Virus record (IMG/VR): IMGVR_UViG_3300046001_005505
Coordinates: 1-30,553 of that record
DNA length: 30,553 bases
Direction: 5' to 3' (one strand)
Source of the DNA: a virus
The notes beneath the pieces are model-generated. The model did not search any database and was not told the DNA's origin. It was given only the letters and a program-made list of their open reading frames with translations. The translations under genes and the position numbers were made by a program. Below, piece after piece: positions 1 through 30,553 of the stretch; positions within the stretch are counted from its first letter, which is position 1; each line of letters begins with the position of its first letter.

Positions 1-1752
1 GATGCTTCCTGCTGCAATGGCTGAGGCTGCCGCCGCATTACTACCATAAACAGCGTTGTGATAGCTGAAAACGTACTGTGGTGCCGATGAGTTCAGATTG
101 TCTAGTATAACACCGCATCGCACTACAATTCTGTCATTATTTGCTGCATTGGCAATCGTCGTTCCAGTGTTCTGCCACTTCGATGGAATCGCTGTAACGT
201 TCAACGCTGCTGTATCCCAAGCCATTCCAGATACGGCAGTATATGCGCCTGTCCACGTCATAGCTACGCCTGTTGAGTCAGGTAGAGTGGTTTCCAACCC
301 GTGGTCCACTGCGGTCGTAGCACCGATGAGTTGAACAGTCCGCGATGCCGCAACCAGAGTGGAAATTGTGCCACCGCCGTTGTTTTCGAGCGCCGACCCA
401 AACATCTTGTGAATGAATTGAGAGACACTTGTTGGCCAAGAAACTGGGTGGTTTTCTTTCTTTACTCTAAAGTTTGTGCCATCAGAGTACAGTTGGAACA
501 CGGTAATGCCAGAGCTATAGATCGCAGCGCTGGGCGTCTGTGTGACTTGGAGAACGCCATTGTCATCAGCATATATGTAGTTTACCTGATTATCTGTACA
601 CGTTACCGTCTGGCTATCCGCAGCAACAACAGGAGCGCTAAGAACGACTCCTGTAAATCTCTTATTGAGAGTGAACACTCTTGTGCCAGGGACGTAACTC
701 CAGTAAGTAGCGCCGACAGTAGACCATTGAGAGAAACCAGAATTAACCAAGTCATATGGAGTGATAATCGCGAGTCCAGCGCCGGCTTTCAGTAGGTTTC
801 TATTCGTAGAGTTAAGCCAGACTTCTTGCGTGTCACCAGTTGCAGTGTCTGTCACTTGTCCTGTGAATGTGGAATCAATGAATCCAACCAGCCCTGATGT
901 GAAAAAGACGGCAGAATTTCCACCTGAGTTGAGCTTTACTAGTGAAGCTGTTCCGCCGCCAGTTCCAGTGATTCTCACCTGGTCATTCTTCGAGAGTCGA
1001 AACCCAGTCGTTGCAGTGCTAACAAAAGTTCCAGCAAACTCAGCGGTGCTACCAGCCTTGATGTTGTTAATAGAAAACTTATTTCCATCAGAGTCGACTT
1101 GCGATGCGCCAGTCGTTGCAATCTGCCGACAAGCTACGAGACCAGACGATGCTTTCGTGTGCATATTCACAGAGAACGCATAGTCGATTGTGTCTGTTGG
1201 ACCTGTTTGGTAGACGCCAATTTGAGTCTTTGTCGAGCCGTCGAAAGTATTCGTAACGGTCAGTGTTCCAGAGTACAGTATACAGGGAAACGTCGTTCCG
1301 TTTAGATAGAACGCATTGTAATTGTAGTCTGCTGAACACGTCACATTCGAGAAGAAGTCATTTACCAGCAAACCACCAGTCACATTGATTGCACGGTCAT
1401 TGTCAGATGCAATGGTGTAGACTTGCTGCATACGATTGATGAGGGAGAACTCACCAGGATTGATAAAGTTTGCCGTAATCTTGCCTTGAATCGTCGGTGC
1501 AGCCGGGCCATTCGCAACGCCGATAAGCACGACAAAAGGCTTCATTGTGATATCTTCGACCCAGACGCCCTCATGCACATGAATCGCGTAAATCTTGCTG
1601 GCTGTGGCATCTGTAACAGAGTTGATGGCAGCCTGAATCGAATTCGATTGACCACCAGCCTTGGCAACCTCAATGCATTGTGAAGGCTCTTGCCGAACGG
1701 CATCGAAGTTGGCAGAGAACGGATTGAATTTAAATTGCACTGGAGTATCCAT
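1..1752 (-). CDS. Tail fibre/spike-like protein, N-terminal part (runs off left edge)
   Basis: The frame is open for all 584 codons from the ATG at 1752 down to base 1, so the C-terminus lies outside the window. I read the reverse complement through and found no stop. Residues about 27-90 look like the first coils of a right-handed beta-helix (pectate-lyase-like fold): AGGQSNSIQAAINSV, then a short IYAIHVHEGVWVEDITM strand pair. The rest is rich in Gly, Thr, Ser and Asn with many short beta-type segments. The start overlaps the stop of the upstream gene as TGATG. Position last in the structural operon, after the internal proteins, fits a receptor-binding fibre or spike. The exact role and any enzymatic activity cannot be judged without the missing end. 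Confidence 0.7.
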   Translation of the reverse strand, partial: MDTPVQFKFNPFSANFDAVRQEPSQCIEVAKAGGQSNSIQAAINSVTDATASKIYAIHVHEGVWVEDITMKPFVVLIGVANGPAAPTIQGKITANFINPGEFSLINRMQQVYTIASDNDRAINVTGGLLVNDFFSNVTCSADYNYNAFYLNGTTFPCILYSGTLTVTNTFDGSTKTQIGVYQTGPTDTIDYAFSVNMHTKASSGLVACRQIATTGASQVDSDGNKFSINNIKAGSTAEFAGTFVSTATTGFRLSKNDQVRITGTGGGTASLVKLNSGGNSAVFFTSGLVGFIDSTFTGQVTDTATGDTQEVWLNSTNRNLLKAGAGLAIITPYDLVNSGFSQWSTVGATYWSYVPGTRVFTLNKRFTGVVLSAPVVAADSQTVTCTDNQVNYIYADDNGVLQVTQTPSAAIYSSGITVFQLYSDGTNFRVKKENHPVSWPTSVSQFIHKMFGSALENNGGGTISTLVAASRTVQLIGATTAVDHGLETTLPDSTGVAMTWTGAYTAVSGMAWDTAALNVTAIPSKWQNTGTTIANAANNDRIVVRCGVILDNLNSSAPQYVFSYHNAVYGSNAAAASAIAAGSI

Positions 1753-2024
1753 CACACCACCTTCACATTCGTAATTTGAGCCTTGGTGCTGTCAGCATAT
1801 GTGATCGTCAAAACCTGCTGCGTGACCGTGGCAAGCTTTGAAGTCCACACGTCAGTGGTGGATCCGGCATAGTCTGCAGAGAGTTCATCATAGGGCTTGG
1901 AGAAGAAGCCCTTATTCAACGCTGCAACCTGCGTGTCCAACAGTGTCTTGATTGCATCCAACGTGGTCTCAGTTGCGATATTTCCCGACGATACCGATAG
2001 CGGAGGGTACACGAATACGGTCAT
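1752..2024 (-). CDS. Small hypothetical virion-region protein, 90 aa
   Basis: A 90-residue protein with no motif I recognise. It has a proline-containing N-terminus (VYPPLSV), a Thr-rich helix predicted around TETTLDAIKTLLDTQVAAL, and a beta-rich C-terminus ending TKAQITNVKVV. A strong ribosome site (AAGGAGG) sits before the ATG, inside the last codons of the upstream gene. Its stop overlaps the start of the fibre gene. Location between internal virion proteins and fibre suggests a small structural or fibre-associated part, but this is inferred from context only. Confidence 0.7.
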   Translation of the reverse strand: MTVFVYPPLSVSSGNIATETTLDAIKTLLDTQVAALNKGFFSKPYDELSADYAGSTTDVWTSKLATVTQQVLTITYADSTKAQITNVKVV

Positions 2025-2027
2025 CTC

Positions 2028-2396
2028 TTAGCCCTCCTTCGCTGCGAACGTGACAGACAAGGTTCCCGTTCCACTGGTGGCAGTGTAGGTCGGGCGAAGG
2101 GCGAAGAAGGGGAGAACGGAGAACACCAACTGATGCGATCCGGTGTTTCCACTCACAGCGATTGTTGAACCGAAATCGACTGGCTTCCAGATCTGAACAT
2201 CAGTTGGGCTTCGGTCTGCATCGACTTCAAGGAACTCGAAACCAACAACACCAATGGGTGATGTGCCAGTCCATTCGATGTAAGCGATTGCGCTATCCTG
2301 ATGTGCGCAGCGGACTTCTGCGCCCTGAATGTCTGATGCCATATCTCCGGCTTCGATTAGCCGAAATGGCGTGATAAGCTTCTTTCCAGAACTCAC
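2028..2396 (-). CDS. Small putative structural protein, 122 aa, GTG start
   Basis: This 122-residue protein looks beta-rich. It has a helical N-terminus (LITPFRLIEAGDMASDI) followed by alternating strands and Gly/Thr/Ser turns, ending in GTLSVTFAAKEG. No catalytic motif is visible. The GTG start at 2396 is chosen because a long purine ribosome site (GGGGGGAG) lies five to six bases upstream and no in-frame ATG is better placed. The ribosome site can pair with a CCCCCTCA stretch upstream (see the hairpin entry), so translation may be controlled. It lies between the ejection-type proteins and the fibre, so a minor virion or fibre-linking role is plausible, but the family is unknown to me. Confidence 0.65.
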   Translation of the reverse strand: MSSGKKLITPFRLIEAGDMASDIQGAEVRCAHQDSAIAYIEWTGTSPIGVVGFEFLEVDADRSPTDVQIWKPVDFGSTIAVSGNTGSHQLVFSVLPFFALRPTYTATSGTGTLSVTFAAKEG

Positions 2397-2403
2397 AGTT
2401 CTC

Positions 2404-2448
2404 CCCCCTCATAGGGCTGATGTTAAAAACAACGGGACACTGAGGGGG
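2404..2448 (-). promoter_or_regulatory. Possible ribosome-site-sequestering hairpin
   Basis: On the minus-strand transcript, CCCCCTCA (2448-2441) is an exact complement of TGAGGGGG (2411-2404), with a 29-base loop. The second arm contains most of the ribosome site of the 122-aa gene starting at 2396. It has no U-tract after it, so it is not a normal terminator. Pairing is seen directly; the effect on translation is inference. Confidence 0.4.
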
Positions 2449-2456
2449 ATTATAAC

Positions 2457-5066
2457 TTAGCGCATCGCTATCTGCATGCTGCCAGTTCTCTCCGCATTGC
2501 TCCTGCCTGAGAAATCGGCATTGCCTTGACGCTGTGGCTGTTGCACCTCGGTTGCAAGTGCTTGCTGAATTGCCCCAACGTGCGCAAGTCCTGCAGTGGT
2601 CGGGATGCCAAAAGCCATGCCCAACGTGAGCTTCTTTGAATACGGGATGTTCTTGGCGCTTGGAATCTTCTCGATGAGACGCCTCTTGATATCCTCGAAC
2701 ATCTCAGGATGCACTGCTCGCACTGCCTCGATGGTGCGCGGGTCAACCTGTCCACGTTCCAGATCCGAGATCATCACACCAGGTGAGAATGCACCCACTG
2801 CGTAGGCTTCGAGGGTATGCCGCTCCGATGCCGAGAGTGAGCCAGGGGTGGCAAATATCGCATCCGATGTGCCCTTGTTAGGCCACTTATCACGAATGAA
2901 TGCGATGGCTGCATGGCTCTGATTGACCATGGCTGCATAGGTATCAGGTGCAACGCCGTCGAGGTGGGGATTCGCTTGCACCATCCGATCATCGAGAAGG
3001 CTAGGATCTGTGAGGTAGGGAGACAGGCTTTCGAGAGCGTCATCGTGCTTTGCAGGCGCAGCGTCGTCAGGTGCGAGGGTTTTGACCATGCCCATGAGAG
3101 CTTCACGGCGCACCGCTCCTGATGCAGAGACGGGAGCAACGGGGCTCTTGAAGGGCAGGCCCAGAAGCCGAGTGAGAGCACTATCGGTTCTCTGCCCAAA
3201 CTCGTTCTGCAGCCTCTCAAGCTTGGAGAGATACTTCACGGCCATTCTAGGGTTTGCTGCAGCGATTCCTGCGAGTGCTAGCCCGGTGGTAGTGCCAGCT
3301 CCAATATCGTCACTCACAAGTCCGCCGAGACCTCCTAGAGCCATGCCTGCAACGGCACCAGTGAGAGACTTGCCTGTGAAGGACTCGACGCCGGACAGTG
3401 CGAGCTCTGAAGCACGCAACCGCTTCACGGCTTCGATTTCAGAGCCGATCTTTTGGAGGTCGATTCCAAAGTCAGTTCCATTCTTGGCAGCAAACTCGGC
3501 CATGGCGTTTGCAGACTTCTCAAGCTCCGAGATGGTCTCGGCCTTAAAAGCCATCGACTCGGCTTCAGGACGTTGGAAAAACCCCTTGACCTTTCCGGGG
3601 GAGAGTTCCTTCGTTTTGCCTGCCCCGGCAACGTATTTCGATGCCATGAATTGGTCTTTGAAGTTATCTTTAGCAGTGAGATACTTGGAGAATAAAGCAT
3701 CACCTTCGGCAAACGTCTTGGCAGACTCCCCGTAGATATCTGCATCGCGAAGGTGAGTTTGGATTGTGTCTCTCAGCGCCTTGACTTTCTCCATCGTCTG
3801 CTTGGCTTCATACGTTCCCTCTGAACGAAGTGCCTTCGTGAAGCCGTCGAGTTGCATGCGAGCTTCATGCACAGACTGAAACACAGCCGAGGGGGACTCT
3901 GCTGCCATGAGCCTAGCATTCAGATCCTCGGCAACCTGGGCAACGTCGTTTGCCACAGACTTCTTAAAGTTCTCACTCGAACGCAAGGTGCTTGCAGTCT
4001 CAAAGAGATTGTCGAGAATGTCGGTGCTGCCCTTGACCTGCTCTTTGGAGATTGCCTTCTCTGCACCTTCGGTCGCAACGGCACCAGCCCGCACCTGGCC
4101 CGTAGTCTTGGCAGCGAGCTTCCCGGCCTCATCGAGACTCTGCACCGCAGCGAGGCCACGAGAATAGAGCTCATCAGGATTGGCGGCGTAGTGAGCAATC
4201 TCTGCACGCCCGTTGGTGTTCTGCCTCTGAAACACGTTCACAAATTCTTCTTCGGACTTGCCCGTGAGCCCGAAGAGTTTCGCAGTGGCCTTTCCGTATC
4301 CCTCGCTCATGAGAGCGGCGGGATTGGAGGATGAAGCCTTCCACTTGTTCCAAGCCTGCGAGACGCCCTTGCCCACAACACCCAAGCCGGCACCCATCAG
4401 GGAGCTTACGCCCACTGTTGAAGCAACCTGGGAGGCTGTGAGCTTAGGATCGCCTAAAGCGGCCTCTGTGAGAAGCATCCCAGCGCCGTATGCTGCACCC
4501 TCGACTGCACTGCCGATCGCAGCGCCACCGAGCTCTGAAGCAATTTTTCCTGCGCGAGTCGTTGCGGCAATTGCGCCGGTTGCAGCTTTGGTTGTGGCTG
4601 CTCCAAGTTTCGCAACCTGAGCGGCCGGCGACACGGGGAGAGCAAGGCCTGCGATGCCGCCCGTGATCTCACCTGCGAGAGATGCGAGAGGACTGCGCTC
4701 CCGAATCTGATTCCCTGCCTCTTTGTCTACTGCAGCGATGGCGAGATCTGAGAGGCCGAGACTTGCACCGCGCAGGGTGCCGGCAGCGAATGCCGTCCCT
4801 GCTTTATCGTATGCCTCCGCCTTCGCAGCCTCGATGCCGGCCATCGTCTTGGCCTTGACTTCTTCGCCTGTCTGATACCGCCATCCGTTCTGAAAAGCAG
4901 ATCCCGAATCCTCTGCTGCGATGGTTCCCTCGCGGCCATCGGGTCCAACAACGGGAATGCGAACACCCTTGCGAAACGAAAGTCTGCCCGATCCCACTCC
5001 CGTGGTCACATCGGTTTCTGCAACGTTCTCAAGCCTGCCTGTTTCCGAGTTCCATAGGAGTGGCAT
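2457..5066 (-). CDS. Large internal virion / DNA-ejection-type protein, 869 aa
   Basis: This 869-residue protein is dominated by alanine- and glycine-rich helices. Hydrophobic Gly/Ala stretches lie near residues 125-175, 180-235 and 560-605 (for example GAVAGMALGGLGGLV). A long charged helical middle part has coiled-coil character. Such composition, and the place after the tail nozzle and two smaller Ala/Gln-rich proteins, matches the internal or pilot proteins that podoviruses inject with DNA (compare the T7 gp15/gp16 position). I see no lysozyme or transglycosylase motif. The ATG at 5066 has a GGAGCG ribosome site. Function is inferred from composition and gene order, not from a named domain. 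Confidence 0.7.
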   Translation of the reverse strand: MPLLWNSETGRLENVAETDVTTGVGSGRLSFRKGVRIPVVGPDGREGTIAAEDSGSAFQNGWRYQTGEEVKAKTMAGIEAAKAEAYDKAGTAFAAGTLRGASLGLSDLAIAAVDKEAGNQIRERSPLASLAGEITGGIAGLALPVSPAAQVAKLGAATTKAATGAIAATTRAGKIASELGGAAIGSAVEGAAYGAGMLLTEAALGDPKLTASQVASTVGVSSLMGAGLGVVGKGVSQAWNKWKASSSNPAALMSEGYGKATAKLFGLTGKSEEEFVNVFQRQNTNGRAEIAHYAANPDELYSRGLAAVQSLDEAGKLAAKTTGQVRAGAVATEGAEKAISKEQVKGSTDILDNLFETASTLRSSENFKKSVANDVAQVAEDLNARLMAAESPSAVFQSVHEARMQLDGFTKALRSEGTYEAKQTMEKVKALRDTIQTHLRDADIYGESAKTFAEGDALFSKYLTAKDNFKDQFMASKYVAGAGKTKELSPGKVKGFFQRPEAESMAFKAETISELEKSANAMAEFAAKNGTDFGIDLQKIGSEIEAVKRLRASELALSGVESFTGKSLTGAVAGMALGGLGGLVSDDIGAGTTTGLALAGIAAANPRMAVKYLSKLERLQNEFGQRTDSALTRLLGLPFKSPVAPVSASGAVRREALMGMVKTLAPDDAAPAKHDDALESLSPYLTDPSLLDDRMVQANPHLDGVAPDTYAAMVNQSHAAIAFIRDKWPNKGTSDAIFATPGSLSASERHTLEAYAVGAFSPGVMISDLERGQVDPRTIEAVRAVHPEMFEDIKRRLIEKIPSAKNIPYSKKLTLGMAFGIPTTAGLAHVGAIQQALATEVQQPQRQGNADFSGRSNAERTGSMQIAMR

Positions 5067-5068
5067 GG

Positions 5069-6535
5069 TTATTTCGCTCCTGCGTAAGAGGGAGGCGTGT
5101 AGACTGCAGGCTTTTGAGAGGCCTGACGCAGCGATGATCCCGGTGCATAACCACTGAGCATCTTAGAGAGGCCTTCTTTTTTCGCTTTGATATCGGCCTT
5201 GGTGTCTGTGGACTTGACCAGATACTTCGAGACGATCTGCTTGAAGTCCACATCAGACCGCAGCTTGGCGAGCTCAGTCACGGTAGCCGCAACCGTTGCG
5301 TTGTAGGTGTCGAACGCTGCCGATTGGCCTCCGAGGTATCCCGGTCTGAACCTTTCCGTGACAGGAATCTTTTCAAGTTGGTCATACACAGAAAGGAGAA
5401 CATTCGCTCTATTGTTGTATTCGAGCGATGAATCGCTGTTAGGCCCGCCTGCAGCTTTCGGAGTCTCAACAGTGGTGGCAACCCTATCAACTCCCGATGT
5501 GCGGGTAGCATTGATGGCTGTGGCATCGAGACGGAGCTTTGCCTGCATTTCATCGATGCCAGCGATTCCCTTCTGTCCTGCTGCTTTGACTTGCTCCGAT
5601 TTCGTGCTTGCAATCCGTTCAATGAAGGTAGCCTTCACTCTGTCGAGTGCCGCATCTTTGAACGCGATATCTGCCAACCGTTCATCACCGAAGCGCTGGC
5701 GAAGCATGGCAATCGCGTTTTGCTTCTCCCCTACGGCAGCTTGCTTGGCACCGATGTTCGCTTTCTGCGCTGCGATATCCCGGTCGATGGCCTGGTCGAT
5801 AACATCGAGAGCGTAGTTGCTTTTGCCGCCTGTAAGGCCCTGCCCAAAGGCTCCAAGAAGGATTCCCACACCGACAAGGATCTTATCGCCAGTGGTCTTG
5901 TCCGCCCAAATCTTGTTTGGGTCGACCTTCATCGACGATAGCTCTTTCACGCCAGCCGAGTAGTCGGCGTTCGCTTCAGCTATTTGTGTCTGTCGATTCT
6001 GTTCCCGGACTTGAACGACCTTGGCAGTTTCTAAATTGGCTTCTGCAACCTTCTGTTGAATATCGGATTCGAGCTTAACAGCCTGCAGTTCTGCTTCAGT
6101 CTTCGCCTTCTCAGCAGCAATGAGGCCTTTCGCTGCGTTGTTCAGAGATTTTTCAGTTTCCGGTGCGATGCTCTTTTGCGTGATGCTGCTTTGGGGAGCT
6201 TCGGAAGAGGTCGTCATGGATTGGGGCAAATTGCCCGTGGGGGCCTGCGGTGCCTGCATGGTGGCAGGCGGCACATATTCCGCCGCAGTTGCATCACCCG
6301 CGTCTATTCCAGGATTGGGCATGGGAGGCACCACTGGTTGCATCGGAGCTGAGACGGGACTCATTCCCGTGCTCTCAACAGGTGCCGTTGCCGGAACCAT
6401 ACCAGTCCTAGCTCGGTAATCATTGAGCTTCGTTTGATACAATTCCCGTACTGCAGGGCTCATCGTGGCCTTGGGAACATAGTTCCCGGTGTCAGTGTAG
6501 TACGACTTATCATCTTCTCTAATCACGTCTGGCAT
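5069..6535 (-). CDS. Internal virion / ejection-type protein, 488 aa
   Basis: The first 130 residues are Pro/Ala/Met-rich and probably disordered. A long Lys/Glu/Ala/Gln helix from about 135 to 200 (AAEKAKTEAELQAVKLESD) looks like a coiled coil. A short Gly-rich hydrophobic segment, KILVGVGILLGAFGQGLTGG, follows, and then another long helical region. The C-terminus is again Pro/Ser/Tyr-rich. The design, a short membrane-active-looking segment between coiled coils, fits an injected internal protein. The ATG has an AAAGGAG ribosome site, and the next gene starts three bases after this one ends. No enzyme motif is visible. Confidence 0.65.
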   Translation of the reverse strand: MPDVIREDDKSYYTDTGNYVPKATMSPAVRELYQTKLNDYRARTGMVPATAPVESTGMSPVSAPMQPVVPPMPNPGIDAGDATAAEYVPPATMQAPQAPTGNLPQSMTTSSEAPQSSITQKSIAPETEKSLNNAAKGLIAAEKAKTEAELQAVKLESDIQQKVAEANLETAKVVQVREQNRQTQIAEANADYSAGVKELSSMKVDPNKIWADKTTGDKILVGVGILLGAFGQGLTGGKSNYALDVIDQAIDRDIAAQKANIGAKQAAVGEKQNAIAMLRQRFGDERLADIAFKDAALDRVKATFIERIASTKSEQVKAAGQKGIAGIDEMQAKLRLDATAINATRTSGVDRVATTVETPKAAGGPNSDSSLEYNNRANVLLSVYDQLEKIPVTERFRPGYLGGQSAAFDTYNATVAATVTELAKLRSDVDFKQIVSKYLVKSTDTKADIKAKKEGLSKMLSGYAPGSSLRQASQKPAVYTPPSYAGAK

Positions 6536-6546
6536 GGTTTTCTCCT

Positions 6547-7464
6547 TTAGGCCATCGCTGCCTTCGTAGCCGCACTCCCTGCGCCCTGGGCGGCATTGCC
6601 TGCGAATCCTAGCAACAACTTCTCCATGAACGAGGGCTCTGCATCGATTTGCATCTGAGTGTTCTGCAACTGCGTATCAGCTTGCATCTGAGCGATCGCC
6701 TGCTTCAGCGCGTCCTCTTCAGGATTGCGCATCATGTCGTAACGAAATTGAAGCGCATTCAAAAATGCCTCGTTGCCGCCGAGTGCGCCCTGCTGGCCCG
6801 TTGCACTTGCCTGATTCGAGAGTCCGAGAGCACCCAATCCCGTCTGGCTTTGAAGTCCTGCAGCCTGCATCTGAGCGCCAAGCATCGCGTTACTGGCATC
6901 TCCGAAAGCACCCGCATATTGCCCACGAGCTGCCATCTGCTCTTGAGCACGTGCCAATGCACCTTGCCCCGCTGCATTTTGTTGTGCCTGTCCGCCTTGC
7001 ATGATTGCAGCTCTCATCGCTGCAGGATTCGCTCCCCTCGATGCTGCCAACCCGTACTGTTGTGCGGCAATCTGTTGAGCCTGTTGCTGCGCTTGAACTG
7101 CCGCAGCCGACGGCCCTTGCCCCATGGCAGCATTGCGAAGCATCGAAATATCTTCTCGCTGTCCAATCCCTGCAGCCTGTGCTCTGAGATTTTCGGCCAT
7201 GAGAGACTGTTGCTGCGCTTGAGATCTCGCCCATGCCTGGATTGCAGCCTGTTGCTGCGCTTCTCGCTTCTGGGCATCTCTAGCCAGTCTCGCAGCCGTA
7301 GTTTCCGCGTTGAATCCCAAATCCTCTCGAGCTCGCATTTGCGCCGGGGCGGGAACAACTGCAGGTGCCGGTGCCGCCACAGGCGCAGGTGCTGCCAGTG
7401 ATGCTCGCGCAGGTGTTGGAGCAGGGGATGCGTAGGGATCTCTTTCGACTCGTTGCATTGGCAT
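6547..7464 (-). CDS. Ala/Gln-rich internal virion protein, 305 aa
   Basis: A low-complexity N-terminus of Ala-Pro repeats (residues about 12-42) precedes a long Gln/Ala-rich helical body with many QQ and AQ pairs. The Met-rich motif NPAAMRAAIMQGGQAQQNAA near the middle is typical of small internal proteins in tailed phages. The C-terminus has a short amphipathic helix (FMEKLLLGFAGNAAQGAG). The ATG at 7464 follows an AAGGAG ribosome site. The gene lies directly after the nozzle gene and before two larger ejection-type genes, matching the podovirus order nozzle then internal proteins. The specific family is not certain. Confidence 0.65.
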   Translation of the reverse strand: MPMQRVERDPYASPAPTPARASLAAPAPVAAPAPAVVPAPAQMRAREDLGFNAETTAARLARDAQKREAQQQAAIQAWARSQAQQQSLMAENLRAQAAGIGQREDISMLRNAAMGQGPSAAAVQAQQQAQQIAAQQYGLAASRGANPAAMRAAIMQGGQAQQNAAGQGALARAQEQMAARGQYAGAFGDASNAMLGAQMQAAGLQSQTGLGALGLSNQASATGQQGALGGNEAFLNALQFRYDMMRNPEEDALKQAIAQMQADTQLQNTQMQIDAEPSFMEKLLLGFAGNAAQGAGSAATKAAMA

Positions 7465-7465
7465 A

Positions 7466-10309
7466 TCAAACTCCTTGCACGCGCTTGCTCATCGCAATGC
7501 GGTTAGTACCCTTCTTTGCCCCGGCCTCAATGCCGAAAGCAGACAGCGACGTCTTTGCTGTGAGATCTGCTGATTCTATTTCGAGTTGGAATGCCTCGCA
7601 CTTCTGCCGTGCAGGCCTAATTTCCCATTGGTACGGGCTTCCGACCGTGGCCGACACGACCGTGAATGTTTCCGACAAGGACGGCGAGAAATCATGATAA
7701 ACGCGTGCCGTGAGCGTATCGGGAGACACTCCGGAGAACTGCAGCTTTCGGAATCTCTGGAACCCCTGGATGCCTGAGAACGTCATCCATCCCGTTTTGA
7801 ATTTCATACGAAAGCTCACCGTGTCATCAGTGAACGCCGACTTGCTCTCGGTCAACACCTTGCCGTTGGATGCCTTCACATACGTGGGCACACCAGTGGA
7901 CAGCAGAAGGGCTGCATTGGTGTCTTGTCCTGTGAACACCGTCCACTGTTTGTGGAACTCATTCCAACAGAGTGTCGTTCCTTCGGCACTCGTGAACCAG
8001 ACCTGGTGTCTGTCAACGAGATTCATGGCCGATGTGATGGTGAGAGAGTTGAAGTCCTCTACCGATGCACCCAGATAAACGACCTCAAGCCCACGGCTCA
8101 GAAGGTAGATCCCCTCGTTGCTCATGAACATCAGACCATTGTCAGTGAGAACCACCGACCGTGAGCTTTTGCAACCGATGCTTTGAGTCACCAGTTGCGG
8201 CGTCGGGAATGCATTGGAAATCCCATCATTGTCTGGTCCTGAACCTGCAGTCACATAGATCGCGTTTTCTTTCAGAAGGACAACTTTCTCATCCATCTCA
8301 GCAATGGCAGTGAGCCTTCCCCCAAGCTCATCCAGTTTTATCTTCAGGACGTCATTGAAAAACACGCCCTGATTCTCTGCAGAAAGTCCGGATAAATAAA
8401 CCTCGTTTCTATTCTCCGCACTGATTGACCAGAGCCGTCCCTTTGCAACGAACACGCCTGCCGATGGTGCTATGCCGGAACTCTCTAGAGATCCACCGTT
8501 GGTGTAAAGCGGCTCATTTGCCACCAAAAGAGCATCGGTCAAAGTGTCGTTGAAAACGAACGCACCCGATGAAAGAGAAAACTGCTTGATCTTGTAAAAC
8601 AGAGTTCCGTTTGCAGTGGTGCGATAAATCGCGACTGATACGTTCGTAGTCGTGGGCAACAGGTCTGGAGTATAGATTGAAACTTGAGCGCCCTGTGCCG
8701 CCAGTGCGATGGTAAACGGCACCGATGGCGTTGAATAGGACTTGTTCCCGAAAGCATCAGTGATCTCGTAAACCGCGAGGTATTGATAGCTGCCGGTGAG
8801 TGCTCCGGCAATCGTGATTGCAGTCGGGGGCTCAGGTGCGAAAGGCATGGATACTGGCAATATTGGAGTATTGAGTGCCGTCGGTGTGAGCTGGGTGAGA
8901 GCACCCCAAGCATCCGTATAGATCCCTCCCCGAAACGAGGCCATCGACGGCAGCTTGCTCGTGATTTTGATCGCCTCGTGGTTCAGAGGCTCTAGATCTC
9001 CAGTAGGACTCACGCCCCGAATGCGTGTCGTGACAATGTATTCTCCGGAAGAGAATCTGCATTCGTTCATCGCAATGAGAGTCGGGGGAGTGGTTCCCGA
9101 AGGACTCGTTTTCGCCCACGCAGTGCCGTGAAGATATGAAAACGAATAAGTTCCGTTCGCCCTAAGAACATAATAAGTTGAGTAACCCGCAATATTGGCT
9201 TGCACCGCCGATAGCGATGCATTCTTTTCCTGCGTGTTTACCAGCGTGAAATATGTGGTATCTGCTCCGGAATATGCCCTCGCAGCTATGCGACTGCCGT
9301 ATTGCGTCGTCCAACCTGCTGCAGAATTGATCACGGTGAGTTCGGCAATGATACTTGGGCCACTCACTTGCGCATATGAAACTGCAACCTCATTCGCTGT
9401 TTTGCCAAGAGCGATTTGATACGCGGTATAGGCAACGGGTGCCGTGAGAGTAGAGACCGCTCCAAAAACGCCCACAGTGCTTATGGCACCGTTTCTCACA
9501 TCGGCCGCGTTGGCAGTAGCCATGCGCCACCCAGTTGTGTCCTGAGTGAGTGCCACGCACTGGAATGCTGCAGCGTAGGCCGTTGAGTTGGTCGGAGAAC
9601 TCCAAACACCGCCAATGCGATACGTGAAATAGACCTTATCTGCTGGCACTGCAGCCATGACACCAATGCGCTCGCCACTGTCCACGCAAATATCGTGGGT
9701 CGTGCTCCCTGCCGCTGCGGCCGAGATTCCCGTGACGTTATCTTCAGCGAAGCCGCCGGAATCTGAAGTCGAGAACGAACATTTCCACCCGCCACGGTAA
9801 TAGAGGCAGGCGAATGTGTTGCCATTGCCCGAGATCTTAAAGCTAGTCGCAGTGACACCGCTTTGAGATGTGGTCTTGATGACTCGCTTGTTTACGAGGT
9901 CGATGAGCTGCAGATTTAGGACGGTCGATACCATCCAAGCCATGAGGCATCGATCCCCACTTGCTGAGAATGCAAACGAGGTCAAAGTGGCTGTGCCAAT
10001 GAGTGATGTGTCATCGAATCCCAGAAACGCCGGGTATCCCGCTTGCACGGTGCCGGGATTGAGAAGGCCGATGGCTGTACTGCTTGCTCCGTCCATTATG
10101 CACATAGGTGTGCTGCCAGCCAGCGCAGCCCCCACGGCTCCCGTAAACGCTGTGCTATAGGGCTTGGTGTAACCATAACGACTTTCGATGCGCCCGCTCT
10201 TTTGCATGACGCAGTTTTCGGCGACGATGAATCTGCCGTCCAGTGCGTTTTTGTCGTCTGTTTTAGTATCGAGACCCTGGAATTGAATCGGGATATGCGT
10301 GAATTCCAA
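7466..10309 (-). CDS. Tail nozzle / tail tubular protein B-like, 947 aa, TTG start
   Basis: The N-terminus (FQGLDTKTDDKNALDGRFIV, then ENCVMQKSGRIESRYGY) is the pattern of podovirus nozzle proteins such as T7 gp12 and relatives. The protein is beta-rich throughout, as expected for a beta-propeller-like nozzle. Towards the end it carries LGGRLTAIAEMDEKVVLLKE, then LTDNGLMFMSNEGIYLLSRG and WNEFHKQWTVF, a propeller-like arrangement also common in this family. The start is TTG at 10309; a good GGAGGA ribosome site sits five bases upstream and no ATG lies between it and the conserved N-terminus. It forms the distal tail tube through which DNA leaves. It is adjacent to the adaptor gene, as in T7-like tails. 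Confidence 0.8.
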   Translation of the reverse strand: MEFTHIPIQFQGLDTKTDDKNALDGRFIVAENCVMQKSGRIESRYGYTKPYSTAFTGAVGAALAGSTPMCIMDGASSTAIGLLNPGTVQAGYPAFLGFDDTSLIGTATLTSFAFSASGDRCLMAWMVSTVLNLQLIDLVNKRVIKTTSQSGVTATSFKISGNGNTFACLYYRGGWKCSFSTSDSGGFAEDNVTGISAAAAGSTTHDICVDSGERIGVMAAVPADKVYFTYRIGGVWSSPTNSTAYAAAFQCVALTQDTTGWRMATANAADVRNGAISTVGVFGAVSTLTAPVAYTAYQIALGKTANEVAVSYAQVSGPSIIAELTVINSAAGWTTQYGSRIAARAYSGADTTYFTLVNTQEKNASLSAVQANIAGYSTYYVLRANGTYSFSYLHGTAWAKTSPSGTTPPTLIAMNECRFSSGEYIVTTRIRGVSPTGDLEPLNHEAIKITSKLPSMASFRGGIYTDAWGALTQLTPTALNTPILPVSMPFAPEPPTAITIAGALTGSYQYLAVYEITDAFGNKSYSTPSVPFTIALAAQGAQVSIYTPDLLPTTTNVSVAIYRTTANGTLFYKIKQFSLSSGAFVFNDTLTDALLVANEPLYTNGGSLESSGIAPSAGVFVAKGRLWSISAENRNEVYLSGLSAENQGVFFNDVLKIKLDELGGRLTAIAEMDEKVVLLKENAIYVTAGSGPDNDGISNAFPTPQLVTQSIGCKSSRSVVLTDNGLMFMSNEGIYLLSRGLEVVYLGASVEDFNSLTITSAMNLVDRHQVWFTSAEGTTLCWNEFHKQWTVFTGQDTNAALLLSTGVPTYVKASNGKVLTESKSAFTDDTVSFRMKFKTGWMTFSGIQGFQRFRKLQFSGVSPDTLTARVYHDFSPSLSETFTVVSATVGSPYQWEIRPARQKCEAFQLEIESADLTAKTSLSAFGIEAGAKKGTNRIAMSKRVQGV

Positions 10310-10320
10310 AACACTCCTCC

Positions 10321-10623
10321 TCAGAATACCAGGATTTTAACACCCGCAAGAGCGGAACTCGATACAAGAGTGATGCTATTTGCTGACCAGGATGACCGCC
10401 AAACCGAAATATTGGCGGTCCTATCTGCGACCAGAAATCCCCTGGGCAATCGCCCAAGGGAATGTGAGACTTCTTTCGGGGCACTCGCTCCCGGCATATC
10501 GACCGAAAGCAGTTGTGCCCCGTTTAAGAAATTCCGCAGCAACGGATCGTAAGAGGATTTGATCTGATCCTGAATCCGATTCAATTCCTGATTCGAGGTC
10601 ACTATCTTTTGAAGCTCACCCAT
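10321..10623 (-). CDS. Small conserved virion-associated protein, 100 aa
   Basis: The ATG at 10623 overlaps the adaptor stop as TGATG, so this start is preferred over the GTG twelve bases upstream. The N-terminal third is helical (ELQKIVTSNQELNRIQDQI). The C-terminal half has the beta pattern VSHSLGRLPRGFLVADRTA, which I associate with small podovirus proteins that carry an H-x-LG-R-x-P-RG-hhh motif. Its position between adaptor and nozzle points to a tail or fibre-attachment part. No catalytic residues are evident. The family role is inferred. Confidence 0.65.
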   Translation of the reverse strand: MGELQKIVTSNQELNRIQDQIKSSYDPLLRNFLNGAQLLSVDMPGASAPKEVSHSLGRLPRGFLVADRTANISVWRSSWSANSITLVSSSALAGVKILVF

Positions 10624-11300
10624 CAGATGCCCCACCAGCGAAAGAAGGCACGATCATTGAGCGTGGCAAGGTCTGTGACACGTTTCGGGAACCCGGCATC
10701 CCGGCCTCTCATGAGGTCTATGATCTGCTGTTCCATGTATGCCCTCTCACGTTCCAGAAGCGCCGTGTCCGACTCCTCTTTCATGAGCATACGAATGGCA
10801 GCATCGAGGACAATATATTCGTCGAAGCCATTGTAGACCTCGATAGTCTGAGCGGATGAGGTGATGGAAACAGGGGATGGCACATACAAAAGGCGAATAG
10901 TCTGAGCCGCGCCAACTGGAGTCGGCACCAACACAATCTTGTTTCCCTTGAGAATATACCGAACTGGTTTCCCAATCCATGTATGGACAATTCTGTTTCT
11001 TTCGTTGAGCTCAAACGGGCGCAGTGTGAACGAACGCCCACCGGCATCCTCAAGGTCAACGCCCAGAAGCTTATAAAAGTCAGAGGGCAGATCGTATTCT
11101 TTCTGCCCGTCAACTGTTGGGAAAGTTGTGTCAGAAACAAACCAGTTCTCAAACTCTGTGACGACCAGGTTGTAGAATTTGCGATAGGCCGCATCCAGAT
11201 ACGAGATAGCCTCGGCATCGGTGACAAACTGAGTGTTCTCCATGTTTGCACGCCTGCGGGCAGAGACTATCAAATCACTCACGTTTACCACGTCTGCCAT
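10623..11300 (-). CDS. Head-tail adaptor (tail tubular protein A-like), 225 aa
   Basis: The mostly helical N-terminus (VNVSDLIVSARRRANME, then ISYLDAAYRKFYNLVV) is followed by a beta core with DGQKEYDLPSDFYKLLGVDL. This is a recurring pattern in podovirus adaptor proteins that sit under the portal ring (T7 gp11 / P22 gp4 type). The C-terminal helices (LMKEESDTALLERERAYMEQ) match the family's C-terminal arm. The GGGGAG ribosome site lies in the end of the upstream gene. It links the portal to the nozzle encoded two genes later. Length of about 200-225 residues is normal for the family. Confidence 0.8.
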   Translation of the reverse strand: MADVVNVSDLIVSARRRANMENTQFVTDAEAISYLDAAYRKFYNLVVTEFENWFVSDTTFPTVDGQKEYDLPSDFYKLLGVDLEDAGGRSFTLRPFELNERNRIVHTWIGKPVRYILKGNKIVLVPTPVGAAQTIRLLYVPSPVSITSSAQTIEVYNGFDEYIVLDAAIRMLMKEESDTALLERERAYMEQQIIDLMRGRDAGFPKRVTDLATLNDRAFFRWWGI

Positions 11301-11303
11301 GAA

Positions 11304-11564
11304 TTACTCCCCGTATTCTTCGCTGTCTTCGCCTTCTTCAGACTCAAGCTGCGCATCGCAGATCTCATGGAGCTTCTTGTAAGCCATGTATGCCCTTCCG
11401 GGCTGTTTGGCTTCCATTGCGTTCATCAGATCAAGCATGGCAACGCGGCCTGCTTCCATGTAATCGCCTGCACCCTCGTTCATGGCACTGGGTTTGCCCA
11501 TGCCTTCCACGATGAGAGCAGCAATACCCTTCGGCTTTCCCTTATCAGGACCGATGATTGGCAT
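11304..11564 (-). CDS. Small acidic hypothetical protein, 86 aa
   Basis: An 86-residue protein with a Gly/Lys-rich start (MPIIGPDKGKPKGIAAL), one long central helix (AGRVAMLDLMNAMEAKQPGR) and a strongly acidic tail (ESEEGEDSEEYGE). It is preceded by a GGGAGAAT ribosome site and lies three bases before the adaptor gene. Small acidic proteins at this position between capsid and adaptor genes are common in podoviruses. I cannot name a function; a head-completion or assembly-helper role is only a guess from position. Confidence 0.65.
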   Translation of the reverse strand: MPIIGPDKGKPKGIAALIVEGMGKPSAMNEGAGDYMEAGRVAMLDLMNAMEAKQPGRAYMAYKKLHEICDAQLESEEGEDSEEYGE

Positions 11565-11566
11565 GC

Positions 11567-12655
11567 TTATTCTCCCTTCATCTTGATGGAGCTGTTGCGG
11601 AGCTTCATTTCGAAGAACACCTTGCTGCCGTTTGCGGGCTGGGTGAGCACGCCAGAAGCATTGTAGAATGCCAGCTCAAACGCAGGGGCCTCGCCTTGGA
11701 TGACGGTCTGCACGTCGCTGGTGCTCATTTCGATCTTGAAGATGCCGCTTCCCGAAATGGAGGGCGTCACGGTCATGGTCACGGTAGCCGTTCCATAATC
11801 GGTGATATCGACTGCAGTACCAGCTTCGGCGTTGGCTAGTGTGGTGGCAAATTTGACCGTGTTGGCATCAACCACAATCAGGAAATAGGTCGTTGCCGAG
11901 AGCCCTGCAGGGAGGGAGCTGGCAGAGACGGTGAGGGCAACAGACTTGCCGGTCTGAAATCCATGAGCCGTGAACACAACGGTATTGTCGGTGAGGTTCA
12001 CAGAGGTCTGAATCCCAACAGTGGTCTCGGCCACGGTCGTGGAACCAACAGCGGACTCATCAGACTTGTAGGATACCATCGCAGCAACGGGGGCACGATA
12101 AACGTGTGTGAAGGCAATCGCGGCAGAAGTGGTTCCAGTCGTGATGAGTGCCGTAACACCTGTCAGGGCATCAAAGGCGCTTTCGATGAGGGCTGCAACC
12201 TGTGCTCCGGAGGTGGCACCAGAGATATCGACGTTGGCCTTGCGACCGGCCGCAATCGATGCCCAGACGGCACCAGTAGGCTCAGGATCGGTTCCTGCCA
12301 CGTCAAGGGCGATGCCCCACTTGTTGCCCGACGTGTCAGTGATGACGATGTGATCGCCAGCCGTGGTTGCGGCCTTGGCTGCGAAAGTTGCGGTCTGAAC
12401 TGCACTGGTACCAGTAACTGCGGTTTTTGCAGTGCCGTCGATATCGCACACGATGCTTGCGTTGCAACCAAGAAACCGATTGTAACGGTCTTCAAGGGTG
12501 ATGGTGTAACGGCCGGTTGCCGTCTTCGCGATTGCAAGGCCATTGCCTACGGGGTTGGCGACAACACCAGCGGCACCGATATCAAACGAACCAAAAAGAG
12601 AAACCACACCCGTGGTCATCGTGAACTGGGTGTTCTGAAAGTTACGACTTGCCAT
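11567..12655 (-). CDS. Putative capsid decoration / head fibre protein with inserted beta domains, 362 aa
   Basis: Residues 1-62 (RNFQNTQFTMTTGVVSLFGS, then TGRYTITLEDRYNRFL) and 300-362 look like two halves of a compact beta protein of the kind that decorates phage heads. Between them lie two probable inserts. Residues about 88-195 are Thr/Ala-rich beta. Residues about 217-297 carry FTAHGFQTGKSVALT and VVDANTVKFATTLANA, a module common in phage surface proteins. It is the first gene after the capsid gene and is separated from it by a terminator. The TAGGAG ribosome site is good. Decoration is inferred from location and fold-like pattern; a different surface role remains possible. Confidence 0.6.
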   Translation of the reverse strand: MASRNFQNTQFTMTTGVVSLFGSFDIGAAGVVANPVGNGLAIAKTATGRYTITLEDRYNRFLGCNASIVCDIDGTAKTAVTGTSAVQTATFAAKAATTAGDHIVITDTSGNKWGIALDVAGTDPEPTGAVWASIAAGRKANVDISGATSGAQVAALIESAFDALTGVTALITTGTTSAAIAFTHVYRAPVAAMVSYKSDESAVGSTTVAETTVGIQTSVNLTDNTVVFTAHGFQTGKSVALTVSASSLPAGLSATTYFLIVVDANTVKFATTLANAEAGTAVDITDYGTATVTMTVTPSISGSGIFKIEMSTSDVQTVIQGEAPAFELAFYNASGVLTQPANGSKVFFEMKLRNSSIKMKGE

Positions 12656-12670
12656 GAAAAAAATCTCCTA

Positions 12671-12696
12671 AAAAGAAACCCGCCCGAAGGCGGGCT
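12671..12696 (-). terminator. Intrinsic terminator after the capsid gene
   Basis: On the minus strand, CCCGCC-TTCG-GGCGGG forms a six-base GC stem with a tetraloop (12694-12679), followed by TTTCTTTT. It lies 27 bases after the capsid stop and just before the decoration gene. It may be a partial terminator that raises capsid over downstream transcripts. Confidence 0.85.
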
Positions 12697-12722
12697 GTTC
12701 GATATTCGAACTAGATATCTGC

Positions 12723-13952
12723 TTAGGCCAGCTTGATCTGGATGTTAAATCCAGGTGCTTGGCAAGCGAGGTTGAGGTATCCGAAGGTGCGGATATCTAC
12801 GCCGTCGCTGTTGGGCGAGCGGAGCCACTTCAGGCCGTCGCCTTCGAAGAGACGAACGGGATCGCCAAGAGAACTGAGCTTCCAGGTATCCATCTGCAAG
12901 CCGAAAGCGCGATTCACAGGGCAGTTGCGGTCGGCCATGACCTTCACAGCGCCACCGGAATAATAGATTTCGATGCCATTGAATCCAATGGCACCAATCA
13001 TCTTGCCGCCTTCTTTAATCTCGGCAGAGACCTGGACGCGCTGGACCTTGGAACCCAGAGCCTTCACGAGGTCTGCAAAGTTCTTGTGGTTCAAGAACAG
13101 ATAGTCGGGGCTTCCGCCTTCACGGGCCAGGAGCTCCAAGCCATCGATGAGGCCTTCTTCGATGCTCTGAGCAGAGGCGTCATAGGTAACGCCGCCGAGA
13201 CGCGATCCGTCAGTGTTACGAGTCACACCGAAGAAGCTGGCAGCGAGACGGGTGGCACGGTCGTCATAGGGAAGCCAAGCATCGAGACCAGAAAGGGCTG
13301 CGTTCTTATCGCCCTGGTTGTAGATGTAGTCGCCAGCGGCGAAGTCACCGTTCACCGTGGGAGACACAGTGAGGATTCCAGTGGTGCGGTCGATGCCGGT
13401 AATGACGGGAGTTCCAGAACGGGCAGTGCCGCCGCCATTAGTCGAAGAAGCGATGAGAGTCTGGCCCACTTCGAAGTTGGTCACGTCTTGGGGATTCTGC
13501 AACTCGATAGTCGTGGCAGGAGTGGTAGCAGCCTTGATGGTACCGATGGCACCAGTGCCGCCGCGATACATCTTGATTGCATGCGAGCGAGCAAGCTGGC
13601 GGAGTGCGCCATCCAACTGAACCTTGGCACCAGAAAGGAATGCGCCTTCGTCACGGCTCGATGCTTCCATCACCTCATTGCTCAGAGAAGCGAGCGAATA
13701 GTCCGACGTACGGGTCAAGAGAAACCCGGCGACTTTCGCATCAGAAGTGCCAGCAAGGGCATTGGCAAAGGTGTTGGAACGGTTTTGGGGGTTGGCATAA
13801 ATCAGGGGATATTTCTTGGCCTCACCGTAAAACTCAGTGTCCTTGTTCATCAAGGCATAAAGAGGGTTGTTGGCATAGGTCAACTCGAAGATCTTCCAAG
13901 CGGGGTACATCTGCTTGGTAGCGCCCTGAAACTTCGTCATATCAAGTGACAT
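12723..13952 (-). CDS. Major capsid protein, 409 aa
   Basis: Size, position after the scaffold gene and sequence pattern fit an HK97-fold major capsid protein. The N-terminal part holds the expected amphipathic arm and helices (WKIFELTYANNPLYALMN, then ANALAGTSDAKVAGFLLTR). The middle has a beta/turn region that may be a surface insertion (about 150-215: TNFEVGQTLIASS, GIDRTTGILTVSP). The C-terminal domain contains GSPDYLFLNHKNFADLV, a typical capsid P/A-domain helix. The end, FGYLNLACQAPGFNIQIKLA, is the usual closing strand with an aromatic-Gly turn. A ribosome site (TGGAGC) precedes the ATG. A strong terminator follows the gene. The antisense strand holds a long open frame that I regard as a shadow. 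Confidence 0.9.
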   Translation of the reverse strand: MSLDMTKFQGATKQMYPAWKIFELTYANNPLYALMNKDTEFYGEAKKYPLIYANPQNRSNTFANALAGTSDAKVAGFLLTRTSDYSLASLSNEVMEASSRDEGAFLSGAKVQLDGALRQLARSHAIKMYRGGTGAIGTIKAATTPATTIELQNPQDVTNFEVGQTLIASSTNGGGTARSGTPVITGIDRTTGILTVSPTVNGDFAAGDYIYNQGDKNAALSGLDAWLPYDDRATRLAASFFGVTRNTDGSRLGGVTYDASAQSIEEGLIDGLELLAREGGSPDYLFLNHKNFADLVKALGSKVQRVQVSAEIKEGGKMIGAIGFNGIEIYYSGGAVKVMADRNCPVNRAFGLQMDTWKLSSLGDPVRLFEGDGLKWLRSPNSDGVDIRTFGYLNLACQAPGFNIQIKLA

Positions 13953-14014
13953 TTTATGTGCTCCATAAGATAGCTCATGGAGCGTGCTTGCTGCGAAGTG
14001 GGCGAAGGGGAATG

Positions 14015-14842
14015 CTACCCGCTCTGCATGACTCGCATTGCACGCTTCATGAGTTCTTCATCGCTCACCCGACCGTCCGCCCGTGGCGTGGTCTGATTGG
14101 CGTTGAAGTTGCTCAACGTGGGCGACGCACCATGCGTTGCCGGACTGGATTGCGTGCCCATGCTATCTTCGGGCGATTCATCTATCTTAGGTGCAAGTTT
14201 GGAGCGGAGCTTTTTGCTCTCAAGCAGGCGTTCGACATCTTTCTCAAGGTGCGCTTCGACTTTGCCAGCAGCTTCATCGAAATTGAGCCATTTACCGTTC
14301 TGCTTTTGATACTCGTAAATGACCTGGAAAACGAGTTCGTGAGCGTTTTGCATACGCACTAGCTCATATTTCTCAGGCTCTTTATCGAGTAAACTCTGCA
14401 ACTCTTGCTTTGCTGTTTCGTAAGCGGACTGAGTTTCTTTCTCCTTACGAGACTTCGAATCCTCTTCGCGTTCCTGTTCCCACCGGGTCATCTTTTCCTT
14501 GAGCTCCTGCAGCTCTTTCTTTTCCGGTGTGATGGGGTCTTCAATCAGCTTTCGAGAAAGCTCATCAAAGGTCAGGCCAGACCTTTCCAGGTACTTGAAG
14601 GGGTCTTTTTTCGCCAGATCTTGAAGCTCACGATACTCTGAAAGTTGCTTCTCATAGTCTGAGTGCTTCGATTCACGCTCGCGAAGTTGTTTCTCGCGGC
14701 GGATAAGTCTGGCAAAATTGTCAGCGTATGGGTCTTTTTCTTTCTCAACAACCGGTGATCTAGTTGCATCAGTCGTGGACTCAGGCGAACTGCCGTCCTC
14801 TGTTCCCGTTGACGCTGGTTGTGTGATCTCGTCGAAACTCAT
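14015..14842 (-). CDS. Capsid scaffolding protein, 275 aa
   Basis: A highly charged, mostly helical protein. The N-terminus is acidic and disordered, followed by a Glu/Lys/Arg coiled coil from about 45 to 215 (RREKQLRERESKHSDYEKQL, ELKEKMTRWEQEREEDSKSR). The short basic/hydrophobic C-terminal helix (SDEELMKRAMRVMQ) resembles the capsid-binding end of scaffolding proteins. It sits between portal and capsid, the usual place. A TTGGAGG ribosome site precedes the ATG. It should direct procapsid assembly and leave before the head matures. Confidence 0.8.
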   Translation of the reverse strand: MSFDEITQPASTGTEDGSSPESTTDATRSPVVEKEKDPYADNFARLIRREKQLRERESKHSDYEKQLSEYRELQDLAKKDPFKYLERSGLTFDELSRKLIEDPITPEKKELQELKEKMTRWEQEREEDSKSRKEKETQSAYETAKQELQSLLDKEPEKYELVRMQNAHELVFQVIYEYQKQNGKWLNFDEAAGKVEAHLEKDVERLLESKKLRSKLAPKIDESPEDSMGTQSSPATHGASPTLSNFNANQTTPRADGRVSDEELMKRAMRVMQSG

Positions 14843-14868
14843 TTAGCCTCCAATGCAATGGTACACGT

Positions 14869-16737
14869 TTAGATTCCTGGTGCCAATACCTGCTCAGGCG
14901 AGAGCTGTTGCTCTACTGGCGCTGCGAGCTGCATCTGCTGAAGTTGAGCAGCAGGCGACACGGGCGAGGGCATTGGCTGTGCCTGATCCTTCATTTGAGC
15001 GCACTCATCGATGAAGCGTCGAACCATATCAACGCGGTCGTCAGGGTAGTTTTCAAGAATTGCCCACGAGAAGTACTGCTGCGCCATAATGATAGCCTTG
15101 TCGAGTCCCATGTAGGGCTCAGGGATCACATACTCGCCCTTGTCTAGTGCAGACTCGATGGCTCTTTCGATAAGTCTGGTAGGTGCGAGCTTCTTCGACA
15201 TCTTGCTTTCGAGGTCAGGGAGGTTCAGAAGCTCCAACCGATCCTCAGGGTCAAGGTCGCCAGCCTTCGCCATCTCAGTCACGTATTCGAGGCGTGCTGC
15301 GGGGTGCTGCGGCAGTGCTGACACGGGGAACGTCTTCAGCATGTAGTCATCGCGCCTCATCTCAATATCAGACCAGGTGAGCGACTTGAGACCTGTGTTC
15401 TTATCGAAAGCAACGACGGTGTAGCTGCCAGGGATGATGCTCAACAGTGCGTTGCTGCAGTCCACAACGAAATCTTCGAAGTCCTGCCCCAAGAGCATCA
15501 TGCGTTCGGACTCAATATCTGAGAACTCGCGGAGAGCACGACCGGAGTCGAGACCAGCAGGCTTCTTAGACTGCGCTGCAAGCTGCGAGACACCGATGAT
15601 CTCGAATGCCTTTCGATATAGGTTTTCCAACTGCTGGAAGATCTCGGGATGCACGGTCTGAGCCGTGTAGATGACGGGAGGTTTGTTCCCCGAATAGGGA
15701 ATGAACGTGCCAATATCGTTAACCCAGTGTGCAGGGTTGGCCTTACTGCCGTTCTCTACAAAGATGCGGGGTTGCTGCAGCAGGCGCATGCACTCCTGGA
15801 TGTGCATCAGAAGCCTGTTGATCTCGACCTGAATCCCAATGAGTTCTTCGGCGATGCCGGTGCCCCAAAAGGACAGCACAGGACGGCAATAGTGCAACAT
15901 GCGAATCGGGCAGTCGGGACGCTTCCAAGGCTCATCAAAGAGGTTCACACCATCGGCAGCAATGATGTGCCTGCCCTTGATGCCGCAGCGGCTCATACGC
16001 CACGCCTCGATGACAAGCACGGTGTCTTGGACGTTGTTCCCCGTGCTGATATCGATGGTGGTCAGTTCCTCAATGGCAGCTTTGCGGTCGGGATAGAGAG
16101 CCTGCAGCACGCGCTTGTTGATGAACTTCCGCTGATAGATGGTGAGAGGATCACCATAGTACGCATCAGAAGGGTCAACCATAATTTCGTCAGGGAATAC
16201 GCGCTCAAGAACGGCTTTCTTGCCGCGCATGCAGGCCTTGACGAAGCCCGTGCCAAAGATGGCTGCATCCCGAAGGGCGAGGCGGAATACCTGGTGAGCA
16301 TCCATCTGGTTCAGCAGTCCGAAGATGAACTGGTTCGCCTGTTCGGCCTTGGTGCGCTGTGAGAGTGCGCCACCCGTGGTGAGAAACTTCGGGATGATTT
16401 TGTTCTTCGATAGCTTGTTCACAACAGTATCAACGCAGCTTTTAACCACGTTCAAGGTGATTCGATTGGGCCTCGATGCAAAGACGCCAGATGAGGGCAT
16501 GCCGCCAAAGGCAGAGTCCTGATTGCCTGCCAGGATGTATTGAGCGATGGAAAGCGCTTGTGTTTCCCGGTTGGAATAGAGGCGAAGGTTGCGAAGGTTC
16601 GCCGCCTGAATGCCTGCGTTGGTCTGATCCCACTGCCGCATGAGGCCATGCACTGCAAGAGCTGCTTCAGTGCTGTTGTCTGGCAGATCCCACCACACGT
16701 TTTGAGGTGCCAGCTCGTTTACTGTCATCATTCCCAT
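14869..16737 (-). CDS. Portal protein, 622 aa
   Basis: Length and position between terminase and scaffold fit a podovirus portal. Telling parts are VNKLSKNKIIPKFLTTGG near the N-terminus, AIFGTGFVKACMRGKKAVLE, then FPDEIMVDPSDAYYGDP (the wing-type domain). The long stem/crown helix region includes AEELIGIQVEINRLLMHIQE and QQLENLYRKAFEIIGVSQLA. The C-terminus is Pro/Gln-rich and likely disordered. It forms the ring at the unique head vertex through which DNA is packed and ejected, contacting the large terminase and later the adaptor. A GAGGTGA ribosome site precedes the first ATG. The following scaffold gene starts 26 bases after its stop. Confidence 0.88.
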   Translation of the reverse strand: MGMMTVNELAPQNVWWDLPDNSTEAALAVHGLMRQWDQTNAGIQAANLRNLRLYSNRETQALSIAQYILAGNQDSAFGGMPSSGVFASRPNRITLNVVKSCVDTVVNKLSKNKIIPKFLTTGGALSQRTKAEQANQFIFGLLNQMDAHQVFRLALRDAAIFGTGFVKACMRGKKAVLERVFPDEIMVDPSDAYYGDPLTIYQRKFINKRVLQALYPDRKAAIEELTTIDISTGNNVQDTVLVIEAWRMSRCGIKGRHIIAADGVNLFDEPWKRPDCPIRMLHYCRPVLSFWGTGIAEELIGIQVEINRLLMHIQECMRLLQQPRIFVENGSKANPAHWVNDIGTFIPYSGNKPPVIYTAQTVHPEIFQQLENLYRKAFEIIGVSQLAAQSKKPAGLDSGRALREFSDIESERMMLLGQDFEDFVVDCSNALLSIIPGSYTVVAFDKNTGLKSLTWSDIEMRRDDYMLKTFPVSALPQHPAARLEYVTEMAKAGDLDPEDRLELLNLPDLESKMSKKLAPTRLIERAIESALDKGEYVIPEPYMGLDKAIIMAQQYFSWAILENYPDDRVDMVRRFIDECAQMKDQAQPMPSPVSPAAQLQQMQLAAPVEQQLSPEQVLAPGI

Positions 16738-16745
16738 GACTCACC

Positions 16746-16949
16746 TCACATTGAAGAGCCAAACATAAGTCGTTCGTTAATCTCGCTTTGCAGCTTGATC
16801 TCGTCTTCTTTGCGAAGCTCTGTGGGCTTGGCAAACTCCGGGTAAGCGATGGTCTGGACAAACCTAACCTTTACGTCCCTTGCCTCGAAGCACTCCACTC
16901 CCAACGCCTTCATTTGCTCGGTCAACTGTACTATTTCCTGCGGTGTCAT
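16746..16949 (-). CDS. Small hypothetical protein, 67 aa, overlapping the upstream gene
   Basis: The ATG at 16949 is chosen because an AAGGAG ribosome site lies six bases upstream; the longer reading from 16988 lacks such a site. The 67-residue product is helical and charged: TPQEIVQLTEQMKALGVECF at the start and RKEDEIKLQSEINERLM near the end. It overlaps the last 86 bases of the preceding gene in another frame and ends nine bases before the portal start. No family is recognised. Placement between terminase and portal is a common site for small phage assembly genes. Confidence 0.65.
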   Translation of the reverse strand: MTPQEIVQLTEQMKALGVECFEARDVKVRFVQTIAYPEFAKPTELRKEDEIKLQSEINERLMFGSSM

Positions 16950-17151
16950 CAGCAACTCCTTCGTTTTCGATTTCAAACCAAGGCACATTATACATCGAAA
17001 TCATCACGACACGCTTGGTTTCTTTGCATTCGACGCGCCAACAGTTTAGCGGCCCGTCCCATGCGATGTTGTATTTGTCAGGTGTGAAGCTAGACACATA
17101 GTTCTGCCCTACCTTTGCAGCCTGATATGCCTGCAGGTGCTTTACGCGCAT
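16864..17151 (-). CDS. Small hypothetical protein, 95 aa
   Basis: The ATG at 17151 overlaps the stop of the acetyltransferase-like gene (TGATG) and has a GGGAG ribosome site. A GTG one codon upstream is possible. Residues 1-60 look like a compact beta-rich fold (DKYNIAWDGPLNCWRVECKE, then VVMISMYNVPWFEIENEG). The last 30 residues, in the overlap with the next gene, are Gly/Arg/Lys-rich and low in structure, as often happens when a reading frame is constrained by an overlap. I do not recognise a function. Confidence 0.6.
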   Translation of the reverse strand: MRVKHLQAYQAAKVGQNYVSSFTPDKYNIAWDGPLNCWRVECKETKRVVMISMYNVPWFEIENEGVADDTAGNSTVDRANEGVGSGVLRGKGRKG

Positions 17152-17549
17152 CACGTTCTCCCGATTAGAAAGAATGGATTATAGATCGCCCGGTGCTTGC
17201 ATGCGAGAAGGCCTGTCAGTTTCCCACCCTCGCAGCAGTATTGAATCAGTCCGGGATTCTCACCGAAAGACTCACGCAGGAGCGATGAGAACACGCCAAG
17301 GCGGCGAAAGGGTTCCTTCACATATGCATACACGATGCAGGGTGCCGGCTCAGTGAGACCACAGAACCACCCGACAAGCGATTCCTCGCCGTCCATATCG
17401 ACCGATGCCATGGTGATGCAGGGGAGCAGCTTCGGGATGATGCGAACGAGGTCAGATGCAGCAAGCCCCGTCAGGTGTGCAGAATGCAGCCATGAATTAT
17501 GGATGAAGTTGATGTGCTCAGATGTAGCTTTCCTGAAATCGATGTTCAT
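17151..17549 (-). CDS. GNAT-type acetyltransferase-like protein, 132 aa
   Basis: The order of elements fits the GNAT fold: an N-terminal IDFRKATSEHINFIHNSWLH, a central beta strand VGWFCGLTEP, strand IVYAYVKEPF, then the acetyl-CoA loop/helix RRLGVFSSLLRESFG, matching the Q/R-x-x-G-x-G/A pattern with G-V in place of G-x-G. It is short but complete for the core. Such genes occur near terminase and portal in several podoviruses, where the substrate is unknown. Its ATG overlaps the large-terminase stop (ATGA). Acyl transfer is inferred from fold only, and the loop is slightly degenerate. Confidence 0.7.
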   Translation of the reverse strand: MNIDFRKATSEHINFIHNSWLHSAHLTGLAASDLVRIIPKLLPCITMASVDMDGEESLVGWFCGLTEPAPCIVYAYVKEPFRRLGVFSSLLRESFGENPGLIQYCCEGGKLTGLLACKHRAIYNPFFLIGRT

Positions 17550-18943
17550 CGAAATAACTCACCCCATGGGTCTGTTTGGGTTTCCTGTTGTGCTCTTGTT
17601 GCCTGTTCGACTTGCTTGATCATATCGCGTTCTTCACGGGCAATCCATGCAGCGGAGCCGATAGCAAGGGGCTCGGGACGTTCAACAGATAAATAGTGTC
17701 TAACATAACGCATGGAATATAAACAACTGTCCGTTTTATCATTTGGAAGTGATGGATCTTCCTTGCGCCTATCATCATAGGTCAGAGTCTGAAACTGGTG
17801 TTCAAGTTCCTCGCATCCTGGGAGCGTGAACACTCGGCCATCGATGAAGTCACCGTTCAGTGTGGCAATGAAGGACATCTTGTCGGTCTTCTCTGCAGCG
17901 CGAACCGGGAGACCGTAGCGCTGGCGAAACTCTTCTGTGATGCTTTTGCCGAGGCCACCCGTGTCGCACACGATAGCCTCAAGGTCATACTGTGCATGCA
18001 CGCCCTGCACGATCTCTGCAATGCGAGAAGGGATGAGCCCTGAAATGCCCCAACAGCGCATGATGTAGGCGTTCGGGCAGGTGGCAGAATAGGCCACGAG
18101 GGCAAACGCAGTCTGATCGTGCCATCCATAGTCGAGACCGAGGACGTAGTTCCAGTCGTGACCAGCGGGGAGTTCGGTGGCTTTGTTCTTTAGAGGATTC
18201 CATCTGTAAACCAGGGCATCGAGGTCAAGACACCACTCGCCGAGGTATTGCCTGCGGTAGGTGGGATTGTCTTCTGTCCAACCCTTGCGTTTTTTCAGCT
18301 TCTCAAGCCAATCACGGGCGTGTGGGAGGTGCGGGTTATCGAAGAGACTCCACTTATGCCGTGAGAAAGAACTATGGGGGCTGGCAATCGCGTTGTAGAA
18401 ATAGCCGTTCGGGATCGGCCCAGGCGTGCCTAAGAGCCACAGGTCGCCGCTCAAGTCGAGTAGTGCAGGCGAGAGTACATCGTCGATAAGGTATTCAACG
18501 TGTGAGCCGAAGGACTGTGCCTCATCGATGATGACTCTTTTCCACTTATTGCCGAGAAGCCTATCGATGAGGCCCGGTGAGTCGGCACCGATGAGCCAGA
18601 TGCGAGAATTGTTCGCAGTCTCGACGCAAAGCTTGGAGTTCTTGAGCTCAATTTTGTTGCCGAGAAGTGCTTTCATCTCATGAAACTTCGGCCACATAAT
18701 CTTTTCAGAACTCTGCCGGGTCAAGCCCAGGTAAAGCACATCGCAGTTGTCATGCGAGAAAGCGGCCTCTAGGCATCCTGCAGTTGCAACGTGGGACTTC
18801 CCTGCGCGTCGGGTGCAGCATGCTGCCTTCCACTCTGATGTGTCATCGAGAAACGCCCGCTGTGCATCGAAGAGCTGTGCCGTGATGCGATACTTCGGAT
18901 CACGCAGTTTGAGGATGCGGGCAGCGAGGTCTTGGATGGTCAT
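17546..18943 (-). CDS. terL: Terminase large subunit, 465 aa
   Basis: Packaging ATPase and nuclease. Numbered from the preferred start, the Walker A-type loop CTRRAGKS is at 43-50 and Walker B VIIDEA at 137-142. The coupling motif region LWLLGTPGP follows. The RNase H-like nuclease domain shows GLDYGWHDQTAF (about 269-280), CDTGG (326-330) and NDKTDS (401-406), giving the acidic metal-binding residues. The ATG at 18943 overlaps the methylase stop as ATGA; an ATG four codons upstream is the alternative. Length is normal for the family. It should bind the portal and the small subunit. A ParB-like gene and a methylase separate it from the likely small subunit. Confidence 0.93.
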   Translation of the reverse strand: MTIQDLAARILKLRDPKYRITAQLFDAQRAFLDDTSEWKAACCTRRAGKSHVATAGCLEAAFSHDNCDVLYLGLTRQSSEKIMWPKFHEMKALLGNKIELKNSKLCVETANNSRIWLIGADSPGLIDRLLGNKWKRVIIDEAQSFGSHVEYLIDDVLSPALLDLSGDLWLLGTPGPIPNGYFYNAIASPHSSFSRHKWSLFDNPHLPHARDWLEKLKKRKGWTEDNPTYRRQYLGEWCLDLDALVYRWNPLKNKATELPAGHDWNYVLGLDYGWHDQTAFALVAYSATCPNAYIMRCWGISGLIPSRIAEIVQGVHAQYDLEAIVCDTGGLGKSITEEFRQRYGLPVRAAEKTDKMSFIATLNGDFIDGRVFTLPGCEELEHQFQTLTYDDRRKEDPSLPNDKTDSCLYSMRYVRHYLSVERPEPLAIGSAAWIAREERDMIKQVEQATRAQQETQTDPWGELFR

Positions 18944-19962
18944 TTTCCATTCCAATACAGCTTCTCTTGCTTGACTTTGTTTGACTCACCCGACTGCGTG
19001 AGCAGGCATCGCTTATCCACGGTGTACACTAGCTTGAAACGAGGATCTGCAACGTCATATTCGGATATGAACACGGGAAACTCTCTTGAGGACGCCCAAT
19101 CGAAGAAATCTTTATGTGAGAATGAGTTGCCGTATTCTGCAGTTCCTTTGTACGGGATATCACAATAGACCACAGAATTAGGCTCAATGATCACATCTCG
19201 ATAGTCGCCAGAGGTGATGTGCAACTGCTGCAACTGCTGCAACCGCTGCAACTGCTCCAACTGCTGCAACCGCTGCAACTGCTGCAACCGCTCCAACTGC
19301 TGCAACCGCTGCAACTGCTGCAACCGCTCCAACTGCTCCAACTGCTGCAACTGCTGCAACCGCTCCAACTCTTGAAACGGTCGATGCGCCGCAAGGCTCT
19401 GTCTCTGCTTATCAGAGAGGTATTGATGCAATACCTTCGGGAGTTTCGTCTTGCGGTAGTGCTCAATCAATTGTCGCACATAGTATCGACGTTGCTTGAT
19501 TGTCTTGGCAATAGCGGGCCACTTGCTGAACCTGAGCACTTCGGATGCCAGTGCGTCGAACTCATCGAACACAACAGCCATGTGCATGCTGCGCTTGCAT
19601 GGCTCAATCTCCTCTGAGAAGAGATAGTCATCTCCGTTGTTCCCAAAGCTCCAACATGAGCACACATAACCATCGGTGTACTTCTTGGCATGGAACTCTT
19701 CGCGAGAAACCCACGGTGGCTTGAACACGTCATAGGAGAACTCGCCCGCTATGGCACGCTTGAGCGTTTCAGCTATGTGTGCCTTCAGTTCATTGTAGTG
19801 AAAATGAGAATACTTCTTAGCCTTGTTCAATGCCATGTAGTGCGCCATTGCACCACCACCGCCGAACAGATCATAGAAGTGTTCAGCCTTGGGAAAGTTC
19901 ATGGCGAGGCTGGCAGCGATGTTAGACTTGCTGCCCATATAGGGAATCCCATATTCGCTCAT
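18940..19962 (-). CDS. DNA adenine-N6 methyltransferase (D12/Dam class) with internal LQ repeat, 340 aa
   Basis: Class-alpha adenine methylase layout: YMGSK at 8-12, the SAM-binding motif DLFGGGGA at 31-38, a helical and target-recognition region, then catalytic motif IV as DIPY at 268-271 (Ile in place of the usual Pro) followed by KGT. Between them, residues about 198-247 are sixteen (Q/E)(Q/R)L triplets coded by a 9-bp repeat. Target sequence cannot be read from the protein; GATC is a plausible guess given the GATC-rich locus at 22585-22838. The start overlaps the ParB-like stop (ATGA) and the end overlaps the terminase start. It may protect phage DNA from host nucleases or mark it for replication or packaging. 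Confidence 0.9.
   Translation of the reverse strand: MSEYGIPYMGSKSNIAASLAMNFPKAEHFYDLFGGGGAMAHYMALNKAKKYSHFHYNELKAHIAETLKRAIAGEFSYDVFKPPWVSREEFHAKKYTDGYVCSCWSFGNNGDDYLFSEEIEPCKRSMHMAVVFDEFDALASEVLRFSKWPAIAKTIKQRRYYVRQLIEHYRKTKLPKVLHQYLSDKQRQSLAAHRPFQELERLQQLQQLEQLERLQQLQRLQQLERLQQLQRLQQLEQLQRLQQLQQLHITSGDYRDVIIEPNSVVYCDIPYKGTAEYGNSFSHKDFFDWASSREFPVFISEYDVADPRFKLVYTVDKRCLLTQSGESNKVKQEKLYWNGK
19222..19371 (-). repeat. 9-bp tandem repeat inside the methylase gene
   Basis: About sixteen units of CAAC(T/C)GCT(G/C) on the plus strand, in frame with the methylase. Only two positions vary. On the coding strand this makes Q or E at the first residue and Q or R at the second, with Leu always third. 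Multiples of 9 bp would be gained or lost by slippage without breaking the frame. Confidence 0.95.
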
Positions 19963-20534
19963 GACGACTTCACCTTGAATCCCTTGCCGTTCAGCTCCCG
20001 GAAAAGGCTCTCTTGCTGCTCTTCGTTTTGCAGAGTCACAGTCAAGATGAACTTGCGTTCCTTCTCAGAGTCCTCATCCTCATCAGGGAGATTCGGTGTA
20101 AACTCGATACCGGCAAGGATGGCCTCGCACTCCTGCTCTGAGAAACCAGTAAGCAGGGCATCAAAGTTCTCATCCTTCAGCTCTGCAATCTCGATTCGGA
20201 GAAGGTCATCGTCCCAACCTGCGTTCAATCCTATGCGGTTATCCGCCAAAATATATGCCCGCTTCTGAGTCTCTGTGAGGTGCTCAACGCGAATGCATGG
20301 CACGTTGGCTAGCTTTAGCTTCTGCGCTGCAAGCACACGTCCATGGCCCGCAATGATGCCATTGTCTGCGTCGGCAATGACGGGGCTTATGAATCCGAAC
20401 TCCCGAATGGACGCGGCGATCTGAGACACCTGCTCAGGACTGTGAGTGCGTGCGTTGCGGGCATACGGAATCAGTGCCTCGATAGGCACCAACTCATACC
20501 GTCCCACGCCCGATAATGCTTTGGAGTTCTTCAT
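19959..20534 (-). CDS. ParB-like (ParB/Srx fold) protein, 191 aa
   Basis: The N-terminal 100 residues are a ParB N-terminal-type domain: VPIEALIPYARNARTHS, then QIAASIREFGFISPVIAD, the catalytic/CTP-site-like GHGR at 63-66, and LADNRIGLNAGWDDDLL. The C-terminal part has an acidic linker and a small alpha/beta end (FILTVTLQNEEQQESLFREL) common in phage ParB-like proteins. In many phages this domain is fused to or next to a DNA methylase; here it directly precedes one with an ATGA overlap. The ATG follows a GAGGA ribosome site and lies inside the 3' end of the upstream gene (41-base overlap). It may act as a DNA-binding partner of the methylase; plasmid-type partition is not implied. Confidence 0.82.
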   Translation of the reverse strand: MKNSKALSGVGRYELVPIEALIPYARNARTHSPEQVSQIAASIREFGFISPVIADADNGIIAGHGRVLAAQKLKLANVPCIRVEHLTETQKRAYILADNRIGLNAGWDDDLLRIEIAELKDENFDALLTGFSEQECEAILAGIEFTPNLPDEDEDSEKERKFILTVTLQNEEQQESLFRELNGKGFKVKSS

Positions 20535-21135
20535 CTGTCATCCTCGTAAGTCTCTCAATTGTGGCTTCGGGAGTCACGTCAATGATGGGTGACTCGGTGT
20601 GTGTTTCCTTCTGCGATATCTCGACCTGCTTAACTTCAGCAAAGAGTGCCGGGAATATCCGTTCAAGATATGCAAGGGCAGCACGCCAATCTCTCTCGGC
20701 ACCTTGTCGGATGCGAGAGATCCACCACAGCAGGTTTTGTGCCTGGGCCTTGTTTACCTGGGCCGCAAGGTTCTCATCGTCCTGCATCCACTTGCGAAGG
20801 GCACTGCGCTGCACGTTTGCCAGCAAGCAGGCGTAGTCGATTGGGAGACCTGCCCGGATAGCCCTGCAGATCTCTTCGATGACTCCCTCGACGTCGCTTT
20901 GCTCAACCGCTTTGACGCCTCGGGCGACGGGTCCACGACACGGGGCACGGTCGGGACGTTTCATGTGTGCGACCTTGACTGCCTCGTCGAATAGGCCATC
21001 GGACCGACGCCACATGTAAACGGTTCGTTCTGTGATTCCGACCGCCACGACGGCTTTGTGCATGGAGATACCCGTGCCGAGTTCCTGCAGTATCTGTTGC
21101 TTGAATGCTTGTATCTGTTCTGGTGTGTACGCCAT
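20494..21135 (-). CDS. Putative terminase small subunit with two HTH motifs, 213 aa
   Basis: Two helix-turn-helix candidates are visible: SMHKAVVAVGITERTVYMWR (about 24-43) and PIDYACLLANVQRSALRKWM further on. The segment after the second, ENLAAQVNKAQAQNLLWW then AERDWRAALAYLERIFPALF, is the usual pattern of small terminase subunits that recognise packaging sites. The gene heads the structural operon, as expected. A regulator is the alternative reading, since a palindrome abuts its start. The ATG has only a weak ribosome site (AGG one base away), which is unusual for this genome. Two genes lie between it and the large subunit. Confidence 0.65.
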   Translation of the reverse strand: MAYTPEQIQAFKQQILQELGTGISMHKAVVAVGITERTVYMWRRSDGLFDEAVKVAHMKRPDRAPCRGPVARGVKAVEQSDVEGVIEEICRAIRAGLPIDYACLLANVQRSALRKWMQDDENLAAQVNKAQAQNLLWWISRIRQGAERDWRAALAYLERIFPALFAEVKQVEISQKETHTESPIIDVTPEATIERLTRMTDEELQSIIGRGTV

Positions 21136-21139
21136 ACCT

Positions 21140-21160
21140 AGTATAGTATCACACTATACT
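21140..21160. promoter_or_regulatory. Palindromic operator-like site before the packaging operon
   Basis: AGTATAGT (21140-21147) and ACTATACT (21153-21160) are a perfect 8-bp inverted repeat with a 5-bp spacer. It ends four bases upstream of the ATG at 21135, in the divergent AT-rich gap shared with the plus-strand nuclease gene. It could bind a repressor or form an RNA hairpin. I could not place a convincing -35/-10 pair beside it. Confidence 0.55.
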
Positions 21161-21208
21161 TCTTGATACCACTCTATGATATTATCTAGACATAACAAGG
21201 ACATAGAC

Positions 21209-21703
21209 ATGTCGCTGCGTGATAAGCTGATTGCATCTGCCCAGACTCAGGGCGAGTGGCTCACTTCATCTGCTCGAGTTTCCAAGACCGCCATCGACGG
21301 CAAAGCCTCCCCGCTCCCTCATCCATGGCGCAAGAAAGTCCCCGGCCTTTTGGAAGCTCAAATCATGCGAGAGGTGCGCTCAGTGCTCGCGAGAAGCGGT
21401 TGCTGGTATCGACGCATCGAAGGCGGTGGAAAGCTGCTCCACAGCGGGTCTGTGGCAGTCATGGCCAAGAGTGAGATGGTTGGCATGCCGGACTGGATTG
21501 CGTGTCAGTCTGGGAGGCTGTTGGGCATTGAAGTGAAAGCACCTGGGGGCAAGGTCAGTGCCTCGCAGGTTGCAACACTCTCGGCGATGCAGATTGCCGG
21601 GGCCCGGGTGTGCATCTGCGTGTCGGCTTCGGCACTGATGGACTGGGTTCACGGGTGGTACTTGGGTCAGGAGACCGTGGAAGGGATTCTCGTCGTGGGA
21701 TAA
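21209..21703 (+). CDS. VRR-NUC domain nuclease, 164 aa
   Basis: The C-terminal two thirds match the VRR-NUC fold of the PD-(D/E)XK nucleases: helix LLEAQIMREVRSVLARSG, then GMPDWI at 92-97 (the Asp), GIEVKAPGG (the Glu and Lys at 108-110), SASQVATLSAMQIAGARVCI with the conserved Gln. This gives a likely Holliday-junction or flap-type endonuclease in phage replication or recombination. The ATG at 21209 is chosen over an upstream one because it has a CAAGGA ribosome site. The N-terminal 40 residues are unassigned. It stands alone on the plus strand between two minus-strand blocks. Confidence 0.85.
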   Translation: MSLRDKLIASAQTQGEWLTSSARVSKTAIDGKASPLPHPWRKKVPGLLEAQIMREVRSVLARSGCWYRRIEGGGKLLHSGSVAVMAKSEMVGMPDWIACQSGRLLGIEVKAPGGKVSASQVATLSAMQIAGARVCICVSASALMDWVHGWYLGQETVEGILVVG

Positions 21704-21728
21704 AAAAACGGCCCTGGTCAGGAGCCGT
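21702..21728 (-). terminator. Intrinsic terminator for the minus-strand replication block
   Basis: ACGGC-CCTG-GT-CAGG-A-GCCGT forms a nine-base stem with one bulged base. The minus-strand transcript runs into seven U after it (21708-21702). The plus side has no U-tract. It lies about 80 bases after the stop of the last gene of the 24447-21808 block and touches the stop of the nuclease gene, separating it from the packaging operon. Confidence 0.88.
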
Positions 21729-21807
21729 CTCTGTGAAGCGAAGACCTGCAGTATACCGATGTATCCCGGAAGGTGCAAGCACCCCGCCTTGGGAAGCTAT
21801 GGCGTTC

Positions 21808-22020
21808 TCAGCTCATAGTCCTGGTGATCTCGTAGCGCACCTTGGCATCAGCACCCTTGGGCTCCCTATCCCAACCCCGGCTTAGGACATAGCTGCAGTC
21901 AACATCCTCCCAGAATAGGGGCTTGCCTTCCCTCTTATCTGCCATGGTCTGCAGAACCTCGATGGGAAACCAGAAATTAGAGCAGATGAAAGTCCCGTCA
22001 GTCGATTTCAGGCATGGCAT
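21808..22020 (-). CDS. Small hypothetical protein, 70 aa
   Basis: The ATG at 22020 is chosen because an AAAGGAGG ribosome site lies nine bases upstream, within the end of the preceding gene; the longer frame from 22092 overlaps that gene. The 70-residue product has two early cysteines, FICSNFWFPIEVLQTMADKR, an acidic WEDVDCSYVL segment and a basic end. No family is recognised. It is co-transcribed with the winged-helix gene in front of it and ends about 80 bases before a terminator. Confidence 0.65.
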   Translation of the reverse strand: MPCLKSTDGTFICSNFWFPIEVLQTMADKREGKPLFWEDVDCSYVLSRGWDREPKGADAKVRYEITRTMS

Positions 22021-22022
22021 GG

Positions 22023-22538
22023 TCAGTCCTCCTTTGTTGGCGGTGCCAAGTGAACGATGGCCAGCTTTGGATATCTGCCATTCTCGGCCCACAGTGGGTT
22101 GCCGCTTGGCGCTTTGACGATGATCTTGTCTCGCGTAAAGAGTTCTTCCAGAACACCATCCAAGTCCGCAGTGCTGATTCGCAATGACCTAGCCATGGAT
22201 GCCCTATCCCTATATCCCCCCGCCCTCCTGAGGGAATCTATGACGCGCCGAGCGGTATCGGAGATGGTGCGATCGCGAGTCGGTGTGCGCAGGACGATGC
22301 GTTTGAGGGCGCTTACCCTTTGATCCTTCTCCCACCTTGGACGCTTTGCCTCAACGATAACGTAGCCCCATGGCCCAACGGCGGCATCGAGGTCAACCTG
22401 CGCAGCAGCAAACAGATCCGCGCTGGTATGGGGCAGCAGGTCGAATTCTGTATCTGCGATGGTGCCCCAATGACGGTAAGCCCCATCGACACCTCGCAGG
22501 ATCTCTCCATCGGCCGTTATTTTGAATTCTCTTTTCAC
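22023..22538 (-). CDS. Winged-helix-type DNA-binding protein, 171 aa, GTG start
   Basis: Residues about 97-164 (RVIDSLRRAGGYRDRASMAR then DKIIVKAPSGNPLW) closely match the C-terminal domain of the 435-aa ATPase across the non-coding region. This is a small winged-helix-like unit: three helices then a beta hairpin. Residues 1-90 form a separate alpha/beta part (LLPHTSADLFAAAQVDLDAA, GYVIVEAKRPRWEK) of unknown fold. The GTG at 22538 is chosen for its GGAGG ribosome site; an upstream ATG frame is mostly non-conserved-looking. The gene borders the repeat-rich locus, so it may bind there (inference). Confidence 0.7.
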   Translation of the reverse strand: MKREFKITADGEILRGVDGAYRHWGTIADTEFDLLPHTSADLFAAAQVDLDAAVGPWGYVIVEAKRPRWEKDQRVSALKRIVLRTPTRDRTISDTARRVIDSLRRAGGYRDRASMARSLRISTADLDGVLEELFTRDKIIVKAPSGNPLWAENGRYPKLAIVHLAPPTKED

Positions 22539-22621
22539 TCCATACCTCCGGTTGCTATGATTTAGAGCAACGGACTGGTAGCAGGATCTGGGAGGGCTGA
22601 AAAGTGGAAAAAACGGGATTT

Positions 22622-22656
22622 GGAAAATGTTCACACGGGTTCACATGAGATCACAT
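22622..22656. repeat. 35-bp inverted repeat, left arm (outer)
   Basis: Exact reverse complement of 22831-22865 over all 35 bases, compared base by base. It begins GGAAAATGTTCACACGGG and ends GATCACAT. Flanks show no target-site duplication, so a small transposon with terminal repeats is not favoured. Confidence 0.97.
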
Positions 22657-22701
22657 CGGTATGTGATTCGTAAGTATGTAATATATATATATAATATATA
22701 T

Positions 22702-22719
22702 AAGATCACAAAGATCACA
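22702..22719. repeat. 18-bp inverted repeat, left arm (inner)
   Basis: AAGATCACAAAGATCACA, two GATCACA units nine bases apart. It is the exact reverse complement of 22768-22785 and starts at the end of the AT-rich tract. Confidence 0.97.
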
Positions 22720-22767
22720 TAGTCCTATAGGAGGATCGCCTTTTTTCTCTCCCCCCACCAGGGAGAG

Positions 22768-22785
22768 TGTGATCTTTGTGATCTT
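22768..22785. repeat. 18-bp inverted repeat, right arm (inner)
   Basis: TGTGATCTTTGTGATCTT, two TGTGATC units nine bases apart, mirroring the left inner arm. A short extra inverted repeat, CTCTCCC (22747-22753) with GGGAGAG (22761-22767), abuts it. Confidence 0.97.
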
Positions 22786-22830
22786 TGGTTCTTTCTCGTT
22801 TCATTCTCCCGGCTTGGCGATCACAATGGC

Positions 22831-22865
22831 ATGTGATCTCATGTGAACCCGTGTGAACATTTTCC
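22831..22865. repeat. 35-bp inverted repeat, right arm (outer)
   Basis: Partner of the arm at 22622-22656. It starts six bases before the T-rich end of the terminator that closes the 435-aa gene's transcript, so it lies outside both neighbouring coding regions. Confidence 0.97.
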
Positions 22866-22871
22866 GGGGCA

Positions 22872-22902
22872 AAAACAGAAACCCGTGGACTTGCCACGGG
22901 TT
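22872..22902 (-). terminator. Intrinsic terminator after the ATPase gene
   Basis: AACCCGTGG (22880-22888) pairs perfectly with CCACGGGTT (22894-22902) around a five-base loop. On the minus strand it is followed by TCTGTTTTTG. It lies 35 bases after the stop at 22937 and isolates the repeat locus from upstream transcription. Confidence 0.85.
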
Positions 22903-22936
22903 ATCTCTCACAGAGTACTTTGAGCTGGCTTGAGAG

Positions 22937-24244
22937 TCAAATGTCCACCGAGAGGTCCAGATGGACGGTTGAGTGATTCGGGTAGCTACCGTTCTTTGGC
23001 TCAGCAGGAGTACCGCTTGGGCCCTTCACTACGACTTGGCCTCGAACCGACAGGTCTGCAAGAATCTCGTCCATGGCTCTCCTGCCGAGTCTAAGACCAC
23101 GAGCCAGCTCTTGCCTGCTCCGCTTCCCGCCGGCGCGTTTGAGAGCCTCTATGACGCGCATGCGCTCACGCTCTTGAGCGGAGTCTGTGATCCAGTCTTT
23201 GGCAATCTTGGCGAGGGTCTCACCCTGCAGGGAAGCGATGTCACAACCCCAAGCCATGTCATCAACACTGATCTCAGTTCGGCCACAGCCGAGGGCATGG
23301 AGTGAGGCAATCCGCATGGCATTCTGTGGGATTCGGTCTCGGATCGATCCCTCGGCTGAATCAGGGTCTTGCTGAAAAGCGATTTCCCACGTGCGGTCAT
23401 GCAGATGGTAGTCGTGAGAGGCTTCCTCGCTCATGGACAGTCGAATCTTTGCATCGGTCTGGGCGATGTGAACCGTGGCCTTACCTTCCTGGAAAGCTTT
23501 CAGAGCATCTCGAAATGCAGGGATGCCACCCGTTGCACCAGTCTCGGTGTAACCAGCATAGAAAATCGATCTAAGTTTCCCGATCGGTTCGGGGTCTAGT
23601 GGATTGCGACGTCTGAACTGTCTGTCGGATGGAATGCCGCTACTCCAAAGAAGAAGACGGCTCAAAAAGCCACCGCCGGAATTGCTGCCGGTGATCACTT
23701 CTTTGAAACGCCCAGGCGTGCCAAAACCGATGAACGTCAGCTTGGGGTTCAACACTTCCGGGACGGTTTCACGTTTCAATGCCTGACCGGGCAGCACGTC
23801 GAGGCCGTTCGATATCGTCTTAATATCGTCGAGCAATCCACTGACATATGTGTTGTCTGTGTTGGTTAACTTGTACAGTAAATCTTGTACCTCATCGGCA
23901 ATCCATATCCGAGAGTTCCAGCAGTATAACTCACCACGCAGACCCAGCGTGGATCCTGGGTTGGTGAGGATGAGACGCGAATCGACCTGTCGCAGTGTAT
24001 CTTGCACGCAGCGAAGGTAATGGTCTTTGCCAGCGGCAGCAGGCATCAGACAGAGCTGTGTAAGACTCAAAGCACGCCCTTGAGGGGTGAGATAGGTGCC
24101 TTGTGCGCAGGTCGATATGATTGCCAATGCGGTAGCTATTCCAAGTTCTTCGTATTCTCTGACGCTGTTATCGATGGACCAATCTATAAGAGATCGCACC
24201 AATCCAGAGCTTCTTTCTCTCAGGCTTCGGGCATCTCCCTGCAT
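22937..24244 (-). CDS. DUF3987-like replication ATPase with C-terminal winged helix, 435 aa
   Basis: The middle resembles DUF3987/primase-helicase-type ATPases. A Walker A-like loop with a degenerate P-loop, PAAAGKDH, is at 68-75; the Walker B-like strand IWIADE is at 114-119. NPKLTFIGFGTPGRFKEVI then GGFLSRLLLW (about 166-200) is the pattern typical of that family. Residues about 362-429 are a winged-helix-like unit shared with the 171-aa protein. The ATG at 24244 has a GGAG ribosome site and overlaps the HTH gene's end; a longer frame from 24475 only shadows that gene. Lys is kept but the Ser/Thr after it is Asp, so ATP use is uncertain. It probably acts in phage DNA replication. Confidence 0.7.
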   Translation of the reverse strand: MQGDARSLRERSSGLVRSLIDWSIDNSVREYEELGIATALAIISTCAQGTYLTPQGRALSLTQLCLMPAAAGKDHYLRCVQDTLRQVDSRLILTNPGSTLGLRGELYCWNSRIWIADEVQDLLYKLTNTDNTYVSGLLDDIKTISNGLDVLPGQALKRETVPEVLNPKLTFIGFGTPGRFKEVITGSNSGGGFLSRLLLWSSGIPSDRQFRRRNPLDPEPIGKLRSIFYAGYTETGATGGIPAFRDALKAFQEGKATVHIAQTDAKIRLSMSEEASHDYHLHDRTWEIAFQQDPDSAEGSIRDRIPQNAMRIASLHALGCGRTEISVDDMAWGCDIASLQGETLAKIAKDWITDSAQERERMRVIEALKRAGGKRSRQELARGLRLGRRAMDEILADLSVRGQVVVKGPSGTPAEPKNGSYPNHSTVHLDLSVDI

Positions 24245-24447
24245 GGCATTTTCTCCATCGCTTCCATGATGATGGGATTCTCCGTGATACAGAACAGTTT
24301 CTTTGCGTTTACTATGCCCGTAGGATTGAATGGTTTCAGAATCCCTTTCTGAATCCAGAGATAAATAGTCCATCGGGAAACACCAAACAACGCCATAACG
24401 TCTCTGGTATTTAGATACGCCGGTATTGGCGTCGGTTTCTTTGCCAT
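24220..24447 (-). CDS. HTH transcriptional regulator / excisionase-like protein, 75 aa
   Basis: AYLNTRDVMALFGVSRWTIY followed by LWIQKGILKPFNP is a typical MerR/AlpA/excisionase-type helix-turn-helix with the wing. The remaining residues (TENPIIMEAMEKM) are a short helix. The ATG at 24447 has a CAGGAG ribosome site; the frame can be extended by ten codons but without support. It heads the minus-strand replication block and follows a promoter with an overlapping palindrome, so autoregulation is plausible (inference). An alternative is a replication-initiation helper. Confidence 0.75.
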   Translation of the reverse strand: MAKKPTPIPAYLNTRDVMALFGVSRWTIYLWIQKGILKPFNPTGIVNAKKLFCITENPIIMEAMEKMPCREMPEA

Positions 24448-24471
24448 AACTTTCTCCTGGGTGATTCTTGC

Positions 24472-24504
24472 ACACAATTTATAGTTGTGTTAGATAAGTG
24501 TCAA
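24472..24504 (-). promoter_or_regulatory. Promoter with overlapping palindromic operator
   Basis: On the minus strand TTGACA (24504-24499) lies 15 bases before TATAAA (24483-24478). The spacer is two bases short of ideal. ACACAA (24472-24477) and TTGTGT (24485-24490) form an inverted repeat centred on the -10 box. The start codon of the HTH gene is about 30 bases downstream. The layout suggests repression by occlusion of the -10 region. Confidence 0.6.
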
Positions 24505-24544
24505 GCAACCCGTACCAATATTTCTGCATCAAGAAGGAGCTATC

Positions 24545-25432
24545 GTGACGAATGCTATACAAGTACGCGAAATGGACTCGAAGGCTATAGACATTCTGAA
24601 GCAGACAATCGCAAAGGGTGCCACTAACGAAGAGTTGCAACTCTTCATCCATCAGTGCAACCGAACCGGATTAGACCCGCTGGCACGGCAGATCTACGCT
24701 ATTAAAAGGTGGAACAGCAAAGAGGGACGCGAAGAGATGGCGATGCAAGTTAGCATTGATGGTTTTCGTCTGGTTGCTGAGAGAACGGGCAAATACCGTG
24801 GGCAGCTTGGACCATTCTGGTGCGGCCCTGATGGTGCTTGGAAAGAGGTCTGGTTGGATTCCAAGCCACCTGCTGCAGCGAAGGTAGGCATCAAGCGTTC
24901 GGACTTCGATGAGCCTCTTTGGGCGGTGGCGCGGTTCGATGCCTATGCTCAGAAGGCAAAAGATGGTAGGTTAACCAAGTTCTGGGCACAGATGCCGGAC
25001 TTAATGATCTCGAAAGTTGCCGAGTCGCTAGCCCTAAGAAAAAGTTTTCCCCAGGAACTTTCTGGCCTCTACACGTCCGAAGAGATGGACCAAGCCGAAG
25101 AAGCACCCGCAACACCCGTTCAAAAGCCTGCAGCAGCACCGAAGTCACACGCTGCATCTGTGCAGGCAATGACCGGAATCCCTGCACCACAGCCCGCTTC
25201 TGACGCTATTGATGTGCCGAACCTCGATGCTCACTTCAACCGCCAGAATCCCGACCATATGAAACTGCTCTCTGAGTGGGCTTTAGAAGCTGCATGCTCT
25301 GCAGATTGGAAGCGGCAACACGCTGGTGCATTGCTTGATCGTCTGAACGGTAAACCGTTGGATAAGGGACTTATCTTCGGCGTGTGCGATAGCTACCTCA
25401 AAAGCCTCACGGAGATTGCCAATGCGCCATGA
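24545..25432 (+). CDS. Bet/RecT-type single-strand annealing protein, 295 aa
   Basis: Residues 1-185 match the lambda Redbeta/RecT family: LQLFIHQCNRTGLDPLARQI, MQVSIDGFRLVAERTGKYRG, then MISKVAESLALRKSFPQELS and GLYTSEEM. These are the usual core motifs. A Pro/Ala-rich linker (about 186-215) leads to a C-terminal helical domain (from about 230) that may bind a host SSB or partner. The GTG at 24545 follows an AAGGAG ribosome site. It opens the plus-strand early block. It anneals complementary single strands in phage recombination and repair. A partner exonuclease is not visible; the VRR-NUC protein is on the other strand. Confidence 0.88.
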   Translation: MTNAIQVREMDSKAIDILKQTIAKGATNEELQLFIHQCNRTGLDPLARQIYAIKRWNSKEGREEMAMQVSIDGFRLVAERTGKYRGQLGPFWCGPDGAWKEVWLDSKPPAAAKVGIKRSDFDEPLWAVARFDAYAQKAKDGRLTKFWAQMPDLMISKVAESLALRKSFPQELSGLYTSEEMDQAEEAPATPVQKPAAAPKSHAASVQAMTGIPAPQPASDAIDVPNLDAHFNRQNPDHMKLLSEWALEAACSADWKRQHAGALLDRLNGKPLDKGLIFGVCDSYLKSLTEIANAP

Positions 25433-26090
25433 CACCCTATGCGATTTTCTTGAAGTGCTTCGGGGCTTCAGCTCTCACGATATCGGCGCCCTGGAGCTCA
25501 CAAAGCGCAGCGGCAAAGATGAACGCTTCTGCAGGCAACTGCTGATTCAGTCCGGGGCATCGAAGATGAGGATCGGGCAGGCGTACTATTACAAAGTTTC
25601 GGAGATCATCGATTACATCGAGAACTCGATTCAAAGCGGGAAGTGCGACTTTCGCAAGCCACCCGTAAAGAAGGCGAAGACACTGCCAGGACCCAGCGTG
25701 GAGACGGCACGGCAGAATGGTGTCCAGTTCTGCAAAGACCTCAAGGCGAGGGGCACACTCACGTTCACGTCCTCACAGCTTTCGGGAACAACGGGACTCT
25801 CGCGTGATGCCCTTGCAAAGCTCCTGCTTGTCGTGACTCGTGAGATGAAGGCCACGACACTGTTCTATTCCGTCGAGAGCTTCTTGGCCCTGTATGCACG
25901 TCCTGGCGAGCTTTCTCCTGATGTGTGCAAAGTGTGTGGCTCATTGCCTGAGCCTGTTGAGCTTATGAGCGTTTCGGGAGTTCGTTGCAGCAACCTCGCA
26001 TGCAAGCAGCACTTGAGAGCGTTTCTCACGAATGACTGGGTGAGGTATGGAAGCAAAAAGCAGGGGGAAACATGCAAGCCCCAAGGTTAA
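25422..26090 (+). CDS. Zinc-ribbon-type protein with repeated HTH-like unit, 222 aa
   Basis: Start at the ATG at 25422, with a GGAG ribosome site within the end of the annealing-protein gene. Residues 1-70 are an HTH-like part (SGKDERFCRQLLIQSGASKM, then YYYKVSEIIDYIE). Residues about 90-155 are homologous to the next gene's product: CKDLKARGTLTFTSSQL, GLSRDALAKLLLVV. Residues about 165-205 carry CKVCGSLPEP and RCSNLACKQH, a Cys4 zinc-ribbon-type site. It probably binds DNA or RNA. Function unknown. Confidence 0.7.
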   Translation: MRHDTLCDFLEVLRGFSSHDIGALELTKRSGKDERFCRQLLIQSGASKMRIGQAYYYKVSEIIDYIENSIQSGKCDFRKPPVKKAKTLPGPSVETARQNGVQFCKDLKARGTLTFTSSQLSGTTGLSRDALAKLLLVVTREMKATTLFYSVESFLALYARPGELSPDVCKVCGSLPEPVELMSVSGVRCSNLACKQHLRAFLTNDWVRYGSKKQGETCKPQG

Positions 26091-26296
26091 CCTTCAAAGA
26101 ATCCCTTGACCTCGCCCTTACTTATTGCAAAGAACTGCAGGCTAAGGGGGTCTCGACCTTCATTCCCGGCCAGATGGCGAAGGACACAGGCATCAGAGAA
26201 TCTGCCATGGGCATCATCTTGCAGGGGATCGCGAAGGTCAGGATTCATAACGTGGTGCTGTGCAATGTCGATTCACTTCTCAGAAAGTACCGCTGA
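26072..26296 (+). CDS. Small HTH-like protein, paralogue of the upstream protein's middle, 74 aa
   Basis: Almost the whole 74 residues align with the middle part of the 222-aa product: ALTYCKELQAKGVSTFIPGQ here, and the same Cys-Lys-x-Leu-x-Ala-x-Gly core there. Both end with a Val/Asn-x-x-Ser-Phe/Leu-Leu tail. It starts at an ATG overlapping the previous stop, with AGGGGGA upstream. Likely a nucleic-acid-binding or regulatory unit derived by duplication; the role is not known. Confidence 0.65.
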   Translation: MQAPRLTFKESLDLALTYCKELQAKGVSTFIPGQMAKDTGIRESAMGIILQGIAKVRIHNVVLCNVDSLLRKYR

Positions 26297-26297
26297 T

Positions 26298-26480
26298 ATG
26301 AAGAGACTTCCTTACACAGTTGAAATCCACTTCTCAAGCCATCCTAGGCCTGTGCCGAACGGATGGACACTTCAAGAGACTCTCTTTGGCAGATTCGCGC
26401 AGTGGTCTCGCGAGAGCACTGAGACCTGCCAAAAGAAGTACCGCATCACAGTCGAAGAAGTGGAGGACGAAGAGCCGTGA
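26298..26480 (+). CDS. Small hypothetical protein, 60 aa
   Basis: The ATG at 26298 begins just after the previous stop. A much longer frame from 26106 shadows the upstream gene, so I reject that start. The 60-residue product has an N-terminal strand (LPYTVEIHFSS), one helix (ETLFGRFAQWSRESTETCQK) and an acidic end (VEEVEDEEP). No family known. Ribosome site is weak, so translation may depend on coupling. Confidence 0.6.
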   Translation: MKRLPYTVEIHFSSHPRPVPNGWTLQETLFGRFAQWSRESTETCQKKYRITVEEVEDEEP

Positions 26481-26728
26481 AATTCTTTCTCTTTTACGCC
26501 GAGTGGTGTGGGCCTAGCGTGAGTCTCTATTGCACTATCAAATGTGACTTCTCCGAAGTTCCCGTCGAGTGTATCGAGATTGAGACACACCCGGATCTGG
26601 CCAAAGCAAACCGGGTGCATGCCACACCGACACTGCTTAGAATCGGCATCGATGGCAAAGAGAAGAGACTCGTGGGCAATCAGGCCCGCGAGACACTGCA
26701 ATCTTTCTTTGGAATGAGGAACGCATGA
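26477..26728 (+). CDS. Thioredoxin/glutaredoxin-like protein with single Cys at the active site, 83 aa
   Basis: MKFFLFYAEWCGPSVSL has the thioredoxin active-site context, but the second Cys of CGPC is Ser. VHATPTLLRI supplies the cis-Pro segment, and GNQARETLQSFFG the closing helix. The fold is compact and lacks the first helix of longer thioredoxins. The GTG at 26477 overlaps the previous stop. A monothiol variant could reduce or glutathionylate a partner, or act as a structural subunit as host thioredoxin does in T7 polymerase; this last point is only a comparison. Confidence 0.75.
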   Translation: MKFFLFYAEWCGPSVSLYCTIKCDFSEVPVECIEIETHPDLAKANRVHATPTLLRIGIDGKEKRLVGNQARETLQSFFGMRNA

Positions 26729-27318
26729 TTATCACTGAGCCTGGGTTCTACAAGACGCGCAACGGACAGAAGGCCGAAGTTAAATATTTTACTTCTGATA
26801 GTATTTATCCGCTAAATGGTCTCATCGGGGATCGGGGAGAGACGTGGACCATAGATGGATTTCGACTTCGCAGAGATACCGATTCAGATGACATCATCGC
26901 AAAGTGGGAGGACGAGCCTGTGAAACCTGAGATTACTTTAGGATATTGGAAGCGCAGAGATGGCCAAAAGACTCGCGTCCTCTGCACCGACGCGGTTGGA
27001 GACAGGCCGGTTATCTGCGCACATGCCTATGCGGATGCGACCAGGGTTCACTTCAACTACGCGACCGGCAGGCACCACTTGGAAAAATATCCAGATAGCG
27101 ACTTCGACCTCATCGAACCCTGGACAGAGCCCAAGAAAACGCGAGTCGTGCGCTATGCGCCTGCTGCTTTCAGGGGAGCTAACGGTCGTCCGAGATCGAC
27201 CATGGAAGCATTCATCTCCGAAGAACAGGCGAAGGAAGTATGCAAGGAAATTTTCATAAAGTGGCCATATAACGAGTCATCGTGGATAGAAATCGAAGAG
27301 GATGTTGCCGATGAATGA
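26725..27318 (+). CDS. Hypothetical protein with an internal repeat, 197 aa
   Basis: Two related units are visible: PGFYKTRNGQKAEVKYF at the start and LGYWKRRDGQKTRVL at about residue 71. Each is followed by an acidic segment. The second half has charged beta-like stretches and a C-terminal helix (SEEQAKEVCKEIFIKW). It begins with ATGA overlap. Such Gly-x-Tyr/Trp-x-x-R-D/N-G-Q-K repeats occur in small phage early proteins of unknown use. No enzyme motif. Confidence 0.6.
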   Translation: MIITEPGFYKTRNGQKAEVKYFTSDSIYPLNGLIGDRGETWTIDGFRLRRDTDSDDIIAKWEDEPVKPEITLGYWKRRDGQKTRVLCTDAVGDRPVICAHAYADATRVHFNYATGRHHLEKYPDSDFDLIEPWTEPKKTRVVRYAPAAFRGANGRPRSTMEAFISEEQAKEVCKEIFIKWPYNESSWIEIEEDVADE

Positions 27319-27538
27319 CTTTATAATGAGAGTTTGGTTGGATGAGCCGGATTTTTGCGGCGAGTGCCCCGGACTCGACAACATAAGCGAAGAGCAGCCG
27401 AAGTGCAAACCGGGTGGCTTTTGGTTGCGTAACGAGAATATCGGCAAACATTCACCAAATTGGGTTGTGCGTCGCCCTAGAGGCTGTCCGCTCATGCCTA
27501 TCGAAAAACTCTGTGAAATTGCGGAGAAAATGAAATGA
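27311..27538 (+). CDS. Small Cys-rich hypothetical protein, 75 aa
   Basis: The ATG at 27311 is preferred to one nine bases upstream since GAGG lies at the proper distance. DFCGECPGLDN and KCKPGGFWLRN supply three to four Cys, then RPRGCPLMPIEKLC. A small zinc site is possible. Start overlaps the previous gene's end and the stop overlaps the next start as ATGA. Function unknown. Confidence 0.62.
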   Translation: MNDFIMRVWLDEPDFCGECPGLDNISEEQPKCKPGGFWLRNENIGKHSPNWVVRRPRGCPLMPIEKLCEIAEKMK

Positions 27539-27741
27539 CTCTGACTCTACTAGCCACGCTTTGGCTTGCTGACACTCTTCTAATCTGCGGCCCCAAGCCA
27601 GAGCACAAATGCCTTGTTTACGTCGAGACGTGCTTGCAGCAGAGCTACCAGGATGGACTCGATGCTGATGCTGCTTTCGAGTGGTGCGAAGGCAAGGCGC
27701 AGTCCTTCGATCCTGATATGCTGCATTTTATCAGAAAATAA
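27535..27741 (+). CDS. Small hypothetical protein with hydrophobic N-terminus, 68 aa
   Basis: Residues 1-18 (MTLTLLATLWLADTLLIC) are hydrophobic and may insert in the membrane or serve as a weak signal. The lipobox-like LLIC lacks the small residue before Cys, so a lipoprotein is unlikely. The rest carries four more Cys or charged helix (CLVYVETCLQQSYQDG, FEWCEGKAQSF), possibly disulphide-bonded. The final 92 bases are the start of the tandem duplication described below. Role unknown. Confidence 0.6.
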   Translation: MTLTLLATLWLADTLLICGPKPEHKCLVYVETCLQQSYQDGLDADAAFEWCEGKAQSFDPDMLHFIRK

Positions 27742-27755
27742 TAAGGAACTTTCTA

Positions 27756-28097
27756 ATGAATATTGACTCTATTTTGTCTCAAATCGTCTCAGGAACTATC
27801 ACATTGCGCGATGCTCTTGAACAAATGAGTGGACCCGCTCCCGAAAGTAAAGTTCAGATTGTGATTGCACCTCGTGGCTGGGTGTTCGTTGGATATTGTA
27901 GCAAAGATGATTCAGATCTGATTATCGAACGATCAAATGTAATTCGTATCTGGGGCACGACTAAAGGAATCGGAGAACTCAAAGACGGGCCAACCGACAA
28001 AACCGTTTTAGATCCGTGCGGCACAACTAGAATCCCTCTAAGCGCAGTGCTTGGCAGAATTGATTGCGAGGAATCGAAATGGAACACGAGGATCTGA
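27756..28097 (+). CDS. Hypothetical protein, 113 aa, duplicate copy A
   Basis: A 113-residue protein nearly identical to the one at 28437. The first part is helical (SQIVSGTITLRDALEQM), followed by a beta-rich domain (KVQIVIAPRGWVFVGYC, SDLIIERSNVIRIWGTT) with a conserved DPCGTT turn. No known motif. AAGGAA precedes the ATG. The stop lies inside the next gene's first codons. Differs from copy B at three residues near the C-terminus (I/V, S/T, G/A). Confidence 0.7.
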   Translation: MNIDSILSQIVSGTITLRDALEQMSGPAPESKVQIVIAPRGWVFVGYCSKDDSDLIIERSNVIRIWGTTKGIGELKDGPTDKTVLDPCGTTRIPLSAVLGRIDCEESKWNTRI

Positions 28098-28309
28098 GAT
28101 CACTTCTCGATACATTTAATAGCCATTTTAGCTACAGCTACGGCTCCGGCGACGGCTACGGCAACGGCTCCGGCTACGGCTACGGCGACGGCGACGGCTA
28201 CGGCTACGGCAACGGCTACGGCTCCGGCTACGGCTACGGCTGCGGCTACGGCTACGGCGACGGCTACGGCTACGGCTGCGGCTACGGCTCCGGCTACGGC
28301 TGCGGGTGA
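28079..28309 (+). CDS. Gly-Tyr/Asn/Asp/Ser/Cys repeat protein, 76 aa, copy A
   Basis: Start ATG at 28079 has a GAGGA ribosome site and overlaps the 113-aa gene's end. The leader MEHEDLRSLLDTFN is shared with copy B. After it, alternate residues are Gly, with Tyr most often, and Asp, Asn, Ser and Cys between. TGC and TCC codons occur only in this copy. It ends at a TGA that corresponds to a Trp codon in copy B. No family recognised; likely unstructured or assembly-prone. Confidence 0.65.
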   Translation: MEHEDLRSLLDTFNSHFSYSYGSGDGYGNGSGYGYGDGDGYGYGNGYGSGYGYGCGYGYGDGYGYGCGYGSGYGCG

Positions 28310-28436
28310 GAGGTGTAAGAAATGACCACTAGGATGGACTCGATGCTGATGCTGCTTTCGAGTGGTGCGAAGGCAAGGCGCAGTCCTTCGATCCTGATAT
28401 GCTGCATTTTATCAGAAAATAATAAGGAACTTTCTA

Positions 28437-28778
28437 ATGAATATTGACTCTATTTTGTCTCAAATCGTCTCAGGAACTATCACATTGCGCGATGCTCTTG
28501 AACAAATGAGCGGACCCGCTCCCGAAAGCAAAGTTCAGATTGTGATTGCACCTCGTGGCTGGGTGTTCGTTGGATATTGTAGCAAAGATGATTCAGATCT
28601 GATTATCGAACGATCAAATGTAATTCGTATCTGGGGCACGACTAAAGGAATCGGAGAACTCAAAGACGGGCCAACTGATAAAACCGTTTTAGATCCATGT
28701 GGCACAACTAGAGTCCCATTAACTGCCGTTCTTGCTCGAATTGATTGCGAGGAATCTAAATGGAACACGAGGATCTGA
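28437..28778 (+). CDS. Hypothetical protein, 113 aa, duplicate copy B
   Basis: Second copy of the 113-aa gene. The first 240 bases differ from copy A at two positions, both silent. The last 96 bases differ at about fifteen positions, only three of which change the protein. The same ribosome site and an overlap with the next gene are kept, so both copies look translatable. Function unknown. Confidence 0.7.
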   Translation: MNIDSILSQIVSGTITLRDALEQMSGPAPESKVQIVIAPRGWVFVGYCSKDDSDLIIERSNVIRIWGTTKGIGELKDGPTDKTVLDPCGTTRVPLTAVLARIDCEESKWNTRI

Positions 28779-29029
28779 GATCACTTCTCGATACATTTAA
28801 TGGCCATTATGGCTACGGCGACGGCAACGGCTACGGCAACGGCTACGGCAACGGCTACGGCAACGGCTACGGCGACGGCGACGGCTACGGCTACGGCTAC
28901 GGCGACGGCAATGGCAACGGCAACGGCTACGGCGACGGCAATGGCAACGGCAACGGCGACGGCGACGGCTACGGCTACGGCAACGGCTACGGCAACGGCT
29001 ACGGCTACGGCTACGGGTGGGAGGTGTAA
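28760..29029 (+). CDS. Gly-Tyr/Asn/Asp repeat protein, 89 aa, copy B
   Basis: Same leader as copy A, then Gly alternating with Tyr, Asn and Asp only, closing with GWEV. Coded by a hexanucleotide repeat GGC-NAC with N mostly T, A or G. Because the repeat is in phase, all reading frames are open across it; the frame with a leader, a ribosome site and a matching duplicate is the real one. No domain known. Confidence 0.65.
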   Translation: MEHEDLRSLLDTFNGHYGYGDGNGYGNGYGNGYGNGYGDGDGYGYGYGDGNGNGNGYGDGNGNGNGDGDGYGYGNGYGNGYGYGYGWEV

Positions 29030-29032
29030 GAA

Positions 29033-29248
29033 ATGACCACTCAAATCTGCGAAAGATGCGAGGCCGAGCTTGAGCAATGCACGCCTAACACGCGGAACTA
29101 TGCGAACCTCGGCATGGTCGTGACGTGCAGAGCGCGGTTCTGGGAGAGCCGGTACGCGGTGCGCACTGAGAACATGCAACCGTTCTGGCTGTGCATCACG
29201 TGCGCTAAGGAATTCCAGAGGTGGGTTGCGAATAAGGAGAAGAAATGA
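29033..29248 (+). CDS. Small zinc-finger-like protein, 71 aa
   Basis: ICERCEAELEQC and WLCITCAKEF provide two CxxC pairs around a basic middle (VTCRARFWESRYAVRTENMQ), a likely zinc-binding unit. The GAGGTG ribosome site is part of the duplicated sequence. The next gene's ATG overlaps this stop. Possibly a nucleic-acid-binding or host-takeover protein; unknown. Confidence 0.68.
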   Translation: MTTQICERCEAELEQCTPNTRNYANLGMVVTCRARFWESRYAVRTENMQPFWLCITCAKEFQRWVANKEKK

Positions 29249-29502
29249 GCAAAGAACTGTACGAAAAAGCCATGCTAAAGTTCGGACACCAGCGCCAAAT
29301 CCAGAAAGCACTTGAAGAACTCGCGGAGCTTACAATGGCCCTGCATCACTTCAACGAGCAAAAGATGACCGCTGATTCTGTCATCACGGAAATTGCAGAT
29401 GTGACTATCATGTGCGAACAACTCGCTATGATATTCGGGCAGAGCAGGGTGGAGCACTTCAAGAATAAGAAGTTGGAGAGACTTCAGAAGATGGTGGAGT
29501 GA
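29245..29502 (+). CDS. MazG-like nucleotide pyrophosphohydrolase-type protein, 85 aa
   Basis: ALEELAELTMALHH then TEIADVTIMCEQLAMIFG gives the E-E-x-x-E...E-x-x-D metal-binding pattern of the all-alpha MazG/dUTPase-like family. Length of 85 is typical of phage members. It would hydrolyse nucleoside triphosphates or lower (p)ppGpp-like signals; substrate not predictable. The ATG overlaps the previous stop (ATGA). Confidence 0.78.
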   Translation: MSKELYEKAMLKFGHQRQIQKALEELAELTMALHHFNEQKMTADSVITEIADVTIMCEQLAMIFGQSRVEHFKNKKLERLQKMVE

Positions 29503-29568
29503 TGGCCCAGCAATATGAAGCTGACTGTACGTCGACGGCGAGATAGCTCGCAAGGCTTTGGAGGGGAA

Positions 29569-29862
29569 ATGAAACGGTACGAATTCTCAATCACAAGGCA
29601 GAACAGAATCGAGGCTACCGAGTGGCAGAATGGTGACTGGGTTAAGGCCGAAGAGGCTCTTAATAGAATTTCCGAACTCACCGCAGAGCGCGATGAGTAT
29701 AGGGACGCCTCACTGGCACGTGGTGTGAATATTGCCAAGCTAGAGCAGCAGAGGGATGAGGCTAGAGATTTGGTAAAGAGGGTCATCACAAGAGAAGGAA
29801 TGCAGCTTTGGTTTCCGATGATACTGACCGAAGCCGTGAAGCGGTGGGAAGGAGAGAAGTGA
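29569..29862 (+). CDS. Coiled-coil hypothetical protein, 97 aa
   Basis: The ATG at 29569 is chosen for its GGAGGGG ribosome site over an ATG at 29515 with no site. The N-terminus has a strand (KRYEFSITRQN) and the rest is one long Glu/Arg helix (EEALNRISELTAERDEYRDA, LEQQRDEARDLVKRV), likely a coiled coil. End overlaps the next GTG start. Function unknown. Confidence 0.65.
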   Translation: MKRYEFSITRQNRIEATEWQNGDWVKAEEALNRISELTAERDEYRDASLARGVNIAKLEQQRDEARDLVKRVITREGMQLWFPMILTEAVKRWEGEK

Positions 29863-30080
29863 TAATTCCCCCAAACTACCGCAAAGCGAAGCAACCAAAG
29901 TGCCTCAACTGCGTCAGTTACATGGGAATCTACCACGGATATTTGAGCCAGGATAAGTGCGAGATTTTCGGTGTACTGGTGTGCTCAGAGTCCGTGTGCG
30001 ATGAGTATCGCGAGAAGGTAGAACTCGACACTCCGATAGAAATCAAAGAGTGGATGCAGGTGGAAGGAGAGGATAAGTGA
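29859..30080 (+). CDS. Small Cys-rich protein, 73 aa, GTG start
   Basis: GTG at 29859 follows AAGGAG and overlaps the previous stop. KCLNCVSYMG then DKCEIFGVLVCSESVCDEY gives four to five Cys in a spacing that suits a small zinc- or iron-sulphur-type site. The C-terminus is acidic (VELDTPIEIKEWMQVEGEDK). Short proteins of this Cys pattern are frequent in phage early regions; role unknown. Confidence 0.62.
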   Translation: MIIPPNYRKAKQPKCLNCVSYMGIYHGYLSQDKCEIFGVLVCSESVCDEYREKVELDTPIEIKEWMQVEGEDK

Positions 30081-30295
30081 ACGAAGAACACGACTATCGT
30101 ATCTTGGATTTGAAAAGAACCATTGCGGACGATGCTCTCACAATTCACACATGCGAAGAGATTATCGAACGCACAAAGAAAGAGCTTGGAGACTATCGGG
30201 AGCTTTACTTTGATATGAAGAAAGAGCGAGACGCAGCGCTGACAGAAGTCGCGAAGCTCAAGGAACAGATAAACGATATCTACGTGAGGATGTGA
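30077..30295 (+). CDS. Coiled-coil hypothetical protein, 72 aa, GTG start
   Basis: GTG at 30077 overlaps the previous stop (GTGA); GGAGAGG lies upstream. The protein is a single long charged helix (LKRTIADDALTIHTCEEI, then KKERDAALTEVAKLKEQIND). It may form a dimeric coiled coil. No function known. Confidence 0.62.
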   Translation: MNEEHDYRILDLKRTIADDALTIHTCEEIIERTKKELGDYRELYFDMKKERDAALTEVAKLKEQINDIYVRM

Positions 30296-30553
30296 TGGGA
30301 ACCATTTTCGCTGCACTCATCCTTATGCAAGTTAAGCATCTAATCTGCGACTATCCTTTGCAGATTCCTTGGATGCTTGGGAAGTTCAAACCGTATCCTG
30401 ATTTTGTGAGGCCACTGCTGGCTCATTCCATGGTTCACTTCGTAGGAACGCAGATTATGTGCCTCATCTTCGGGTGGCCGCTGTGGTTGGCTGCGCTTGA
30501 CCTCGTGACGCACTTCGTTATCGACCGCCTAAAGGCATCACCTGACCTCGGCG
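30295..30553 (+). CDS. DUF3307-like membrane protein, N-terminal part (cut by right edge)
   Basis: The ATG at 30295 overlaps the previous stop as TGATG. The 86 codons present stay open to the window's end. AALILMQVKHLICDYPLQIP, then LLAHSMVHFVGTQIMCLIFG and LDLVTHFVIDRLKAS, give several membrane helices with the His/Asp pattern of DUF3307-type phage membrane proteins. No enzymatic role is established for this group. The C-terminus is missing. Confidence 0.7.
   Translation, partial: MGTIFAALILMQVKHLICDYPLQIPWMLGKFKPYPDFVRPLLAHSMVHFVGTQIMCLIFGWPLWLAALDLVTHFVIDRLKASPDLG

Follow-up and report, generated by a model that had tools for sequence, protein, structure and literature searches.

A mirrored array of G[AT]TCACA iterons behind a predicted DUF3987 helicase gene as a candidate replication origin of the P4/SaPI kind in an uncultured phage

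What is the function of a noncoding region of ~240 bases, filled with nested inverted repeats, that lies behind the gene of a DUF3987 protein (a predicted helicase) in an uncultured phage? The region belongs to IMG/VR record IMGVR_UViG_3300046001_005505, a tailed-phage fragment of 30.5 kb whose 30,553 nucleotides are referred to here as the window. A sequence-only reading of this DNA had described an origin-like layout, and the analysis presented here makes it likely that the region is an iteron origin of the kind known from phage P4 and the SaPIs, or the cis-required part of such an origin, serving a self-loading DUF3987 initiator helicase.

The outer frame of the region is a perfect 35-bp inverted repeat, the arms of which (22622 to 22656 on the plus strand and 22831 to 22865 on the minus strand) are separated by ~174 bp; the likeness can be followed inward to 22667 on the left and to 22820 on the right, giving 46 bp at 89% identity. 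Nested within it is a perfect 18-bp inverted repeat (22702 to 22719 on the plus strand and 22768 to 22785 on the minus strand), each arm of which holds two GATCACA units 9 bp apart, at 22704 and 22713 on the left and, on the minus strand, at 22768 and 22777 on the right. Both pairs of arms, the two 9-bp pairs of units, and seven copies of GATCACA/TGTGATC had been pointed out in the sequence-only reading, and all of them were recovered; the unit as given there was too narrow, however, since four further exact units read GTTCACA. The unit is thus G[A/T]TCACA, with 11 exact copies from 22629 to 22858 (230 bp) arranged in sets that are mirrored on opposite strands. The left outer set (22629 to 22655, plus strand) consists of GTTCACA at 22629, GTTCACA at 22639, and GATCACA at 22649, and beside it a degenerate unit of opposite orientation, TGTGATT at 22662, forms a twelfth. 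The right outer set (22819 to 22858, minus strand) consists of TGTGATC at 22832 and TGTGAAC at 22842 and 22852, and it includes one opposite-facing GATCACA at 22819. The exact 10-bp spacing of the outer units (22629/22639/22649 and 22832/22842/22852) had been missed before; the left outer arm reads GTTCACAcggGTTCACAtgaGATCACAtcg, which is three units at exact 10-bp steps, and the right arm mirrors it. Several regularly spaced short direct repeats, as seen in iteron origins, are therefore present (11 units, with 9- or 10-bp spacing within sets), and this spacing would place neighbouring units on one face of the helix. The arms are noncoding, as had been claimed, if the gene to the left starts at the GTG at 22536 to 22538, but a longer open reading frame (22023 to 22634) would extend into the left arm. 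A CRP-type site was considered and rejected, as the order TGTGA-N6-TCACA is absent and only the everted order is present, twice. No RNA families or tRNAs were found.

The repeats are real and lie far beyond chance. Among perfect inverted repeats with arms up to 400 bp apart, no other in the window reaches the 35 bp of this one, and the corresponding values in 20 simulated windows were 11 to 13 bp. The G[AT]TCACA units reached a maximum of 3 per 260 bp across 200 simulated windows, compared with 11 here. A single strand of the region, folded as DNA, gives -83 kcal/mol (z of -13), and two near-identical relative contigs are unchanged across the whole repeat region. The outer arms are identical over 35 bp with the spacers between the units included, and because iteron function alone needs no identical spacers, the identity suggests a recent inverted duplication, gene conversion, or else a function of the foldback as such. 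Perfect inverted arms of 35 bp that are ~174 bp apart could also form the ends of a MITE or another small transposon, yet these arms consist of the 10-bp-spaced units that make up the interior as well, neither the window nor the phage collection contains a second copy, and no target-site duplication is visible, in agreement with the sequence-only reading on the last point; a mobile element of this type is extremely unlikely.

It had also been proposed that every iteron contains GATC and that this links the region to an adenine methylase encoded by the phage. GATC occurs in 7 of the 11 exact units and is absent from the other 4 (GTTCACA), so it does not define the unit, and the first part of the proposal fails. 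The nine GATC sites counted earlier are all there, but they are less striking than they had seemed, as the densest 260-bp stretch of simulated windows averages 6.1 GATC and reaches 9. GATC is depleted across the window as a whole (121 sites versus 170 expected from dinucleotides), and, taken with the simulation, this makes the local GATC count mostly a by-product of the unit. The adenine methylase is of the D12 class (gene at 18940 to 19962; Pfam, 4.8e-10), as had been claimed. Its best PDB matches are DNA adenine methylases, although these are weak (E of 0.02, covering only 34 residues), and since this D12-class enzyme resembles a Dam of known structure only weakly, the methylation link is not supported; methylation control of the candidate origin is possible. 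The same gene carries an in-frame LQQLQ/LERLQ repeat block with 9-bp units at ~19220 to 19360, which is 18 and 36 bp shorter in the two near-identical relatives, so that the length of the protein varies among them.

The proposed unwinding element is a tract of 87.5% A+T at 22664 to 22703, between the iteron sets. It ranks with the window's 40-mers of highest A+T content, which start at 22658 to 22685, in the interval that separates the left outer set from the left inner one, and in a few cases near 27.7 and 28.4 kb. The earlier reading had also noted an AT tract in the repeat region, and the arrangement of mirrored sets around such a tract, another mark of iteron origins, is present. At the centre of the nested repeats is a small hairpin with a C-rich loop (CTCTCCC/GGGAGAG, 22747 to 22767). 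A rho-independent terminator (22880 to 22902, minus strand), with a 9-bp stem followed by TCTGTTTTTG, belongs to the gene for the DUF3987 protein. The GC skew shows no clear switch at the repeat region.

This gene (22937 to 24475, minus strand) encodes a 512-amino-acid (aa) protein of the DUF3987 ATPase/helicase type (Pfam PF13148, E of 9.5e-9), the proposed initiator; its start is uncertain, with candidates at GTG 24475 and at an inner ATG at codon 35 or 78. The protein matches phrog_3022, "DNA primase" (E of 1.7e-30), over only the C-terminal, helicase-like half of that profile, and no primase domain was recognized in it, nor was a primase found among the genes scanned in the window. Both matches agree with the replication-type ATPase reported next to the repeats. 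The iteron region starts 71 bp past the stop codon, beyond the terminator, and so occupies the position directly downstream of an initiator helicase gene at which iteron origins are found. The gene directly downstream (22023 to 22538, minus strand) has a GTG start with a GGAGGT Shine-Dalgarno sequence 5 nt upstream and encodes a 171-aa protein that has no Pfam family above the cutoff. Its C-terminal domain is, by sequence, paralogous to that of the 512-aa protein (~aa 429 to 506), with 44% identity over 78 aa (BLASTP E of 4e-18), and the ATPase is absent. The domain is probably DNA binding in both flanking proteins. Both had previously been called winged-helix proteins, of which the common C-terminal domain holds, with its winged-helix-like character judged only from the sequence pattern. 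AlphaFold single-sequence models of the two proteins were of low confidence (mean pLDDT of 44 and 33), a PDB sequence search returned nothing of use, a mixed-alignment search for distant relatives gave no usable pattern, and the bacterial genomes searched contained no close relative of the 512-aa protein. On the far side of the 512-aa gene and divergent from it is a RecT gene; to the left, past the 171-aa gene, come the genes for terminase and virion proteins.

The gene arrangement also bears on readings other than an origin. Given the terminator at 22880 to 22902, transcription of the 171-aa gene probably has to start from a separate promoter within the region, its product carries a C-terminal domain that looks DNA binding, and arrays of operator half-sites are common, all of which would fit an operator or promoter region through which the 171-aa protein or another regulator controls the 171-aa gene without any role in replication. 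A search of the minus strand of the array revealed no sigma-70-like promoter, however, and 11 units spread over 230 bp and mirrored about an AT tract are more than an ordinary operator contains; elsewhere, as described below, arrays of this unit are mostly beside replication enzymes. A purely regulatory region is improbable, and operator and origin roles are not mutually exclusive. ParR-type centromeres typically have their iterons in two clusters, and a ParB_N protein is encoded at 19959 to 20534, but its gene adjoins the methylase gene, away from the array, and no ParA or ParM gene was recognized among the genes scanned, which leaves a partition centromere or other plasmid-like maintenance site hardly credible.

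Comparison with known replicons gives the origin reading good support. In the satellite phage P4, the alpha gene, the rho-independent terminator t-alpha, and crr follow one another in the same order as the 512-aa gene, its terminator, and the iterons. The annotated "ori type 1 repeats" of P4 occur on both strands and are mostly TGTTCAC[A/C], that is, TGTTCACA or TGTTCACC, with the variants TATTCACC and TCTTCACC, and the window has TGTTCACA at 22628. Neighbouring type 1 repeats are 9 bp apart in crr and 10 to 11 bp apart in ori. Both the gene order around crr and the iteron core support the layout as origin-like. The two systems differ in that P4 crr consists of two 120-bp direct repeats, whereas the window has nested inverted repeats, and in that P4 alpha is of the D5/SF3 type with a Toprim primase, whereas the candidate initiator of the window is a DUF3987 protein. 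When profiles were compared, the C-terminal domain of the 512-aa protein matched neither the C terminus of P4 alpha nor those of the proteins at two other loci (L056 and L031); high scores for loci L013 and L032 in this comparison were rejected as circular, both being in the query alignment. Without detectable homology to the P4 alpha C terminus, the GTTCAC core common to P4 and the window may be convergent, having arisen more than once.

A second parallel is provided by the staphylococcal islands (SaPIs) and other PICIs. The origin of a PICI follows pri-rep and always has an AT-rich region with an iteron set on each side, and autonomous replication has been demonstrated in E. coli (PMC6092414). 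The C-terminal domain of SaPI Rep recognizes iterons directly downstream of its gene, and Rep reportedly binds in the form of two hexamers; in the SCCmec helicase Cch2, it is likewise the C-terminal domain that binds the putative downstream origin (PMC7581432). DUF3987 and VirE domains have been described as predicted helicases of mobile elements (PMC5862659). The region follows the plan of the SaPIs and PICIs (PMC6092414, PMC7581432), an AT-rich stretch between two iteron sets immediately behind a helicase gene, and this further supports an origin. The Rep proteins of these elements are of the DUF927 or D5 type, whereas the candidate initiator matched only DUF3987 and none of the known Rep families (DUF927, D5/SF3), and the region is for this reason classed as a variant of the SaPI/PICI/P4-type iteron origin. 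Two of its features are unusual, namely, the perfect 35-bp mirror arms and the 171-aa protein, which carries the C-terminal domain of the helicase without the helicase, encoded adjacent to the candidate origin. For SaPI and PICI origins, no published case was found in which the arms are perfect mirror images or the DNA-binding domain of the initiator also exists as a separate copy.

Arrays of the same unit were then sought elsewhere by motif. Two scans with a pattern of three 10-bp-spaced units identified two independent mirrored arrays, both beside primase-helicase genes (L021, DUF3987; L056, VapE), while 1 of the 69 other loci was beside such a gene (L013, DUF3987; Fisher p of 0.001, with small numbers). 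Arrays of three such units on one strand in bacterial genomes were mostly unrelated to the helicase families tested. Locus L056, in a Desulfofustis glycolicus element, has two mirrored GTTCACA sets with 9- to 12-bp spacing adjoining the primase-helicase gene, although the enzyme is of the VapE type (PF05272), unlike the DUF3987 protein of the window. Long one-strand tandem arrays of GTTCACA-type units at 10-bp spacing were seen at L012 (7678 to 7794) and at L061, L088, and L098 (Dehalococcoidia MAG CATQGW01), with several in one bacterial genome; these four loci had no match to DUF3987, VapE, or P4 alpha proteins.

A scan for mirrored arrays yielded 58 viral loci, 37 of them with at least 6 units, and a replication enzyme family was encoded within 1 kb in 30 of these 37. 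The families were DUF7146/Toprim_3 (22 loci, many closely alike), DUF927-Cch (3 loci), and, with one locus each, D5/DUF5906, DUF3987, VapE, DnaB, and a DnaG-like primase. As the loci were chosen by motif, they show what arrays have as neighbours and not how frequently replication genes have arrays. Mirrored loci with few units were often near unrelated genes (terminase, tail, and others), as expected of chance matches. The mirrored same-unit arrays beside replication enzymes in unrelated viral contigs lend the origin-like layout additional support, and they bear on a packaging (pac or cos) site for the small terminase subunit as well. Some pac sites hold repeated boxes, and the window has terminase genes at 17546 to 18955 and 20494 to 21135, ~1.5 kb away, but other genes intervene, the array adjoins the DUF3987 gene, and arrays of this unit track replication enzymes, with terminase neighbours only at L127 and L131, which have just 4 units each; a packaging site is very unlikely.

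The best parallel to the window among these loci is L133 (IMGVR_UViG_3300020045_011673), where mirrored GTTCACA units lie around a 95% A+T tract directly behind a DUF3987 gene (E of 2.6e-50) with a C-terminal HTH (E of 2e-4). Unlike in the window, the 742-aa protein includes a Prim-Pol domain and the arms are not long perfect inverted repeats. At the DUF927-Cch locus L128, GTTCACA units are likewise beside the gene. The units face inward in the window, as do the paired ones of P4 crr, whereas those of L021, L056, and L145 face outward. A home-made profile had assigned L119 and L145 to DUF3987, which was rejected because Pfam places them in the D5/DUF5906 type. Mirrored TGTGAACCT arrays that overlap the open reading frame of a large DUF7146/Toprim_3 primase at its 3' end were observed in many related viral contigs, namely, L114 (5036 to 5127), L138, L148, and ~19 others (L112 to L167). 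Ten GATCACA/TGTGATC units in both orientations are found at L136 (8286 to 8355), adjoining a gene for a 435-aa protein without a Pfam match.

In a gene-first survey, phages with proteins resembling the 512-aa protein were fetched without a prior search for repeats, giving seven distinct phages. In three of these seven nearest phages, Rhizobium phage RHph_TM3_3_14B, Sinorhizobium phage AP-16-3, and Moraxella phage Mcat11, the strongest repeat cluster was formed by 7-mers on both strands within 250 bp of the gene end, so that iterons are immediately 3' of the relative of the 512-aa gene. Their iterons (TTCCAAA, AATTCCA, and GCAGACA) differ from those of the window, and the origins are not annotated. 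Sixteen further DUF3987 phages, fetched afterwards and mostly by a second query, had no strong cluster at the gene end, which indicates that the iteron layout belongs to only part of the family; the proposition that DUF3987 genes always carry iterons was rejected on this evidence.

For the candidate origin, a mechanism can be proposed in which the 512-aa DUF3987 protein uses its C-terminal domain to bind the G[AT]TCACA units. On the mirrored sets, which are on opposite strands, two oligomers would assemble face to face with the A+T-rich tract between them. This tract would then melt, and the DUF3987 protein would load itself and unwind outward, with two helicases moving in opposite directions, by analogy with SaPI Rep. 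The 171-aa paralogue probably binds the same units and may limit initiation or repress its own promoter. An extension of this scheme is a self-regulating origin in which the duplicated DNA-binding domain of the initiator (the 171-aa protein) competes for the iterons and sets the rate of initiation, while the presence of GATC in the inner units and its absence from outer ones makes binding sensitive to the methylase; this version is speculative and rather unlikely.

DUF3987 is a widespread domain of unknown function that is predicted to be a helicase, and the window offers it a concrete candidate origin as well as a testable role, that of an initiator that loads itself as P4 alpha and SaPI Rep do. 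The surveys suggest that the mirrored G[AT]TCACA layout recurs beside DUF3987, D5/DUF5906, DUF927-Cch, VapE, and DUF7146/Toprim genes, and the layout could serve to find origins in viral contigs from nothing but their sequence.

The window contains a further set of repeats. A gene encoding a 113-aa protein is present in two near-identical copies (27756 to 28097 and 28437 to 28778) within a segment of ~620 bp that is 92% identical between them. Each copy is followed by an array of 6-bp repeats (28138 to 28294 and 28815 to 28993), composed of CTACGG in one array and of mixed CAACGG/CTACGG in the other.
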